Shown: piece by piece, positions 1 to 64,000 of the stretch
How the letters are laid out: every line of letters begins with the position of its first letter
How positions within the stretch are numbered: the stretch's first letter is position 1
Origin: Halorussus gelatinilyticus
GTDB taxonomy: Archaea; Halobacteriota; Halobacteria; Halobacteriales; Haladaptataceae
Reading direction: 5' to 3'
Assembly (NCBI RefSeq): GCF_023238445.1
Contig: NZ_CP096658.1
Span: 1,674,001-1,738,000, forward strand
Length of the DNA stretch: 64,000 bases
Translations under genes and position numbers: made by a program
The notes under the pieces: model-generated
The model's input: only the letters and a program-made list of their open reading frames with translations
Databases searched by the model: none
Told to the model about the DNA's origin: nothing

Positions 1-547
1 CGCAGACGACGACTTCGACGCCGAGGAGTGGCGCGAGCGACTCCAGTCCCACCGCACGGAGAAGGACGACTTCTTCGCCGACCACCCGCAGTCGCCCATC
101 CCGCCCGAGGAGCGCGACGACTTCGAGAGCCTCGACTACTTCGACCCGGACCCGAAGTATCGCGTCACCGCCACGGTCGAAGTCCACGAGCGACCCGACC
201 CCGTGGAGATGGAGGTCAGCGCCGGGCCGCCACAGCGCTATCTCCGAGTCGCCACGCTCCGCTTCGAGTTGGGCGCCGACGAACTGGAACTCGCGGGCTA
301 CCGCCAGCAGGCGGACGACGACGGCCTGTTCGTCCCGTTCCGCGACAAGACGACCGGCCAGCAGACCTACCGAGACGGCCGGTACATGGAGTTCGAGACC
401 GAGGAGTTGGCGGACGGGAGCGAGATGGTGCTGGACTTCAACCTCGCGTACTCGCCGTTCTGCGCGTACAGCGAGACGTTCGCCTGCCCCCTCCCGCCCG
501 AGGAGAACTGGCTCGACGCGGAGATTCGCGCCGGCGAGAAGGCGTAG
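1..547 (+). CDS. DUF1684 domain protein (5' end outside window)
   Basis: The frame is open from base 2, giving 181 residues to the stop; the true start lies upstream. The sequence is typical of the DUF1684 family: an N-terminal acidic helix, a basic region, then a beta-rich core with the motif LAYSPFCAYS near the C-terminus. In DUF1684 proteins this CAY(S/N) element with nearby prolines is the most conserved part. The biochemical role of the family is unknown; no signal peptide can be judged because the start is missing. An internal ATG at 203 is not a likely start, because the frame upstream is clearly coding. Confidence 0.8.
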   Translation, partial: ADDDFDAEEWRERLQSHRTEKDDFFADHPQSPIPPEERDDFESLDYFDPDPKYRVTATVEVHERPDPVEMEVSAGPPQRYLRVATLRFELGADELELAGYRQQADDDGLFVPFRDKTTGQQTYRDGRYMEFETEELADGSEMVLDFNLAYSPFCAYSETFACPLPPEENWLDAEIRAGEKA

Positions 548-673
548 CGACAGCCCGACGGGCGGCGCGGAGACGACCCGAGAACGAAACGGAGCGCGAC
601 GGACGGGCGAGAGCACGGCGACCGTCCGAGAGGGAGGCAGATTCTACGGGGGTTCGGCGAGGGTCGAACCGAG

Positions 674-1756
674 TCAGTGGACGGTTCGCTCCTCGGTCGT
701 GACGAAATCGACGTTCGTGAACTCGAAGCGCGCGCCGCCCGCCTCGCTCTCGGTGAGGGTGCAGTCCCAGCCGTACGTCTCGGCCAATTGCGAGATGAAC
801 GTCAACCCGAGACCGATGCCGTCGGCGTCCGTGGTGTGTCCCGCCTCGAACACCGCGTCGCGCTCGTGTTCCGGGATGCCCACTCCGTCGTCCGCGACGT
901 AGAAGCCGTCCGGGAGCGGGCCGACGGTTATCTCCACCGCCGACTCGGTGTGTTCGACGGCGTTCTCGAACAGGTTTTCGAGCAGGTGGCGGAGGTGAAT
1001 CGGGTCCGCCAGCACCGTCCGGTCGGTTTCGACGGCGAGTTCCGCGTGTTGGGGGTCGAGACTATCCCACGTCTCCGCGGCGACGTCGGAGAGCGAGACG
1101 GGTTCGGCGTGGATGGTCGCGTCCTCTCCGCGTGCGGTGACCAGAACGACCTCTATCATCTCCTCGATGCGGTCGAGCGCGGTTTCGACCTCCTCGACCG
1201 CCTTCGGGTCGCCGTCCGTGGCCGGTCCGAGGTAAATCTTCGCGATGGTCAGCGGGTTCTTGAGTTCGTGGGCGACCATTCGGGCGAAGTTCTCCAACTG
1301 GCCGTTCCGGCGCTGGAGTTGCCGGTTGTGTCGCTCGGCTTCCCGCCGCTGCGTCACGGCGCGGGCGTCGTTCACGCCGATGCCGAAACCGGCGGCGGTC
1401 CCGATGGCCGCCCCGAGCGTGAACGACCAGCGCGGGTAGGCGATGGTGACGCCGGGTTCGAGGTTGAGGAGTTCGATGACCCCGAGCGTGACGACGAATC
1501 CGGCGAGACACCACGTCACGACGCGCGGATACGTGTCCGAGTCGAGGTCGATTCGGGGGAGTCGAACCCCGCCGTACAACAGCACTGCTCCGGGACCGCC
1601 GACGAGAACGAAGTCGATGACGGCGGCGAGAATCGGTCTACCTGTAGCGACGACGAACCCCGCGCGAGCGACGGCGACCGCGACGTACAGTCCACCCAAA
1701 CCGGCGACGATGCGTTCACCGCCCACCGTAGAGACGAACCGCGACCAGTACCCCAT
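674..1756 (-). CDS. membrane sensor histidine kinase
   Basis: A 360-residue protein starting at the ATG at 1756; a longer reading from 1822 adds 22 residues that do not look coding. About four hydrophobic segments fill residues 15-130, followed by a Gln/Arg-rich coiled coil and the HisKA H-box (VAHELKNPLT, phosphoacceptor His near 163). The HATPase domain shows the N-box NLFENAVEH, the G1 box DDGVGIPE and the G2 box GIGLGL. No PAS or extracellular sensor domain is visible, so the stimulus may be membrane-borne. No response regulator is adjacent, as is common for haloarchaeal orphan kinases. Confidence 0.88.
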   Translation of the reverse strand: MGYWSRFVSTVGGERIVAGLGGLYVAVAVARAGFVVATGRPILAAVIDFVLVGGPGAVLLYGGVRLPRIDLDSDTYPRVVTWCLAGFVVTLGVIELLNLEPGVTIAYPRWSFTLGAAIGTAAGFGIGVNDARAVTQRREAERHNRQLQRRNGQLENFARMVAHELKNPLTIAKIYLGPATDGDPKAVEEVETALDRIEEMIEVVLVTARGEDATIHAEPVSLSDVAAETWDSLDPQHAELAVETDRTVLADPIHLRHLLENLFENAVEHTESAVEITVGPLPDGFYVADDGVGIPEHERDAVFEAGHTTDADGIGLGLTFISQLAETYGWDCTLTESEAGGARFEFTNVDFVTTEERTVH

Positions 1757-1855
1757 TACCGACCGTCTGTCGATATGGGAAGATAGGCATTTCGTCTGCT
1801 CGACAGTTGACAGTCGCGGCACCGCCGCCGAACTCCGAGGACTCGTCCCGGTCGG

Positions 1856-2536
1856 CTACGGCGCGACGCCGACGGTCAACAGCGTCCCGAACTCCCGGTA
1901 GCGTTCCACCATGTCCTCTCGCGACGCCCAGTTCTCGGTCGGGAACTCGTCCGCGTCGGGAATCTCGGTCTCACGGTCGGGCACGTTGTCCTGCTCGGCG
2001 ACATGGAGGCCCGCGTCGCGGAACGCCTCGCGGTACTCGCTCGCCGACCAGCGAGTCATCTCCACGTCGATGTTGTCCTGCCACGCGTGGGAGTGGACGT
2101 TCTCCTCGTAGTAGTTCACCGCACAGAAGAAGGTGCCGCCGGGCCGGAGGACCCGCGCGACCTCCCGAAGGGCCTCGCGGGGGTCGCTCGCGTAGTAGAA
2201 CGCCTCCATCGTGAAGACGTGGTCCACGCTGTCGTCGGCGAACGGCAGGTGGTCGAAGTCGCCGACGAGGAAGCCGACCCGCGGGTCGTCGGTGTACCCG
2301 GTCGCGTTGCGCGCCATCTCCGGCGAGCCGTCGAGTCCGTAGGCCCGGCCCGCGCCCTTGGTGTCCCGGAGCGCGCGGACGGCGTACCCGCTCCCGGTGC
2401 CCAAGTCCAGCACGGTGTCGCCCTCCTCCACGGGCATCCGGGCCAGCACGTTCTTCGCGGTGTTCCAGTGGCGGTCCTCCATCCCCTTGTCGCGGCCGTC
2501 GGCCGCCCAGTCGTCGAACTCCTCGCGGACGCTCAT
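1856..2536 (-). CDS. class I SAM-dependent methyltransferase
   Basis: A 226-residue protein. The start at 2536 (MSVREEFDDW) is preferred over an in-frame ATG 27 bases upstream. Motif I, VLDLGTGSGYAV, lies near residue 43 and binds S-adenosylmethionine. Further family features are GLDGSPEMA, DHVFTMEAFYY and RVLRPGGTFF (Methyltransf_11 type). The substrate cannot be read from the sequence; relatives act on small molecules, including quinone or membrane-lipid head groups. It is transcribed in the same direction as the histidine kinase gene, 100 bases upstream of it. Confidence 0.88.
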   Translation of the reverse strand: MSVREEFDDWAADGRDKGMEDRHWNTAKNVLARMPVEEGDTVLDLGTGSGYAVRALRDTKGAGRAYGLDGSPEMARNATGYTDDPRVGFLVGDFDHLPFADDSVDHVFTMEAFYYASDPREALREVARVLRPGGTFFCAVNYYEENVHSHAWQDNIDVEMTRWSASEYREAFRDAGLHVAEQDNVPDRETEIPDADEFPTENWASREDMVERYREFGTLLTVGVAP

Positions 2537-2690
2537 GGACGTGTGGAGGGAGTTGACCGACAAAACGGATTCGGAACGGGACCGCGGCGGGCCGAGCGGT
2601 CGCGGTCGCGGCGACCGCCCGCCGCGGCCCCGACGCCGGAACTATCGGGGGCGCGAGACGGGCACGAGGACCGCGAGGAGGGCACGGGGC

Positions 2691-2695
2691 TTTTA
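2691..2695 (+). promoter_or_regulatory. TATA-like box for the DUF2391-like gene
   Basis: TTTTA lies 25-29 bases before the ATG at 2720 in GC-rich surroundings. This is the spacing expected for a haloarchaeal leaderless transcript. Confidence 0.5.
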
Positions 2696-2719
2696 CCCTC
2701 GCGGTGTGTCACGTCGCGT

Positions 2720-3160
2720 ATGGTCGGACGAAAGAAGCGGTACGCGCTGGCCGACTCCGCCCAGCAGATCGTCGGCGGGTTCCTGCTGGCGGGACCGTTC
2801 GTCGTCACCGCGGAGGTGTGGGAACTCGCCGCGAACATGTCGAACGTCCAAGGCGCGCTCGCGGTCGTCATCGTCTTCCTCATCGGGTACGGCGCGCTCT
2901 ACAAGGCCGACGACGACCGGGACCCCGACCGCGAGTCCGAGGTCGCGGGCGTTCCGACGCGGTTCGTCTCGCTGATGGTCGTCTCGTTCGGGTCGGTCGC
3001 CATCCTCGCGTTCGTCTTCGCGGCCCCCGAGACGTTTCTGGGCGGCCTCTGGCCGGCCGGGGAGGTCTCGATGAATCGCGTCACGGTCACGCTGAAGGCC
3101 ATCTCGGTCGGAGCCATCTTCAGCGTCGTCGGCGCGGCCACGGCGGACAGCGTGTTCTGA
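2720..3160 (+). CDS. small membrane protein, DUF2391/TIGR02587-like
   Basis: A 146-residue protein beginning MVGRKKRYALADS. It has four hydrophobic segments (about residues 14-32, 41-58, 78-100 and 122-140), a charged loop (ADDDRDPDRESE) between the second and third, and a short periplasmic-type loop with PAGEVS. It resembles the DUF2391 (TIGR02587) group of integral membrane proteins of unknown role. The ATG at 2720 fits the TATA-like box just upstream. Confidence 0.7.
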   Translation: MVGRKKRYALADSAQQIVGGFLLAGPFVVTAEVWELAANMSNVQGALAVVIVFLIGYGALYKADDDRDPDRESEVAGVPTRFVSLMVVSFGSVAILAFVFAAPETFLGGLWPAGEVSMNRVTVTLKAISVGAIFSVVGAATADSVF

Positions 3161-3237
3161 CGGAGTGCTTCCGACGACCCGACTCCCGCTCCCCGATTGC
3201 TTCGCCGAGCGGAATCCTCGCCGACGGTGGACCCGCA

Positions 3238-3245
3238 TTCTTAAG
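3238..3245 (+). promoter_or_regulatory. TATA-like box upstream of the gene at 3271
   Basis: TTCTTAAG lies 26-33 bases before the ATG at 3271, the correct distance for a leaderless haloarchaeal mRNA. Confidence 0.5.
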
Positions 3246-3270
3246 TCGCCTGCACGTATTATCCGTGGAT

Positions 3271-3858
3271 ATGGATTATCAACTCGCCATCGAAAACACG
3301 CCCGAGACGATACCCGGTGGCACTGGCGTCCTCCTCCTGCATCCGAGTACTGGCGAAACGGACCGCATCGACACGGACTTCCTGAAGACCGACACCGACC
3401 ACTTCCTCGTCATCTCGACGCGAACCACCGCCCGCGAGGTCAAGCAGAAACTCGACCACTACGACGTAGACGAGAGCAAGGCCGAGATTCTCGACACGCT
3501 GAGCATCGAACGCGGCTATTCGCGCCGAAGCACCGAGAACGTCCACTACGTCTCCTCGCCCGACGACTTGGAGGGCGTCCTCGACATCACCCGCGAGTTC
3601 CTCGAATCGACCGACGGCAAGCGCCGCATCAGCCTCGACTCCATCACCGAGATGGCCTACTACGCCGACGAGTCGCAGGTACGCGACGTGATTCGCCAAA
3701 TCTTGGGTCTCCTGCGCGAACACGACGCGGTCGGCCTCTTCCACCTCTCGAAGGGCGTCCACGACGAGGAACACGTCGAGAAGTTCATGGGTCTGTTCGA
3801 CGCCATCATCGACCTCGACCGCGACGGCGACGTGAACAGCGACTTCGAGAGCGTCTGA
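3271..3858 (+). CDS. conserved haloarchaeal protein, RecA/KaiC-like remnant
   Basis: A 195-residue soluble protein. The pattern GGTGVLLLHPSTGETDRIDT near the N-terminus, alternating strands and helices, and the late strand AIIDLDRDG look like a degenerate RecA/KaiC core of the kind seen in haloarchaeal HTR-like or DUF835/DUF7090-type proteins. No intact Walker A lysine motif is present, so ATP hydrolysis is doubtful. A role in signalling is only an inference from the fold resemblance. It is a single-gene unit with its own promoter. Confidence 0.65.
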   Translation: MDYQLAIENTPETIPGGTGVLLLHPSTGETDRIDTDFLKTDTDHFLVISTRTTAREVKQKLDHYDVDESKAEILDTLSIERGYSRRSTENVHYVSSPDDLEGVLDITREFLESTDGKRRISLDSITEMAYYADESQVRDVIRQILGLLREHDAVGLFHLSKGVHDEEHVEKFMGLFDAIIDLDRDGDVNSDFESV

Positions 3859-3950
3859 GGTCTCTGCGGGCGGGTTTCTCCGAAGACGGACTGCGATAGA
3901 GGAGTCGCTTCTGTCCCCGATTTCGCTCGATTCTCCCTCCGACGCGGTAC

Positions 3951-3994
3951 CGTGCGGTCGCGGTGCGGTAGACTCCTTTTCGTCGGCGATAGCC
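3951..3994 (-). repeat. dispersed intergenic repeat, copy A
   Basis: On the minus strand this reads CTATCGCCGAC, five variable bases, GGAGTCTACCG and then a GCACCGCGACC-like tail. Related copies occur at 19451-19502, 39179-39230, 60118-60170 and 60171-60222. The gap 3859-4061 holds no gene. Confidence 0.45.
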
Positions 3995-4061
3995 GACTCC
4001 GACGAACCAACTACCCCGAATCGACCGAAAAACGAGCAAAACTACCGCTCGACCGGAAACG

Positions 4062-4682
4062 CTACGAAAAGAACTTCAGCAGGTCGTCCCGCTTAGCCTC
4101 GTGCAGATGCTCTTTCACCGCCTCGTTCAGCGCGTCGATGTTCCCGCGCTTGGCGCTGATGGGCGCAATCGTGTCCTGCCACTGCTTCCACGGCGGGTGC
4201 AGACCGAGGCGGTCGCACAGCTCGTCCAGTCGCTCGTCCTCGTCGTCCACCTTGTCCATCTTGTTGACCGCGACGACGACCGGAATCCCCACGTCCCGGA
4301 GGAAGTAGAACATCTCCACGTCGTAGGGAATCTCGTCCTCGCCCGAGTGACGGTCGATGATGTCCACCGCGCTCTTGCCGTCTACCACGAGGACGCCCAC
4401 GAGGATGTCGTCGGCGTTGTCCTCGATGTACCGGACGATGTCGGTCTTTATCTGCTCGCGTTGCTCTTCGGGGACGCCCGACATGAAGCCGAAGCCCGGC
4501 AGGTCGCTCAGCACGAAGTCGTCGCTGGCCCAGTCGTAGTGGTTCGGCGAACGCGTGACGCCGGGCTTGCTCCCCGTGTCGAAGGTGTGGCCGGTGATCT
4601 CGCGCATCAGCGTGGACTTGCCGACGTTCGACCGGCCGACGAAAATTACCTCGTCGCTTCGGTCCGGGCGACTCTCGAACAT
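4062..4682 (-). CDS. engB: GTP-binding protein EngB
   Basis: A 206-residue GTPase of the EngB/YihA family. G1 is GRSNVGKST (residues 17-25), G3 is DLPGFG, G4 is NKMDK, and the G5-like element is APISAKRGN. The length matches archaeal EngB. In bacteria this family assists assembly of the large ribosomal subunit; the archaeal role is assumed to be similar. On the minus strand TTAAAC lies 23-28 bases before the ATG at 4682 (4705-4710), so the transcript is probably leaderless. Confidence 0.92.
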
Positions 4683-4753
4683 GGGTGTCCTTTCGAGCGA
4701 CGGGGTTTAACGGGTGTGATTCTGCGGAGTTCGGATTCGGACGTTACCGCTAT

Positions 4754-4865
4754 CGAGCAGACGACGCGAATCTTGCTCGACAATCGAGCAGAAGGGAAGA
4801 GGATGCCAAACCGAGCAGAAGGTGAGGGGACACTAAATTGAGCAAGGGGTACGAGAGACGCTAGC
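4754..4865. repeat. degenerate tandem repeat, about 27-bp period
   Basis: The 7-mer CGAGCAG occurs at 4754, 4785 and 4812 and a variant, TGAGCAA, at 4839. The last three are spaced exactly 27 bases apart with similar purine-rich tails. A perfect inverted repeat, TGCTCGA-CAA-TCGAGCA, covers 4774-4790. This lies in the 510-base gap between engB and the first DUF389 gene, in which I see no protein gene. Confidence 0.5.
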
Positions 4866-5018
4866 TTCATGCTTGAGCATCGGAGTCACGGCGACCCCAC
4901 CGCGACTGTACGCACTACAACCGCACCGCAACTGCGCCCCGTACCTCCCTGCCTGCGTCTGCGCTCGGACGCGGGCGCATCTCGGACACGGCCGAGCGCA
5001 GTCGCGGCGCGTCCTGCC

Positions 5019-5090
5019 GTCGGTGAAGATACGCGGTTCCGTAGTCGGTGAAGATTCCCTGTTCCGTGGTCGGCGAAGATACGCGCACCG
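5019..5090. repeat. tandem repeat, 25-bp unit, about 2.9 copies
   Basis: GTCGGTGAAGAT-type units begin at 5019, 5044 and 5069, an exact 25-base period with a few substitutions; each contains GTTCCGT or its variant. There are no spacers distinct from the repeats, so this is not a CRISPR array. It sits 100-170 bases upstream of the first DUF389 gene. Confidence 0.6.
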
Positions 5091-5160
5091 AACCCTGCCG
5101 TCTCCCGAGTCCGGGACTCCGTGGGCACCCGCAAAACCGCCGGCGTCCGCGTGCCGCGGC

Positions 5161-5167
5161 TTATTTA
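5161..5167 (+). promoter_or_regulatory. TATA-like box of the first DUF389 gene
   Basis: TTATTTA lies 26-32 bases before the ATG at 5193, between GC-rich flanks. Confidence 0.5.
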
Positions 5168-5192
5168 CCCCTTCCGTGCAATCTCAGAACGT

Positions 5193-6533
5193 ATGCGGCT
5201 CGTGCAGGTTTCGATTCCGGCGGGCAAGCGAGAGTTGGTCGCCGACGTCCTCGACGAGGAGGGCGTCGATTACATGCTGACCGACGAGACCAGCGGTCGG
5301 GAGTACACCGCCATCGCGTACTTCCCGCTGCCGACCAGCGCGGTCCAGCCGATTCTCGATAAGTTGCAGGACGCCGGGTTGGGCGAGGACCCCCACGCGG
5401 TCATCATCGACGCCGAGACCGACACCTCCCGCCAGTATCAGGAACTCGAACGGCGATTCGCCGAGGAGAACGACAACCCCTCGACCATCGCCCGCGAGGA
5501 GATTCGGACCGAAGCCCGCGAGATGACCCCCGAGTTCCCGACGTTCGTGGCGATGACGGTCATCAGCGCGGTCGTCGCCACCGCGGGAATGCTGTTGGAC
5601 TCCCCGGCGGTCGTCGTCGGGTCGATGGTCATCGCGCCGCTCATCGGGCCGGCGATGGGCGCGAGCGTCGGCACCGTCCTCGGCGACCGGCAACTGTTCC
5701 AGCGCGGCGTGAAGTACCAGTTCATCGGCGGCTTCGCGGCCATCGGGTCCGCGGCCGTCTTCGCGGTTATCGTGCGCTACGGTCTGCTGATTCCGCCGGG
5801 GACCGACGTTCTCGACATCTCGCAGGTAAGCGGGCGACTCACGCCCGACTTCCTCTCGCTCGCGGTCGCCATCGGCGCGGGCGCGGCGGGCGTCCTGAGC
5901 CTCGCCTCCGGCGTCTCGGTCGCCATCGTCGGCGTGATGATCGCCGCGGCCCTCGTTCCACCCGCCGCCGCGGTCGGCATCGCCATCGCGTGGCAACAGC
6001 CGCTCGCGGCGGTCAGTTCGCTGGTCCTCGTCCTCGTCAACATCCTCTCCATCAACCTCTCCGGACTGGTCGTCCTCTGGTATCTGGGCTACCGGCCGAA
6101 AAACTGGTTCACTCGGAACGAGACCCGGACGGCGCTGTTCAAGCGCATCGGCATCCTCGTCGTCCTCATCGGTCTTCTGTCGCTGTTCCTCGGCGGCGTC
6201 ACCTTCACCAGCATCCAGAACGCCACCTTCCAGAACCAGGCCCAAGCGGAGGTAGAGAGCGTCATCGGCGAGACGGGGTCGCCCTACGAGGACGCCCGAC
6301 TCTTCGGCACGGAGTTCAAGGCGGGCAGTACCCTCCCGTTCGACCGGTCCCGGCGGGTGGTCGTCACCGTCGGCAAACCGCCGGGCGAACAGTACCCCGA
6401 CCTCGCGGAGCGGTTGAGCGAGCGCATCAACCGCAACACCGGCCACGAAATCGACGTGCAGGTTCGGTACATCGAGTACGACGACGACGACGACCCCGAC
6501 ACGCGGTCTGGGGAACGAGCGCCCGAGGGATAA
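5193..6533 (+). CDS. DUF389 (TIGR00341) membrane protein, copy 1
   Basis: A 446-residue protein beginning MRLVQVSIPAGKRE. Residues 1-75 form a small ferredoxin-like cytosolic domain. Residues about 135-345 contain roughly six membrane segments with the family signature DSPAVVVGSMVIAPLIGP. A soluble C-terminal domain of about 80 residues ends in an acidic tail. The start is supported by the TATA box and by the matching start of the paralogue at 7463. DUF389 function is unknown. It is followed by a SIMPL lipoprotein gene and a second DUF389 gene on the same strand. Confidence 0.9.
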   Translation: MRLVQVSIPAGKRELVADVLDEEGVDYMLTDETSGREYTAIAYFPLPTSAVQPILDKLQDAGLGEDPHAVIIDAETDTSRQYQELERRFAEENDNPSTIAREEIRTEAREMTPEFPTFVAMTVISAVVATAGMLLDSPAVVVGSMVIAPLIGPAMGASVGTVLGDRQLFQRGVKYQFIGGFAAIGSAAVFAVIVRYGLLIPPGTDVLDISQVSGRLTPDFLSLAVAIGAGAAGVLSLASGVSVAIVGVMIAAALVPPAAAVGIAIAWQQPLAAVSSLVLVLVNILSINLSGLVVLWYLGYRPKNWFTRNETRTALFKRIGILVVLIGLLSLFLGGVTFTSIQNATFQNQAQAEVESVIGETGSPYEDARLFGTEFKAGSTLPFDRSRRVVVTVGKPPGEQYPDLAERLSERINRNTGHEIDVQVRYIEYDDDDDPDTRSGERAPEG

Positions 6534-6594
6534 GTCAAACCGTCGTTTCACTCATACAGAGCTTTTTGCCGACCGCCGTCGTACCGACGGTGCG

Positions 6595-7347
6595 ATGTCC
6601 AGAAAGCTACTAGCGACGGTGGGGGTCGCGCTCCTGCTGGTGACGGCCGGGTGTGCGGGGAGCCTGAATCCGGCGGCGAGCGCGAACGCACAGACCGACC
6701 AAACGAACGGGACCGACCGGAGCGGAAACTCGACCATCAGCGTCTCGGCGTCCGGACAGGTCGAGGCCGAACCCGACCAGGCGGTGCTACAGGTCGCGGT
6801 CCTCGCCAGCGGCGACGACGCGAACGCGGTCCGCGAGCAGGTGGCCCAGAACGTGACCCGGATGCGCGAGGCGCTCCGGAACGCCGGTATCGCCGATGAC
6901 CAGATTCGAACGGTGCAGTACAGCATCGACCAGCAGTACCGCGAGGAGAACGGTGAGCGCCGACCCGACGGGTTCCAAGGCGTCCACGCCTTCGAGATTA
7001 CCCTCTCGAACGTGAGTCGCGCCGGACCCGTCATCGACGCGGCGGTCTCGAACGGGGCCGACCGAGTCCAGAGCGTCCAGTTGACGCTCTCGGAGGAGCG
7101 CCGCCGCGAGGTCCGCGCCGACGCGCTCCGGAACGCGATGGACAACGCTCGCGCCGACGCCGACGTCATCGCCGAGAGCGCGAACCTGACGGTCTCGGGC
7201 GTCCACACCGTCTCGACCGGCGACGTGGGATTCAGTTCCGTCCGGGCCGAGGCACTGACCGCACAGTCCGACGCCGGAACGCAAATCGAGTCGGGTCCCG
7301 TCACCGTCACCGCGCAGGTTTCGGTGACGTACAACGCGACCGGATAA
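6595..7347 (+). CDS. SIMPL-domain (DUF541) lipoprotein
   Basis: A 250-residue exported lipoprotein. A signal peptide ends in the lipobox VTAGC, with lipidated Cys at residue 20. A Thr/Asn-rich linker follows, then a DUF541/SIMPL domain from about residue 48: TISVSASGQVEAEPDQA, VREQVAQNVTRM, and the closing VTVTAQVSVTY. SIMPL proteins form oligomeric periplasmic or cell-surface assemblies of mostly unknown role. It lies between two DUF389 membrane proteins, with 61 and 115 base gaps, suggesting a shared envelope function. Confidence 0.88.
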   Translation: MSRKLLATVGVALLLVTAGCAGSLNPAASANAQTDQTNGTDRSGNSTISVSASGQVEAEPDQAVLQVAVLASGDDANAVREQVAQNVTRMREALRNAGIADDQIRTVQYSIDQQYREENGERRPDGFQGVHAFEITLSNVSRAGPVIDAAVSNGADRVQSVQLTLSEERRREVRADALRNAMDNARADADVIAESANLTVSGVHTVSTGDVGFSSVRAEALTAQSDAGTQIESGPVTVTAQVSVTYNATG

Positions 7348-7360
7348 GAGAGAGCGTCGC

Positions 7361-7389
7361 GCGAGCGACTGCGGTACGCAGTCGCTCGC
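7361..7389. terminator. perfect 13-bp stem-loop after the SIMPL gene
   Basis: GCGAGCGACTGCG at 7361-7373 is exactly complementary to 7377-7389, with a 3-base loop (GTA). It begins 14 bases after the SIMPL stop codon. There is no T-run immediately after it, so it could be a terminator, an mRNA-end stabiliser or an operator for the next gene. Confidence 0.5.
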
Positions 7390-7462
7390 ACCGCACAACA
7401 CCACGCCGTACGCCGCGCGTGGCGGCCTGAACTCTTTTCTTTTGGAATCCCGTGGCTCTCCT

Positions 7463-8806
7463 GTGCGCCTCATCCACGTCCTGATTCCGGCCGAGCGCCG
7501 CGGTCCGATTCTCGGCGCGCTCGACGACAAGGAGATAGACTACGCCGTCCTCGAAACCGACGAACGGACGAGCGAGGAGGTAATGGTCGAGTTTCCGCTC
7601 CCGAGCGACGGCGTCGGCGACGTGATGGACGCGCTCGAAGACGCCGGACTCGAAGAGGAGGAGTACACCGTCATGGCCACGGCGGAGACGGCCTCGACGC
7701 CCAACATGGAGCGGTTGCAGAACCGATACGCCGACGACTTCGACCCGCTGACCCGGAAGGAACTCCGGTCGAAGGTGCGGGACATGGCCCACGACCGCAA
7801 CTCGTTCGTCTGGATGATATTCCTGAGCGCCATCATCGCCACCGCGGGGCTACTGCTCGACTCCCCGGCCATCGTCGTCGGGTCGATGGTCATCGCGCCG
7901 ATGGTCGGGCCGGTCCTGACCGCGAGCGCCGGAGCGGTCACCGGCGACCGGCGGATGCTCGTGGACAGCATCAAGATGCAGGCGCTCGGGTTGGTCGTCG
8001 CCACCGTCAGTTCGCTGGCGTTCGGCTACCTCCTGAAGTCCTTCTCGTTCGTGCCGCAGTTGCAGATTACCGCGCTCGCTCAAATCAGTTCGCGCGTCGC
8101 GCCGAGTCTGCTCACGGTCGCGGTCGGTCTCGCCGCGGGGAGCGCGTCGGCGTTCGGCGTGACGACGAAGGGACCGACCTCGCTCATCGGCGTGATGATA
8201 GCCGCGGCGCTGATTCCCGCGGCGGCGACGACCGGCGTCGCCGTCATCTGGGGGTTCCCGGTCGTCGCGGCCGGGTCGCTGGTCCTGCTGCTCGTCTCGC
8301 TGGTCGGCATCAACGTCGCCGCGTTCGCCACGCTCTGGTATCTGGGCTACCGGCCGAACGGCTTCGACCGAAAGCTCTGGGCGGCCGAGAGTCGCAGGGA
8401 GGCCGCGATTCTCGCGGTCTCGGTGCTGGCGGTTCTCATCGTCGTCGTCGGGGCGAGTTACGGCACCTACCAGCAGATTACCTACCAGCGGACCATCAAT
8501 CAGGAGGTGAGTTCGGTCCTCGACAACTCGGCGTACAACAACCTCACCTACGTCTCGACCAACACCGAGTACGCGTTCACCGGCGGGCGGTTAGAGTCCG
8601 AGTCCGTGACGGTCACGGTCAGTCGCACGTCCGACCGCGAGTACCCGCAACTGGCGACCCGGCTTCAGCGGCGCATCGACGCCGCGACCACTCAGAACCC
8701 CTCGATCCGGGTCCACTTCGTGGACTACGAGGTCGCCAACTCGTCGCAGGCGTCGCTTTCGGGGCCGCGCTCCGGAGACGCTACCGGCCTGAGAAACGGC
8801 GCTTAG
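7463..8806 (+). CDS. DUF389 (TIGR00341) membrane protein, copy 2
   Basis: A 447-residue paralogue of the protein at 5193. The GTG at 7463 (VRLIHVLIPAERR) is chosen because it aligns with the start of copy 1; an in-frame TTG at 7442 is possible but less likely. The same plan is seen: a cytosolic ferredoxin-like N-terminus, about six membrane segments with DSPAIVVGSMVIAPMVGP, and a soluble C-terminal domain. Copy 2 differs strongly in the N- and C-terminal domains, so the duplication is old. Confidence 0.88.
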   Translation: MRLIHVLIPAERRGPILGALDDKEIDYAVLETDERTSEEVMVEFPLPSDGVGDVMDALEDAGLEEEEYTVMATAETASTPNMERLQNRYADDFDPLTRKELRSKVRDMAHDRNSFVWMIFLSAIIATAGLLLDSPAIVVGSMVIAPMVGPVLTASAGAVTGDRRMLVDSIKMQALGLVVATVSSLAFGYLLKSFSFVPQLQITALAQISSRVAPSLLTVAVGLAAGSASAFGVTTKGPTSLIGVMIAAALIPAAATTGVAVIWGFPVVAAGSLVLLLVSLVGINVAAFATLWYLGYRPNGFDRKLWAAESRREAAILAVSVLAVLIVVVGASYGTYQQITYQRTINQEVSSVLDNSAYNNLTYVSTNTEYAFTGGRLESESVTVTVSRTSDREYPQLATRLQRRIDAATTQNPSIRVHFVDYEVANSSQASLSGPRSGDATGLRNGA

Positions 8807-8834
8807 ACCGTCTACCGAGAGGACGCGATGCCTC

Positions 8835-9800
8835 CTACTCGCCGTCCTCGAAGGGCAGTTCCGGTTCGTAACCGGTCGCGTCCACCGCGGCGTCCAACAC
8901 CTCGTCCACGTTCTCGCCGCTCTCGACGCTCATGTACGCGTCGGCGTCCACGTCCGTCGAGAGGTCCGACTTGTTGCAGACCGTCAGCACGTCGACGTCG
9001 CCGAAGCGGTCGGCGAGCGCGTCGCGGAGTTCGAGTTGCGCGTCGAGGGGGTAGCCGCAGTAGCCGCTCGCGTCCACGACGAAGACGATGGCGTCCGCGA
9101 GGTGGGTCAGCGCCGAGACAGCCTGATTCTCGATGTCGTTGCGCTCGTCCTCCGGGCGGTCGAGAAGGCCCGGCGTGTCCACGATTTGGTACCGGATGTG
9201 GTCCTTCTCGAAGTGGCCGACCCGGACGCCCTTCGTCGTGAAGGGGTACTCCGCGATTTCGTTCCGGGCGTTCGTGACCGCGTTGACGAACGACGACTTG
9301 CCGACGTTGGGGTAGCCCGCGACGACGATGGTCGGCTCGTCGGGGTCGATGTCGGGGAGTCGCCGGAGGTCCTGATGGGCCTGTCCGACCCGCAGGAGGT
9401 CGTCTTCGACCTCTTCTACGATGTCCGCGAGTCGGGCGAATCCCTGCTTGCGAATCTTGCGGTCGGCGTCGGCGTCGCCCGTGAGTTTGCCCTGGTACTC
9501 CCGACCGAGGTTGTGGGTCTTGCGACTCGCCCACTGAATCTCCGACAGGCTCTGGCGCAACTCGTCCACGTCCACGATGGCGTCGGCGAGTTCGTAGTAG
9601 AACGGGTGAACCTCGTCGAAGTCGGGCCACTCCGCCGCGACGTTCTGGAGGTTGTCGCTCAGGATGTTTGTGGCGGTCTGGAGCATCGACTGCTGGGCCT
9701 CCGCGCCGCTCTTGGCCCGTCCGGCCCGCGCGGCCCGCGAAAACGCCTTGTCGATGAGTTCCTCCGACGTGGGTGTCGTCGGTAGGCTCTCGAAAATCAT
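8835..9800 (-). CDS. NOG1-like GTPase
   Basis: A 321-residue protein of the OBG/NOG1 GTPase class. An N-terminal helical region of about 155 residues precedes the G domain: G1 AGYPNVGKSS (161-170), a Thr-Thr switch in YPFTTKG, G3 DTPG, G4 NKSD. The length and the helical NOG1 N-terminus match archaeal NOG1, a ribosome-assembly factor for the large subunit. Its promoter is seen at 9824-9830. Confidence 0.88.
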   Translation of the reverse strand: MIFESLPTTPTSEELIDKAFSRAARAGRAKSGAEAQQSMLQTATNILSDNLQNVAAEWPDFDEVHPFYYELADAIVDVDELRQSLSEIQWASRKTHNLGREYQGKLTGDADADRKIRKQGFARLADIVEEVEDDLLRVGQAHQDLRRLPDIDPDEPTIVVAGYPNVGKSSFVNAVTNARNEIAEYPFTTKGVRVGHFEKDHIRYQIVDTPGLLDRPEDERNDIENQAVSALTHLADAIVFVVDASGYCGYPLDAQLELRDALADRFGDVDVLTVCNKSDLSTDVDADAYMSVESGENVDEVLDAAVDATGYEPELPFEDGE

Positions 9801-9823
9801 AGAGATAGATAGGGTCTCGCGCC

Positions 9824-9830
9824 CTTAAAA
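9824..9830 (-). promoter_or_regulatory. TATA-like box of the NOG1-like gene
   Basis: On the minus strand TTTTAAG lies 24-30 bases before the ATG at 9800. Confidence 0.5.
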
Positions 9831-9909
9831 GGCCGTCCATACGGGCGGAGTTCCGTGCGCGCTCTCGACCACCCACCCCTAAGTACCACTCGGTTTTACC
9901 ACCCGATAA

Positions 9910-11316
9910 ATGAGCCACGAAGACGCCCTCTCACAGACTGACACTCGCCGACCTGCCCCGGTCGAGAAACCGGTCGCGCTCACCGTCGCGGGGAGCGATT
10001 CGGGCGGCGGCGCGGGCGTGCAGGCCGACCTGAAGACCATCGAGGCCCACGACGTATTCGGAACGAGCGCGGTAACGGCCGTCACCGCACAGCACACCCG
10101 CGGCGTCGAGTCCACGCATATCTTGCCCGCCGCGGAGGTCGCGGCCCAAATCGACGCCGTGGCCGACGACTTCGACGTTCGGGCCGCCAAGACCGGGATG
10201 CTCGCCACCGCCGAAATCGTGGACCGCGTGGCCGGGCGCGCGGCCGACGCCGAGTTCCCGGTCGTCGTGGACCCCGTGATGGTCGCCACCTCTGGCGACC
10301 GACTGCTCGACGCCGCGGCCGAGGAGCGTTACGAGGACCTGATAGCAGAGGCCGCGCTCGTGACGCCCAACGCCGACGAGGCCGCGGTCCTGACCGACGT
10401 GACGGTCGAGGGGCGGGAGTCGGCGATAGCGGCGGGCGAGGCGCTGCTGGCGATGGGTGCCGACGCCGCGCTCGTGACCGGCGGGCACCTCTCGGACCGC
10501 TCGGAGGGTCAGGCGGGGACGGTGGAGGACGTGCTGGTGACGCCCGACGGGACCCGGACCCTCGAGCGTCCCCGCGTCGAGACCGCGGCGACCCACGGGT
10601 CGGGATGCACGCTCTCGGCCGCCGTCGCGGCACGACTCGCGCGCGGCGAGTCGCTACCCGAGGCGGTCGAGACGGGCGCGGCGTTCGTCGCGCGAGCGGT
10701 CAGGTACCACCTCGACGTGGGCGAGGGTCCCGGTGCGGTCCATCACGCGGTCGGGATTCGGGACCGCGCGGCACGGGAACCGACCGCCGAGGCCGTCCGC
10801 GAGGTCGTCCGGGCGTTCGTGGAGCGAGACGCGTCCGCCCTCGTGCCCGAGGTCGGGATGAACGTCGTCGGCGCGACGCCCTACGCCGAAGAGACTGGCG
10901 ATACCGCGGCCGTCGAGGGCCGGATTACCCGGACGCTCTCCGGCGTGAAACCCAACCGCGGCGTGCGGTTCGGGGCGTCGAGCCACGTCGCGCGCTTCCT
11001 GCTCTCCTGCCGGGAGTTCGACCCCGACCTGCGGTTCGCCGCGAACTGCCGGTTCGATGCGGACGTGGCGGACGCGCTCGACTCGCTGGACTGGTCGGTC
11101 GCCGAGTACGACCGGGGAGCAGAGCCGGAGGGTGTGAAAGCGCAAGAAGGGTCCACGATGCAGTGGGGTGCGCGGCGGGCGTTCGAGTCGGTCGCGGGAA
11201 CGCCTGTGGCGGTCGTGGACCGCGGCGAGGTCGGCAAGGAGTCGATGACGAAGGTGGTCGCTTCGGACGCGGACGAACTGGCCGAGCGCGTGCTGACGTT
11301 GCTGTCGGCGATGTAG
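9910..11316 (+). CDS. thiD: hydroxymethylpyrimidine kinase / thiamine-phosphate synthase (ThiD-ThiN fusion)
   Basis: A 468-residue two-domain enzyme of thiamine synthesis. Residues 18-270 form the ThiD kinase, with [17 protein letters not shown] near the start, DPVMVAT in the middle and [11 protein letters not shown] at the anion hole; it phosphorylates HMP and HMP-P. Residues about 290-465 form the archaeal ThiN domain ([29 protein letters not shown]), which joins HMP-PP to the thiazole phosphate. The fusion is common in archaea lacking ThiE. It stands alone, and its 3' end converges on the gene ending at 11349. Confidence 0.92.
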
Positions 11317-11348
11317 CGGCCGAGGCGTGTCGGTGCTCAGACCGACGC

Positions 11349-11918
11349 TTAGGGGTCCGACGAGTCGTCCATCCAGTTGTAACACCGGAACTCCTCGGCA
11401 TCGCCGTCGCCGGTCAGCATCTCTATCGGGATGAACCCCTTCCCACCCCGCGCGCCCACCTTCTCGCCGTCGGGGTCGTCGGCGACGAACATCGCCTTCG
11501 CGCGCATCTCGACGGTGAACTCGAACGCGCCAACGCCCGACTCGTCCGGGTCGAACGACGTCGAGACGCCCTCGGGCGCGACCCCGAGGGTGACGTACCC
11601 CTCCGGGGATTCGACCGCGACGTCGTGGCTTGCGAGGCCGCCGGCGAGGTCCTCGACCCACTCGCGTAGCTTGTCGCGGTCGAGGTCGGCGGCGAGGTCG
11701 AAGCTCCCGTCGGGGCCGACCTCGCCCTCCTCGAAGACGAACTCGGGGTACTGGAGGTCCTCGGGCGGGAGGCCGTGACCGTGGTCGTCCTCGGGGGTCT
11801 CGGAGCTCTCGCTGTCGGCCTCGGTGGCGTCGCTGTCGGCCTCGGAGCTCTCGCTGTCGCCTCCGGCACCGTCGGCGGGGTCGTCCCGTCTCGCTTCTTC
11901 GGCGTCCTCGTCGCTCAT
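11349..11918 (-). CDS. conserved acidic haloarchaeal protein of unknown function
   Basis: A 189-residue soluble protein from the ATG at 11918; a longer open frame to 12206 overlaps the divergent gene and is not coding. Residues 1-50 are a low-complexity Glu/Asp/Ser tail with the His cluster DDHGHG. A folded part follows (DREKLREWVEDL-like helix, then a beta-rich region with GARGGKGFIPIEML). I do not recognise the family with confidence. Its start is 58 bases from that of the divergent gene at 11977. Confidence 0.7.
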   Translation of the reverse strand: MSDEDAEEARRDDPADGAGGDSESSEADSDATEADSESSETPEDDHGHGLPPEDLQYPEFVFEEGEVGPDGSFDLAADLDRDKLREWVEDLAGGLASHDVAVESPEGYVTLGVAPEGVSTSFDPDESGVGAFEFTVEMRAKAMFVADDPDGEKVGARGGKGFIPIEMLTGDGDAEEFRCYNWMDDSSDP

Positions 11919-11976
11919 GCGTGCAGGCGCTCGCTTCGACCGCATCATCCTTGCGGCTTCGGCCCGAACGCGGGGC

Positions 11977-12273
11977 GTGGCCAACTCGGACGACGAGAGC
12001 GAGGACCTCCGGTCGCTCGTCGCGGACCTCCACGCCCGCCTCGAAGCCACCGCCCAACTGCCGGTCGAGGCGCGGGCGAGCCAGTGGCTGGGCGAGGCCG
12101 AGGCGGTCGTCGGGGACGCGGTCGGTCCCGACGTCCCCGAAGCGGTCGTCGAGAAGCGCGTCGGACAGGTCCAGATGCTGCTGTCGAACGTCGACTCGAC
12201 CGGCAACGAGGCGGCCGACGAGCGCGTGTCTGCGGCCCGCGAACTGGTCGAAGAAATCGAGTCGCGATTTTAA
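11977..12273 (+). CDS. small conserved haloarchaeal protein, unknown function
   Basis: A 98-residue all-helical acidic protein. The GTG at 11977 (VANSDDESEDLRSLVADLH) is the best start; the frame runs further upstream, but the earlier residues are Ser/Arg-rich and unlike protein. Two predicted helices contain WLGEAEAVVGD and KRVGQVQMLLSNV. No motif points to an activity. Its stop codon overlaps the stop of the convergent Cys-rich gene by 4 bases. Confidence 0.65.
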   Translation: MANSDDESEDLRSLVADLHARLEATAQLPVEARASQWLGEAEAVVGDAVGPDVPEAVVEKRVGQVQMLLSNVDSTGNEAADERVSAARELVEEIESRF

Positions 12274-12617
12274 GACGCCTGCATCATCTGGCGGCAGGAC
12301 TCGGCGCAGTCGTCCAGCACGTCGGCGCAGACCTGACAGTGGTCGTGGTCGTGACGCCGACACTCCTCGGCGCACTCCTCGCAGGCCCCGGCGCAGGCCT
12401 CCGCGAGTTCGGCGCTGTAGTTGGAGTTGCGCGCCATGAACCGCGCGTGTTCGGTGGCGAGGTCGGCCACGTCCCGGCAGAGTCGGATGCACTTGGCCAT
12501 GTCCATGTCCTCGTCGAGACACTCGTCGGCGCACCACTCGCAGGCCTGCATCGCTTCGAGGCAGTTGTCCATGCACTCCTCCTCGGTGTCGCTGAGGTCG
12601 AGTTCTGCTAGTGCCAT
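12270..12617 (-). CDS. four-helix-bundle copper-binding protein (DUF326/Csp-like)
   Basis: A 115-residue protein with 15 cysteines in a repeating CxxxC / CxxC pattern (ECMDNC, CEWC, CAGACEECAEEC, CQVC) plus the His cluster RHDHDH. This is the hallmark of the DUF326 family and of Csp copper-storage proteins, whose four-helix bundle is lined by cysteines that bind Cu(I). No Tat or Sec signal is present, so a cytosolic (Csp3-type) store or buffer is likely. DUF4396 and CopZ-like genes lie next to it. Confidence 0.88.
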   Translation of the reverse strand: MALAELDLSDTEEECMDNCLEAMQACEWCADECLDEDMDMAKCIRLCRDVADLATEHARFMARNSNYSAELAEACAGACEECAEECRRHDHDHCQVCADVLDDCAESCRQMMQAS

Positions 12618-12680
12618 CGCATCGAAACAACACGGTAGCGAGCGCCTTAGACTCGGTGGCTAAAAATCCGAGGCGGGAAT

Positions 12681-12710
12681 GCGGCGTTTCGGGCCGGCCC
12701 GAAACGCCGC
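12681..12710. terminator. 30-bp perfect palindrome downstream of the DUF4396 gene
   Basis: GCGGCGTTTCGGGCC is followed at once by its exact reverse complement, with no loop base. It begins 12 bases after the DUF4396 stop (minus strand) and 64 bases before the start of the Cys-rich gene. It may be a terminator for the DUF4396 gene or an operator for the copper protein gene. A shorter relative (CGAAACGCC arms) lies at 53609-53634. Confidence 0.6.
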
Positions 12711-12722
12711 GTCCGCCGCCCG

Positions 12723-13400
12723 TCAGGCACCCATCTCGCTCCCCATCTCCGCGGGGTTCATCATCCCCTCCTTGACGCCGAAGCGGATGAGCAGGAGGTT
12801 GACGGGGTAGGCCGCGAGCAGGCCCATCGTCAGCGAGAAGACGAGGCTGGTCCAGAACAGCACGTCGCCCAGTCCGGCCTCGGCCGCCAGCCAGATGTCG
12901 GTGCTGATGGCGACGACCTCCATCACGGTGATGCTCGCGGTCTCCGAGTAGAAGGCGTCCCAGAGCGCCTCGCGCAGGCCGACGCCCTCCTGCATCAGCG
13001 GTCCGACCGTCAGCAGGTAGCCGAAGAAGTACGCCAGCGCGAACGTCAGGACGACCGTCCCGGTGGTCTTGAACGCGAAGAGACCGACGGCCATCGAGAC
13101 GCCCAGCACCTCGCCGGTCCCGCACCCGGAGTAGCAGTGGCTCACCGACCGGAACCCCTTGCGCCAGAACGAGTCGTGGTCTATCTGGGTCCGGCCCGAG
13201 TACCAGTAGCCCACGAGTCCCAGCGGTCCGGAGTACAGCACGGTGAACCCCCAGACGAACTTCATGAGGCTCTTGAGTTCCGAGTTGTTCCGCCGGAGGT
13301 CCCAGCCGAGAATCCCGAGCGAGACGGCGACCACCACGCCCCACGCCGTGAGATACGTCGGGTTCGTCAGCACGTTCTGTAACGCCTGCTGGATTCCCAT
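12723..13400 (-). CDS. DUF4396 membrane protein
   Basis: A 225-residue integral membrane protein with about five hydrophobic segments. The conserved DUF4396 motif is SHCYSGCGTGEVLG near residue 85: one His and two Cys at the mouth of a membrane helix, a plausible soft-metal site. Late motifs include DAFYSETASITVMEV and YPVNLLLIRFGVKEGM, and the tail is Met-rich. The family is often found near copper and heavy-metal genes, which fits the neighbours here. Function is unproven; metal transport or assembly is an inference. Confidence 0.82.
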   Translation of the reverse strand: MGIQQALQNVLTNPTYLTAWGVVVAVSLGILGWDLRRNNSELKSLMKFVWGFTVLYSGPLGLVGYWYSGRTQIDHDSFWRKGFRSVSHCYSGCGTGEVLGVSMAVGLFAFKTTGTVVLTFALAYFFGYLLTVGPLMQEGVGLREALWDAFYSETASITVMEVVAISTDIWLAAEAGLGDVLFWTSLVFSLTMGLLAAYPVNLLLIRFGVKEGMMNPAEMGSEMGA

Positions 13401-13584
13401 GGGTGAACGTACGGCCTTCGGACTTTACCGGATTGCGGCTACGATTCTCGTCCGGTCTCGCGCCGACGAACCGCCGGTTATCGCCGGTCGCGCGGTCATC
13501 GACCTTGGTTTCGAAACTCGACGCCGAAACGAACTCGGATTCGAAGGGGAAAGTCGGAAAAGGACTCCGCACCAAGCTAGAGAC

Positions 13585-13782
13585 ATGGCGAAACAGATTA
13601 CCGTCGAAGGCATGAGCTGTGGCGGCTGCGAGGAGACCGTCGAGAACGCGCTCCGCGACGTACCGGGCGTCGAAGACGCCGAGGCGGACAACGAGTCCGA
13701 CAGCGTCACCGTCGAGGGCGAGGCGTCGGACGAGGACCTCGCGGCGGCCGTCGAGGACGCGGGCTACACCGCGAAGGTCTGA
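13585..13782 (+). CDS. CopZ-like heavy-metal chaperone (HMA domain)
   Basis: A 65-residue protein made of a single HMA fold. The metal-binding loop GMSCGGCEETV (Cys 12 and 15) is intact, and the rest fits the ferredoxin-like beta-alpha-beta pattern ending in EDAGYTAKV. Such proteins deliver Cu(I) to P-type ATPases or regulators. The start at 13585 is clear, because the upstream frame is not protein-like. It is divergent from DUF4396 (184 bases apart), so both could share a control region. Confidence 0.92.
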   Translation: MAKQITVEGMSCGGCEETVENALRDVPGVEDAEADNESDSVTVEGEASDEDLAAAVEDAGYTAKV

Positions 13783-13899
13783 GACTCGGCGTCGATTGCC
13801 GGCCGATTTCGAGCGGTCGCCGACCCGTTTTTCATCGCCGCCGTGACGACTCGGAAGCGACTGCTGAGGTCCGCCCGCCGACCGCCCGAACCCGCACCG

Positions 13900-13905
13900 T
13901 TTTAG
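13900..13905 (+). promoter_or_regulatory. TATA-like box upstream of mutS
   Basis: TTTTAG lies 26-31 bases before an ATG at 13931 and 57-62 bases before the GTG used for mutS at 13962. A transcript would therefore start about 30 bases ahead of mutS and carry a 17-codon open frame (13931-13984) that overlaps the mutS start in another frame. Confidence 0.45.
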
Positions 13906-13961
13906 TCGCCGACGCCCCTGCTTCTCGACTATGACTCTACTCGCGCGGACGCGCCGAGGAG

Positions 13962-16745
13962 GTGGCCGACGTGTCCCACTCTGACGGCGAGGTCGGGGGT
14001 ATCGTCGGGGAGTTCTTCGCGCTCAAAGACGAGACCGACGCCGACTATCTGGTGATGCAGGTCGGGGACTTCTACGAGTTCTTCGGCGACGATGCGGAAG
14101 CGGTCTCGGACCTGCTCGATTTGAAGGTCTCACAGAAGTCGTCGCACGGCTCGAACTACCCGATGGCGGGCGTGCCGGTGGACAAACTCACGCCCCATCT
14201 CAAGCAGTTGGTCGAGCGCGGCTACCGGGTCGCTATCGCGGACCAGCACGAGACCGCAGACGGCCACGCCCGCGAGATTACCCGCGTCGTGACCCCCGGC
14301 ACTCTGCTGGAGACGACCCGAGCAGACGCCCAGTATCTCGCCGGGGTCGTCCGGACCGACGACGCCCGCTACGGTCTCGCGTTCGCCGACGTGACGACGG
14401 GCCGATTTCTGGTCACGGAGGTCGAAGGACCGGACCCCGAGGCCGCCGCCGACCGCGCGTTCACCGAACTCTACCGGTTCGACCCCGCGGAAGTCCTGCC
14501 CGGCCCGGAGGTCCGCAACGACGACGCCTTCGTCGAGCGGATTCGGGAGCGGACCGACGCGACGCTGACGCTCCACCGAGCCGACGCCTTCGCGCCCGGC
14601 CGAGCGACCCACGCGACGAAAGAACAGTTCGGCGAGGAGACGCTGGCGAGCATCGGTCTGGACGGCGGAAGCCGCGGCGCGGGCGGTGGGTCCCCGAGCG
14701 GCGGCGACCGCCCGCAGATTCGGGCGGCGGGCGCGCTCCTGTCGTACGTCGAGGAGACCGGCACGGGGGTCAAGTCCTCGATGACCCGGCTTCAGAACTA
14801 CGAGGGCGACGACCACGTCTCGCTCGACGCGACGACCCAGCGCAACCTCGAACTCACCGAGACGATGCAGGGCGACCGCGACGGGTCGCTGTTCGCGACC
14901 ATCGACCACACCGCGACGAGTCCGGGCAAGCGCCTCCTCAAGGAGTGGGTCCAGCGACCCCGCCGGGACCTGCCGACGCTCCGCCGGCGCGCCGACGGCG
15001 TGGCCGCGTTCGCGAACTCGGCGCTCGCCCGCGAGACGGTCCGCGAGACGCTCGACGGGGCCTACGACCTCGAACGACTGGCGAGCAAGGCGGCCCACGG
15101 GAGCGCGGACGCCCGCGACCTCCTGCGGGTCCGCGAGACGCTCGACCTCCTGCCGGCAGTCGCGGACGCCATCGAGAGCGACCCGCGACTGGCCGACTCG
15201 CCGCTCGCCGAGGTCGCGGCCCGGCCCGACCGCGAGGCGGCGGCCGCGCTCCGCGAGGAGTTGGCCGCCATCGTCGAGGACCCGCCGGGCACCGTCACGG
15301 AGGGCGGTCTCTTCGAGCGGGGCCACGACGACCAACTGGACGACCTCATCGACCGCCACGAGGAGGCCGAGGAGTGGATAGCCACGCTGGACGACCGCGA
15401 GAAGCGCGAGACTGGTATCACGCATCTCCAAGTAGACCGGAACAAGACCGACGGCTACTACATCCAAGTCGGCAACTCCGAGACCGGGAAGGTCCCCGAC
15501 CGCTACGACCGCCTCAAGAGCCTGAAGAACTCCGAGCGCTACACCACCGACGAACTGAACGAGCGCGAGCGCCGGATTTTCCGTCTCGAAGAGCGCCGTG
15601 GGGAACTGGAGTACGAACTGTTCCGGGACCTCCGCGAGCGGGTCGCCGCTCGCGCCGACCTCCTGCAATCGGTCGGTCGCGCGCTGGCGGAACTCGACGC
15701 GCTCGCCAGCCTCGCGCTCCACGCCGTCGAGAACGACTGGGTGCGCCCCGAGTTGCGCGAGTCCGGGGACCTCGACATCGAGGAGGGCCGCCACCCCGTC
15801 GTGGAGCAGACCACCCAGTTCGTACCCAACGACCTCCGGATGGACGAGGCGAGGCAGTTCCTCGTGGTGACGGGACCGAACATGTCGGGGAAATCGACCT
15901 ACATGCGACAAGTCGCGCTGATAACCCTGCTCGCCCAAATCGGGAGCTTCGTCCCCGCGGCGTCCGCAGAAATCGGCGTCGTTGACGGTATCTACACCCG
16001 CGTCGGCGCACTGGACGAACTCGCGCAGGGGCGCTCGACGTTCATGGTCGAGATGCAGGAACTGAGCAACATCCTCCACTCCGCCACCGACGAGTCGCTG
16101 GTGATTCTGGACGAGGTGGGTCGCGGGACCGCGACGTACGACGGCATCTCCATCGCGTGGGCCGCGACGGAGTATCTCCACAACGAAGTCCGCTCGAAGA
16201 CCCTGTTCGCGACGCACTACCACGAACTCACGACGCTCGCGGACCACCTCGACCGCGTGGAGAACGTCCACGTCGCGGCCGACGAGAGCGACGGCGACGT
16301 GACCTTCCTCCGGACCGTCGAAGACGGGCCGACCGACCGCTCCTACGGGATTCACGTCGCGGACCTCGCGGGCGTGCCGGCCCCCGTGGTCGAACGCTCG
16401 CGCGGCGTGCTGGACAAACTGCGACAGGACAAAGCCATCGAGGCGAAGGGCGGAGGCGGCGATTCGGGCGGCACGAAGCAAGTCGTCTTCGACGTGGGGA
16501 GCGGCGAGTTGAAGACGGACGAGGGCGCGAGCGGGACGGGGAACGAGGGCGAGAAGGTGAACGAGAGCGCGAGCGAGACGGACGCCGCGACCGACGACTC
16601 GGACGCGACCGACGCCGTCCGCGAGGAGTTCGGCGACGACGCCGAGGCGGTGCTGGCGGAACTCGCGGCCCTCGAAGTCAGCGACACCGCGCCGATAGAA
16701 CTGCTGAACCGAGCGCAGGAGTGGCAGGAGCGACTCGACGAGTAG
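13962..16745 (+). CDS. mutS: DNA mismatch repair protein MutS (MutS1)
   Basis: A 927-residue MutS. The mismatch-reading motif GDFYEFF is at about 34-40. The connector, lever and clamp regions follow, then the ATPase with Walker A GPNMSGKSTYMRQ (about 637), STFMVEMQE, and Walker B/signature DEVGRGTATYDG. A Gly/Ser/Glu-rich linker near 820-890 precedes the C-terminal helix. The start is a GTG at 13962; GTG at 13971 is an alternative, since no in-frame ATG lies upstream. It is separated from mutL by 12 kb. Confidence 0.95.
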   Translation: MADVSHSDGEVGGIVGEFFALKDETDADYLVMQVGDFYEFFGDDAEAVSDLLDLKVSQKSSHGSNYPMAGVPVDKLTPHLKQLVERGYRVAIADQHETADGHAREITRVVTPGTLLETTRADAQYLAGVVRTDDARYGLAFADVTTGRFLVTEVEGPDPEAAADRAFTELYRFDPAEVLPGPEVRNDDAFVERIRERTDATLTLHRADAFAPGRATHATKEQFGEETLASIGLDGGSRGAGGGSPSGGDRPQIRAAGALLSYVEETGTGVKSSMTRLQNYEGDDHVSLDATTQRNLELTETMQGDRDGSLFATIDHTATSPGKRLLKEWVQRPRRDLPTLRRRADGVAAFANSALARETVRETLDGAYDLERLASKAAHGSADARDLLRVRETLDLLPAVADAIESDPRLADSPLAEVAARPDREAAAALREELAAIVEDPPGTVTEGGLFERGHDDQLDDLIDRHEEAEEWIATLDDREKRETGITHLQVDRNKTDGYYIQVGNSETGKVPDRYDRLKSLKNSERYTTDELNERERRIFRLEERRGELEYELFRDLRERVAARADLLQSVGRALAELDALASLALHAVENDWVRPELRESGDLDIEEGRHPVVEQTTQFVPNDLRMDEARQFLVVTGPNMSGKSTYMRQVALITLLAQIGSFVPAASAEIGVVDGIYTRVGALDELAQGRSTFMVEMQELSNILHSATDESLVILDEVGRGTATYDGISIAWAATEYLHNEVRSKTLFATHYHELTTLADHLDRVENVHVAADESDGDVTFLRTVEDGPTDRSYGIHVADLAGVPAPVVERSRGVLDKLRQDKAIEAKGGGGDSGGTKQVVFDVGSGELKTDEGASGTGNEGEKVNESASETDAATDDSDATDAVREEFGDDAEAVLAELAALEVSDTAPIELLNRAQEWQERLDE

Positions 16746-16782
16746 GTGGGATTCTTGACCCTTCGGTCGGTAGCGAGCGACC

Positions 16783-17211
16783 GTGACGCGAACGCCCTCC
16801 CGCTCGACGCTACTGGGGAGCCTCCTCGTCGCCGTCGGGTCGTTCCTCCCGTCGATAACGCGACCGCCGTGGGAACCCGAACGGTTGACCGAGTGGGCGG
16901 GTCCGGCGGGGCACGTCGGACTGTTCTTCTACGACTACCTCGTCCTCGGCGTCCTGCTCCTGACGGTCGCCGCGTTCCGGTACGCCGAGTCCGACGCGGG
17001 CGGTCGGAAAGCACTCCTCGCCGGTGGCCTCTCGATTGTCGCCGCGAGAGGGTGGTTCGTCTGGGAGGAGTTCTTCCACGACTGCGTCCACTCGGGGTTC
17101 ACTTTGGGCGTGGGCGTCTACCTCTCAGTACTCGGCGCGGTGCTGCTGGTCGCCGCGGGAGTCCGCGGTCTCGCCGCGGCGGAGGGCGCGAGCGGCACTG
17201 AGACGTACTGA
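16783..17211 (+). CDS. small membrane protein, four predicted helices
   Basis: A 142-residue protein starting at a GTG (16783), 37 bases after mutS. Hydrophobic segments lie near residues 8-25, 48-65, 77-95 and 105-130. The loop between the third and fourth contains WFVWEEFFHDCVHSGF, with His, Cys and acidic residues. I do not recognise the family. The close spacing suggests co-transcription with mutS, but a functional link is not implied. Confidence 0.68.
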   Translation: MTRTPSRSTLLGSLLVAVGSFLPSITRPPWEPERLTEWAGPAGHVGLFFYDYLVLGVLLLTVAAFRYAESDAGGRKALLAGGLSIVAARGWFVWEEFFHDCVHSGFTLGVGVYLSVLGAVLLVAAGVRGLAAAEGASGTETY

Positions 17212-17274
17212 ATCGACCGTATCGACTCGACCCGACCCCGGCTATCCGAACGGGAGCGTCCGGCGAGGCGAACG

Positions 17275-17282
17275 ATTTTTCC
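17275..17282 (+). promoter_or_regulatory. TATA-like box of the first acs gene
   Basis: ATTTTTCC lies 25-32 bases before the ATG at 17307. Confidence 0.45.
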
Positions 17283-17306
17283 CTATTTGCGCGAAATCGG
17301 AAACGA

Positions 17307-19259
17307 ATGGTCGATGGCACTCCCGACGAGCGCGAGTGGGTGGACCCGCCCGAGTCGTTCGTCGCACAGGCGAACGTGACGGCGGCCGACCGCGACGCGT
17401 TTCGGGCCGCGGGGTGGCCCGAGTGCTGGCGGCGGGCCGCGGACCTGCTGGAGTGGGACCGCGGGTTCGACGCGGTGCTGGACGGCGGCGCGAGCGCCGG
17501 GACCGACGACGAAGGCTCGATTCGCTGGTTCCCCGGCGGGCGACTCAACGCCGCGCACAACTGCGTTGACCGCCACGTCGAAGCGGGCCGGGGCGACGAG
17601 ACGGCGGTCGCGTGGGAGGGGAAACTCGGCGAGACGCGGACCTACACCTACCGGGAGTTGCACGACGAGGTGAACGCCTTCGCGGCCGCGCTCCGCGAGT
17701 TGGGCGTCGGCGAGGGCGACGTGGTGACGCTCTACCTGCCGATGATTCCGGAGTTGCCGGTCGCGATGCTGGCCTGCGCGCGCATCGGCGCTCCGCACTC
17801 GGTCGTCTTCGCCGGCTTCTCGGCGGACGCGCTGGCGACGCGACTCTCGGGCGCGGAGTCGGAGTTCCTCGTGACCTGCGACGGCTACTACCGGCGCGGG
17901 GCCGCGCTGGACCTCAAACGCCGCGCGGACAACGCCTGCGTCTCGGTCTCCCACTCCGTCGAGCAGGTCGTGGTCAACAGGCTGGACGACGGCCGACCGG
18001 CGGGCGACTGCCACGCCTACGCCGACCTCGTGGACGACCACGCCGGGGCGACGGTCGAACCGGTCGCCCGCGAGAGCGACGACCTGCTATTTCTCATCTA
18101 CACCTCCGGAACGACCGGCGAACCGACGCTGGTCCGCCACACGACCGGGGGCTACCTGACCCACGTCGCGTGGACCAGCCACGCGGTCCTCGACTTGGGT
18201 CCCGACGACACCCACTGGTGTTCCGCGGACGTGGGCTGGATCACCGGACACTCCTACGCGGTGTACGGGCCGCTCGCGCTCGGTGCGACGACGGTGCTGT
18301 ACGAGGGGACGCCCGACCACCCCGAGACCGACCGGCTCTGGGAGATAATCGAGCGCAACGACGTAGACGTGTTCTACACTGCGCCGACCTCGATTCGGGC
18401 GTTCATGAAGTGGGGCGAGGAGCATCCCGCGCGCCACGACCTGTCGAGCCTGCGCCTGCTCGGGAGCGTCGGCGAACCGATAGACGAGACCGCGTGGCAC
18501 TGGTACCGCGACCACGTCGGCGACGGCGACTGTCCGGTCGTGGACACGTGGTGGCAGACCGAGACCGGCGGCATCGTCCTCTCGACGCTCCCCGGTGCCG
18601 ACCGGATGCGTCCCGGCGCTGTCGGCAAGAGCCTCCCCGGCGTCGAGACCGCCGTCGTGGACGAGACCGGCCGCCACGCCGACGACGGCGAGGCGGGCCA
18701 ACTCGTCGTCACCCGCCCGTGGCCGGGGATGGCTCGGTCGCTCTGCGAGGAATCGGGGTGGGGCGCGCGCCGGACCCGCCGCGTCGACGGCGAGTGGCAG
18801 TACGCCACCGGCGACAACGCGGTCCGCGACGCCGACGGCTACCTCCACCTGCTCGGGCGGGCCGACGACGTGGTGAAGGTCTCCGACCGGCGACTCAGCA
18901 CCGCCGAAATCGAGTCGGCCATCGTCGGCGTCGAGGGCGTCGCGGAGGCCGCGGTCGTCGTCGGCGCGGACGACGAGGCGGCCCACCGCTCGGAGATTCA
19001 CGCCTTCGTCAGCCCAGAGTCGAACGTCGCGGGCGACGACGCGCTCCGCGAGCGCGTCGGCCGAGCGGTCGAGGAGGCCATCGGCTCCATCGCGGTCCCC
19101 GACGTGGTGACGTTCGCGCCCTCGCTCCCGAAGACGCGCTCGGGCAAGGTCGTCCGGCGGTATCTGGCGGCCATCGCCAACGGCGAGGAGTTGGGCGACA
19201 CGTCGGCGCTCCGGAACCCGGAGGTCGTCGGGGAACTGGAGTCGCTGTTGGACAGATGA
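17307..19259 (+). CDS. acetyl-CoA synthetase-like AMP-forming acyl-CoA ligase, divergent copy
   Basis: A 650-residue ANL-superfamily enzyme of the Acs class, which makes acetyl-CoA from acetate, ATP and CoA. The P-loop is TSGTTGEPTL (about 265), where the usual PKG is PTL. The acetate-pocket tryptophan is kept in DTWWQTETGG (about 414). The catalytic lysine is in TRSGKVV (about 614). The hinge region reads VSDRRLST where Acs normally has VSGHRLGT. These changes suggest altered substrate use or kinetics. The intact paralogue is at 21733, with a Bat-type regulator between them. Confidence 0.85.
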   Translation: MVDGTPDEREWVDPPESFVAQANVTAADRDAFRAAGWPECWRRAADLLEWDRGFDAVLDGGASAGTDDEGSIRWFPGGRLNAAHNCVDRHVEAGRGDETAVAWEGKLGETRTYTYRELHDEVNAFAAALRELGVGEGDVVTLYLPMIPELPVAMLACARIGAPHSVVFAGFSADALATRLSGAESEFLVTCDGYYRRGAALDLKRRADNACVSVSHSVEQVVVNRLDDGRPAGDCHAYADLVDDHAGATVEPVARESDDLLFLIYTSGTTGEPTLVRHTTGGYLTHVAWTSHAVLDLGPDDTHWCSADVGWITGHSYAVYGPLALGATTVLYEGTPDHPETDRLWEIIERNDVDVFYTAPTSIRAFMKWGEEHPARHDLSSLRLLGSVGEPIDETAWHWYRDHVGDGDCPVVDTWWQTETGGIVLSTLPGADRMRPGAVGKSLPGVETAVVDETGRHADDGEAGQLVVTRPWPGMARSLCEESGWGARRTRRVDGEWQYATGDNAVRDADGYLHLLGRADDVVKVSDRRLSTAEIESAIVGVEGVAEAAVVVGADDEAAHRSEIHAFVSPESNVAGDDALRERVGRAVEEAIGSIAVPDVVTFAPSLPKTRSGKVVRRYLAAIANGEELGDTSALRNPEVVGELESLLDR

Positions 19260-19332
19260 GTTTCGGATTTCCGTAGAAGGGCGAAATCTCTCGACACGGC
19301 TGGTTGACGGAAAGGTATAGATTTGTCTAATG

Positions 19333-19355
19333 TTTCTCTGTGTATCTCAGAGAAA
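19333..19355. promoter_or_regulatory. AT-rich inverted repeat between acs-like gene and bat-like regulator
   Basis: TTTCTCTG at 19333-19340 pairs exactly with CAGAGAAA at 19348-19355 across a 7-base loop, within an AT-rich patch (about 19315-19370) that stands out from its GC-rich surroundings. It lies 74 bases after the acs-like stop and may be a terminator or a regulator-binding site. Apart from this and the repeat at 19451, the 437-base gap shows no gene. Confidence 0.4.
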
Positions 19356-19450
19356 TAACAACCAACCTATTCGGGGGTCTTCACGCCGGAGGCGAACGCC
19401 GGAACCGCGACCGCACCGGACTCCGCGAGCGCCACCGCAACCGTACAGCG

Positions 19451-19502
19451 GACTATCGCCGACTCCGAGGAGTCTACCGCTCCGCACCACGCTGCGACCG
19501 CG
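19451..19502 (+). repeat. dispersed intergenic repeat, copy B
   Basis: The copy reads GACTATCGCCGAC, then TCCGA, then GGAGTCTACCGC, and continues with CTGCGACCGCG. It matches copy A (3951-3994, minus strand) almost base for base in the first half. Confidence 0.45.
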
Positions 19503-19696
19503 AACGAGCGGTGGCTTTCGAGGCGGTCTGCTCGGCGTTTTCGGCGGTCGGTCCGTGAGCGAATTTACGACGAGGTCCGGTTCGTGCAGTCGTCCTCCCT
19601 CCCGTTCCGGCTCACCACGAACGGACGAAAGCCACTCTTCCGACCATCGCTCTCACGGAAGCTTTATTCGTTCTCTTTCAGAAAGGCGAAGCAGAG

Positions 19697-21553
19697 ATGG
19701 CCGTCGAATCGCGTACCGACTACCTCACCACCGCCGAGTTCCGGCGCTTCCGGCGTCGGGCCGAGACCTACCGCGAGGACCTCGTGGTCGCGCTCGCCGG
19801 GCGCGTCGGCCTCCGGGCGTCCGAAACCACGCGCATCTGTCCCGCCGACCTGCGCGAGTTCGAGCGCGGCGGCGCGGTCCACTACCTCCTGACGGTCCCC
19901 GAGGGCGGCGCGACCGAGAGCGGAGACGGTGCCGCGGGCGAGACCGGTTCCGCGACCCGCGACGCCTACGTTCCGCCGCCGGTCGCCCACGATTTGCGGA
20001 AGTTCGCCAACGCCAACGACGTGGCGCGCCGGGACCCCGTGGTGGACGTGTCGCCCCGGCGCGTCCAGATGCTCGTCGGCGAGGTGGCCGACCGGACCGC
20101 CGACCTGCGCGACGTGACCTGCCGGGACCTCCGCCAGCACTTCGCGTGGCGACTGCTGGCCGAGGAGGGCGTCGCGCCCCGCGTCGTCAAGTCGGTCGGC
20201 GGGTGGGCTAGCCTCCAGAGCCTCGCGCCGTACCTCGACGACCCGACCACCGCGGAGGTCGTGGACGCCTTCGCCGACGGGCCGGAAGGACGGAATCGGT
20301 CGGCGAGAGGGCGTCCCGGCCGGTCGTCCCGTACGCACCCCGGCCAATCGGTCCCCGAGCGTCGGCCGACCGCCGGGCGCGGCGGCGCGACCGACTCCCG
20401 GAGCGACGACCTGCTGTCGTGCGCCGGGGCGCTCGGCGAGGCGCTCGCGGACGCCTCGACCGCCGAGGAAGTCGAGCGCGTCGTCTGCGACCGCCTCGCC
20501 GACCGGTTTCGAGGGGTCTGGGTCTGCGACGCGCAGGGTGAAGTCCGGACGAGCGCCGCGCCGGAGGGGACCGACGGCGTGCCCGCCGACGCGCTGGACG
20601 GGGCAGACCTGCCGGACGACGGCGCGACCGACGACGCGAGGGTCCTCGACGCGCTCCCCGCGGACGCCCGCCCTGCGGACGGCTCGCTGGCGGGACGCTC
20701 GCTCGCGGTCGCACCCCTGCAATCGAGCGAGACCGTCCACGGTCTGCTCTGCGTCGCCCGCGACTCGTTCGCGGCGGCCGACCGGACCTTCCTCGCGGAC
20801 GCCGGACGGCGGGCCGGCCGGACCGTCACGGCCATCGCGCGCAAGCAGTTGTTACTGGCCGACACGGGCGTCGAACTCTCGCTCCGGACGACCGACCGAG
20901 GCGTCTTCCTCGTGGCCGCCTCCGCGGACCTCGGCTGTCGCTTCGAACTCGAAGGCGTCGTCCCGGTCGAGGACTCGCTGCTCTACTTCGTCACGGCGAG
21001 CGGTGCCGCGGTCGGCGACGTGCTGGAGCGCGTCTCGGACGCCGAGTCGGTGGACGACGCCCGACTCATCCGGGACTACGGCGACGGCGCGCTCTTCGAG
21101 TTCGCCGTCTCGGGCGCGTCGGTCGCGTCGGTGCTGGTCGAGCGCGGCGGGACGGTCCGCGAGCTGTCGGCCGCGGACGGCGAGGCCGACGTGACGGGGG
21201 TCTTCTCGCAGCGCGTGGACGTGCGCCGCGTCGTGGAGGCCGTCGAGGAGGCGTTCCCCGACACGGACCTGCGCTCGAAGCGCGACGTCGAAGAGCCGGT
21301 CCGGAGCGCCGCCACGGTCCGCCAGACCGTCCACGACCGCATCACCGAGCGCCAGCGGACCGTCCTCCGGGCGGCCTACCTCGCGGGCTACTTCGAGTGG
21401 CCCCGCGGGAGCACCGCCGAGGAGTTGGCGGCGTCGATGGACGTCTCGTCGCCGACGCTCCACAACCACCTCCGGAAGGCCCAGCAGAAGGTCTTCGACG
21501 CGGTGTTCGACGACCCCGACCCGTCCGCGACCGACGAGTTCGACCCGACCTGA
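19697..21553 (+). CDS. Bat-type transcriptional regulator with integrase-like N-terminus
   Basis: A 618-residue multidomain protein. Residues 1-185 resemble the tyrosine-recombinase catalytic core: LRASE (Arg near 41), RDLRQHF (second Arg), then GGWAS and the Tyr in PYLD near 178. The usual HxxR histidine is Arg. A Gly/Ser/Arg linker follows, then a GAF-like region (about 235-385), a bacterio-opsin-activator domain (about 390-540) and a C-terminal HTH_10 with STAEELAASMDVSSPTLHNH. HTH_10 proteins activate haloarchaeal genes; lying between two acs genes, this one probably controls acetate use. Strand breakage by the N-terminus is doubtful. Confidence 0.85.
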   Translation: MAVESRTDYLTTAEFRRFRRRAETYREDLVVALAGRVGLRASETTRICPADLREFERGGAVHYLLTVPEGGATESGDGAAGETGSATRDAYVPPPVAHDLRKFANANDVARRDPVVDVSPRRVQMLVGEVADRTADLRDVTCRDLRQHFAWRLLAEEGVAPRVVKSVGGWASLQSLAPYLDDPTTAEVVDAFADGPEGRNRSARGRPGRSSRTHPGQSVPERRPTAGRGGATDSRSDDLLSCAGALGEALADASTAEEVERVVCDRLADRFRGVWVCDAQGEVRTSAAPEGTDGVPADALDGADLPDDGATDDARVLDALPADARPADGSLAGRSLAVAPLQSSETVHGLLCVARDSFAAADRTFLADAGRRAGRTVTAIARKQLLLADTGVELSLRTTDRGVFLVAASADLGCRFELEGVVPVEDSLLYFVTASGAAVGDVLERVSDAESVDDARLIRDYGDGALFEFAVSGASVASVLVERGGTVRELSAADGEADVTGVFSQRVDVRRVVEAVEEAFPDTDLRSKRDVEEPVRSAATVRQTVHDRITERQRTVLRAAYLAGYFEWPRGSTAEELAASMDVSSPTLHNHLRKAQQKVFDAVFDDPDPSATDEFDPT

Positions 21554-21698
21554 CGCGACTACCGACACTAATTGCTTAACCTCGGCCGGGGGCGCGCTTC
21601 AGTGAACCAGTGAAAACCGTGACATTAAACGTCCTAATACACACTTACGACGGCTATACGTCGCGTAATCGGGCGCTTGAGATAGTTAGTTCCACGAC

Positions 21699-21704
21699 TT
21701 ATAT
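21699..21704 (+). promoter_or_regulatory. TATA box of acs
   Basis: TTATAT lies 29-34 bases before the ATG at 21733. The 180 bases upstream of the gene are AT-richer than the surroundings and include two neighbouring CAGTGAA motifs at about 21600-21612, a possible regulator site. Confidence 0.55.
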
Positions 21705-21732
21705 GGCCGTACTGGGGTTGTGAACACGGCCC

Positions 21733-23721
21733 ATGCCGGAGAAACAAGACGTCGAACTCGAAGCCAGACTCGAAGACCGACAGCGTTTCGAACCGCCCGA
21801 GTCGTTCGTCGAACAGGCGAACGTCTCGGACGCGTCCGTCTACGAGCGGTTCGAAGAGGACTGGCCCGAGTGCTGGGAGGAGGCGGCGGACCTCCTCGAT
21901 TGGGACGAATCGTACGACGAGGTGCTGGACGACTCGAACCCGCCGTTCTACGAGTGGTTCACCGGGGGCGAACTCAACGCTTCGGCGAACTGCCTCGACC
22001 GGCATCTGGACGAGCGCGGCGACGAGGCCGCAATCGAGTGGGTCGGCGAACCCACCGACGAGGACAACCGGACCTACACCTACGAGGAACTCCACCGCGA
22101 GGTCAACGAGTTCGCGGCCGCGCTGGAGGAGATGGGCGTCGGCGAGGACGACGTGGTAACGATGTACATGCCGATGGTACCGGAGCTACCCATCGCCATG
22201 CTGGCCTGCGCGCGCATCGGCGCGCCCCACTCGGTCGTCTTCGCCGGCTTCTCGGCGGACGCGCTGGCGACGCGCATGAACGCGGCCGACTCCGAGTACC
22301 TCGTGACGTGCGACGGCTACTACCGGCGCGGCGACCCGCTCGAACACAAGGCGAAGGCCGACGAGGGCCTGGCTGGCGTCGAACACGAGGTCAGCGACGT
22401 GGTGGTCGTGGACCGTCTCGGCGACGACTACGACCACCCGATGGGCGAGAGCCACAGCGCCTACGCCGACCTCGTGGACGCGCAGGCGGGCGCGGAAGTC
22501 GAACCGGTCTCGCGCGACGCCGAGGACATGCTGTTCCTGATGTACACCTCGGGGACCACGGGCGAGCCGAAGGGCGTCAAGCACACGACCGGAGGCTACC
22601 TCGCGTGGACCGCGTGGACCTCCCGAGCGGTGTTGGACGTCAAGCCCGAGGACACCTACTTCTGCTCGGCGGACATCGGCTGGATTACCGGCCACTCCTA
22701 CATCGTCTACGGGCCGCTCGCGCTCGGCACGACGACGATGATGTACGAGGGTACTCCGGATTACCCCGAGAAAGACCGCCTCTGGGACATCGTGGAGAAC
22801 TACGAGGCCGACCAGCTCTACACCGCGCCGACCGCGATTCGGGCGTTCATGAAGTGGGGTAGCCAGTACCCCGAGCAGCACGACCTGTCGAGCCTTCGTC
22901 TGCTCGGGACGGTCGGCGAGCCTATCAACCCGAAGGCGTGGAAGTGGTACTACAAGCACGTCGGCGACGAGTCCTGCCCCATCATCGACACGTGGTGGCA
23001 GACCGAGACCGGCGGGATGATGGTCACGACCCTGCCCGGCGTGAAGGACATGAAGCCCGGAAGCGCCGGGCCGCCCCTGCCGGGCGTGGACGCGCAGGTC
23101 GTGAACGCCGACGGCGACGAGGTCGCCCCCGGCGAGGCGGGCTATCTGACCGTCCAGAAGCCGTGGCCGGGGATGCTCCGGACGCTGTACCAGAACGACG
23201 AGCGCTACATCGAGGAGTACTGGGCGGAGTACTCCGACACTCAATCCGACGACCCCGACGACTGGGTGTACTTCCCCGAAGACGGCGCGAAGATAGACGA
23301 CGACGGCTACGTCACCGTCCTCGGGCGCGTGGACGACGTGATAAACGTCTCCGGGCATCGCCTCGGAACGATGGAGATCGAGAGCGCAATCGTCGGCGTC
23401 GAGGGCGTCGCGGAGGCCGCCGTGGTCGGCGGCGACCACGACGTGAAGGGCGAGGCGGTCTACGCCTACGTCATCACCGAAGACGGCTACGAGGAAGACG
23501 ACGCGATGCGCCAGCGCATCGTCGAGGGCGTCGAGGACGCCATCGGTCCCATCGCCCGGCCCGAACAGGTCGTCTTCACGCCAGAACTCCCGAAGACGCG
23601 CTCGGGCAAGATCATGCGACGCCTGCTCGAAGACGTCGCCAACGGCGAAGACCTCGGTGACACCTCGACGCTCCGGAACCCCGAGGTCGTCAGCGAAATC
23701 GCGGCGAAGGTAGACGAGTAG
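21733..23721 (+). CDS. acs: acetate-CoA ligase (acetyl-CoA synthetase)
   Basis: A 662-residue Acs with all class motifs: P-loop TSGTTGEPKGVKHTTGG (about 270), WWQTETGG (about 420) with the Trp that limits the pocket to short acids, hinge GRVDDVINVSGHRLGTMEIE, and catalytic Lys in TRSGKIMRR (about 624). It activates acetate to acetyl-CoA with release of AMP and pyrophosphate in the cytosol. The downstream DUF4212/symporter pair probably imports the acetate. The strong TATA box suggests regulated, high expression. Confidence 0.95.
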   Translation: MPEKQDVELEARLEDRQRFEPPESFVEQANVSDASVYERFEEDWPECWEEAADLLDWDESYDEVLDDSNPPFYEWFTGGELNASANCLDRHLDERGDEAAIEWVGEPTDEDNRTYTYEELHREVNEFAAALEEMGVGEDDVVTMYMPMVPELPIAMLACARIGAPHSVVFAGFSADALATRMNAADSEYLVTCDGYYRRGDPLEHKAKADEGLAGVEHEVSDVVVVDRLGDDYDHPMGESHSAYADLVDAQAGAEVEPVSRDAEDMLFLMYTSGTTGEPKGVKHTTGGYLAWTAWTSRAVLDVKPEDTYFCSADIGWITGHSYIVYGPLALGTTTMMYEGTPDYPEKDRLWDIVENYEADQLYTAPTAIRAFMKWGSQYPEQHDLSSLRLLGTVGEPINPKAWKWYYKHVGDESCPIIDTWWQTETGGMMVTTLPGVKDMKPGSAGPPLPGVDAQVVNADGDEVAPGEAGYLTVQKPWPGMLRTLYQNDERYIEEYWAEYSDTQSDDPDDWVYFPEDGAKIDDDGYVTVLGRVDDVINVSGHRLGTMEIESAIVGVEGVAEAAVVGGDHDVKGEAVYAYVITEDGYEEDDAMRQRIVEGVEDAIGPIARPEQVVFTPELPKTRSGKIMRRLLEDVANGEDLGDTSTLRNPEVVSEIAAKVDE

Positions 23722-23828
23722 GCGCTCTTCCATCCTTCGACGCCGGAAACCGGTTCCGGACGACTCGAAGACGACGCCGAACGACCACCGACGAACGACG
23801 TGCCAGAGAACATCACGCGAAACGAACC

Positions 23829-24335
23829 ATGTCAGATAATCACACACGACAGCCAGAGACCGACTCACGAACGGACGAATCGACTCCGAACGTCGAGACC
23901 GACGGCGGTGAGCCCGAACCGGGCGAACCTCGTCGGGGAGCGGAGCGGACCGACGGCGGCGTCGCCACCGGGAGCCGACACGCCGACACCGACTACCTCG
24001 ACGCGCAGGTCAACATCTTCAAACCCTCGACGCCGTTCATGCGCGACCACCTCCGCATCGTCTGGGCGATGTTCGCGGCGTGGGCCGTCTTCGTCTTCGG
24101 CCCCGTGACGGCGACGTACCTCGCCACCGACTTCATGACGAGTACGACGGTGCTGAGCTTCCCGCTCCACTACCTGCTGACCGCCGTCGGCGCGCCGTCC
24201 GGCGCACTCCTGCTTTCGTTCGTCTACGCCCGAAAGCGCGACCAGTTGGACGAGAAGTACGGCATCGACCACTCCGCGGGGGCGACGACCGGTGACGGCG
24301 AGGCGGCCGCGACCGACGGAGGGTCCGACCGATGA
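23829..24335 (+). CDS. DUF4212 protein, small subunit of sodium/substrate symporter
   Basis: A 168-residue protein. An acidic N-terminus of about 55 residues precedes the DUF4212 core, with two membrane helices (about 73-95 and 105-130) and the conserved tail FVYARKRDQLDEKYGI. DUF4212 proteins are encoded directly before VC_2705-type sodium:solute symporters and are thought to be their small subunit. Here the stop overlaps the symporter start by 4 bases, which is strong evidence for translational coupling. Confidence 0.88.
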   Translation: MSDNHTRQPETDSRTDESTPNVETDGGEPEPGEPRRGAERTDGGVATGSRHADTDYLDAQVNIFKPSTPFMRDHLRIVWAMFAAWAVFVFGPVTATYLATDFMTSTTVLSFPLHYLLTAVGAPSGALLLSFVYARKRDQLDEKYGIDHSAGATTGDGEAAATDGGSDR

Positions 24336-26002
24336 CGTTCGCGCCCGTCCCCCTCGACCTCCTGCCGGACGCGCTGAACGCCTCGTTCAAACTCATCCCG
24401 GCCGTCATGGTCTCGGCGATGCTGTTGCTGTTCCTCGGCATCGGCTACGCCTTCCGCGTGGCCGACACCGAAGACCTCTGGGTCGCCGGACGCTCCATCG
24501 GGAACGTCGAGAACGGGATGGCCATCGGCGCGAACTGGATGTCCGCCGCGTCGTACCTCGGCATGGCGGCGCTCATCGCGCTGTCGGGCTACTACGGGCT
24601 GGCGTTCGTCGTCGGCTGGTCCACGGGTTACTTCATCCTGCTCATCTTCCTCGCGGCCCAGATGCGCCGGTTCGGGAAGTACACCGCGCCCGACTTCGTG
24701 GGCGACCGGTTCGACTCCGACACGGCGCGGGCCATCGCCGCGCTGACGACCATCCTCATCGGGTTCGTCTACTCCGTCGGGCAGGCCCGCGGGATGGGAC
24801 TGGTCGGCATCTACGTCTTCGGCGGCGACTACACCACGATGGTCGTCCTGATGATGGGCATCACGGTCGGCTATCTGGCGCTGTCGGGGATGCTCGGCGC
24901 GACCAAGAACATGGCCGTCCAGTACGTCATCCTCATCGTGGCGTTCCTCGCGGGACTCTACGCGGTCGGTTGGACGCAGGGCTACTCGACGTTCCTGCCG
25001 CAGGTCGAGTACGGCGCGCTCCTCAGCCAACTCAACAGGGAGTTCACCCAACCGTTCACGAACGGCGGGTTCTACCTCTGGGTCGCCACCGCGTTCTCGC
25101 TCATCGTCGGCACCTGCGGTCTCCCCCACGTTCTGGTTCGGTTCTACACGGTCGAGAGCGAGCGCACCGCGCGCTGGTCCACCGTGTGGGGTCTGTTCTT
25201 CATCTGCCTGCTCTACCTGAGCGCCCCGGCGTTCGCCGCGTTCGGCACCGACCTCTACGCGAACAAGGTCGGCGCGGTCTACGGTGCGAACGGCATGAGC
25301 GGCGCTGAAGGCGACGTCATCGTCGTGCTGGCCTCGCAACTGGCGAACCTGCCGACGTGGTTCGTCGGGTTGGTCGCGGCCGGCGGTATCGCCGCCGCAA
25401 TCGCGACGACCGCGGGCCTGTTCATCGCCGCGTCGTCGGCGGCCGCACACGACATCTACACGAACATCGTCAACGAGGACGCGACTCAGCGCCAGCAGCT
25501 CCTCATCGGTCGCGCGACCATCGTCGCGCTCGGTGCCATCGTGACCGTGACCGCGCTGAACCCGCCGGCGCTGGTCGGCGAACTGGTCGCGCTCGCGTTC
25601 TCGCTGGCCGGCCTCGTGCTGTTCCCGATGTTCTTCCTCGGTCTCTGGTGGGAGAACGCCAATCGGCCCGGTGCGCTCGCCGGGATGACGACGGGACTGC
25701 TCATCTGGACCGCCGCGGTGTTCAACGAACTCATCCTCGCCACCGACGCCGGGGCGGTCGTGCCGCTCTACGCCGACATCTTCCCCGCGGTCGGGGCCGC
25801 GCTCGCCGGGACGCCCATCGTCTTCGCGGTGACCATCGGCGTCTCGCTGGCGACCGACGAACCGCCCGAGCGCATCAAGCGCATCGTCCGGCAGTGTCAC
25901 AGTCCGGAACCGATGGGCCAACAGCAGAGCGCCGAGGACGTGGTTTCGACCGACGGCGGACAGGTCTCGACCGACGGCGGCCACGCACAGGAGGAGAACT
26001 GA
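24332..26002 (+). CDS. sodium:solute symporter, VC_2705 subfamily (probable acetate/carboxylate uptake)
   Basis: A 556-residue SSS-family transporter with about 13 membrane helices. Family features include ADTEDLWVAGRSIGNVENG after the first helix, NWMSAASYLGMAA, and GTCGLPHVLVRFYTV in the middle, typical of the ActP-like branch. The C-terminal tail is Ser/Asp/Gly-rich with a repeated STDGG motif. The neighbouring acs genes make acetate or a similar short carboxylate the likely substrate; this is inferred from context. Confidence 0.9.
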   Translation: MTFAPVPLDLLPDALNASFKLIPAVMVSAMLLLFLGIGYAFRVADTEDLWVAGRSIGNVENGMAIGANWMSAASYLGMAALIALSGYYGLAFVVGWSTGYFILLIFLAAQMRRFGKYTAPDFVGDRFDSDTARAIAALTTILIGFVYSVGQARGMGLVGIYVFGGDYTTMVVLMMGITVGYLALSGMLGATKNMAVQYVILIVAFLAGLYAVGWTQGYSTFLPQVEYGALLSQLNREFTQPFTNGGFYLWVATAFSLIVGTCGLPHVLVRFYTVESERTARWSTVWGLFFICLLYLSAPAFAAFGTDLYANKVGAVYGANGMSGAEGDVIVVLASQLANLPTWFVGLVAAGGIAAAIATTAGLFIAASSAAAHDIYTNIVNEDATQRQQLLIGRATIVALGAIVTVTALNPPALVGELVALAFSLAGLVLFPMFFLGLWWENANRPGALAGMTTGLLIWTAAVFNELILATDAGAVVPLYADIFPAVGAALAGTPIVFAVTIGVSLATDEPPERIKRIVRQCHSPEPMGQQQSAEDVVSTDGGQVSTDGGHAQEEN

Positions 26003-26003
26003 G

Positions 26004-26468
26004 ATGTACGAGTCGGTCCTGATTCCCACCGACGGGAGCGAGGCCGCGGAGTTGGCGGTCGAAGAGGCCCTCGACGTGGCCGAGAAGTTCGACGCCGACG
26101 TCCACACGCTCTACGTCGTGGACACCGACGCCGCGGAGGTGAGCCTCGGCACCGAGCAGGTCGAACGCATCCGGTCGGGCCGGTTCGGCGAGATGGACGA
26201 ACTCGAAGCCCGCGCCCGCGAGGCGACCGAGTTCGTCGCCGACCGCGGCCACGAGCGCGGCATCGACGTCGCGGAACACTTCCGCGGCGGGCGACCCCAC
26301 GACGTCATCGCCGACTTCGCCGAGGACCGCGACGTGGACCTGATAGCGATGGGGAGCCACGGACGGACCGGCATCCAGCGGATGCTGCTCGGCAGCGTCA
26401 CCGAGCGCGTGCTCCGCTCGACCCATCGGTCGGTGCTGGTCGTGGACGAACGGGAGGCCGAGTCGTGA
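26004..26468 (+). CDS. universal stress protein (UspA family)
   Basis: A 154-residue single Usp domain. It opens with YESVLIPTDGSEAAE and has the nucleotide-binding pattern GSHGRTGIQRMLLGS near the C-terminus, so it belongs to the ATP-binding type. It begins one base after the symporter stop and overlaps the next gene by 4 bases. Usp proteins often follow transporter genes in haloarchaea and may modulate the transporter; this is an inference. Confidence 0.92.
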   Translation: MYESVLIPTDGSEAAELAVEEALDVAEKFDADVHTLYVVDTDAAEVSLGTEQVERIRSGRFGEMDELEARAREATEFVADRGHERGIDVAEHFRGGRPHDVIADFAEDRDVDLIAMGSHGRTGIQRMLLGSVTERVLRSTHRSVLVVDEREAES

Positions 26469-26710
26469 CGGCGGGTCGCGTCGGAACCGTCGCGGCGACG
26501 GTCCGCGAGAACGTCCGGGACCACGTCCGCGAGCATCGCTCGGGGATGGTCACCGACTTCATGTTCGCCGTCGTGTGGGTCGCGGCGGTGTCCGTGCTGT
26601 TCGACGCGTTACAGGGGCCTCGCTGGGCCTACCACCTCGCGCTGGCCTGCGGCGTCGTCGCGTACTTCGGCTTCTTCGCCTCGCTGGAGTTGGCGAAGGA
26701 GTCGGCGTGA
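26465..26710 (+). CDS. small membrane protein at the end of the acetate operon
   Basis: An 81-residue protein starting at a GTG that overlaps the usp stop by 4 bases. A basic N-terminus (VRENVRDHVREHRSG) precedes two membrane helices (about residues 28-45 and 55-75). Similar small proteins follow usp/symporter genes in other haloarchaea. Function is unknown; association with the transporter is possible. Confidence 0.72.
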   Translation: MTAGRVGTVAATVRENVRDHVREHRSGMVTDFMFAVVWVAAVSVLFDALQGPRWAYHLALACGVVAYFGFFASLELAKESA

Positions 26711-26884
26711 GGAGGGCGAGTCGGTCGAACCGTGTAGACTACCGGTAGCTCTCTATTTCGGCGGCTCCGGCTGAGTCGCCGTGTCGTCCGCGATTTCGGT
26801 CGAACTCGACTCCTGTCGGCGTCGTGAGGGGCCACAACTGATACCTGAGTCAGGCCCCGACAACGCCAGCGGGGGACGAAAAGC

Positions 26885-28075
26885 ATGACCGACGGCGGGA
26901 GCGATTCGATTCGCGACCAGATGGAGGACGCGACGTCCGAGGGGGTAACGGCACTGCAGGACCGCACCGCGGAGTTCGAGGCGCTACTCGACCAATCGCG
27001 CGAGAACCGGGTCAAACAGTGGGTCCTGCTGACGGGGAGCAGGTCGGTCGTCGCGGGCGGACTCCTCGTCGTGGTCTTCCTCGTGCTGATCGGCCTCGGC
27101 GTACTCGATCGGGTGAACATGCGACAGTTGCTCATCAACACGACCACCGTGCAAACGCTGTTCAGTTCCCTGCTGAGCGGAGCAATTCTCCTCGTCTCCA
27201 TCGTCGTCTCGATCAATTCGGTCGTTCTCTCCCAAGAGATAACCTCGCTCGAAGAGCAGGAGGAACGGATCGACGCGTCGATGGCGTACCGAGAGCGGAT
27301 CGAGGACGTCGTCGAAACGGATGTCAGTCCGACTCGGCCGGCGAAGTTCCTGCAAATCATCCTCCAGTCGCTCGCAACCCAAACGAAGCGCCTCGCGGAG
27401 ATTGCAGCAGACAGCTCGAATCCGGCGTTTCGGGCCGATGTCGAGCAGTTCGCGAAGCAACTCGTCCGGGACGCGAAGCGGTCGGCCACCACGTTGGACG
27501 GCACCCAGTTCGGGAGCGCCAGAGTGCTGCTAGCCGGGCTGAACTACGACTACTCGTGGCAGTTGAACGCCGCCCGGCAACTCCAGTCGGAGTACGCCGA
27601 GTCGCTCTCGGACGAGGAAGCGGCGGTGATAGGAAACCTGATAGACACGCTCAAACTCTTCGCGACGGGGCAATCGTACTTCAATTCGCTGTACTACAAA
27701 CGAGAGCTGGCCCGGCTCTCGAACACGCTGCTCTACGTGTCGCTCCCGGTGATTATCATCACGTCCTACGTGCTGTTGGCCCTCGACGCGAAGCAGTTTC
27801 CCGACGTGTCGGTGTTCGGTCTCTCTCCGATTTTGATCGTGATTAGCACCGCGTACACGATCGCACTCGCCCCGTATCTCGTCCTCACGGTCTACGTGGT
27901 GCGGGCGGGGACGGTGACGCTTCGAACGCTCGCCGCGGGCCCGTTCATTCTTCAGAAGATGACCGGTGGGGACGAAGGCGCGTGGGAGGTGAGCGTAGAC
28001 ACGCGCGACTGGGAGATTCCGGACTTTACTGCCGACGCTGAGGGCAACATCCACGGCCCCTCCAACGACGATTAA
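26885..28075 (+). CDS. membrane protein with two pairs of helices, unknown family
   Basis: A 396-residue protein. Helix pairs lie near residues 53-75 and 90-112, and 282-305 and 315-345. The roughly 170 residues between the pairs are predicted soluble and mostly helical, with EQEERIDASMAYRERIEDV and a long region rich in Ser, Ala and Arg. No catalytic motif is visible. Codon use is a little less GC-biased than that of the neighbours. It has its own transcript, after a 174-base gap. Confidence 0.72.
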   Translation: MTDGGSDSIRDQMEDATSEGVTALQDRTAEFEALLDQSRENRVKQWVLLTGSRSVVAGGLLVVVFLVLIGLGVLDRVNMRQLLINTTTVQTLFSSLLSGAILLVSIVVSINSVVLSQEITSLEEQEERIDASMAYRERIEDVVETDVSPTRPAKFLQIILQSLATQTKRLAEIAADSSNPAFRADVEQFAKQLVRDAKRSATTLDGTQFGSARVLLAGLNYDYSWQLNAARQLQSEYAESLSDEEAAVIGNLIDTLKLFATGQSYFNSLYYKRELARLSNTLLYVSLPVIIITSYVLLALDAKQFPDVSVFGLSPILIVISTAYTIALAPYLVLTVYVVRAGTVTLRTLAAGPFILQKMTGGDEGAWEVSVDTRDWEIPDFTADAEGNIHGPSNDD

Positions 28076-28192
28076 CGCGGACGCCTCGTCGGTGAATCGC
28101 TCGGCGACGGCGAGAGTCGGTCCGTGACGGGGGAGGGTGTGTTTCACGCTCCGCGTCTCACTGGCCGGTCTCGCAAAACGCCAGCGCTCCCG

Positions 28193-28198
28193 TTTATG
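28193..28198 (+). promoter_or_regulatory. TATA-like box of the DUF2270 gene
   Basis: TTTATG lies 24-29 bases before the ATG at 28222, which supports that start over an in-frame GTG 24 bases upstream. Confidence 0.5.
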
Positions 28199-28221
28199 TG
28201 ACGCGGACGCGTACTTACGGT

Positions 28222-28944
28222 ATGAGTGAGCCAGAGAGCGACGAGTTCGACCCGTCTGCGCCCGAGCAGCGCCAAATCGGGCGCGAGATGGTCGACGAGA
28301 GTACCGGGCTCGGGTCGGTGATGGCCCACTGCTACCGCGGAGAGATGGACCGCGTCACGACGTGGCGCCAGCGTCTCGACCAGACCACGACGTGGGCCGT
28401 GACGGTGATGGCGGCCATCCTGACGTGGGCGTTTTCGAGTTCCGGCAATCCCCACTACATTTTGCTCATCGGAATCGTGGTCGTCGCCGTCTTTCTCGGC
28501 GTCGAGGCGCGACGGTATCGAGACTACGACGTGTTCCGGTCGCGAGTGCGACTGATACAAGAGAACCTGTTCGCGAACGCGCTCGACCCGTCGCGCGACG
28601 TGGAGCGCAAGAACTGGCGAGCGGAGTTGAGTGCGGACTTCCGGGTACCGACCCTGAAAGTTTCACTCCAGGAAGCGCTCGCCAACCGGCTTCGACGCGT
28701 GTACCTCGCGCTGCTCGGCGTCTTGCTCGCTGCGTGGGGCTTTCGGATTACGGCGTTCACGCCGCCGGAGCAAACGTGGCTCGAAGCCGCTGGAATAGCC
28801 TACGTCCCCGGAACCGTCGTGGTCGCTCTCGTCGGTGCGTTTTACGCGATACTGGTCGGGATTGCGTCGTGGCCGCGAGAACGCCACGCCAAAGGGGAGT
28901 TCCGCGAAGGCGACCCCGACGACTGGAAGGAGACGAACCGGTAA
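28222..28944 (+). CDS. DUF2270 membrane protein
   Basis: A 240-residue protein. The DUF2270 hallmark is near residues 38-70: VMAHCYRGEMDRVTTWRQRL, followed by DQTTTWAVTVMAA. Two membrane helices follow each other (about 55-95); a cytosolic stretch with ARRYRDYDVFRSRVRLIQEN comes next, then two more helices near 150-215. The function of the family is unknown. The 2+2 helix plan is like that of the preceding gene, but no sequence similarity is obvious. Confidence 0.85.
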   Translation: MSEPESDEFDPSAPEQRQIGREMVDESTGLGSVMAHCYRGEMDRVTTWRQRLDQTTTWAVTVMAAILTWAFSSSGNPHYILLIGIVVVAVFLGVEARRYRDYDVFRSRVRLIQENLFANALDPSRDVERKNWRAELSADFRVPTLKVSLQEALANRLRRVYLALLGVLLAAWGFRITAFTPPEQTWLEAAGIAYVPGTVVVALVGAFYAILVGIASWPRERHAKGEFREGDPDDWKETNR

Positions 28945-29029
28945 ATTCGCGCTCGACATTATTCACAACGTTCACTGTCCGCGCCGCGGTATGACGCGCC
29001 GCGTTTTCTGCGACCCGAACCCCCCGACG

Positions 29030-29036
29030 TTTTATC
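29030..29036 (+). promoter_or_regulatory. TATA-like box of mutL
   Basis: TTTTATC lies 31-37 bases before the GTG start of mutL at 29067. Confidence 0.45.
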
Positions 29037-29066
29037 GGTGCCGGCCCACCAACAGCGTGACCAGAC

Positions 29067-31295
29067 GTGAGCCAGCGAATCACCCAGTTGGACGACGTGA
29101 CGGTCCGGCAAATCGCGGCCGGAGAGGTCGTCGAGCGCCCCGCCTCGGTCGTCAAGGAACTCGTCGAGAACAGCCTCGACGCCGACGCGAATCGCATCGA
29201 CGTGACCGTCGAATCGGGCGGCACCGACCGCATCGCGGTCAGCGACGACGGCATCGGGATGAGCGAGGCCGACCTCCGGGCCGCGGTCCGGGAACACACG
29301 ACGAGCAAAATCGAGGACGCCGCCGACCTCGACGCGGGCGTGACGACGCTGGGCTTCCGCGGCGAGGCGCTCCACACCATCGGCGCGGTCTCGCGGGTGA
29401 CGATAACGTCCAAACCCAGAGACGGCGAGGCCGGGCGCGGCACCGAACTCCGACTGGCGGGCGGCGAGGTCGAGTCGGTCGGTCCTGCGGGGTGCCCCGA
29501 GGGGACCACCGTCGAAGTCGCGGACCTGTTCTACAACACCCCCGCGCGCCGGAAGTACCTCAAGACGACGACCACCGAGTTCTCGCACGTCAACACGGTC
29601 GTCACGCGCTACGCGCTCGCCAACCCCGACGTGGCGGTGTCGCTGACCCACGACGGCCGGGAGGTGTTCGCCACGACCGGCCGCGGCGACCTCCGGTCGG
29701 CGCTCCTCTCGGTGTACGGCCGGGAGGTCGCCGAGTCGATGATTCGGGCGGACGGCGAGTCCGGAGCGGTCGCCGTCTCCGGCTACGTCAGCGACCCCGA
29801 GACGACCCGCAGCACCCGCGAGTACATGTCCACCTACGTTAACGGCCGGTACGTCAGTTCGCCGGTCGTCCGCGAGGCGGTCCTCTCGGCCTACGGCGGC
29901 CAACTCTCCGCGGAGCGCTACCCCTTCGCGGTCCTCTTCGTGGAGGTTCCCCCCAGCGAGGTGGACGTGAACGTTCACCCCAGAAAAATGGAGTGTCGGT
30001 GGTCCGACGAGAGCGCGGTGAAAGCGACCGTCGAGACCGCCGTCGAGGAGGCGCTGCTCGACCACGGTCTCGTGCGCTCGTCGGCCCCCAGAGGCCGGAG
30101 CGCGCCCGACGAGGCCAGCGTCGCGCCCGAGCGGACGACCGACGAGAGCGACGCCGGCGACCGTGATTCCGCGCCGGTAAGCGAGCAGACCGAACTGACG
30201 CTCGACGCCGAGGAGGGCGAGCGCGAGCAGTCCACGCTCGACGGCGCGGAGACGACGAGCGAGACCGCGGAGACGACCGACGCGACTCCGGCGGAGACGC
30301 GAGCGAGCGCCACCGGCGCGAGCGGACGCGACGCAGAGACGGGTGGCCGCGACGAGAATGGGGACGGTTCCGACGGGAACTCGATTGTCCCCGACGCGAG
30401 CGACAGGAAATCGACCCTCAACGCGGGCGACGGCAAACTGACTGCGAGCGATGGCGAATCGCCCGCCGATCCGCGCGATTCCACCGACCCGTCGGGTGCG
30501 GCGTCGGCCACCGGACCGGACGGTCCGGCGGCCGACCGCAAGTTCTCGGCTCCCACCGAGTCCGAGACGCTGGCGGGCGGGAGCGCCGCGGACCCGGCGT
30601 TCGATACGCTCCCGCGGATGCGAGTGCTGGGCCAGCTCCACGACACCTACGTCGTCGCCGAGACGCCCGACGGACTGGTGTTGGTGGACCAGCACGCCGC
30701 CGACGAGCGGGTCAACTACGAGCGATTGCGGGCCGAGTTCGAGGACGACGCGACCACCCAGATGCTCGCCCGACCGGTCGAACTGGAACTCACGGCGGGC
30801 GAGGCCGCGGTCTTCGACGAGTACCGCGAGGCGCTGGAGCGACTGGGCTTCCGCGCCGAGCGAGTGACCGAGAGCGAGGACGGCGGGGCGGATGCGGTCG
30901 GCGATGGCGAAGGCACGGACGCCGCGGATTCGGCGGCCGACCGTCGGGTCCGCGTCCGGACCGCGCCGACCGTGCTGGACGAGACGCTGGACCCCGCGCT
31001 ACTGCGCGACGCGCTCGGCGAGTTCGTCTCGACCGACCCCGACGACCGCGGCGACACCGTGGACGCCGTGGCCGACGACCTGCTCGCGGACTTGGCGTGC
31101 TACCCCTCGATTACGGGCAACACCTCCCTGCGCGAGGGGTCGGTCGTGGAACTGCTCGGGGCACTGGACGACTGCGAGAACCCCTACGCCTGCCCGCACG
31201 GCCGACCCGTCGTCGTCGAGTTCGGCGAGGGGGAAATCGAAGACCGGTTCGAGCGCGACTATCCGGGCCACGCCGGTCGGCGCGGAGAGGAGTGA
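29067..31295 (+). CDS. mutL: DNA mismatch repair protein MutL (endonuclease type)
   Basis: A 742-residue MutL from a GTG start. The GHKL ATPase has VKELVENSLDADA, DDGIGM and GFRGEAL within the first 110 residues. A long low-complexity acidic linker spans about 345-510. The C-terminal domain carries the nuclease motif DQHAADERVNYE (about 540), matching the DQHAxxExxxxE consensus, and the metal-site partner CPHGRPV near the end. It should therefore nick DNA during mismatch repair. Its partner mutS is 12 kb upstream. Confidence 0.95.
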   Translation: MSQRITQLDDVTVRQIAAGEVVERPASVVKELVENSLDADANRIDVTVESGGTDRIAVSDDGIGMSEADLRAAVREHTTSKIEDAADLDAGVTTLGFRGEALHTIGAVSRVTITSKPRDGEAGRGTELRLAGGEVESVGPAGCPEGTTVEVADLFYNTPARRKYLKTTTTEFSHVNTVVTRYALANPDVAVSLTHDGREVFATTGRGDLRSALLSVYGREVAESMIRADGESGAVAVSGYVSDPETTRSTREYMSTYVNGRYVSSPVVREAVLSAYGGQLSAERYPFAVLFVEVPPSEVDVNVHPRKMECRWSDESAVKATVETAVEEALLDHGLVRSSAPRGRSAPDEASVAPERTTDESDAGDRDSAPVSEQTELTLDAEEGEREQSTLDGAETTSETAETTDATPAETRASATGASGRDAETGGRDENGDGSDGNSIVPDASDRKSTLNAGDGKLTASDGESPADPRDSTDPSGAASATGPDGPAADRKFSAPTESETLAGGSAADPAFDTLPRMRVLGQLHDTYVVAETPDGLVLVDQHAADERVNYERLRAEFEDDATTQMLARPVELELTAGEAAVFDEYREALERLGFRAERVTESEDGGADAVGDGEGTDAADSAADRRVRVRTAPTVLDETLDPALLRDALGEFVSTDPDDRGDTVDAVADDLLADLACYPSITGNTSLREGSVVELLGALDDCENPYACPHGRPVVVEFGEGEIEDRFERDYPGHAGRRGEE

Positions 31296-31388
31296 CCGCG
31301 CCCGAATTGGCGGGTACCGACCGAGAGCGACGCTACGCCCCGGCTCGGCGGCCGAACGACACTTGGGAACTCACGTGTCACGGCGGGT

Positions 31389-32442
31389 ATGGGTGCAGAG
31401 GAATCCGAACGGTGTGGCTACCGGCTAGAACTGGGCGGGACGGAGATCGGAAGCGCCGCCGACCCGTGCCATCGACCGACGTGGGAGGACGAAGACAGGT
31501 GCATCTGGCACGCTCAGGTGGAGGGGAAGAAACGGGAGCGACTCGAAGACGCCGACCCGGCGTCGCAGGACGAAATCGACGGGGCGTACCTCCGGAACGC
31601 CTCGCTCGGTAGCGTCGATTGGTTCGCCGACACCTCGATGGTCGGGGCGGACTTCACCGGTGCGAACCTGATGGGGACCGACTTCTCCGGCGCGAACCTG
31701 ACCTTGACGAGACTGACGGACGCAACCGCCCTCGGTGCCGACTTCACAGGGTCGAACCTCGAAGGGGCGATTCTCACGAACGCCGACTTTCCGTCGGGCG
31801 ACGCTCGAACACGCTCGCCTCCACGAGACGGTACTCACCGACATGCACATGGGGGGCGGAACGAAGATGGGCGGGGTCTCCATCTACGACCGCGAACAGG
31901 CACCACCGGACCTGATAGACGAGCAACCGCTGGAAGCGGCGGCGTGGGTGTATCGACAACTTCAAGCGCTGTATCAGGACAACGCGTTGCCGGAGTTGGC
32001 CCGCCGGAGCTACTACATGGAGCGAGACGCTCGGCGGCGTCACGCGTGGCAGCAGTCCGACTACAAGGAGGCGGTCAAGTGGGAGCTATCCCGGTGGGTG
32101 ATGCGGTACGGCGAGAGTCCCTATCGGGTGTTGCTCACGTCGCTCGTCGTGGTCGTCGTGGCCGCGCTCCTGTTCCCGCTCACGGGCGGTATTCAGGAGA
32201 TTCAGGCCGGCCGCCCGGTCACCTACTCCATCGAGAATCCGGACGAAGCGCCGTGGTGGTGGATCGGGAGAGTGCTGTTCAAGAGCCTCTACTTCAGCGT
32301 CGTCACGTTCGCCACGCTCGGGTTGGGCGACATCCAGCCCATCGGCTCGTTCGCCCGACTCGTCGCCGGTATCGAGTCGATTCTCGGGTCGCTCCTCGCG
32401 GCGCTGTTGGTGTTCGTCCTCGCCCGAATCGTGACGTGGTGA
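31389..32442 (+). pseudogene. pentapeptide-repeat ion channel gene interrupted by a +1 frameshift
   Basis: Two frames together encode about 350 residues. The first (from 31389) has a Cys/His-rich start (ERCGYRL, PCHRPTW, CIWH) and pentapeptide repeats such as ADFTGANLMGTDFSGANL. It loses sense after NADF at 31788-31791, where a TTT run seems to carry one extra base. The second frame continues the repeats (RRATLEHARLHETVLTDMHM), then a helical part, a membrane helix and a two-helix channel pore with filter TLGLGD. This is a natural frameshift, a sequencing error or rarely a programmed shift. Confidence 0.8.
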
Positions 32443-32496
32443 GGGGCCGCTCGGCGGTGTTCGCCGAACGCCGCCGACGGGGAGCGGACCGATTCG

Positions 32497-33819
32497 TCAG
32501 GCCCGGTTCTGCGCCGCCTCGATGGCCTGCTCCAGGTCGGCGACGATGTCGGCCACGTCCTCGATGCCGACCGAGAGGCGAACGAGGTCCGGCGTCGTCC
32601 CGCTGGCCAACTGCTCTTCCTCGGTGAGTTGCTGGTGGGTCGTGCTGGCGGGGTGGATGACCAGCGTCTTCGCGTCGCCGACGTTCGCCAGCAGACTCGC
32701 CAACTCGGTCTCCTCGGTCACGGCGCGGCCGGCCTCGTAGCCGCCCTCCAGTCCGAAGGTAATCATGCCGCCGTAGCCGCCGTCGAGGTACTTCTTCGCG
32801 TTCTCGTGAGTCTCGTGGCTTTCCAGTCCGGGGTAGTTGACCCACGCCACGTCGTCGTGGTCGTCGAGGAAGCGGGCGACTTCCAGCGCGTTCTCGGAGT
32901 GGCGCTCGACGCGGAGGGGCATCGATTCGAGTTTCTGGAGCGTGACCCACGCGTCGAACGGCGACTGCTGGTTACCCAAGTCCCGGAGGCCCCGAGCGCG
33001 GGCGGCGTAGGCGAAGGCGGCGTCGCCGAACCGCTCTTGGAAGTTGACGCCGTGGTACGCGGGGTTCTCGGCGGCGATTTCGGGGTAGTCGTCGGCGTCC
33101 CAGTCGAAGGTCCCGCCGTCCACGAGCGCGCCGCCGACGGTCGAACCGCTCCCGTGGAGCCACTTCGTCGTGGAGTGCCAGACGAGGTCGGCGCCGTGGT
33201 CGATGGGGTTGCAGAGGTACGGCGTGGCGAACGTGTTGTCCACGAACAGGGGCACGTCGTGGTCGTGGGCGATGTCCGCGACGCGCTCGATGTCGGGCGT
33301 GACGAGCGCGGGGTTGCCGACGGTTTCGAGGTGGACGAACGCGGTGTCGTCGTCGATGGCCTCCTCGTAGGCCTCGTAGTCGAGGGTGTCCACGAACTTG
33401 GCGTCTACTCCCCGGCGCGGCGCGGTGTGGGTGAAGTAGGTGTAGGTGCCGCCGTACAGCGACGAGGCCGTGACCACGTTGTCGCCGACCGAGGCCAGCA
33501 GGAACGTGGCCAAATCGAGCGCGGCCATCCCGCTGGACGTGGCGAGCGCGGCGACGCCGCCCTCCAGGGTCGCCAGTCGCTCTTCGAGCGTCGCGTTCGT
33601 CGGGTTGGTGAGCCTGCTGTAGATGTTGCCGGGTTCTTCGAGCGCGAACAGCGACGCGGCGTGGTCGGCGTCGTCGAAGACGTACGAGGTGGTCTGGTAG
33701 ATGGGCGGCGCGCGCGACCCCGTGGCGGAGTCGGGTTCCTGGCCCGCGTGGACGCTGTCGGTGTGAATGCCGCTGTCGCTGGAGACGCCGCGGTCTCCGG
33801 AGTCGTCGGAGTCGGTCAT
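32497..33819 (-). CDS. O-acetylhomoserine aminocarboxypropyltransferase/cysteine synthase-type enzyme
   Basis: A 440-residue PLP enzyme of the Cys/Met metabolism family, made from the ATG at 33819 (MTDSDDSGDRG). Motifs include RLTNPTNATLEERLA, ATSSGMAALDL, the PLP-binding DNTFATPYLCNP and HSTTKWLHGSG with the Schiff-base Lys near 218. The length and C-terminal SVGIEDVADIVADLEQA match MetY-type sulfhydrylases, which make homocysteine from O-acetylhomoserine and sulfide. No acetyltransferase gene is adjacent, so the exact substrate is open. Confidence 0.9.
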   Translation of the reverse strand: MTDSDDSGDRGVSSDSGIHTDSVHAGQEPDSATGSRAPPIYQTTSYVFDDADHAASLFALEEPGNIYSRLTNPTNATLEERLATLEGGVAALATSSGMAALDLATFLLASVGDNVVTASSLYGGTYTYFTHTAPRRGVDAKFVDTLDYEAYEEAIDDDTAFVHLETVGNPALVTPDIERVADIAHDHDVPLFVDNTFATPYLCNPIDHGADLVWHSTTKWLHGSGSTVGGALVDGGTFDWDADDYPEIAAENPAYHGVNFQERFGDAAFAYAARARGLRDLGNQQSPFDAWVTLQKLESMPLRVERHSENALEVARFLDDHDDVAWVNYPGLESHETHENAKKYLDGGYGGMITFGLEGGYEAGRAVTEETELASLLANVGDAKTLVIHPASTTHQQLTEEEQLASGTTPDLVRLSVGIEDVADIVADLEQAIEAAQNRA

Positions 33820-33910
33820 GGTCGTTTCTGACGACGTAGGCCACCGTCTTAGGTCGGCGGGTGGTCGCAAGTTCTGCTTCGGGGCCGCGACTCCGGCAAA
33901 CGCCCGGTCG

Positions 33911-33940
33911 CCGAGGCGCAGTCCGCGGACTGCGCCTCGG
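33911..33940. terminator. 30-bp perfect palindrome downstream of the Sir2 gene
   Basis: CCGAGGCGCAGTCCG is followed directly by its reverse complement. It lies 6 bases past the Sir2 stop codon (minus strand), and short flanking GGTCG / CGACC sequences extend the stem. It is probably a transcript-end hairpin for the Sir2 gene. Confidence 0.55.
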
Positions 33941-33946
33941 GCGACC

Positions 33947-34711
33947 CTACTCCCCGACCGCCTCGCGGAGCGCGGGCAGGACCTCGGTCACGTCCGCGCG
34001 GAACACGTAGTCGGCCCGCGAGTCGAGCGGCGTCTCCTCCAGATTGACCAGAATCAGGGTCGCGCCGGTCTCGGCGGCCTCGGCGGGGAGCGACGCGGCG
34101 GGTTCGACCGTGAGCGACGACCCGGCGACCACCATCGCGTCGCTGTCGGCCGCGAGGTCTCGGGCGCGGGCCAGCGCACCGCGGGGCAGTTGCTCGCCGA
34201 AGAGGACGGCGTCGGGCTTGAGCGCGCCGTCGCAGACGTCACACCGGGGCGGCAGGTCGCCCGACTCGGCGCGCTCGCGGGCGTCGTCGGCCGAGGTCGT
34301 CCACCCGCAGTTCCGGCAGGTTGCGCGCCGGGCGTTGCCGTGGAGTTCGACGGTCTCCTCGGCCCCCGCCTCCTGATGCAGGCCGTCGATGTTCTGCGTG
34401 ACGAGCGCGTCGAGGTGGCCCGCGGCCGAGAGGTCGGCGAGCGCGTCGTGGGCGGGGTTCGGTTCGACGTCGGCGTCAAGCAGGTCCGCCCGGAGGTCGA
34501 GCCAGTCGGCCCAGAACGCGCCGGGTTCCCGCCGGAAGCGCCACACGTCGAAGGCGTCGGGGTCGTACTCCGACCAGACGCCGTCCTCGCCGCGGAACGG
34601 CGGGACGCCGGAGGGCGCGCTCACGCCCGCGCCGGTCAGCGCGAGGGCGGCGTCCGCGGCCCGGAGGTCGCTGGCGGCCGCGTCGATTCGGTCCGTGTCG
34701 GGGTGAGCCAT
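33947..34711 (-). CDS. Sir2-family NAD-dependent protein deacylase
   Basis: A 254-residue sirtuin from the ATG at 34711. The NAD site is TGAGVSAPSGVPPFRG; the catalytic part is TQNIDGLHQEAG with the His in VELHGNA; the zinc site has CRNCGW and CDVCDG; GSSLTVEPAA closes the Rossmann fold. It removes acyl groups from lysines; archaeal targets include the chromatin protein Alba in other archaea. The residues AxxR/Y for desuccinylase activity are not seen, so deacetylation is most likely. Confidence 0.92.
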   Translation of the reverse strand: MAHPDTDRIDAAASDLRAADAALALTGAGVSAPSGVPPFRGEDGVWSEYDPDAFDVWRFRREPGAFWADWLDLRADLLDADVEPNPAHDALADLSAAGHLDALVTQNIDGLHQEAGAEETVELHGNARRATCRNCGWTTSADDARERAESGDLPPRCDVCDGALKPDAVLFGEQLPRGALARARDLAADSDAMVVAGSSLTVEPAASLPAEAAETGATLILVNLEETPLDSRADYVFRADVTEVLPALREAVGE

Positions 34712-34787
34712 GTCCGAGTGGTGGCGGTCGGCGGCCAAAAACTCGCCGACAGCGCGGACGAACGTCAGCTATCCGACAGCGCCGGTC

Positions 34788-34815
34788 GGCGGTCGGCGTT
34801 CGGCGGTCGGCGTTC
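34788..34815. repeat. tandem repeat, two exact 14-bp units
   Basis: GGCGGTCGGCGTTC occurs twice in direct succession (34788-34801 and 34802-34815) in the gap between the SDR gene and the Sir2 start. It is probably slippage in GC-rich spacer DNA. Confidence 0.6.
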
Positions 34816-34851
34816 GACGTTGGACGGCACAGGCGATAGCGACCCGGCCTC

Positions 34852-35826
34852 TCAGTCCGCGGTCGCCGAGCGTTCGAGGTCGTAGGTCACGCCGGTCAAC
34901 TCCTCGGAGACCCGCCAGAGTCGCTCGGCGCGGTTCCGGTCGTAGGAGATTTCGCTCGACCGCTGGATTTCGGGTGAGCCGCGCATGCCGAACAGACCGC
35001 CGGGTCCGACGTACTCCCCGCCGTCGATTTCGGGCGCGGTCGCGGCGTAGAGCATCGGGAGCGCGCCGTCCTCGGCGGACTGGGCGAAGACGGCGTTTGC
35101 GGCCTTCATCGCCCAGAGCCGGACGGTCGAACCGCTCATCTCCGGGCCGCGCCGTTGGAGGTTCGTGGCGGCGTAGCCGGGGTGACAGGCCACGCTGGCG
35201 ACCTCGGCGTCGGCGTCGTCGAGGCGGCGCTGGAGTTCGTAGGCGAACAGCACGTTCGCCAGTTTGCTCTGGGCGTAGGCGTCCCACTCGTCGTAGGAGT
35301 CCTCGTGGTGGAGGTCCCGGAAATCCACGTCGCCGCGCTCGTGGACGCCGCTGCTCTGGGTCACGACGCGCGTCCGGCCGGCGGTGTTCAACAGCGCGTC
35401 GAGCAGGTGGCCGGTCAGCGCGAAGTGGCCGAGGTGGTTGACGCCGAACTGCATCTCGAAGCCCTCGGCGGTCTCCCGGCGGGGAATCGCCATCACGCCG
35501 GCGTTGTTGCAGAGGACGTGGAGTTCGTCGTGGGCCGCGCGGAACTCGTCGGCGAACGCTCGAACCGAGTCCAAGTCCGCCAAGTCGAGTTCGGCGACTT
35601 CGAGCGACCCGCGGGCGCTCCCGCCGGCGTCCTCGGTGCGGATGCGGCGCTTGGCCGCCTCGCCGCGCTCCTCGCTCCGGCAGGCCATGACGACGTGTGC
35701 GCCCTGCCGGGCGAACGCGCGGGTCGCCTCGTAGCCGAGTCCGCTGTTCGCGCCCGTGACGACCACGACGCGGTCGTCCATCTCGGGCATCCGGGCCGCC
35801 GTCCACTCGCCGCGGTTCCGTGCCAT
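34852..35826 (-). CDS. short-chain dehydrogenase/reductase
   Basis: A 324-residue SDR of the retinol-dehydrogenase/protochlorophyllide-reductase-like branch. The NAD(P) motif is VTGANSGLGYEATRAF, followed by MACRSEERGE. NNAGVMA, VVTQSSGVHERG with the catalytic Ser, and AYAQSKLAN with the catalytic Tyr and Lys are intact. The substrate cannot be told. The start is at 35826; an internal ATG 36 bases downstream is also possible. Confidence 0.9.
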   Translation of the reverse strand: MARNRGEWTAARMPEMDDRVVVVTGANSGLGYEATRAFARQGAHVVMACRSEERGEAAKRRIRTEDAGGSARGSLEVAELDLADLDSVRAFADEFRAAHDELHVLCNNAGVMAIPRRETAEGFEMQFGVNHLGHFALTGHLLDALLNTAGRTRVVTQSSGVHERGDVDFRDLHHEDSYDEWDAYAQSKLANVLFAYELQRRLDDADAEVASVACHPGYAATNLQRRGPEMSGSTVRLWAMKAANAVFAQSAEDGALPMLYAATAPEIDGGEYVGPGGLFGMRGSPEIQRSSEISYDRNRAERLWRVSEELTGVTYDLERSATAD

Positions 35827-35945
35827 GCACCAGCGTACGGGTGGGAGTTACTGAAAGGCATCGCCGCGACGGTCCCCCGGCGAGCCGGGGAACCGCCGCG
35901 TCGCCGTCCGGGGCGACGGGGAGGCGTAGCGAGGCGAGGCGTGGT

Positions 35946-35987
35946 GCGAGGAGTGACCGCGGGCGAGCGAGGAGTGACCGCGGGCGA
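35946..35987. repeat. tandem repeat, two exact 21-bp units
   Basis: The 21-base unit beginning GCGAGGAGTGACC occurs at 35946-35966 and 35967-35987, just beyond the stop of the zinc-ribbon gene. The flanking 40 bases are built of similar GCGAGG blocks. Confidence 0.6.
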
Positions 35988-36001
35988 GGTGTGACGACCG
36001 A

Positions 36002-36160
36002 CTACTCTTGGCGTCTCACGACGAAGCCGCGACACTCCGGGCAGACGACCACCGCGCGCTCGTCGAATCTGGCACCGCAGAGCGTGCAGACGTACCTCCC
36101 TCCGTCGTCGGCTCCGCCGCTCCGTCGTCGCCGCTCGGCGAGTCGTCGAAAGAGTCTCAC
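36002..36160 (-). CDS. zinc-ribbon microprotein
   Basis: A 52-residue reading frame starting at a GTG (36160; GTG at 36181 is an alternative). A basic N-terminus (RLFRRLAERRRRSGG) is followed by a two-knuckle zinc ribbon: YVCTLCGARFDE and VVVCPECRGFVV, two CxxC pairs 13 residues apart. Small zinc-finger proteins of this type are abundant in haloarchaea and several affect regulation or biofilm formation. The coding sense is supported by the exact CxxC spacing. Confidence 0.65.
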   Translation of the reverse strand: MRLFRRLAERRRRSGGADDGGRYVCTLCGARFDERAVVVCPECRGFVVRRQE

Positions 36161-36264
36161 GCGTGGACCGAGGCGACCCACGGGGAAAGCGATTACTGAC
36201 GAGCGCCGACCTGTCCGCCGGCTGGCAATTTGAGCTACTGGCGACTAATGTGACGACCCGCGCG

Positions 36265-36270
36265 TTTTTG
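36265..36270 (+). promoter_or_regulatory. TATA-like box of the ParB-like gene
   Basis: TTTTTG lies 26-31 bases before the ATG at 36296. Confidence 0.45.
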
Positions 36271-36295
36271 CCCTCCGAGTCCGACTGTTCGCCCG

Positions 36296-37033
36296 ATGAG
36301 CGAAGACGGACGTGGCGAAGAAATCGGGGCCGTGCCGGGAGGCGAATCCTCGCGGGACGACCGCGAATCCTCGGAGAGCGACCGGCGGTCGCCGCCCACC
36401 GACCGCGAGTCGCCGGTCGGCCAACCGGTCGTCCGCGGCGACGCCGCCGTCGCGGGACAGGCGGCCGAGCAGGCCAAGGCGTTCGACCCGACCGACCCCG
36501 AGAGCGTCGCGGAGGCCGCCGAGACCGTCGAATCCTTCGCGGCCAACACCGCCGGCGCGGAGGACAACGTGTTCATGCTCCGGGGCGCGGCCGCCTGCGC
36601 GGCGCTGGTGCGCGGCGAAGGCTCGTACAAGGCGGCGGCCGAGCGCGCCGGCGGTAGCGTGACGGTCGCGTTCATCCGCAAGTGGGCGCGGGTCCACGAC
36701 CTGCCCCAGTCCATCCGGCGGTACGTGGCGATGGGCCAAATCGCGCCGACCGCCGCGAAGCACATCGCGCGGGTCGGCGGCGAGGACCGCTTCGAACTCG
36801 CGTGGGCCGTCCTCGACGGCGACCTGACGGTCCGGGAGGTCCGGTCGGTCGCTAGCGCGGTCAACGCGGGGACGCCGGTCGAGGACGCCCTCGCGGACCA
36901 CGACGTCCGACCGGGCCGACTCACGCTCTCGCTCCCCGCCGAGACCTACCGGGAACTCCGCCGGGCCGCGGCGATGGAGGGCAAGGACCCCGAGGAGGTC
37001 GTCGCCGAGGCGCTGGACGAGAAAATTTCCTGA
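36296..37033 (+). CDS. haloarchaeal DUF7119-like protein with ParB-like helix-turn-helix
   Basis: A 245-residue protein. The first 60 residues are a charged, disordered tail. A helical region then includes YKAAAERAGGSVTVAFIRKW, DLPQSIRRYVAMGQIAPTAA and HIARVGGEDRFELAWAVLDG, which resembles the DNA-binding core of ParB (the motif that lists partners staying on after HTH insertion). A short C-terminal domain (LSLPAETYRELRRAA, PEEVVAEAL) looks like a ribbon-helix-helix. A DNA-binding role is likely; chromosome partitioning is not shown. Confidence 0.68.
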   Translation: MSEDGRGEEIGAVPGGESSRDDRESSESDRRSPPTDRESPVGQPVVRGDAAVAGQAAEQAKAFDPTDPESVAEAAETVESFAANTAGAEDNVFMLRGAAACAALVRGEGSYKAAAERAGGSVTVAFIRKWARVHDLPQSIRRYVAMGQIAPTAAKHIARVGGEDRFELAWAVLDGDLTVREVRSVASAVNAGTPVEDALADHDVRPGRLTLSLPAETYRELRRAAAMEGKDPEEVVAEALDEKIS

Positions 37034-37053
37034 GACGAACGCCCGTTTTGCAG

Positions 37054-38331
37054 TCAGTCGAGGAACGCTTCGGCCGCGTCCGCCAGCACCTCGCCAGCGG
37101 TCAGCACGTCGTCCCACGGAATCGTCTCGTCGGGGAAGTGGGCCTGCTCGATGTGCCCCGGTCCGAACATCACGGTCGGGATTCCGGCCTCGATGTACCA
37201 CCGACTGTCCGCGCCGTAGGTCGCGCCCTGCGGTTCGGTCCGGGAATCGGGGAAGCCGTTCGCTCTCATCGCGCGCTGGACCGCGCCGACGACCGGTTCG
37301 TCGGGGTCGATTTCGGAGGGTTCGAACTGGACGGAGAACCGCTCGAATTCGGGGGGATGCTCGGCCAGCCAGTCGTCGTCGGCGACCAACTCCGCGAGTC
37401 GTCGCTCGAAGGTCTCCTCGACTTCCGCGACGGTCTCGCCCGGCGTGACGCCGATGCGGAGTTCGGCGGTCAACTCGGCGGGCACCGACGACGCCCAGTC
37501 GCCCGCCTCGACGCGGCCGACGACCACGGGCAGCGGGACGGGGAAGTCATCGTAGAGCGGATGCGTCACTCGCTCGCCGCGCTCGGTTTCGAGGTCCCGG
37601 AACGCCCGGCGAATCTCCTCGAAGTACGGGAGGACGTCCACGCCGCGCCACCGCGTCGCGGCGTGGGCCGACCGCCCTCCGATGCGGAGGCGCTTCATCA
37701 GGCTCCCCTCAGAGGCGACGACGGGCCGCAGGTCGGTCGGTTCCGCGATGATGCCCGCGTCGCGCTCGAAGGGGTAGGGGTTCGAGAGCGCGGCCGCGGC
37801 CGCGCCGACGCCGCCCGCCTCCTCGCCGACGACGCTCTCGACCACGAGTCGGCCGTCGAGAGCGTCGGCGCGCTCGTGGAGGTGTTTCGCCGCGAAGACG
37901 CAGACCGAGAGACCGCACTTCATGTCGGCCGCGCCGCGGGCGGTCAGGGTCTCGCCGTCGCCGCGTTCCGCCTCGCGCCACGTCGGGTCGAAGGGGTCGC
38001 TCGACCACGACTCGCGGGCGGCCGGCACCACGTCCACGTGGCCGTTCAGGACGAGCGTCGGACCCGCGTCGGGGTCGCCGAGTTCGAGGACGCCGCCGAC
38101 CGAGGGCCGGTCCGCGACCGGAATCTCGTCGGGGTCGTCCGGAAACGAGTCGTGGCCGGCCAGTTCCTCGGCGTCGGCGGTCCACTCGTAGGTCTCGAAC
38201 CCGAGTTCGTCCAGTCGCTCGCGCACGAACTCTTGGGCCGGGGCCTCGTCGCCGCCGGTCGTGTCGAATCGGAGCAGTTCCTCGGCGAACTCCCGGAGGT
38301 CGTCGTCCCACTCGCGGGCGAAGTCGTTCAT
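37054..38331 (-). CDS. M20 family metallopeptidase (ArgE/DapE type)
   Basis: A 425-residue amidohydrolase. The start at 38331 (MNDFAREWDDDL) is used because a longer frame would run into the tRNA gene. Metal ligands are visible in LVLNGHVDVVP, GAADMKCG and VVGEEAGG, with the dimerisation domain between about 195 and 310. Such enzymes remove acyl groups from amino acids or trim dipeptides. A TATA-like GTAAAG (minus strand CTTTAC) at 38357-38362 lies 26-31 bases upstream. Confidence 0.9.
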   Translation of the reverse strand: MNDFAREWDDDLREFAEELLRFDTTGGDEAPAQEFVRERLDELGFETYEWTADAEELAGHDSFPDDPDEIPVADRPSVGGVLELGDPDAGPTLVLNGHVDVVPAARESWSSDPFDPTWREAERGDGETLTARGAADMKCGLSVCVFAAKHLHERADALDGRLVVESVVGEEAGGVGAAAAALSNPYPFERDAGIIAEPTDLRPVVASEGSLMKRLRIGGRSAHAATRWRGVDVLPYFEEIRRAFRDLETERGERVTHPLYDDFPVPLPVVVGRVEAGDWASSVPAELTAELRIGVTPGETVAEVEETFERRLAELVADDDWLAEHPPEFERFSVQFEPSEIDPDEPVVGAVQRAMRANGFPDSRTEPQGATYGADSRWYIEAGIPTVMFGPGHIEQAHFPDETIPWDDVLTAGEVLADAAEAFLD

Positions 38332-38380
38332 ATTCGTTTCGAGTGACGACGCCGGGGTAAAGCTTCCGAGAAATCCTAAA

Positions 38381-38390
38381 CGTTTAACTA
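38381..38390 (+). promoter_or_regulatory. TATA box of the tRNA-Lys gene
   Basis: CGTTTAACTA contains TTTAA 28-32 bases before the first base of the tRNA, the normal archaeal spacing. Confidence 0.6.
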
Positions 38391-38414
38391 CGCCCGGTGC
38401 AATCGAACGAGTGA

Positions 38415-38527
38415 GGGCTGGTAGCTCAGTTAGGCAGAGCGTCTGGCTTTTAGCACGATACACCCGGCTGTTCCGGATGGTCGTGGAAGACACCAGACGG
38501 CCAGGGGTTCAAATCCCTTCCAGCCCG
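38415..38527 (+). tRNA. tRNA-Lys(TTT) with a 39-base intron at position 37/38
   Basis: Exons are 38415-38452 and 38492-38527. Acceptor GGGCTGG pairs with CCAGCCC, D-stem GCTC/GAGC, anticodon stem TCTGG/CCAGA, loop CTTTTA+A with anticodon TTT, and T-stem AGGGG/CCCTT with loop TTCAAAT. The intron (38453-38491) gives a perfect bulge-helix-bulge: CTTT pairs with GAAG (38486-38489), bulges TA|G and AC|A carry the splice sites, and CACGA (38454-38458) pairs with TCGTG (38481-38485). The discriminator base is G; CCA is not encoded. Lys introns are unusual in haloarchaea as far as I know. Confidence 0.93.
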
Positions 38528-38641
38528 TTTTCCCACTCATCTTCCCCGACTAGCGATTTAGCGGCGGAGAAAGTATTTTCACTGTCTATTCACCGACGGG
38601 TAGATAGATGCATATTTTAGTCAAAATAGACTATCCATCGT

Positions 38642-39085
38642 ATGGGCAAGACGACCCACCCAAAGGAACGTGGCCAACAAACTGAGGCGGCAATCATCTG
38701 TGAGTTCGTTCAGAACGGTCTAACCGTCTTAGAACCGTTCGGTGATAACGAAAGATACGATGTCGTGGTTGAAGAAGCCGGGAAATTCTATCGAGTCCAA
38801 ATCAAAACAGGACGGTTAGAAAACGGATGCGTTCAGTTTGAGACTCGGAGCTCAGGCACGTTAACTCGGGAAGTGAAGAAAGAAGGGTACGAAGGAGAAG
38901 TCGAAGTTTTCGCAGTTTACGCACCAGAAATTGGGCGCTCGTTCGTCGTACCAATCGCAGAAGCACCGAAGACTACTATGGGAATTCGAGTAGAAGAATC
39001 CGAGAAGTCGTCACCGAACATCAACTGGGCCGAAGACTACTCTCTCAAGGGATGGGCCGAATCAATTCGGTCAGCCACTAGGTAG
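38642..39085 (+). CDS. PD-(D/E)XK nuclease, group I intron endonuclease-like
   Basis: A 147-residue protein starting 114 bases after the tRNA. An N-terminal helix (ERGQQTEAAIICEFVQ) precedes the nuclease core: RYDVVVEEAGKFYRVQIKTG, that is, the Asp and QxK form of the motif found in I-Ssp6803I-type endonucleases (PDDEXK_5-like). The gene is visibly AT-richer than its neighbours (many AAA, GAA, TCA codons), a sign of transfer. It may be a domesticated or selfish nuclease; no intron of group I type is seen around it. Confidence 0.78.
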   Translation: MGKTTHPKERGQQTEAAIICEFVQNGLTVLEPFGDNERYDVVVEEAGKFYRVQIKTGRLENGCVQFETRSSGTLTREVKKEGYEGEVEVFAVYAPEIGRSFVVPIAEAPKTTMGIRVEESEKSSPNINWAEDYSLKGWAESIRSATR

Positions 39086-39102
39086 TAGCAAAATATTGAA
39101 CC

Positions 39103-39116
39103 ATCCTATTCAGGAT
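39103..39116. terminator. small hairpin after the nuclease gene
   Basis: ATCCT and AGGAT pair across a 4-base loop, 18 bases after the nuclease stop. There is no T-run, so this is a weak terminator candidate. The gap 39086-39411 otherwise holds only a repeat copy and an AT-rich dyad. Confidence 0.3.
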
Positions 39117-39178
39117 AGGGGAGCAGTGAGTGTCCCGTGTTTGGATTTCATGACTGCACAGCATCGCGACGGCAACGC

Positions 39179-39230
39179 TACCTATCGCCGACAAAAAGGA
39201 GTTCCCGCACCGCCTCGCACAGCACCGCGC
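39179..39230 (+). repeat. dispersed intergenic repeat, copy C
   Basis: The copy reads TACCTATCGCCGAC, AAAAA, GGAGTTCCCGCACCGC and a GC-rich tail. It matches copy A closely, including an A-run in the variable slot. Confidence 0.42.
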
Positions 39231-39324
39231 AGACGCCCGTACGCGCCGAAATCGAACGTCGCCAGCGCACTCCGCCGGTCGTCGAGACGAGCGCCACTGC
39301 CGAGAGAAAGAATTTCATTTTCTA

Positions 39325-39345
39325 AGAAGGTATAAATACACTTCT
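39325..39345. promoter_or_regulatory. AT-rich dyad upstream of the flavoprotein gene
   Basis: AGAAG-GTAT-AA-ATAC-A-CTTCT is an almost perfect inverted repeat with a TATAAATA core, 67 bases before the flavoprotein start. A dyad over a TATA-like core looks like an operator-overlapped promoter. Confidence 0.4.
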
Positions 39346-39411
39346 AATAAATACAAATCTGTCTCCATCGCGGCCCCAAATCGCAACACGCCCACCGTCG
39401 TAGCACGGGTG

Positions 39412-40626
39412 ATGACCCAGACTCCGGCCTACGAGGTGGTGGTCGTCGGCGGCGGCCCGGCGGGACTCACCACCGCGCTCTACGCGACCCGACTCGGCCA
39501 CCGGACCGCGCTCGTCAACCGCGAGGGCGGGCGCTACGAGCGGGTCACGTCGGTCCACAATCTGCTGGGCGTCTCCGAGGACGCGTCCGGCGGCGCGGTC
39601 ACCGAACTCGGCATCGAGCAGTTGGAGGAGTACGGCGCGGACTACTACCGCGACGCCGTGCGCGAGGTCACGAACGTCGAACCGGGCCAGCGCGGGGACG
39701 CCGAGGCCTCGGATACCGCCGACGTCGACGCCCCGGATGCAGCGGACGCCGACGCCGCGACCGACTTCGAGAACGAGAGCGGCGACGTGCAGTTCCGCGT
39801 GACCGGCGAGCGCGTGACGCTCCGGGCCGACCGCGTGGTGTTCGCCACGGGGTTCACCGACACGCCGCCCGACGTCCGCAACCTCCGCCAGTTCGTCGGC
39901 CGCGGACTCCACTACTGCCTGCACTGCGACGCCTACGCGCTCGGCGACCGGCCGGTCTTCGTCCTCGGCCACGACGACCACGCCGCCGAGATGGCGATGA
40001 TGCTGCTGAACTTCACCGACGACGTGGACCTACTGTTGAACGACGAGGAACCGACGTGGGGCGACGACGTGGCCGCGCAAGTCGAGGCCCACCCCGTCGA
40101 AGTCCTCCCGGACCGCGTGGACCACGCCTTCGCCGACGAGGAGTCCGACCGCGGGAGCGAGCGCGGGGACGCCGACCCGTGGCTCGGCGGCTTGGCGTTC
40201 GCCGACGGCCGCACCCGCGAGTACGGCGGCGGCTTCGCGGTCTACGGCAAGGAGTACAACGACGAACTCGCGGCCGAGTTGGGCTGTGACCTGCGCGAGG
40301 ACGGGGCCATCGCGGTGGACGACGACCGCGAGACCAGCGTTTCGGGCGCCTACGCGGTCGGCGACGTGACTCACGGCCAGAACCAGACGCCTATCGCGCT
40401 CGGCGACGGCGCGTACGCCGGCATCGCGCTTCACAAGGACCTCCGGCAGTTCCCCGTCCCGGCCGACGACCTCGACCGCGTCGCGGATCTCGACGCGCCT
40501 GCGATGGCCGACGACCTCGACCGCGTCGCGGATCTCGACGCGCCTGCGATGGCCGACGACCTCCGGGCGCGGATGTGGCGGGTCCGCGAGGCCGACGACC
40601 ACGCCGGGATGACGCCCGACGAGTGA
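39412..40626 (+). CDS. thioredoxin reductase-like FAD/NAD(P) oxidoreductase
   Basis: A 404-residue flavoprotein. The FAD motif is VVVGGGPAGLTTALYATR. The redox pair is HYCLHCDAY, a CxxC as in thioredoxin reductase. AYAVGDVTHGQNQTPIALGDG closes the FAD site, and an Asp/Ala-rich insert lies near 105-125. At the C-terminus a 15-residue block is present twice in tandem, from an exact 45-bp duplication. A GTG just before the ATG at 39412 could also initiate. The electron acceptor is unknown; no thioredoxin gene is adjacent. Confidence 0.88.
   Translation: MTQTPAYEVVVVGGGPAGLTTALYATRLGHRTALVNREGGRYERVTSVHNLLGVSEDASGGAVTELGIEQLEEYGADYYRDAVREVTNVEPGQRGDAEASDTADVDAPDAADADAATDFENESGDVQFRVTGERVTLRADRVVFATGFTDTPPDVRNLRQFVGRGLHYCLHCDAYALGDRPVFVLGHDDHAAEMAMMLLNFTDDVDLLLNDEEPTWGDDVAAQVEAHPVEVLPDRVDHAFADEESDRGSERGDADPWLGGLAFADGRTREYGGGFAVYGKEYNDELAAELGCDLREDGAIAVDDDRETSVSGAYAVGDVTHGQNQTPIALGDGAYAGIALHKDLRQFPVPADDLDRVADLDAPAMADDLDRVADLDAPAMADDLRARMWRVREADDHAGMTPDE
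40462..40551 (+). repeat. 45-bp exact tandem duplication inside the flavoprotein gene
   Basis: Units 40462-40506 and 40507-40551 are identical and in frame. Each encodes the 15 residues ADDLDRVADLDAPAM, and a partial third copy (GCCGACGACCTC) follows. Identity at every silent position indicates a recent event. Confidence 0.9.
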
Positions 40627-40643
40627 GGCCGGAACCCGACCGC

Positions 40644-41729
40644 TCAGAGCGCGTCCAGCACGGCGTCGAGCAGTCGCGCCGGCCCGTCCTCGTCGTAGAC
40701 GTTCCCGGCGGGGAGCCCCCACGCGGCCGACTGCTCGTCGGCGTCGCCCCACGTCGAGAGCGCCGCGACCACGGTCTCGTCGTCCGGCGCGTCGCTCCCA
40801 CCGGCCAGCGCCTCGATTGCGGCCACCTCGCGCTCGACGCCCGCGACCGAGAACCGGTCGAAGTCAGTTCGCTCCGTCCTACCGGGGTCGTCAACCAGCA
40901 CGACGGCGTCGGGGTTCGCGCCGTGGAGCAACGAGAGCGTCACGCCCGAGTACGCCCGGTGTGAGAGCGCGGCCTGTCCCTCCACGAAGACCAGTTCGTG
41001 GTCCTCCGCCACGGCGCACACGAGGTCTTCGACCACGCCGGCGGTGAAGTCGGCGGGCACGCGGTCCACGACGACGCCCCGGTTCGCGCCGACCATGATA
41101 CCCGTCTGGCCGGTCGCGACCCACCCCGCGTCGAGACCCGCTTCCTTCGCGGCGCGATACAGTTCGAAGGTCGTCGTCCGCTTGCCGACCGCGCAGTCCG
41201 TGCCCGTCGTCAGCACCACGTCGGCGTCCGCGTCGTCCACGAGCCCGTCGGCGACGCGCAACTCGTCGTCTTCGGGCGGCTTGCGCACGTCGAACAGTCG
41301 GACGCCGAACTCGTCGGCGACGTCGCGCCACTGGCAGTCCTCCGAGAGGAACGTGTGCAGTCCCGACACCACGTCGCATCCCGCCCGCATCGCCCGTCTG
41401 ATGTCCGCGACCCACTCCTCGGGCAACTCGCCGCCCGCGGGCGCGACGCCGATTACCAGCGCCTCGGCGTCGGGGGCCGATTCGAGCGCCTCCTCGGTCG
41501 TGGCGACGACGGGAACGTCCGCGGCCTCGCCCGTCGCGTCTCCGCTCTCGCGGCCGAGGACGTCGGCCGCACTCCTGCCGGCCCGCGTCGAGTCCACGAC
41601 GGCCCGCACGTCGAACAGTTCGCTGTGCATCACCACGCCGTTGGCGGTCTTGCCCTCGGTGGTCCCGAACTCGCCCTCCGCGAGGACGACAGCGGGGACC
41701 GGCGCGTCGAAGGCGTCGTAGAGGTCCAT
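40644..41729 (-). CDS. DUF1611 protein (DgcN-like)
   Basis: A 361-residue protein from the ATG at 41729. The N-terminal half (to about 150) is a Rossmann-like domain with ALVIGVAPAGGELP. The C-terminal half is a P-loop fold with TTGTDCAVGKRTTTFEL near 178 and VEGQAAL, the DUF1611 core. In D-glutamate-using bacteria the DUF1611 protein DgcN acts in acetylation of D-amino acids with partner DgcA; no dgcA lies nearby here. It is divergent from a Bat-type regulator, 103 bases away, which may control it. Confidence 0.82.
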   Translation of the reverse strand: MDLYDAFDAPVPAVVLAEGEFGTTEGKTANGVVMHSELFDVRAVVDSTRAGRSAADVLGRESGDATGEAADVPVVATTEEALESAPDAEALVIGVAPAGGELPEEWVADIRRAMRAGCDVVSGLHTFLSEDCQWRDVADEFGVRLFDVRKPPEDDELRVADGLVDDADADVVLTTGTDCAVGKRTTTFELYRAAKEAGLDAGWVATGQTGIMVGANRGVVVDRVPADFTAGVVEDLVCAVAEDHELVFVEGQAALSHRAYSGVTLSLLHGANPDAVVLVDDPGRTERTDFDRFSVAGVEREVAAIEALAGGSDAPDDETVVAALSTWGDADEQSAAWGLPAGNVYDEDGPARLLDAVLDAL

Positions 41730-41795
41730 GCCGATTTCGCACGGACGACGCGCCCAAAACCCCACCCCCGTCCATGAGAGGGACCGAGAGACAGC

Positions 41796-41802
41796 TATTT
41801 AA
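41796..41802 (+). promoter_or_regulatory. TATA box of the Bat-type regulator
   Basis: TATTTAA lies 31-37 bases before the ATG at 41833. Confidence 0.5.
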
Positions 41803-41832
41803 GCGGGGGTTTCATCTTCTCCACCGAGGCGC

Positions 41833-42528
41833 ATGGCAGAAGATACCACGGGTGGACTGCGGCTCACGCTCGACATCTGGCACCCCGACTGCTGGACGCT
41901 GGAAGTGACCGACCGAGTTGCGGGCGGGCTGCTCGGCCACGGCGTCCACCGCATCGACGGGATGGCGAACGGACGGTTCACGGCCTACGGCGACTCGACC
42001 GACGAGGTGGACGAACTGGTCGAGGCCGTCCGGGACTCCGAACTGACCGACTCGACGTGGGAGACCGCCGACCCCCACGCCGACGCCGACACGCAGGTTC
42101 CGGGGAGCGCGAGCCGCGGCATCGTGGTCCGGTACGACATGGAAAAGAGCATCAACGACGCGCTGGTCTCGCGGGGGTTCATCCCGGACGAACCGGTTCG
42201 GATGTACGACGGTCGTGAGTACTGGACCGTCATCGTGAACGAGAGTCGCAACGGCGTCCACGAGCGCATCGACGCGGTGCGCGAGGAGATGGACGCCGAC
42301 GTGGCGGTCGAACTCATCACCGCGCCCAGCGCCGGGAGCGGGATGTTCCGGACCGACGCGCTCTCGGCCCGCCAGCGCGAGGTCTTCGAACTCGCCCGAC
42401 AGGAGGGCTACTACACGTGGCCCCGCGAGGTCTCGGCGACCGAACTCGCCGACGACCTCGGGGTCTCGAAGGCGACCCTGCTCGAACACCTCCGGAAGGC
42501 CGAGGTGAAACTGCTGGGCGAAGTCTGA
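41833..42528 (+). CDS. Bat-type HTH_10 transcriptional regulator
   Basis: A 231-residue regulator. The N-terminal two thirds is a sensor-like domain opening LRLTLDIWHPDCWTLEVTD, without a recognised cofactor motif. The HTH_10 domain fills about 172-228: LSARQREVFELARQEGYYTW, SATELADDLGVSKATLLEHL. The target genes are not shown. Its neighbours are the DUF1611 gene upstream (divergent) and an APC permease 161 bases downstream on the same strand. Confidence 0.88.
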   Translation: MAEDTTGGLRLTLDIWHPDCWTLEVTDRVAGGLLGHGVHRIDGMANGRFTAYGDSTDEVDELVEAVRDSELTDSTWETADPHADADTQVPGSASRGIVVRYDMEKSINDALVSRGFIPDEPVRMYDGREYWTVIVNESRNGVHERIDAVREEMDADVAVELITAPSAGSGMFRTDALSARQREVFELARQEGYYTWPREVSATELADDLGVSKATLLEHLRKAEVKLLGEV

Positions 42529-42689
42529 CGGTGGATTCCGGTTCCGGTTCTCGGGGTCGATTCGGAGTCACGCCCGATTCGTAGCGACGCGGTCTCTCAG
42601 AAACGAAATCGCCCGATCCGGCGTTTCGGAGCGACACCCTTCCATTCTAGGCACGGGGGCTTTCCCCACCCCTTCGAGTATGATAGGGT

Positions 42690-44147
42690 ATGTCATCCCA
42701 ATCAAGAGACGACAGGAGTCTCTCGCGCGACATGGGACCGCTGGCGGCGATGAGTACCGTCGTGGCCGGGACCCTCGGCGCGGGGCTGTTCGTCACGCTC
42801 GGAACCGCGAGCGCCACCACGGGACCCAGCGTCATCCTCGTGGTAATCCTCTCGGGCCTACTGGCGATGAGCATCGCTATCAACTACAGCTGGATGGCGA
42901 CCATCTTCCCGGCGGCCGCGGGGTCGTACGCCTACGTCTCCCGGACGTTCGAGAGTCGTCTGCCGGGCTTTCTGGTCACGTGGTCGAAGTGGCTCGGGTA
43001 CATGGCCGCCGACGCCGTGCTGGCCATCGGGTTCGGGAGCTACCTGCAGGTGTTCTACCCCTCGGTGGACCCCGCTCTCGCCGGGTTCGGCCTGCTGACG
43101 GTCCTCTTCCTCGTGAACCTCGTCGGGACGAAGGGGTACAGCGTCTCCCAGAACGTCATCTTCGGCGTGCTGATGCTGTCGATTCTGGTGCTGGTGATTC
43201 CGGGGTCGTTCAACGTCGAACCGGCGAACTACCAGCCGTTCTTCACGGGCGGGTTCGACGGGTTCGTCGCGGCCGCCGTCCCGCTGTTCTACGCCTACAT
43301 CGGCATCGCCGTCGCCGGGCAGATGGGCGCGGAGGTGAAGAACCCCTCGCGGAATCTCCCGCTGGCGATGGCGGGCGGAACCTTCGTCCTCATCACGCTG
43401 TACGTCTGGACCGCGGCGGTCATCTACGGCGTCGTCGGCGACTACACGACGCTGGCGAACTCGGCGCGTCCGCTGGCGACCGCCGCCGAGGCGTTCCTCG
43501 GCGACGCGGGCACCGCGGTCGTCGCCTTCGGCGGCCTGCTCGCCACGGCCTCGTCGGTCCACGCGGTGATGGCCGCGGGCATCAAGATGCCCTACTCGTG
43601 GTCGTGGGACGAGGTCTTCCCCGCGAAGTTCTCGGAAGTGAGCGACCGGTTCGGCACGCCCCACTGGTCGCTGTTGACGCTGTACGTCGTCGCCGCGAGT
43701 CTGACCTTCTGGAGCGCGGGCCTGAATCAGGCGCTCGCCATCGCCACGTTCAGTTACCTCATCGCGTACGCCTCCGTCGCCGTCGCCGCGGGCTACCTCT
43801 ACGCCACCGACCCCGAGAAGGCCGCGACCGCGGGGTTCGACCCCGGCAAGTGGCTCTACCTCCCGGTCGCCGTCGGCGGTCTGGGCTCCGTCGGCCTGCT
43901 CACGCAGGCGGCCAACTGGAGCGCGCTCGTCGCGCTCGACTTCGCGGCGCTCTCGACGCTCGCGGTCTACCTGCCGTGGCTGGCGGTCGGAATCGTCATC
44001 TTCGGCGTCTACTGGTACCGCGGCGAGCGGAAGGGGACCGACGTGCAGGCCATCCTCGACACCCTGCCGGGCGTCGCCTCGGACGAGTACGACCCCGATG
44101 TGAAAGGTGCGACCGACGAGAGCGTCGGAGGTGCGAGCGATGACTGA
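42690..44147 (+). CDS. APC-superfamily amino acid permease
   Basis: A 485-residue transporter with about 12 membrane helices. The first helix carries AGTLGAGLFVTLGTAS, the usual APC unwound-helix motif, and YIGIAVAGQMGAEVKNPSRN is the family's central loop signature. The C-terminal tail is acidic. It overlaps the following deacylase gene by 8 bases, so the pair is probably one transcript for import and processing of an amino acid or an acylated amino acid. Confidence 0.9.
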   Translation: MSSQSRDDRSLSRDMGPLAAMSTVVAGTLGAGLFVTLGTASATTGPSVILVVILSGLLAMSIAINYSWMATIFPAAAGSYAYVSRTFESRLPGFLVTWSKWLGYMAADAVLAIGFGSYLQVFYPSVDPALAGFGLLTVLFLVNLVGTKGYSVSQNVIFGVLMLSILVLVIPGSFNVEPANYQPFFTGGFDGFVAAAVPLFYAYIGIAVAGQMGAEVKNPSRNLPLAMAGGTFVLITLYVWTAAVIYGVVGDYTTLANSARPLATAAEAFLGDAGTAVVAFGGLLATASSVHAVMAAGIKMPYSWSWDEVFPAKFSEVSDRFGTPHWSLLTLYVVAASLTFWSAGLNQALAIATFSYLIAYASVAVAAGYLYATDPEKAATAGFDPGKWLYLPVAVGGLGSVGLLTQAANWSALVALDFAALSTLAVYLPWLAVGIVIFGVYWYRGERKGTDVQAILDTLPGVASDEYDPDVKGATDESVGGASDD

Positions 44148-45363
44148 GGCGACTGCTTCGGAGTTCGCCGTCGACCCCGAGGAGACCATCGACCTGCTCC
44201 AGCGGATGGTCCGCATCCCGAGTCCGTACTTCGAGGAACACGACCTCGCCGAGTTCGTCTACGAGTGGCTGGACGACCGGGACCTCGACCCCGAGTACCA
44301 CCACGTCAGCGAACCCGAGATTACGGAGTACGAGGGCGACAACGTAATCGCACGCTTGGAGGGGTCCGACCCCGACGCGCCGACGCTCCTGCTGAACGCC
44401 CACATGGACACCGTGAAACTGGTCGAGGACTGGGAGGAGGACCCCTGCTCGGGGCGCATCGAGGACGGCAAACTCTACGGGCAGGGGGCCTGCGACATGA
44501 AGGCCGGTCTCGCGGCGGTGATGAAGGCGTTCGAGGCGCTCGCGGAGGTCGAGGCGAACGGCGAGTTGCGCGGCGACGTGCTTCTCACCGCGGTCGTGGA
44601 CGAGGAGGGTCCCTACGGACTCGGTACCGACCGACTCATCCGGGACGGCATCACCGACGACTGCGACGCCGCCATCGTGACCGAGCCGGGTCCCATCCTC
44701 GCACAGGAGGACATCGACAACCCCGCGCTCCTGCTCGGGGCGCGCGGGCGCTACCTCTACGACATCACGGTCAAGGGGAAAGCCGCTCACGGCTCGCAAC
44801 CTCACAAGGGCGTCAGCGCGCTGGTGGACGCCGGCCGACTCGCCGAGCGCCTGACCGAAATCGAGGTCGGGAGCCACGAGAAGTTGGGCGACGGGTCGGT
44901 CTGTCCCCTCATGCTGAACTCCGGCAGTCAGACGCTCTCGGTGCCCGAGCGCGCCCGTCTGATGGTGGACCGCCACGTCGTCATCGGTGAGAGCGAGGAG
45001 CGAGTGCGCGCCGACGCCGAGCAGGCCGTCGCGGACCTCGACCTCGACAGCGAGGTCGAGATTCGCTTCCGGGAGGCTCCCGACCCCGGCATCAAGTACG
45101 GTCCCTACGTCACCGACGAGGACCACCCGCTCGTCGGCGCTCTACAGGACGCGACGCGGAGCGTCGCGGGCACCGACCCCGCACTCGGCTACTTCGCCAG
45201 CGTCGGCGACTTCAACTATCTGGGCGACCGCGCGGGCCTGCCGACGGTCATCGTCGGGCCGGACGGCGAGAACATCCACGGCGCGGGCGAGTTCGTCTAC
45301 ACCGACGAAGTGGTCGAAGTGGCCGACATCGTGACCGAAACGGCGGCGAAGTTCTGCGGGTAG
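44140..45363 (+). CDS. M20 family deacylase/peptidase (ArgE/DapE type)
   Basis: A 407-residue metallohydrolase that starts at the ATG at 44140, inside the permease gene; a GTG 33 bases upstream is less likely. Metal-site motifs are LLLNAHMDTVK, GQGACDMKAGLAA and TAVVDEEGPYG, followed by VTEPG. The dimer domain has AHGSQPHKGVSAL. It probably releases a free amino acid from an acylated or peptide substrate brought in by the permease. It converges with a D-2-hydroxyacid dehydrogenase gene. Confidence 0.9.
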   Translation: MTEATASEFAVDPEETIDLLQRMVRIPSPYFEEHDLAEFVYEWLDDRDLDPEYHHVSEPEITEYEGDNVIARLEGSDPDAPTLLLNAHMDTVKLVEDWEEDPCSGRIEDGKLYGQGACDMKAGLAAVMKAFEALAEVEANGELRGDVLLTAVVDEEGPYGLGTDRLIRDGITDDCDAAIVTEPGPILAQEDIDNPALLLGARGRYLYDITVKGKAAHGSQPHKGVSALVDAGRLAERLTEIEVGSHEKLGDGSVCPLMLNSGSQTLSVPERARLMVDRHVVIGESEERVRADAEQAVADLDLDSEVEIRFREAPDPGIKYGPYVTDEDHPLVGALQDATRSVAGTDPALGYFASVGDFNYLGDRAGLPTVIVGPDGENIHGAGEFVYTDEVVEVADIVTETAAKFCG

Positions 45364-45387
45364 TCGGGCGAAGGAACGCCCGCGCCG

Positions 45388-46413
<1,026 letters not shown>

Positions 46414-46607
46414 TCACAAGGGGCTCGGTGGGGGTAACCCTCGTCACTGCCGCCGACAGTGAGTAGGCGGGTCGGCCTGAAAAACATCACGTAGTGGCGG
46501 TCGTCTCTCCCTCGGCCGTACTTGCTGGCGTATTCGTTCCGGACGATTAGCCGGGGCTCACAAATAGCGTAATTTTGTCTGGCGTACGAGGCCACGCGCG
46601 CCCCGAC

Positions 46608-47921
46608 CTACTCGCTCTCTCGCCACTCCGTCAGTCCCCGAAGTTCGTCCGCGACGGCCGAAATCCCGGCGTCGTCCAGCACGCCGCGCTCGGTAATCAC
46701 GCCCGAAACCGCGTCCGCGGGCGTCGCGTCGAAGGTCGGATTCAGAACCGCCACGTCCGCCTCGCCGTCGTACACCGCCGCGGGGTCGCCCTCCTCCGGA
46801 TGCACCGCGTCGTCGGTCCGAACCTTGTCGCTCGCGGCCACGGCGTGGACGGGAACGCCCTCCCGATTCGCGGCCAGCGCCGCGCCCCGCGTGCCGGTCT
46901 TGTTCACGACGCGGCCGTCCGGCAGTATCGCGTCCGCGCCGACGACCACGCGGTCCACGTCCTCGGTCGCCAGCACGTGGGCGGTCGCGGCGTCGGTGTG
47001 GAGCGTCGTGTCGGGACCCGAATCGCCCGCGGTCGCCGCCAACTCCTCGGCGACCCCGACGCCCTCCCGCGCCGGGCGCGACTCGGCGACGAAGACCTCG
47101 TCGGCCGCGGACAGGGCGTCCAGCACGGTTCCGGACCGCGAGAGGGTCAGCACCGACTCGCCGCGAATCTCGGCGGCGGCGTTCGCGGCGGCCCGCTCGT
47201 CCACGCGATAGGCGCGCTCGATGCCCTCGCGGGCGGCGCGCTCGACGGCTTCGGCGCTGAGGTCGTTCTCGTCCGCGCTCACGTCGCCCTCGTCCGCGAT
47301 GGCCGACGCCGCGGCGTCGGCCATCGCGCGGTTCACGCGATTGGCGACCGCGGCCATGCTCGGGCGGGCGTCGAGCAGTCGCTCGGCGATCGCGACGAGT
47401 TGGGGCCACCTGTCGGCGTCGGGGTCGTTCGCGGCGAACGACCCCGCCCGGTCGCGGAGGACCTCCAGCGCCCGGACCGAGAGATACGCCGACCCGTGGT
47501 CCGAATCCTCGGCGATTCGCTGGGCGGTCGGCCCGACCCGCGAGTAGGAGGCCCAGAGGTTCGGGACTGTCTCGCGCCGGAGGATTTCGGTCGGATGGAC
47601 CCACTCGAACTCGGCGGTCTCCCAGTCGGTCTCGACGTCCCGGCGCTCGCAGTCGAAGCAGTAGGGGTGGACGGTCCACTCGGTGTCGATGTTCTCGTCC
47701 TCGAGGGTGAACGGCACGCCCGCCCGAGCGAGCGTGCAGGCGTCGAGTAGTCCGGTCTCCTCGGCTATCTCCTCGCGGGCCGCCCGGTCGGGGTCGCCCT
47801 CGGCGTGGCCCGCGACGCCGCCCCACGCGCCGGGGTAGGAGCCGACTTCCGCGGAGCGGCGCAGGAGCAGCACTTCGCCGCGATTCCGCAGGAAGCAGGT
47901 GACGACGTGCGTCTCGTCCAT
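46608..47921 (-). CDS. NUDIX hydrolase fused to an eIF2B/isomerase-like domain
   Basis: A 437-residue protein from the ATG at 47921. Residues 1-150 are a NUDIX domain with box GHAEGDPDRAAREEIAEETG. Residues about 165-437 are an eIF2B-alpha/ribose-1,5-bisphosphate isomerase-like domain with AESRPAREG, VGADAILPDG and NKTGTRGAALAA. Where active isomerases have a Cys in a THCNS-like motif, this reads LTLSRSG, so the Cys is absent while the Asp is present. The fusion suggests a nucleotide- or sugar-phosphate role; isomerase activity is doubtful. Confidence 0.88.
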   Translation of the reverse strand: MDETHVVTCFLRNRGEVLLLRRSAEVGSYPGAWGGVAGHAEGDPDRAAREEIAEETGLLDACTLARAGVPFTLEDENIDTEWTVHPYCFDCERRDVETDWETAEFEWVHPTEILRRETVPNLWASYSRVGPTAQRIAEDSDHGSAYLSVRALEVLRDRAGSFAANDPDADRWPQLVAIAERLLDARPSMAAVANRVNRAMADAAASAIADEGDVSADENDLSAEAVERAAREGIERAYRVDERAAANAAAEIRGESVLTLSRSGTVLDALSAADEVFVAESRPAREGVGVAEELAATAGDSGPDTTLHTDAATAHVLATEDVDRVVVGADAILPDGRVVNKTGTRGAALAANREGVPVHAVAASDKVRTDDAVHPEEGDPAAVYDGEADVAVLNPTFDATPADAVSGVITERGVLDDAGISAVADELRGLTEWRESE

Positions 47922-47946
47922 GCGCGACACGTCGGTCCCGAGCGGC

Positions 47947-47953
47947 AAAAAAA
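47947..47953 (-). promoter_or_regulatory. TATA-like T-run before the NUDIX-eIF2B gene
   Basis: Seven T on the minus strand lie 26-32 bases before the ATG at 47921, and 16 bases after the stop of the upstream gene. It may serve as promoter for this gene and as terminator T-run of the upstream gene. Confidence 0.45.
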
Positions 47954-47968
47954 GCGGTCGTCGGCGAG

Positions 47969-49555
47969 TTAGCTCGTCGTCGTCGTCGTGGCGTTCGCGT
48001 CGCCCGACTCCGTCGCGTTCGTCACGGTGACCGGTCCGACTTCGGGTCGGATCTCCGAGAGACCCGCGACGGTCGGCGCGTTCACGATGGTCACGTTCCG
48101 GCCGTCGATGTCCACGTAGAACGCGTCGGCGAACTTGCCCTCCGGGATGCGCCACGCGTTGGGGCCGACCTGCTGGCCGCCCCAGTACTTCAGGAGTCGC
48201 TGGTAGCCGGTCACGAACTGCTGGGCGTTCTGCGGCGAGTCCCACACGAGTCTCCAGACGTAGCCGAGCGACCCGTTCTCGTTCTCGTAGACGTGGAGTC
48301 GATCGCCGTCCCACCCCGTCGTGTAGTTCGACTCGTAGTTCAGCGGGTCGAATTGGCTGACGTTGCCCGTCTGGTTGTAGTCGAACCACTCGTTCGCCGG
48401 AATCAGTTGCGTCTGGCCCTGACTGTGGTAGTACGGGTAGACGAACGACATCATCGCCGCGGCCTCGCCGAGTCGGCCGTAGCCGGGCCGGTCGGGCGCT
48501 CGCACGCGCGACCAGCCCTCGGCCGCGGTGTCGTTCAACGTCACGTTGGTCGGCGGGTCGCTCTCGTACCGGAGCGGGTGGATGACCTGCTCGGTACTCT
48601 CGGGCAGGTCCTCGTAGAGCGCGTTCACGGCGTCCCAACCGCCGACGTTCTGCACCATGCGGACGAACGCCGGGCCGTCGCTGTAGGGCTGGTACTTCAT
48701 GAGGTAGACGCCGATGTTGGCGAGCTGGCCCGTGCTACCGCGCTGTGGCGCGTCGAGACACTCCCAGTTCGCGGCGCACTGGCGTTCGTAGAGCGTCTCG
48801 GTGTAGCTCGCGTCCCCCTCGACGACGCCGCTTTGGGCGTTCACTTGGTCGCGCAACTTCGCGTCGAACGGAGTTCCCGAGAGGTCGAACTGCTGGTCCT
48901 GCCACGCGTGCATCAGTTCGTGAGCCAGCGTGAGTTCGTCGATTCGCAGGTCCTCGGTGCTCTCGGCGATGACGACTATCTGGTCGTTCCGCGGGCTATA
49001 GTACCCGAGGACGCCGCTGCCGCGGTTCGCGTTCTGGACCGCCAGCGAGTCCTCGTCCTCGCCGACGAGGAACAGCGCCTCGAACTTCGCGTTGTCGAAC
49101 TTCCGGAGTCCCTCCGAGGCGTTTCCGCCCGACTGCTGGTTGCGGTACTCCTCGCGGCTGACGACCGACACCGGCACGCGCTGGTCGAACTCGACGCACC
49201 GCACCGCCTCGACGCGGGCCATCGTCCGCGAGACAATCTTCCGGCGCTCGGCCTTCTGGACCCCGTCGTCCTGATTCACGTCGATAGACGCGTCGTACCA
49301 GAGCCCGTTCTCCCACCCTTTCACGTCGGTCTCGGGGGCCGACCCGTTCTCGGGCGGGGTCGCCGCGCAACTCGTCGCGTTGCTCCCGTTCTCCGCCGTC
49401 CCGCTCCCGTCCTGTGCGCTCGCGCTCGGCGTCCGTTCGGTCGGGGTCGCCGCCTCGTCGGCGGCCGTCGCCCCGAGCGTCGCCCCCGCCACGCCGGACC
49501 CGAGCATCGTTATTACCAATAGTACGACTGTCAACGTCCTGCTCTGTGAAACCAT
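47969..49555 (-). CDS. Hvo_1808-family surface protein
   Basis: A 528-residue exported protein. A Sec-type signal peptide spans about residues 1-32 (VVLLVITMLGSGVAGATLG). After a Thr/Ser/Asn-rich stretch the family core begins (YDASIDVNQDDGVQ). Near 212 lies HELMHAWQDQQFDL, a zinc-protease-like HExxH, with a possible third ligand Glu in VVEGDASYTE. The family is haloarchaeal and predicted to be surface-bound; protease activity is an inference from the HExxH motif. Confidence 0.88.
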   Translation of the reverse strand: MVSQSRTLTVVLLVITMLGSGVAGATLGATAADEAATPTERTPSASAQDGSGTAENGSNATSCAATPPENGSAPETDVKGWENGLWYDASIDVNQDDGVQKAERRKIVSRTMARVEAVRCVEFDQRVPVSVVSREEYRNQQSGGNASEGLRKFDNAKFEALFLVGEDEDSLAVQNANRGSGVLGYYSPRNDQIVVIAESTEDLRIDELTLAHELMHAWQDQQFDLSGTPFDAKLRDQVNAQSGVVEGDASYTETLYERQCAANWECLDAPQRGSTGQLANIGVYLMKYQPYSDGPAFVRMVQNVGGWDAVNALYEDLPESTEQVIHPLRYESDPPTNVTLNDTAAEGWSRVRAPDRPGYGRLGEAAAMMSFVYPYYHSQGQTQLIPANEWFDYNQTGNVSQFDPLNYESNYTTGWDGDRLHVYENENGSLGYVWRLVWDSPQNAQQFVTGYQRLLKYWGGQQVGPNAWRIPEGKFADAFYVDIDGRNVTIVNAPTVAGLSEIRPEVGPVTVTNATESGDANATTTTTS

Positions 49556-49708
49556 TACCCACTTCTCCCCCGTGGACAGTCACGGCCGCGTCGGGGATAA
49601 AGGTCAGCGTCGGGCGGGCGAGTCGGCCGACCGCGACGCCCGGTCGAGCGGGCGACGCGGTCGCGAACCGCCTCCACGCTTTTCCCGGCCGGGGTTCAAC
49701 GGGTTTGC

Positions 49709-50248
49709 ATGGTCGAAATCGCCATCGTCAGTGACACCCACGTCCCGTCGCGTGCGGACCGAATCCCCGAGTGGGTCGCCGACCGCGTTCGAGACGCCGA
49801 CTACACCGTCCACGCGGGCGACTTCGACAGTCCCGCGGCCTACGAGACCGTCGCGGACCTCGCGGGAGAGAACTTCACCGCGGTCGCGGGGAACATGGAC
49901 CCCGGTTCGCTCGACCTGCCGAAAGTCGCTACGGTCGAGGTCTCGGGGACGACCTTCGTCGTGACCCACGGCACCGCCGCCACGGAGGAGGAGTACGAGG
50001 CGACCGTCGCCGAGGCGGTCAGCGAGGAACTGACCGGGCCGGGCATCGCGGTGGCGGGCCACACCCACGCGCTCGTGGACGACGACATCGAGGGCATCCG
50101 GTTCCTGAATCCGGGGAGCGCGACCGGCGCGGACCCCGCCAACGTGGCGACGATGCTGACCGTCGAGATTCTGGAGGGCGACGTGAGCGTCGAAGCGTAC
50201 GTGGAGGACGAGCGAGTCGAGGAGTTCGAGGAGTACCCGGAGCGATAA
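49709..50248 (+). CDS. YfcE/MJ0936-type metallophosphodiesterase
   Basis: A 179-residue calcineurin-fold enzyme with all metal ligands: SDTHVPSR, HAGDFDS, GNMDP, THGT and GHTHALV. The length matches the MJ0936 family, small phosphodiesterases with broad substrates in vitro. TTTTCCC about 30 bases upstream may be its TATA element. A terminator hairpin follows at 50284-50304. Confidence 0.9.
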   Translation: MVEIAIVSDTHVPSRADRIPEWVADRVRDADYTVHAGDFDSPAAYETVADLAGENFTAVAGNMDPGSLDLPKVATVEVSGTTFVVTHGTAATEEEYEATVAEAVSEELTGPGIAVAGHTHALVDDDIEGIRFLNPGSATGADPANVATMLTVEILEGDVSVEAYVEDERVEEFEEYPER

Positions 50249-50283
50249 CGGGGCGACGTTCCCGCCCGTTCGTCGTATCGCTT

Positions 50284-50304
50284 GCCCGTTTCGGGCGGGT
50301 TTTT
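50284..50304 (+). terminator. hairpin with T-run between phosphodiesterase and cofE
   Basis: GCCCG-TTT-CGGGC followed by GGG and TTTTT resembles an intrinsic terminator, 35 bases after the phosphodiesterase stop. The T-run also sits 26-30 bases before the cofE start, so it may double as the cofE TATA element. Confidence 0.5.
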
Positions 50305-50329
50305 ACCGACAACGCGCCAACCCCACTGC

Positions 50330-51121
50330 ATGAACGTGTTCGCGGTGCCGGGACTCCCCGAGGTCCGGCCGGGCGACGACCTCGCGGCCCTCGTCGAGGC
50401 GCAGGCCGACCTGCGGGACGACGACGTACTGCTGGTCGCCAGCACCGTCGTCTCGAAGGCCGAGGGGCGTCGCGCCGACTTGGAGGACTTCCCGGCGGGA
50501 CCGAGAGCGAGGGAGATCGCGGAGCGACTGGAAGCCATCTCCGGCGAGGAGAAGGACCCACGGTTCGCGCAGGCCGTGCTGGAGGAGAGCACCGAGATTA
50601 TCGTGGAAGCGCCGTTCCTGCTGACCGCCACGAAGTTCGGCCACGTCGGGGTCAACGCGGGCATCGACCGCTCGAACGTCGGCGGAGCGGGCGACGGCGA
50701 AGCGAGCGACGACGGCGCGGACTTGTTGCTGCTCCCCGAACGCCCGAGCGAGAGCGCGGCCCGGATACGCGAGAACCTCGACTCCGACCCCGCGGTCGTC
50801 GTCACCGACACCTCCGGGCGACCCTTCCGGCACGGCCAGCGCGGGGTCGCAATCGGGTGGGCGGGCATCCCGGCCTCGCGCGACTGGCGCGGCGAGGAGG
50901 ACCGCGACGGCCACGAACTCGAAGTCACCGTGGAGGCCGTGGTGGACGAACTCGCCGCGGCCGCGAACCTCGTGACCGGCGAGGGCGACGGCGGCCTGCC
51001 CGTGGCGGTCGTCCGCGACTGGGAGTTCGGCGACCACGAGGGAAGCGACAACCTCTACCGCGACGTGGACGGCGACTTCGTCCGGCAGGCGCTCCGGGGG
51101 TGGGAGTTTGCGCGGGATTGA
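50330..51121 (+). CDS. cofE: coenzyme F420-0:L-glutamate ligase
   Basis: A 263-residue CofE from the ATG at 50330. Family motifs are VFAVPGLPEVRPGDDL, VVASTVVSKAEGR, and TDTSGRPFRHGQRGVAIGWAG. It adds L-glutamates to the F420 side chain using GTP. A Glu/Asp/Gly insert lies near 120-135. It overlaps the mer-like gene by 14 bases, tying synthesis of F420 to an F420-using enzyme. Confidence 0.93.
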   Translation: MNVFAVPGLPEVRPGDDLAALVEAQADLRDDDVLLVASTVVSKAEGRRADLEDFPAGPRAREIAERLEAISGEEKDPRFAQAVLEESTEIIVEAPFLLTATKFGHVGVNAGIDRSNVGGAGDGEASDDGADLLLLPERPSESAARIRENLDSDPAVVVTDTSGRPFRHGQRGVAIGWAGIPASRDWRGEEDRDGHELEVTVEAVVDELAAAANLVTGEGDGGLPVAVVRDWEFGDHEGSDNLYRDVDGDFVRQALRGWEFARD

Positions 51122-52130
51122 ACTCACGCCGGAACACCCCGTTCCGGACCTCGTGGAACTCGGCCGGCGGGCCGAAGCGGAAGGATTCGACACCCTCTTC
51201 GCCAGTTGCCACTACAACAACCGCGACCCGTTCGTCGTCCTCGACAGGGTGGCCGCGGCGACCGACGACCTCCGACTCGGACCGGGCGTGGCGAACCCCT
51301 ACGAGAGCCACCCCGTCTCGCTGGCCTCGCGGGTCGCCACGCTCGACGAGGCCAGCGACGGCCGGGCGGTCTGCGGTCTCGGCGCGGGCGACCGCTCGAC
51401 GCTCCGGAACCTCGGCTTCGAGCGCGACAGACCGCTCCGGCGCGTGCTGGAGGCGATGAAAGTCTCTCAGAAGCTTTGGGCCGGCGAGCGCGTGGACCAC
51501 GACGGGACCTTTCGGGCGACCGACGCGGGCCTGAACTACGCCGACGCCATCGGCGCAGGTGACGATGACGACGCCGACGCAATTAGCGAGATTCCGGTCT
51601 ACGTCGGCGCGCAGGGACCCCACATGATTCGGATGGCGGCGAAGCACGCCGACGGCGTGCTGGTCAACGCCTCTCACCCCGACGACTTCGCGTGGGCCGA
51701 CGAGCGGGTCGCGGAGGGGCTGGCCGAGCGGCCGGAGTCGCGGGGCGGCCGCGAGGCGTTCGACTTCGCGGCCTACGCCAGCGTCAGCGTCGCCGACGAG
51801 ACCGAGGACGCTCGAGAGGCCGCGCGCCCGCCGGTCGCGTTCATCGCGGCCGGGGCGGCCCCGCCGGTCCTCGACAGGCACGGCATCGACCGCGATGTGG
51901 CCGAGCGAATCGGTGAGGCCATCGAGTCCGGCGAGTTCTCCGAGGCCTTCGAGCTGGTGACGCCCGCGATGATAGACGCCTTCTGCATCGCCGGCACGCC
52001 GGACGAGGCCGCAGAAAAGGTCGCGGGCGTCTTGGAGTACGCGGACAGCTTCGTCGCCGGGTCGCCGCTCGGTCCGGACCCGGCGGAGGCCGTCGAACTC
52101 GTCGCGGCGGCGCTGGACGAGGCCGAGTAG
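51108..52130 (+). CDS. mer: F420-dependent luciferase-like oxidoreductase (Mer-like)
   Basis: A 340-residue LLM-family enzyme beginning at a TTG (51108, MRGIELTPEHPV) inside cofE. The fold features include AEAEGFDTLFASCHYNNRDP, LRLGPGVANPYESHPVSLAS and GLGAGDR. It matches the haloarchaeal Mer group (5,10-methylenetetrahydromethanopterin reductase-like), which is thought to reduce methylenetetrahydrofolate with F420H2 or a related cofactor. The non-ATG start and the 14-base overlap imply translational coupling. Confidence 0.86.
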   Translation: MRGIELTPEHPVPDLVELGRRAEAEGFDTLFASCHYNNRDPFVVLDRVAAATDDLRLGPGVANPYESHPVSLASRVATLDEASDGRAVCGLGAGDRSTLRNLGFERDRPLRRVLEAMKVSQKLWAGERVDHDGTFRATDAGLNYADAIGAGDDDDADAISEIPVYVGAQGPHMIRMAAKHADGVLVNASHPDDFAWADERVAEGLAERPESRGGREAFDFAAYASVSVADETEDAREAARPPVAFIAAGAAPPVLDRHGIDRDVAERIGEAIESGEFSEAFELVTPAMIDAFCIAGTPDEAAEKVAGVLEYADSFVAGSPLGPDPAEAVELVAAALDEAE

Positions 52131-52140
52131 AACGAGAGCG

Positions 52141-52347
52141 TTACTGGCGCTGTGCAGGCGGCTTCCCGGCGGAGTCGGGCACGATGAATTCGATAGCCGC
52201 GCCTGCCGCGAGGTACGCCAGCACGAGCGACGACCCCGCGACGAAGACGAACCCGACCGCCAGCAGGATGATGGAGGTGGGGAACGCCAGCGCGGCGTCG
52301 GTGAAGTAGCCGATCATGTCCACGACGTTCTGGATGATGCTCGCCAT
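52141..52347 (-). CDS. small membrane protein, two helices
   Basis: A 68-residue protein from the ATG at 52347 (MASIIQNVVDMIGYF). Two hydrophobic segments (about residues 20-38 and 42-56) are followed by a polar tail with PDSAGKPPAQRQ. The frame continues upstream to 52731, but that part is Ser-rich and antisense to the divergent gene. Function is unknown. Confidence 0.65.
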   Translation of the reverse strand: MASIIQNVVDMIGYFTDAALAFPTSIILLAVGFVFVAGSSLVLAYLAAGAAIEFIVPDSAGKPPAQRQ

Positions 52348-52468
52348 GTCTACACGTTTGGAGTCGGGACACTTGTTTGCTCCGTATGCGCGTCGGAAGC
52401 GACAGGGGCGACGACGACCCCGCCGACGCTCCGCTACCCTTACGACGGGGGCCTCCGTAGTCGAGGGC

Positions 52469-52870
52469 GTGCCAGAGGACGCTTCGCTCGACGCCTTCGC
52501 TTCGACCGACGAGGACGCCGCGCAACCGACCGCCGTCGAGTCCGAGGCCGCCGAATCCGAAACTGCCGACTCTGAAAACGCTAACTCCGATTCTGACGGC
52601 CTCGAAACCACCGACTCCGATACCGCTGACTCTGAGACCGATGGGTCCGAGACAGGCGGTTCGGAAGCCCCGTCCGACGATTCGGCGGTCGCGGAATCGT
52701 CGGACGACTCTCCTCCGACCGTCGAGGACACCGACCCCGCCGTCTCGACCTACCGATGGTCGCCGGAGGACGGCGAGTGCGCCGACTGCGGTGAGGCGAC
52801 CGAGCGCCGCTGGCGGGCCGACGGCGAACGCGGCGGCGCGCTGGTCTGTGCCGACTGTAAAGAGTGGTGA
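52469..52870 (+). CDS. DUF7573-like acidic protein with C-terminal zinc ribbon
   Basis: A 133-residue protein starting at a GTG (52469, VPEDASLDAFASTDED). The N-terminal motif EDASLDAF and the C-terminal ribbon CADCGEATERRW...VCADCKEW match the haloarchaeal DUF7573 type. The middle 75 residues are a low-complexity Ser/Asp/Glu tract with repeated SET/SDS steps. The paired CxxC motifs probably bind zinc; the role is unknown. Confidence 0.72.
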   Translation: MPEDASLDAFASTDEDAAQPTAVESEAAESETADSENANSDSDGLETTDSDTADSETDGSETGGSEAPSDDSAVAESSDDSPPTVEDTDPAVSTYRWSPEDGECADCGEATERRWRADGERGGALVCADCKEW

Positions 52871-52900
52871 GTCACCGCGGGGCGGTCGGCCCGCTCGTCG

Positions 52901-53509
52901 CTACTCCTCTTTCAGCATGCGCTCCTCGACGTACGCGTCCAGTTCGTCGAGGACGGCGCGCGCGGCGTCCGGGCGGTCGGTCGCCACGTACTCGCCCATC
53001 GCGCCGTTGGCGACGGTCAGCAGGAACGAGGCGGTCCGGTCGGGGTCCACCTCCCGGAAGGTGCCTTCCTCGATACCGTCCCTGACGATGTCGGCGATGT
53101 AGTCGCGGAAGAACCGATTGCTCCGAGTGAAGTGGTCCCGGTAGTCGGGGTCGTTGACCGCCTGCGCGCGGAGTTCCACGACGATGCCCGCGAACTCCTC
53201 GCTCTCGGCGTCTTCCGGGACGGCGAGCGCGCCGACGAACGACCGGAGTCGCTCGTCGGCGCGGGTCCCCTCGCACAGCGTCATCCCCTCCTCGAGGTGG
53301 TCGAGGATGAATTCGAGGAAATCGACCAACAGGTCGTCCTTCCCGTCGTGGTGGTGATAGAGCAGCGACTTGCTCTTGCCGAACTCGTCGGCGATGCGCT
53401 GAATGGTCAGGTCGGCGTAGCCGTACTCCACCAGCGCCTGATAGGTGGCTTCCATGATTGCCGTGCGAGTGTCGTCGGCCGAGTCGTCGAAGAGACCGTC
53501 GGGCGGCAT
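52901..53509 (-). CDS. TetR/AcrR family transcriptional regulator
   Basis: A 202-residue repressor-type protein. The HTH occupies about 12-58: RTAIMEATYQALVEYGYADL, IQRIADEFGKSKSLLYHHHD. The C-terminal ligand domain has IVVELRAQAV and fits the TetR_C branch. No efflux gene is adjacent. An inverted repeat at 53609-53634, 100 bases upstream, is a candidate self-regulation site. Confidence 0.9.
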   Translation of the reverse strand: MPPDGLFDDSADDTRTAIMEATYQALVEYGYADLTIQRIADEFGKSKSLLYHHHDGKDDLLVDFLEFILDHLEEGMTLCEGTRADERLRSFVGALAVPEDAESEEFAGIVVELRAQAVNDPDYRDHFTRSNRFFRDYIADIVRDGIEEGTFREVDPDRTASFLLTVANGAMGEYVATDRPDAARAVLDELDAYVEERMLKEE

Positions 53510-53608
53510 GTGGGTGAGTGTATACGTAGCACCGAGAGAACCTTTAACCCTCGGGTCTCGCTTAGGATAATCTATTACTCAACCGTTAAAAACGAGATAG
53601 GTATCGGC

Positions 53609-53634
53609 CGAAACGCCTCGGGCGAGGCGTTTCG
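53609..53634. promoter_or_regulatory. inverted repeat upstream of the TetR-type gene
   Basis: CGAAACGCCTCG pairs exactly with CGAGGCGTTTCG across two G bases. It sits 100 bases upstream of the tetR-like start. Its CGAAACGCC arm is shared with the palindrome at 12681-12710. No gene is seen in 53510-53873. Confidence 0.5.
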
Positions 53635-53873
53635 AGTGCGCTGTTCGTTGCGGACTCGGAACGGCCACCCGTCGAGCGCTCCGGACTCGCTTTCCGGACC
53701 GTCTCTCCGCGCGTCCGGCGTCGCACCGCGTCGTCTGCGGCTTCCGAACACGTTCTTGCCGGGACAAAAGTTTCAAAGGTGGCCTCGCAACGTACGAGTA
53801 GTATCCGCACGCTTCGGCGGCCAGCGGTTCGGTCGCCGAGACCGTCGCCCTCCGCGTGCTGACTCACCTACCC

Positions 53874-54848
53874 ATGACGGAAGCTAACCCCCCTCAGCGC
53901 CGAACCGACGCGTCGCCCGACCCCTTGCCGGTAGACGAGGCGGCCGAGGTCGCCGAGCGAGTGGTCGAGAACGTCGAGCGTGTCATCGTGGGCCACCACG
54001 ACGTGACCGAACACATCGTCACCGCCATCCTCGCTCGGGGTCACCTCCTGTTGGACGACGTGCCCGGCGTCGGCAAGACGATGCTCGCCCGGTCGCTCGC
54101 CCGCTCCATCGACTGCGAGTTCTCGCGGGTCCAGTTCACCCCCGACCTGATGCCGACGGACGTGACCGGCGTGAACGTCTTCGACGAGCGGAGCCGGGAG
54201 TTCGAGTTCCGTCCAGGTCCCGTCTTCGGTAACGTGGTGCTGGCCGACGAGATAAATCGCGCGCCGCCCAAAACCCAGTCGGCCCTGCTGGAGGCGATGG
54301 AAGAGGCCCAGGTCACCGTGGACGGCGAGACCTACGAACTCGACCAGCCGTTCACCGTCATCGCCACTCAGAACGACGTCGAGGCCGACCGGACCTACGA
54401 ACTCCCCATCGCCGAGGTGGACCGGTTCGCCAAGCGCCTGACGCTGGGCTACCCCTCCCCGGAGGACGAGTCGGAGGTCCTCCGGCGCGTGACCGGCGGC
54501 CACCCCATCGACGAGTTGGAGTCCGTGGCGACCGCCGAGGACGTGCTGGCGGCCCGCGAGACCGTCGAGAACGTTACCGCCGAGGAGGCGGTCCGGGCGT
54601 ACGTCACCCGACTGGCCAACTACACCCGCGACCACGCCGACCTCGGGGTGAGTCCCCGCGGGTCTATCGCGCTCCTCCGGTCGGCACAGGCCCGCGCCGT
54701 CTTGGAGGGCCGCGACTACGTGGTCCCCGACGACGTGCAGTCGGAAGCCCAGAGCGTCCTCGCCCACCGGATTCGGACCGGGGCGTCCGGCGGGAAGTCG
54801 GGCCGGGACCTGATAACCGAGGCGCTCGAGTCGGTCCCGGTGGAGTGA
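53874..54848 (+). CDS. MoxR-type AAA ATPase
   Basis: A 324-residue AAA+ protein from the ATG at 53874. Walker A is DVPGVGKTML, Walker B and sensor region are VVLADEINRAPPKTQSALLEAMEE, and the second region of homology includes SPRGSIALLRSAQ. MoxR proteins are chaperone-like ATPases acting with DUF58 and, in some systems, VWA proteins. Here a DUF58 gene follows after one base and a transglutaminase gene after that, an operon widespread in prokaryotes. Confidence 0.93.
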   Translation: MTEANPPQRRTDASPDPLPVDEAAEVAERVVENVERVIVGHHDVTEHIVTAILARGHLLLDDVPGVGKTMLARSLARSIDCEFSRVQFTPDLMPTDVTGVNVFDERSREFEFRPGPVFGNVVLADEINRAPPKTQSALLEAMEEAQVTVDGETYELDQPFTVIATQNDVEADRTYELPIAEVDRFAKRLTLGYPSPEDESEVLRRVTGGHPIDELESVATAEDVLAARETVENVTAEEAVRAYVTRLANYTRDHADLGVSPRGSIALLRSAQARAVLEGRDYVVPDDVQSEAQSVLAHRIRTGASGGKSGRDLITEALESVPVE

Positions 54849-54849
54849 G

Positions 54850-55914
54850 ATGCTGACGCGACGCGGATGGGCGCTCGCGGCCGTCGCGGTCGGCGGCTTC
54901 CTGATGGCCGCGACGTTCAGCGCCCGCTCGTTGAACGCCGTCGTCGGTCCCGTCGCCATCGCGTTGGCGGCGGGCTACCTGCAGGTCAAGCGCGCCGGCC
55001 AGCCCGAACTCCGCACCGAGACGCCCGAGTACGGCTTCGCCGGCGAGACGGTCCCGGTCTCCCTGTCGTTCGACGCTTCGACGCCGCTGGCCGCGACGGT
55101 CCGACTCGACGCCGACGAGGGGCTGACGGTCGCCGACTCCGCGGTCGAGACGACCGTCGCCGACGAGTCGCTCTCGTTCGACGTGACGCTCCGCGAGCGG
55201 GGCTTCCAGTCGGTCGGCCCGGTCGAGGTCGTCGCCGAGGACGTGCTGGGCGTCTGGACCGAGACCTACACCTACCCCGTCAGCCGCGAAGTCGTCGTCT
55301 TCCCCGAGATTCACCGCCTGCGGGACGCCAGCGACCTCGCGGCGCTCCACCGGGAGTTCGGACTCGGCGGGCGCGACCGCTTCGACCAGTTGCGCGAGTA
55401 CGAACGTGGCGACCCGCTCCGGAACGTCCACTGGAAGTCCAGCGCCAAGCGCCCGGACGACGAACTCGTGGTGATGGAGTTCGAGGACGAGGAGGAGCGC
55501 GAGCAGGTCGAACTCCTCGCGGAGGCCGAGGGCGGCCGGATGGACGACGTGGCGGAGGCGGCCGCCAGCGTCCTGACCTACCTGCTCGACGCCGGACTCG
55601 CGGTCGGCCTGACGGTCCCCGGCGGCCGGGTCGAACCCGGCACGGGACCGGACCACCGAACCGAACTGTTGACCCTGCTGGCCCGGACCTATCCCGGCAC
55701 GGTCGGCGACTCGCGGCGCGACCGGGCCGACGTGCTGGTCCAGTCGGCGGCCGAGGAGGACGACGTTCGGGTCACGGTCGGCGACCGGACCGTCTCCTTC
55801 AGTCAGTTGTCCGGTGGAAGCCGAGGCGGTGAAGCAAGCCGAATGTCGGCGACCGACGACCGGACCGCGTTCGCAGACGGTGGGTCGGATGTCTCGGGAG
55901 GTGAGCGCCGATGA
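54850..55914 (+). CDS. DUF58 domain protein
   Basis: A 354-residue protein with two N-terminal membrane helices (about residues 5-23 and 27-44) and a beta-rich middle. The DUF58 core is FDQLREYERGDPLRNVHWKS, then SAKRPDDELVVMEFEDE. It starts one base after the MoxR stop and overlaps the next start by 4 bases. The complex with MoxR probably acts on an envelope or polysaccharide target; the exact role is unknown. Confidence 0.9.
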   Translation: MLTRRGWALAAVAVGGFLMAATFSARSLNAVVGPVAIALAAGYLQVKRAGQPELRTETPEYGFAGETVPVSLSFDASTPLAATVRLDADEGLTVADSAVETTVADESLSFDVTLRERGFQSVGPVEVVAEDVLGVWTETYTYPVSREVVVFPEIHRLRDASDLAALHREFGLGGRDRFDQLREYERGDPLRNVHWKSSAKRPDDELVVMEFEDEEEREQVELLAEAEGGRMDDVAEAAASVLTYLLDAGLAVGLTVPGGRVEPGTGPDHRTELLTLLARTYPGTVGDSRRDRADVLVQSAAEEDDVRVTVGDRTVSFSQLSGGSRGGEASRMSATDDRTAFADGGSDVSGGERR

Positions 55915-58184
55915 GCGCCGACCGCGCGGTCGGGACCGACTTCGAGTTCGGCGACGTGGACGTGTCGTACCACTGGCTCGCGGTCGGGTCGCTCGGCGTC
56001 ACGATGGTCGCGTACCTGAGCGTCCTCTTTCACATCACCGACATCGTGGGCGGGACCGCGACGCTGGCCGCGCTGGTCGCCGCGACCCTGCTGGCGGGCG
56101 CGGCGACCGCCAGACGACTCCGCCCGTTGCAGGCGGCGGCGCTCGCGTTCGTCCTGCTGGCGGTCGGTCTCGTCGGCTACTATCTGGCGGTGCCGAGCGC
56201 CTACCTCGTGGCGCTCTCGCTCGGGAAGGTCGTCGCCGACAACGTGGCGCTGTTGACCGGGCTGTCGGTCCTCCGGATGACCGAGGTCGGCGCGTGGGCG
56301 CTCGGGGTCGCCCCGGCGATGGTGTTCGCGCCGTGGTACCTCGTTTTGCGGCGGCGCTACGCGCTGGCGGTCGGCGCGGCCGGGACCGCGCTCGGCTTCT
56401 TCGTGCTGACCGGCGACTTGAGCAACTTCGCCACGCTGGTCGGCACGCTCGGCGCGACCGCCTCCCTCGGGTTCGGGACCTTGGCGCACCGGGGCGGGAC
56501 GGCCGCGCAGGTCGATATTCTGGCGGTCGTGCTGGTGGCGATGGTCGTGCTGGCCTCGACGGTCAGCGTCGTACCCGGCGGCGCGAAGAGTCCCATCCTG
56601 CCGGGGAGCGGCGCGAGCACGCCGACCGTCGAGCAGGCGTTCGTCACCAACGAGGAGCGCGTCTCGATTCAGGGGTCGATTCGGCTCTCGCCGAAGGTCC
56701 GGTTCACCGTCGAGTCGAGCGAACCCGCCTACTGGCGCGTCGCGGCCTACGACCGCTACGACGGCAACGGCTGGATTCGGACCGGCGACGCCACGCCCTA
56801 CCGGTCGCGTCCGGCACCGCCCGGCCCGACCCGGAGCGTCGTGCAGAGCGTGACGGTCGAGGCCGAGCGGATGGCCGCGATGCCCGCGGCGTGGAAGCCG
56901 ACCCGGTTGACCTCGGGCGACCGGGAGAACACCCGCATCAGTTCGCTCGGCGCGTTCGACCCGGTGGGCGCGCTCCGCGAGGGCGAGTCGTACACGGTCG
57001 TCAGCCGGGTCCCCGACGCCACCGAGAGCCAACTCCGGCGGGCGGGCACCGACTACCCCGAGTACGTCGAGAAGCGCTACCTGCAAGTGCCGGGGAGTTC
57101 GGCCGACCGCATCCTACAGCGCACGAACCGGATTACTGCGGCGGCGAACGCGACGACGCCCTACGAGAAGGCCAACGCCGTCGAGCGGTGGCTGGAGTCG
57201 AACAAGGCCTACTCGAAGGACATCTCCCGGCCCGACGGCAACATCGCCGAGAGCTTCATCTTCGACATGCAGAAGGGGTACTGCACCTACTACGCCACCG
57301 CGATGGTGACGATGCTCCGCACCCAAGACGTCCCCGCACGGTTCGTCGTCGGCTACACGTCGGGCCAGCGCGTCGCCGAGGACGAGTGGGTCGTCCGCGG
57401 ACTCGACTCCCACGCGTGGGTCGAGGTCTACTTCCCGCGAATCGGCTGGGTGAAGTTCGACCCGACGCCGGGCGGTCCGCGCCAGCAGGTCGAGAACTCG
57501 CGCGTCGAGCAGGCCCGCGAGAGCAACGTCTCGGACGTGGACACCGGCGAGAGCGCGCGAGGCACGTGGACGCCCACGACGACCGAGACCACCGCCGACC
57601 CCGGCGGCACGGAAACGACCGCCGACCCCGCCGGCACCGAGACGACCGGGCCGGCCACGTCGGGTCCGGACATTCCGGCTCGCCAGCCGATAAACCCCGG
57701 CGACGGAATCGGCGGCACGGTCGGCGAGTTCACGACCACCGACGCGGGCGGCGGCGCGAGCGGCGACGAGGGCGGCGGCATCCCGATTTCGATGCCCTCG
57801 CGCGAGCAGGCGGCGCTGGGCGCGCTCGTGGTGGTCGGCCTGCTCGCGGCCGCGCGTCGGATCGGTCTGCTGGCGCGACTCCAGCGGGCGGTCTGGCTCC
57901 GCTGGCAACCGCGCAGGGACCCCGAGACCGACGTGAGCCGCGCGTTCGAGCGGCTCGAACGCCTGCTCGCCGGCGAGTACCGCGAGCGCGAACCCGGCGA
58001 GACGCCCCGCGAGTACCTCGCGGCGCTCCAGTCGCGCTACGACGTGGACGACCGGGCCGAGCGCGTCGGGACCATCTACGAGCAGGTCCGCTACGCCGGC
58101 GCGACCGACGACGGACTCGCCGACGAAGCGGTGTCGCTGGTAGACGAACTGGTCCGGGACCGACGCGGACTCCTCGGGCGGTAG
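55911..58184 (+). CDS. transglutaminase-domain membrane protein
   Basis: A 757-residue protein. Residues 20-215 hold six to seven membrane helices (DUF3488-like). The external part includes a papain-like transglutaminase core: Cys in KGYCTYYATAM (about 457), His in DSHAWVEVYF (about 499) and Asp in FDPTPGG (about 515). A Thr/Gly/Asp-rich linker, a further membrane helix (about 635) and a cytosolic C-terminal DUF4129-like domain follow. The triad is intact, so peptide crosslinking or hydrolysis outside the cell is plausible. Confidence 0.92.
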   Translation: MSADRAVGTDFEFGDVDVSYHWLAVGSLGVTMVAYLSVLFHITDIVGGTATLAALVAATLLAGAATARRLRPLQAAALAFVLLAVGLVGYYLAVPSAYLVALSLGKVVADNVALLTGLSVLRMTEVGAWALGVAPAMVFAPWYLVLRRRYALAVGAAGTALGFFVLTGDLSNFATLVGTLGATASLGFGTLAHRGGTAAQVDILAVVLVAMVVLASTVSVVPGGAKSPILPGSGASTPTVEQAFVTNEERVSIQGSIRLSPKVRFTVESSEPAYWRVAAYDRYDGNGWIRTGDATPYRSRPAPPGPTRSVVQSVTVEAERMAAMPAAWKPTRLTSGDRENTRISSLGAFDPVGALREGESYTVVSRVPDATESQLRRAGTDYPEYVEKRYLQVPGSSADRILQRTNRITAAANATTPYEKANAVERWLESNKAYSKDISRPDGNIAESFIFDMQKGYCTYYATAMVTMLRTQDVPARFVVGYTSGQRVAEDEWVVRGLDSHAWVEVYFPRIGWVKFDPTPGGPRQQVENSRVEQARESNVSDVDTGESARGTWTPTTTETTADPGGTETTADPAGTETTGPATSGPDIPARQPINPGDGIGGTVGEFTTTDAGGGASGDEGGGIPISMPSREQAALGALVVVGLLAAARRIGLLARLQRAVWLRWQPRRDPETDVSRAFERLERLLAGEYREREPGETPREYLAALQSRYDVDDRAERVGTIYEQVRYAGATDDGLADEAVSLVDELVRDRRGLLGR

Positions 58185-58302
58185 CCCGTCCGCGTTTCCG
58201 TCATCGACTTCACACCGGCGCGACCGCTCGGACGCCCGGCGGGTCGGGCGACCGAGGCACAGGCCTCTCAGTTCGCTTTTTCCCGCGGCTCGACTCGAGT
58301 AA

Positions 58303-58641
<339 letters not shown>

Positions 58642-58831
58642 CCTCGCGTCGGTTTTGCGTTGTGTAGCGGGTCACCGAGTGACGACCGCGTCTCGCGCCG
58701 GGGGACCGATTTCCGGTCGCCCGGCGCATCCTGTCGTTCTCCAAACACCACGTAGATTGCTCTGAGAAACATCTGTATACCCTTCGGCAATCAGAAGTGG
58801 GGTCTCCTAGCGGACCCGTCCGGCGGCCGCG

Positions 58832-58930
58832 CTACGGGAGGTACGTCGCGAGGAAGTTCACGATGCGGTCGAGGAGTTCGTTCTTCCGGCCCTCGTCGTC
58901 GTTCGAGTCGGCGTCCGAGCGGGAGCTCAC
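58832..58930 (-). CDS. possible 32-residue microprotein
   Basis: A GTG-initiated frame (58930) with a charged first half (SDADSNDDEGRKNE) and a hydrophobic end (LLDRIVNFLATYLP) that could form an amphipathic helix. GGTATTTTC on the minus strand (58955-58963) lies 25-33 bases upstream, as for a leaderless gene. The frame runs further upstream, but that part is not protein-like. Support is limited to composition and promoter spacing. The rest of 58642-59099 shows no gene. Confidence 0.4.
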   Translation of the reverse strand: MSSRSDADSNDDEGRKNELLDRIVNFLATYLP

Positions 58931-59099
58931 ACGAGGGCGTACGCTCGGAACCGGGAAAATACCCACCGACCGCCGGTTTCTTCGCGTTGGACGTCGAGCG
59001 GACTCGTCGGCCGGGCCGACCGCACGACCGCCCGCCGGTCGGGTCGAATTCGCGTCCGAGGACGAAAACCAGTAGTCCCCGGCCTCCGAAGGCACGGCC

Positions 59100-59510
59100 A
59101 TGGAGACCCACGGCTTTCTCGCGCCCGAGACCGAGACCGAGGCCCGCGAGCGCTACGAGGCGGTCGGCCCTGCGGCCCAGACCGTCGTCAAGGAGACCGC
59201 GAAGGCGATGCAGTTCGCGCCCGACGAGTACGACGAGCGCGTGACCGGCGAGGTCGTCGAGACCGCCCGCGACGCGCTGTTCGCGTCGCTGTTGACCGTT
59301 CGGACCGGCACGCGCGAGGAGTACGACGACTGGCTGGCCGACCGCGACCGCGAGGTCGTCGAAGAGGGCTCGGAGAACGTCGAGCGCGTCGCGTGGCACG
59401 ACGCACTCGGCGAGACGGTCGTCGCCGCGACTTACCAGCGCGAGGAGCGCGCCGCGGTGGCGACCCTCCGGCGGCAGGCGTTCGGACGCGTATACCGAGA
59501 GATGCTGTAA
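59100..59510 (+). CDS. DUF5809-like haloarchaeal protein
   Basis: A 136-residue mostly helical protein. It begins METHGFLAPETETEARERYE and has the conserved RYEAVGPAAQTVVKE, MQFAPDEYDERVTGEVVE and VAWHDALGETVVAATYQREE. It matches the haloarchaeal DUF5809 group in length and order of motifs. Its function is unknown. It converges with the DtxR-type gene, 9 bases away. Confidence 0.75.
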   Translation: METHGFLAPETETEARERYEAVGPAAQTVVKETAKAMQFAPDEYDERVTGEVVETARDALFASLLTVRTGTREEYDDWLADRDREVVEEGSENVERVAWHDALGETVVAATYQREERAAVATLRRQAFGRVYREML

Positions 59511-59519
59511 CCGACTCGC

Positions 59520-60029
59520 TCAGGGCTCGAACTCCGATTCGACGCGCTCGGCGGTCGTCCGGACCTCGCTGCTGCACTCGTCGTACTCGTCGTGTGGCGC
59601 GCGACACGCTCCGTCGCAGGGGTGGTCCACGACCTCTTTGAGCCGGTGGACCGCCTCGTCGGAGAGGACCTGCCCGAGCGCGCGCGGGTCCTCGCCACTT
59701 CCGTCGCCGTCCGCCTCGCGGAGCGCCGCCACGTCCACGTTGAGGTCGTCTTCGAGGAAGTTCTCGGCGACGCAGCGCCGCCACGCGAACTCGCGGGCGG
59801 CCGCCTCACCGTCGTCGGTGAGCGTCACGCCCTCGTACTTCCGGTAGTCGGCGAGGCCGCGGTCGGCGAGCGTCCCGACCATGCCGGTCACGCTCGCGTC
59901 GCTCACGTCGAGCACCGCCGCGAGTTCCCCGGTCTTCGCCCGGCGGTCGGTCTCGGCGGTGAGCAGGTGGATGGCCCTGAGATAGCGCCCCTCGCTCTCG
60001 GACACGTCGCGCTCCGAACCCTCGCTCAT
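59520..60029 (-). CDS. DtxR/MntR-type metal-dependent regulator
   Basis: A 169-residue regulator. The winged-helix N-terminus has EGRYLRAIHLLTAE, TGELAAVLDVSDASVTGMVG and LADYRKYEGVTLTDDG; the dimer/metal domain has REFAWRRCVAENFLEDDL. The C-terminus, HPCDGACRAPHDEYDEC, is Cys-rich, with His and acidic residues. No SH3-like third domain is present. It probably controls iron or manganese genes. Its TATA-like AACTATAG (minus strand, 60054-60060) is 25-30 bases upstream. Confidence 0.88.
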   Translation of the reverse strand: MSEGSERDVSESEGRYLRAIHLLTAETDRRAKTGELAAVLDVSDASVTGMVGTLADRGLADYRKYEGVTLTDDGEAAAREFAWRRCVAENFLEDDLNVDVAALREADGDGSGEDPRALGQVLSDEAVHRLKEVVDHPCDGACRAPHDEYDECSSEVRTTAERVESEFEP

Positions 60030-60117
60030 GCTACGTAGTGTGGGCTTGCGTCGCTATAGTTTTGTTCCCGGACGCCTGCGAGATAGACGCGGACGTATCG
60101 CGGTTTTGGGTGCGGTA

Positions 60118-60222
60118 GCTACTGCCGACTCCGATGAGACCGCTCCGCCCTGCACTGCGACCGCACAGCAGTCTATTGCCGACGCCACGGAGCCACCGCC
60201 CAGCACCGCCCCGCACCGCGAC
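60118..60222 (+). repeat. dispersed intergenic repeat, copies D1 and D2 in tandem
   Basis: D1 (60118-60170) reads GCTACTGCCGAC, TCCGA, TGAGACCGC; D2 (60171-60222) reads GTCTATTGCCGAC, GCCAC, GGAGCCACCGC. Both continue into GCACCGC-rich tails, as in copies A-C. They fill much of the 413-base gap 60030-60442, which shows no gene. Confidence 0.4.
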
Positions 60223-60412
60223 CGCCTCGTCCACCCCAACCGACTGCGCTACCCGGTCTTCGACCTGCGTTGCTCGTCCCTCGCGCGGTGGGCGCGACCA
60301 CCTGCGGGTCGCGCCCGCACGCGCCGACCGCAGACGGAACGCCGAACGTGTCGGCGACGAGTTCACCGACGCGATTCACGAGCTTACCGAGCGTCGTTTT
60401 CGATGAGTCACG

Positions 60413-60419
60413 CTTTACT
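60413..60419 (+). promoter_or_regulatory. TATA-like box of the NUDIX pair
   Basis: CTTTACT lies 24-30 bases before the ATG at 60443. Confidence 0.5.
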
Positions 60420-60442
60420 CGCCCGCTCCCGACTACTCGCGC

Positions 60443-60973
60443 ATGAGCGACGACTGGCGCGTCATCGAGTCGGTCGAGGAGTACGAAACCGGCTGGTACA
60501 CCGGCGGCTACGACCTCGTGGAGCAACCCGACGGCTCCACGAAGAAGTACTACTGGGCCGAACTGCCGGCCGCGGTCGTCATCTTGGCCGTCACCGACGG
60601 ACAGGTCGTCTTCGTCGAGCAGTACCGCCCCGTCATCCGCGAGGAGTGTCTGGAGTGCCCGGCCGGAATCGTCGAGGACGGCGAGTCCTACACCGAGGCC
60701 GGGGCGCGCGAACTGCGCGAGGAGACCGGCTTCGAGGCCGACGGCATCAGCCTGCTCGAAGAGTTCTACTGCTCGACCGGCGTCCTGCGCCACGAGCGCG
60801 GCATCGTCTTCGCCGAGGGGCTGACGCCCGTCGAGCGCGACTTAGATAGCAACGAGTTCCTCTCGGTCCGACCGATGCCGGTCGAGGACGCGCTCGACGC
60901 CGCGCGCGAGGCCCCGGCCAACGACGCGACCATCGAAGCGCTCCTGCTGGCCGAGAAGGAGGGCCTGCTTTGA
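60443..60973 (+). CDS. NUDIX hydrolase, ADP-ribose pyrophosphatase-like (first of pair)
   Basis: A 176-residue protein. The NUDIX box is GIVEDGESYTEAGARELREE followed by TGFE; upstream FVEQYRPVIREECLECPAG matches ADP-ribose pyrophosphatases. VIESVEEYETGWYTGGYD forms the N-terminal strand. The metal-binding REExE Glu residues are intact. It overlaps the second NUDIX gene by 4 bases. Confidence 0.9.
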   Translation: MSDDWRVIESVEEYETGWYTGGYDLVEQPDGSTKKYYWAELPAAVVILAVTDGQVVFVEQYRPVIREECLECPAGIVEDGESYTEAGARELREETGFEADGISLLEEFYCSTGVLRHERGIVFAEGLTPVERDLDSNEFLSVRPMPVEDALDAAREAPANDATIEALLLAEKEGLL

Positions 60974-61545
60974 ACTGGTCGCGCGAGGCGAGCCTGACGG
61001 TCCCGACGCCGTGGGGCGACGTGGGCTACGACCGCCTCCGGCGACCCGACGGCCGGACCGAGGGCGCGGCGTGGGCCGACCCCCGCGACGCGGTGGTCGT
61101 GGTCGCGGTCCGCGAGGGAGCGAACGGAGGGACCGCCGACGGCGAGTCGAACGACGGCGAGGCGGCCGACCGCGGGGTCGTCCTGATAGAGGAGTACCGC
61201 CCGAAACTCCGCGAGACGGTCGTCACCTGTCCGGTCGGCAGGCTGGAAGACGGCGAGTCCTTCGAGGCGGGCGCGGCCAGAGAACTCCGCGAGGAGACCG
61301 GATTCGACCCCGCGACCACTCGACTGCTCGACGTTCACTACCCCGTGAGTTGGCTCCGGAAGCGCCGGGGTATCGTCTTCGCCACCGACCTGACGCCGAC
61401 CGCCCCCGACCGCGACGACGGCGAGTTCACCGACCCGCGAACGGTCCCGGCCGACGAAGCCGTCTCGCGCGCTCGAACCACCGGCCCGGCGACGGGGTGG
61501 ACGCTCGGACCGCTCCTGCTGGCCGACCACGAGGGCCTGCTCTGA
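60970..61545 (+). CDS. NUDIX hydrolase (second of pair)
   Basis: A 191-residue protein that begins at a TTG overlapping the stop of the first gene (TTGA). The NUDIX box is GRLEDGESFEAGAARELREE followed by TGFD, and IEEYRPKLRETVVTCPVG precedes it, so it is a paralogue of the first. A Gly/Asp/Glu/Ser insert near 40-60 is absent from the first copy. The substrate may differ. A Bat-type regulator converges on the pair. Confidence 0.88.
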   Translation: MNWSREASLTVPTPWGDVGYDRLRRPDGRTEGAAWADPRDAVVVVAVREGANGGTADGESNDGEAADRGVVLIEEYRPKLRETVVTCPVGRLEDGESFEAGAARELREETGFDPATTRLLDVHYPVSWLRKRRGIVFATDLTPTAPDRDDGEFTDPRTVPADEAVSRARTTGPATGWTLGPLLLADHEGLL

Positions 61546-61557
61546 GAGGGTCGGCCG

Positions 61558-62205
61558 TCAGGTCTCCGTGACCAGCGTCCGCGAAATGAGTTTCGCCTCG
61601 GCCCGGCGCATCCGGCCCGAGACCGCGGTCGGCGACAGGCCCAACTCGTCGGCGAGTTGTTCGAGCGTGATGTCGCGCGGTTCCTCGAAGTAGCCGCGTT
61701 CGAGCGCGGTCAGCAGGGTCTCGCGTTGCTCGGGCGTCAGGTCGTAGCTCCCCTCGGTACCAACCTCCGACAGCGAGTGGAGTCGCCGGAGTTCGAGCGC
61801 GACGTCGTTGTCCACGCACTCGGTCTGAAACGACCGCACGCCGTCGTGGTCCGTGAATCGGAGTTCGAAATGCCACGTGTCGTCCTGCCCGCTGGCCTCC
61901 AGCACGGTGGCGTCGCCGGTCCGGAGGACGCGTCCGAGGTCGCTCGTCGCGTCGGTCCAATCCACCCGGTAGAGAATCCGGTCGTCCATTCCCTCGACCT
62001 GCTCCAGCGTTTCGACGCCCGACTGCTGGCGGACCGTCTCGGCGAACGCGTCCAAGTTTCGCCCCCGTGCCCAGAAGAACGGGACCACCTCCTTGCGGGT
62101 CGGCACGACTTTCTCCAACTCGACGCGCACGTCGGGATGGGCCGCGAGCGCGTCGCCCAGCGTGAACTCCTCGGCTGGCGTCGTGAACTCCGCGATGACA
62201 CTCAT
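61558..62205 (-). CDS. Bat-type HTH_10 transcriptional regulator
   Basis: A 215-residue regulator. The N-terminal 150 residues form a sensor domain starting VIAEFTTPAEEFTLGDALAA, with GMDDRILYRVDWTDA in the middle. The HTH_10 domain covers about 155-210: LTPEQRETLLTALERGYFEE, LEQLADELGLSPTAVSGRM. The targets are unknown. It ends 12 bases from the convergent NUDIX gene and starts 62 bases from the end of the uracil-DNA-glycosylase gene. Confidence 0.88.
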   Translation of the reverse strand: MSVIAEFTTPAEEFTLGDALAAHPDVRVELEKVVPTRKEVVPFFWARGRNLDAFAETVRQQSGVETLEQVEGMDDRILYRVDWTDATSDLGRVLRTGDATVLEASGQDDTWHFELRFTDHDGVRSFQTECVDNDVALELRRLHSLSEVGTEGSYDLTPEQRETLLTALERGYFEEPRDITLEQLADELGLSPTAVSGRMRRAEAKLISRTLVTET

Positions 62206-62267
62206 CGCTTCGTCAGACGACGCGCACGCCTAAAATAGAAGTGGCAACGTCTGTCACGAACTGGCGC

Positions 62268-62930
62268 TCACCCGTCGCGTTCCCGGCGCTCGCCCACGAC
62301 CGCACCGATTTCGGCGACGTACTCCTCGCGCGAGTAGCCGAGTCGGGGCAACCAGACGTTCTGGTACGAGGGATGCAGGAGGGGCAGGACGGTCGCGTCG
62401 AACGCCTCGGACTCGACCGGTTCGAGGACCGAATCGAGGAATCCGCCCGGCAAATCGCCCAGTAGCGACAGCGTGGCGTGCCTGCCGGTCGTCGCCACCA
62501 CCGCGGGCTCGACCTGCCGAATCTCGGTCCGGAGGTGGTCTCGACAGTTCGCGCGCTCGTCGGCGGTGGGTTCGCGGTTCGTCGGGATTTCGTCGCTCTC
62601 GCCGTCGTCTCCGCCGTGGTCCTCGGCGGGAAAGCACTTCACCGCGTTCGTGAAATAGCAGTCCTCGCTCGCGAGTCCCGCGTCGGCGAACAGGTCCCGG
62701 ACCGTTCGCCCCGAGTGCCGCGAGGTGTAGGCCATCCCGGTCCAGTTGCCGCCCCGCCACCGTTCGGCGTCGGGAGTTCCGGAGGCCGGCGCTTCTCCCA
62801 CGACCAACACGTCGGCGTCGAGCGACCCGTTGCCCCACGCGATGGACTCGCGGGACTCGACCAGCGCGGGACACCGCGAGCAGTCGGGTTCGAGGACGTT
62901 CCGCGAGTCGGGGTCCGGAAACTCGGCCAT
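62268..62930 (-). CDS. uracil-DNA glycosylase superfamily protein (family 4/5-like)
   Basis: A 220-residue protein. An N-terminal CSRCPALVESRESI has the CxxC pair of iron-sulfur uracil-DNA glycosylases; a third Cys lies in YFTNAVKCFP and a fourth in ERANCRDHL. The active-site loop is VVGEAPASGTPDAERWRG, differing from the usual GEAPG motif, and LLHPSYQNVWL is the HPS motif. It probably removes uracil or other damaged bases; the altered motif suggests a family 5-like or diverged specificity. Confidence 0.85.
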   Translation of the reverse strand: MAEFPDPDSRNVLEPDCSRCPALVESRESIAWGNGSLDADVLVVGEAPASGTPDAERWRGGNWTGMAYTSRHSGRTVRDLFADAGLASEDCYFTNAVKCFPAEDHGGDDGESDEIPTNREPTADERANCRDHLRTEIRQVEPAVVATTGRHATLSLLGDLPGGFLDSVLEPVESEAFDATVLPLLHPSYQNVWLPRLGYSREEYVAEIGAVVGERRERDG

Positions 62931-63007
62931 GCTCGTCGTTGGCGGCCGGCGCTACTCAACCTCACGCTCGCGGAAGCTATTTGTCGCCGGTCGCCCACCC
63001 CAAACGC

Positions 63008-63592
63008 ATGGACGCGAACGTTCGCCCGGCGACGACGAGCGACGTGGCCGACGTGCGGCGGGTCGCCCGCGAGTCGTGGCACGCGACGTACGACGACCTG
63101 CTCGGCCCCGAGGCGGTCGAATCGGTCGTGGACGACTGGTACGACCTCTACTCGCTGCGTCGGTCGGTCGAGCGCGGGGACGGCGCGTTTCTGGTCGCCG
63201 AGCGCGAGGAGGACGGAGGGACCGACGAAAGCGACGCGGGCGACGCGGCGACCGGCGAGGGCGACACGGGAACCGACGCTCGCGACCCCGAGATAGTCGG
63301 CTTCGGGCAGGGCGTCCTCGGCGGCGGAGACGCCGAGGACGGCGCGGCCCAACTCCCCAGACTCTACGTCCACCCCGACTGCTGGGGCGAGGGCGTCGGC
63401 ACCGCGCTCGCCGAGCGCATCGAGTCGTGGGCCGCCGAGCGGGGGGCCGAGCGCCTCCGTCTCGTCGTGCTGGCCGACAACGAGGTCGGAAACGCCTTCT
63501 ACGAGTCCCGAGGCTTCCGGACGGTCGGCTCGCGCGAGTCGGAGTTCGATGGCGAGACCGTCACCGACTACGTTCGCGAGAAAGAGCTGTAA
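63008..63592 (+). CDS. GNAT family N-acetyltransferase
   Basis: A 194-residue protein from the ATG at 63008 (MDANVRPATTSDVADV). The coenzyme A site is RLYVHPDCWGEGVGTALAE near 118-137, followed by VVLADNEVGNAFYESRGF. A Gly/Asp/Glu-rich insert of about 30 residues sits in the first half, between strands. The acceptor is unknown. Confidence 0.88.
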   Translation: MDANVRPATTSDVADVRRVARESWHATYDDLLGPEAVESVVDDWYDLYSLRRSVERGDGAFLVAEREEDGGTDESDAGDAATGEGDTGTDARDPEIVGFGQGVLGGGDAEDGAAQLPRLYVHPDCWGEGVGTALAERIESWAAERGAERLRLVVLADNEVGNAFYESRGFRTVGSRESEFDGETVTDYVREKEL

Positions 63593-63629
63593 TCTTCTAC
63601 TGCGTCTCCCCGACCACCTCGGGGTCGCG

Positions 63630-64000
63630 CTACTCTTCGACGACTTCGAGACCGCGGTTGTTGACCGCGGCGGCGTCGAGACCGACCTCTTCGAGGAACT
63701 GCTTGTACTCGCGTTCGCAGGCCTCGGCGTCGGCCTGCTTGTCGCTGGCGCGGTCGCAGAGCGCCACGAGGTCCTCGGGCACGTCGTTGGTGTACACTAT
63801 CCAGTGGTTGATGAGGTCCGACAGGCGTCGGATGGGCGAGGTGAAGTGACCGTATATCTCGAAGTTGAGCGCGTGGTGGCCGCCGAACGGGTCGTTCATG
63901 TAGCGCGCTCGCGGCATGACCTTCATCACGGCCCACTGAATCTTGTCGAGTTGTCGGTCCGGAGCGTCTTCGAGCGTCGCGTTGACCGCCTGTCGGGGGT
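63630..64000 (-). CDS. RNase R/RNase II-type exoribonuclease, C-terminal part (5' end outside window)
   Basis: The last 122 codons of a gene that continues beyond the window. The RNB catalytic-domain signature is visible as FEIYGHFTSPIRRLSDLINH, with PFGGHHALN before it. The short C-terminal region (about 55 residues after the RNB motif) has no S1 domain. It degrades RNA from the 3' end, by family. The C-terminus ends NNRGLEVVEE. Confidence 0.85.
   Translation of the reverse strand, partial: PRQAVNATLEDAPDRQLDKIQWAVMKVMPRARYMNDPFGGHHALNFEIYGHFTSPIRRLSDLINHWIVYTNDVPEDLVALCDRASDKQADAEACEREYKQFLEEVGLDAAAVNNRGLEVVEE

Follow-up and report, generated by a model that had tools for sequence, protein, structure and literature searches.

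The window analysed here is the 64,000-nucleotide stretch at positions 1674001–1738000 of a 3.67-Mb haloarchaeal chromosome. By sequence, its closest named relatives belong to Halorussus, which is probably also the genus of the window. It carries an acetate locus in which a gene for a 618-aa regulator is flanked by two acs genes and followed by genes for a small membrane protein and an ActP-like permease (window coordinates throughout):

17307–19259, forward strand: acs1, AMP-forming acetyl-CoA synthetase homologue (ACS8-like; PF00501 and ACAS_N), upstream of the regulator in 65 loci
19697–21553, forward strand: Int-GAF-BAT-HTH_10 regulator, 618 aa, an intact open reading frame with 65 fused relatives between acs genes
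21733–23721, forward strand: acs2, AMP-forming acetyl-CoA synthetase homologue (ACS7-like; PF00501 and ACAS_N, synteny)
23829–24335, forward strand: DUF4212 small membrane protein (PF13937)
24332–26002, forward strand: SSF sodium:solute symporter, ActP-like acetate permease (PF00474), whose counterpart is characterised in H. volcanii (PMC7746861)

The regulator itself is divided as follows:

19697–20278, forward strand: predicted tyrosine-recombinase catalytic-core domain, residues 1–194 (model, PDB fold matches, PaXerA profile match and residue counts)
20057–20071, forward strand: RRVQM, residues 121–125, predicted DNA-recognition helix (conservation in fused proteins, model and XerA alignment)
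20279–20416, forward strand: disordered linker, residues 195–240 (low pLDDT and the highest dN of the protein)
20417–20857, forward strand: GAF-like sensor domain, residues about 241–387 (weak Pfam GAF match, alpha/beta domain in the model)
20861–21322, forward strand: BAT domain, residues 389–542 (PF15915, E = 1e-43)
21341–21496, forward strand: HTH_10 DNA-binding domain, residues 549–600 (PF04967, E = 3e-20)

The BAT (149 bits) and HTH_10 (72 bits) matches are both above the Pfam cut-offs, which agrees with the view of the earlier note that the protein behind its N-terminal domain is a Bat-type activator. The GAF match reaches 14.5 bits against a cut-off of 22.4, and the fold is plausible in the model. 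The full-length model (pLDDT 81.9, pTM 0.40) is confident for the domains but not for their mutual arrangement, and pLDDT falls below 50 at residues 197–230 of the linker. One relative is a longer 737-aa variant with an extra PAS domain (integrase core-PAS-GAF-BAT-HTH_10; L108, 8519–10729). In Haloferax denitrificans ATCC 35960 the fused gene (L066, 6971–7630) is truncated to 220 aa, seemingly through a frameshift or a sequencing error.

We then compared the N-terminal domain with known integrases. The match of the single window protein to PF00589 (Phage_integrase) is weak (19.1 bits against a cut-off of 27.1), but the cut-off is exceeded by three relatives (L108, L074 and L111) and by stand-alone proteins. 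The domain also matches the NCBIfam archaeal XerA model (6e-7) and PHROG integrases (1e-9), and a 42-sequence family profile matches the PDB chains of PaXerA (E = 8e-19) and TaXerA (7e-10). An AlphaFold2 model of the domain, built from an alignment without the plasmid-collection rows, has a mean pLDDT of 91.5 and a pTM of 0.86. Its top matches in the PDB are without exception tyrosine recombinases (XerA, XerH, IntI and Cre, with E-values of about 1e-6 to 1e-4 and TM-scores of mostly 0.6–0.7), and its named viral structure matches are integrases or recombinase-domain proteins. Because relatives pass the PF00589 cut-off, the family profile matches PaXerA and the model matches recombinases, we take the resemblance as homology rather than chance; by profile and predicted structure, the N-terminal domain is a tyrosine-recombinase core. 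The earlier note had described this region as integrase-like and had named a mismatch with the integrase fold as the result that would speak against it; the predicted fold matches. The classical N-terminal core-binding domain is missing, so that the regulator begins directly at the catalytic core, as do the stand-alone relatives.

The active site is incomplete. The window protein retains Arg40, Arg146, Trp170 and Tyr179, the His position is occupied by R143 and the Lys of the beta2–beta3 turn is absent; the R, K, H, R, H/W, Y set by which an active tyrosine recombinase is recognised is therefore not complete. The two Arg, the Tyr and the replacement of the HxxR His by Arg had been named in the earlier note, which overlooked the loss of the Lys and mistook the GGW motif for a departure from the H/W position. 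Trp is usual there, as in Cre, and W170 is kept in 64/65 relatives. Across the 65 fused proteins the first Arg is present in 55, the Lys in none, the His in four, the second Arg in 64, the Trp in 64 and the Tyr in 46, which amounts to losses of Lys in 65/65, His in 61/65 and Tyr in 19/65. By contrast, all 25 stand-alone relatives have the complete R, K, H, R, W, Y set. As the decay differs between lineages, the chemistry is arguably no longer selected, and the residue counts suggest that the integrase core of the fused family is probably non-catalytic.

Selection nevertheless acts on the domain. That it is a leftover without present function in an otherwise normal Bat-type regulator would fit the decayed active site and several long branches in the domain tree; we consider this very unlikely, since the domain is retained in many families and is under purifying selection (dN/dS about 0.2–0.45 in close pairs) at a level between the GAF and BAT domains (mean dN 0.18 for the integrase domain, 0.28 for GAF and 0.15 for BAT), and since its predicted recognition helix is invariant in the 65 proteins. 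The RRxQM motif on helix 120–132 is the same in 64–65 of the 65 fused proteins, with Q124R as the sole exception, and is variable in the 25 stand-alone ones. This helix aligns with the PaXerA helix SPKTVWRLV and may be the counterpart of Cre helix J (R259 and E262), which sits in the major groove (PMC7438526).

Relatives were searched for with an alignment of fused proteins only; 242 of 293 haloarchaeal genomes have a match. The matches split into long open frames of about 550–900 aa and short ones of about 200 aa; among the frames read, fusion goes with the long class, and the short frames encode stand-alone proteins. These stand-alone relatives carry the annotation of site-specific integrase and lie on plasmids (e.g. 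pNRC100, pHS4 and pNG400), and such plasmid integrases are the closest sequences to the N-terminal domain (34–44% identical). In an unrooted tree of 90 domains, from which other integrases were left out, one branch with a support of 100/100 separates the 65 fused from the 25 stand-alone domains. This is consistent with one fusion event. No stand-alone integrase was found in the viral contigs searched, and a single weak match came from the phage collection. On pHS4 (L125, 4001–5025) and pNG400 (L126, 4001–5016) the stand-alone integrase gene is followed, with a 4-base overlap, by an open reading frame of ∼140 aa with no Pfam match, possibly encoding a partner protein. A 147-bp open reading frame of the Halobacterium plasmid pHS4 (L125, 1057–1203) labelled as mupirocin-resistance ileS by PLSDB is far too short and is probably a false call.

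The surroundings of the fused gene are strongly conserved. An acs gene lies directly upstream of it in all 65 distinct haloarchaeal loci read, and a second acs lies downstream in every locus with enough sequence except L106 (genome G032), in which acs1 and the regulator are followed directly by DUF4212-SSF with no acs2 between. Both neighbours are present in each of 22 loci that include Halorussus, Halomicrococcus, Haladaptatus, Halogranum, Haloferax, Halosimplex and Haloarcula, and the upstream acs in each of 33 further loci sampled across families. In a survey of 24 genomes, close acs copies numbered two or three in each of the 13 that carry the fusion and one in each of the other 11; no DUF4212-SSF was found beside the orphan acs2 in the six regions read. 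This synteny across loci and genomes indicates that the locus is a conserved module. The earlier note had placed the gene between two acs genes and had asked for a survey of haloarchaea, with a scattered distribution as the outcome that would count against it: acs1 and acs2 do flank the gene in the window, and the family is not scattered (acs upstream in 65/65 loci, two or more acs in 13/13 genomes with the fusion against one in 11/11 without).

The downstream genes have a studied counterpart. In H. volcanii, a transcript of about 4600 nt covering acs7-HVO_A0155-ssf-uspA appears on acetate and is absent on glucose or casamino acids, acetate is transported by ActP, and ACS8, the counterpart of acs1, is reported as uninvolved in acetate activation (PMC7746861). 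There, acs8 is HVO_A0158 and acs7 is HVO_A0156, so the gene between them, HVO_A0157, should be the orthologue of the regulator, judging from gene numbering and the synteny of other Haloferax species. The word ‘regulator’ is absent from the main text of PMC7746861.

We also analysed the promoters of the locus. One conserved element precedes acs2:

21682–21703, forward strand: acs2 promoter box ATAGTTAG-N8-CTTATA, a putative activator site together with the TATA box, in 49/53 acs2 promoters

The consensus is YTAG-N8-YTTA; the forms that actually occur are ATAGTTAG, ATAATTAG or CACACCTAG ahead of the TATA box. Only 0.54 of the 53 promoters would be expected to carry it, and in 38 its spacing to the start codon is identical. 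Elsewhere it is found in 2/55 acs1 and 1/65 regulator promoters, and in 0/11 promoters of orphan acs2 genes from genomes without the fusion. The exact form of the box in the window occurs only once in the genome, upstream of acs2. The box is a natural candidate site for the HTH_10 domain. In genome G053, which has no fusion, the orphan acs2 (L123 and L083) has a near-match with two extra bases of spacing, at which another Bat protein may act.

A different pair of elements lies between acs1 and the regulator:

19261–19286, unstranded: distal inverted repeat TTTCG-N16-CGAAA, two bases past the acs1 stop codon; exact distal copies in 47/65 loci
19667–19690, unstranded: proximal inverted repeat TTCG-N16-CGAA, overlapping a TATA-like TTTATT (19663–19668) and ending 6 bp before the start codon; exact in 57/65 loci

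The count allowed both spacers and took in the whole intergenic region at each of the 65 distinct loci; a repeat was called proximal if it ended no more than 45 bp from the start codon (mostly 2–9) and distal if it started within 40 bp of the acs1 stop. Exact TTCG-N15/16-CGAA occurs at both positions in 42 loci, at one in 20 and at neither in three, i.e. at least one copy in 62/65, with the N15 class added post hoc after the exceptions had been viewed; counting N16 only gives 50/65 loci against 1.0 expected. Dinucleotide shuffles, which ignore kinship, predict 0.02 loci with both positions and about 1.2 with one, and show only that the motif is non-random, as the loci share ancestry. Mere shared ancestry is not a sufficient explanation, because the middles of the sites and the DNA between them vary. 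The spacer is identical at both sites in 41 of the 42 paired loci (32 with N16 and nine with N15). The distance between site centres is mostly 77–130 bp, and in the window (405 bp) and L012 (614 bp) the sites stay at both ends. Helical phasing of these distances is not distinctive: uncorrected for kinship, a period of 10.5 bp gives a resultant of about 0.65, and periods of 11–12 bp give one equally high. Exact N16 copies within 150 bp upstream are absent from acs1 (0/55) and acs2 (0/53), and the repeat was not found upstream of the six BAT-type paralogues of the window genome without an integrase domain. The unusually long (437 bp) intergenic region of the window contains a third exact TTCG-N16-CGAA at 19540–19563, which may be there by chance. 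A genome search for further copies gave a dozen palindromic places, from which we claim no wider regulon. The only fused protein with Q124R in RRxQM (L107, 8591–10393) also lacks both exact repeats, a coincidence that a match between protein and site predicts, in a single case.

Similar layouts precede the stand-alone integrases. Many have a distal 23-bp inverted repeat GACGACTT-N7-AAGTCGTC beginning about 108–136 bp upstream, several have a weaker repeat directly at the start codon, and perfect 8+7+8 repeats were seen six times against 0.06 expected. The form in L034, TCGTAGTT-N7-AACTACGA, lies inside TTCG...CGAA; the inner arms of the stand-alone repeats (CGACTT) mostly differ from those of the fused genes. 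It is mainly this resemblance in layout that leads us to regard the TTCG/CGAA repeats as putative operator sites of the integrase domain. The proximal repeat covers the TATA-like box and the DNA up to where the transcript probably starts, so autorepression is predicted.

Together, these features suggest a local acetate-operon regulator that arose when a small, core-only plasmid-type tyrosine integrase was fused to a GAF-BAT-HTH_10 activator, a reading that we hold with moderate confidence. In it, (i) the integrase core would have lost recombination and would still recognise the palindromic core-type site TTCG-N15/16-CGAA; (ii) two such sites would flank the promoter of the regulator's own gene, the proximal one overlapping the TATA/start region, and bound dimers, possibly bridged by a loop, would repress that gene; (iii) the GAF/BAT part would sense the inducing state (acetate or a derived signal); and (iv) HTH_10 would act at the ATAGTTAG-type box beside the acs2 TATA box and turn on acs2-DUF4212-actP. 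Published acetate induction, synteny and the conserved promoter box support the predicted control of the acs2-actP promoter, and the regulator probably switches on acetate uptake and use. Reuse of an integrase core as a second DNA-binding module, suggested in the earlier note, gains support from the paired operator-like repeats and the invariant predicted recognition helix. Points against this reading are the His kept in 4/65 and the Tyr kept in 46/65 fused proteins, the three loci without exact repeats, the shared ancestry of the loci, the differing inner arms of the stand-alone repeats on whose analogy the assignment to the integrase domain depends, and the near-match to the acs2 box in one genome that lacks the fusion.

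Other explanations must be weighed against it. The integrase core could serve only in oligomerisation or as a structural module, with HTH_10 or another regulator on the repeats and another factor on the acs2 box. Nearby genes are often regulated by HTH_10 proteins, and as the locus has conserved sites of two kinds and the protein two candidate domains for binding DNA, the pairing of domain and site is our assignment. However, similarly laid-out repeats precede stand-alone integrases that have no HTH_10, the repeats are missing before BAT paralogues that have no integrase domain, and the fused proteins do not vary in the predicted recognition helix of their integrase core, so that we judge a purely structural role unlikely. 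The repeats might also be RNA features, i.e. terminator or leader hairpins, as the position of the distal repeat directly after the acs1 stop codon would allow. This is hardly credible: only 4–5 bp per arm are conserved around a middle of 15–16 nt, the motif also recurs across the TATA/start region, a place in which a terminator would be pointless, and the spacer length agrees between both sites of a locus.

It is likewise highly improbable that the protein is still a recombinase or nickase that cuts or inverts the DNA between the repeats and thereby alters regulator expression. Both Arg, the Trp and the Tyr of the window protein, the His of four relatives, the palindromic core-type character of both sites and the placement of the family among tyrosine recombinases in PMC8371274 would suit such an activity, but Lys (65/65), His (61) and Tyr (19) have been lost differently by lineage, and acs synteny and repeats persist despite these losses, e.g. 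in Haloferax without the Tyr. A bolder form of the regulator reading is that a plasmid integrase gene brought its own pair of core-type sites along when it was captured, protein and operator entering chromosomal metabolism as a single unit, and that the dead recombinase loops and silences its own promoter by a synapsis-like tetramer, coupled through GAF/BAT to HTH_10 at a second kind of site. We put this forward tentatively and with some doubt; if it is true, one protein would carry two DNA-reading domains of unrelated folds with two target grammars.

The regulator shares its GAF-BAT-HTH_10 C-terminal half with the Bat (bacterio-opsin activator)/HTH_10 regulators of haloarchaea. An upstream activator sequence is expected beside the TATA box of the target of such a regulator, and the acs2 box is alike in this position. 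The known N-terminal parts of Bat/HTH_10 regulators are REC, PAS or GAF (PMC5847659), in contrast to the recombinase core here. The acs7-HVO_A0155-ssf-uspA operon of H. volcanii, which is acetate-induced, has the same content as the operon downstream of the regulator (PMC7746861); our analysis names a candidate regulator for it in a genetic model and gives exact putative operator sequences.

The domain architecture alone is already known. In the part of Badel et al. 2021 (PMC8371274) that concerns it, fam30-04 is one of 17 archaeal tyrosine recombinase families, is treated as a recombinase and combines Phage_integrase, BAT and HTH_10, in some members with GAF_2. By this composition, with the published clustering not rerun, it very probably comprises the same proteins as our fused regulators. 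That part gives the family one classification line and describes no catalytic decay, acs linkage, operator-like repeats or regulatory role. New here are the catalytic decay, the acs linkage throughout the module, the acs2 box and the paired repeats, which are laid out like those of the plasmid integrases. The relevant part of a review of mobile-element genes recruited by prokaryotes (PMC8987985) contains no case of a recombinase core recruited as a regulator; this covers the open-licence literature, and an earlier description is possible.

An analogue in function is MrpR (YopR), the master repressor of prophage SPbeta, which has a tyrosine-recombinase fold, has lost catalysis and represses via repeated elements (PMC10516654; PDB 8A0A). 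Unlike the regulator, it has retained the core-binding domain and lacks both a sensor and an HTH_10 part, and it governs a prophage instead of metabolic genes of the chromosome. Our domain model matches it (8bj6) only distantly in fold; the resemblance is one of working only. The stand-alone plasmid integrases (pNRC100, pHS4 and pNG400) share the paired upstream repeats with the fused genes and differ in their length of about 200 aa, complete catalytic set and other recognition-helix residues. In archaea, the fused family appears to offer a widely conserved example, on chromosomes, of a tyrosine recombinase that has become a module of a transcription factor. Since plasmids still carry related integrases whose active sites are complete, the states before and after this change can be compared.
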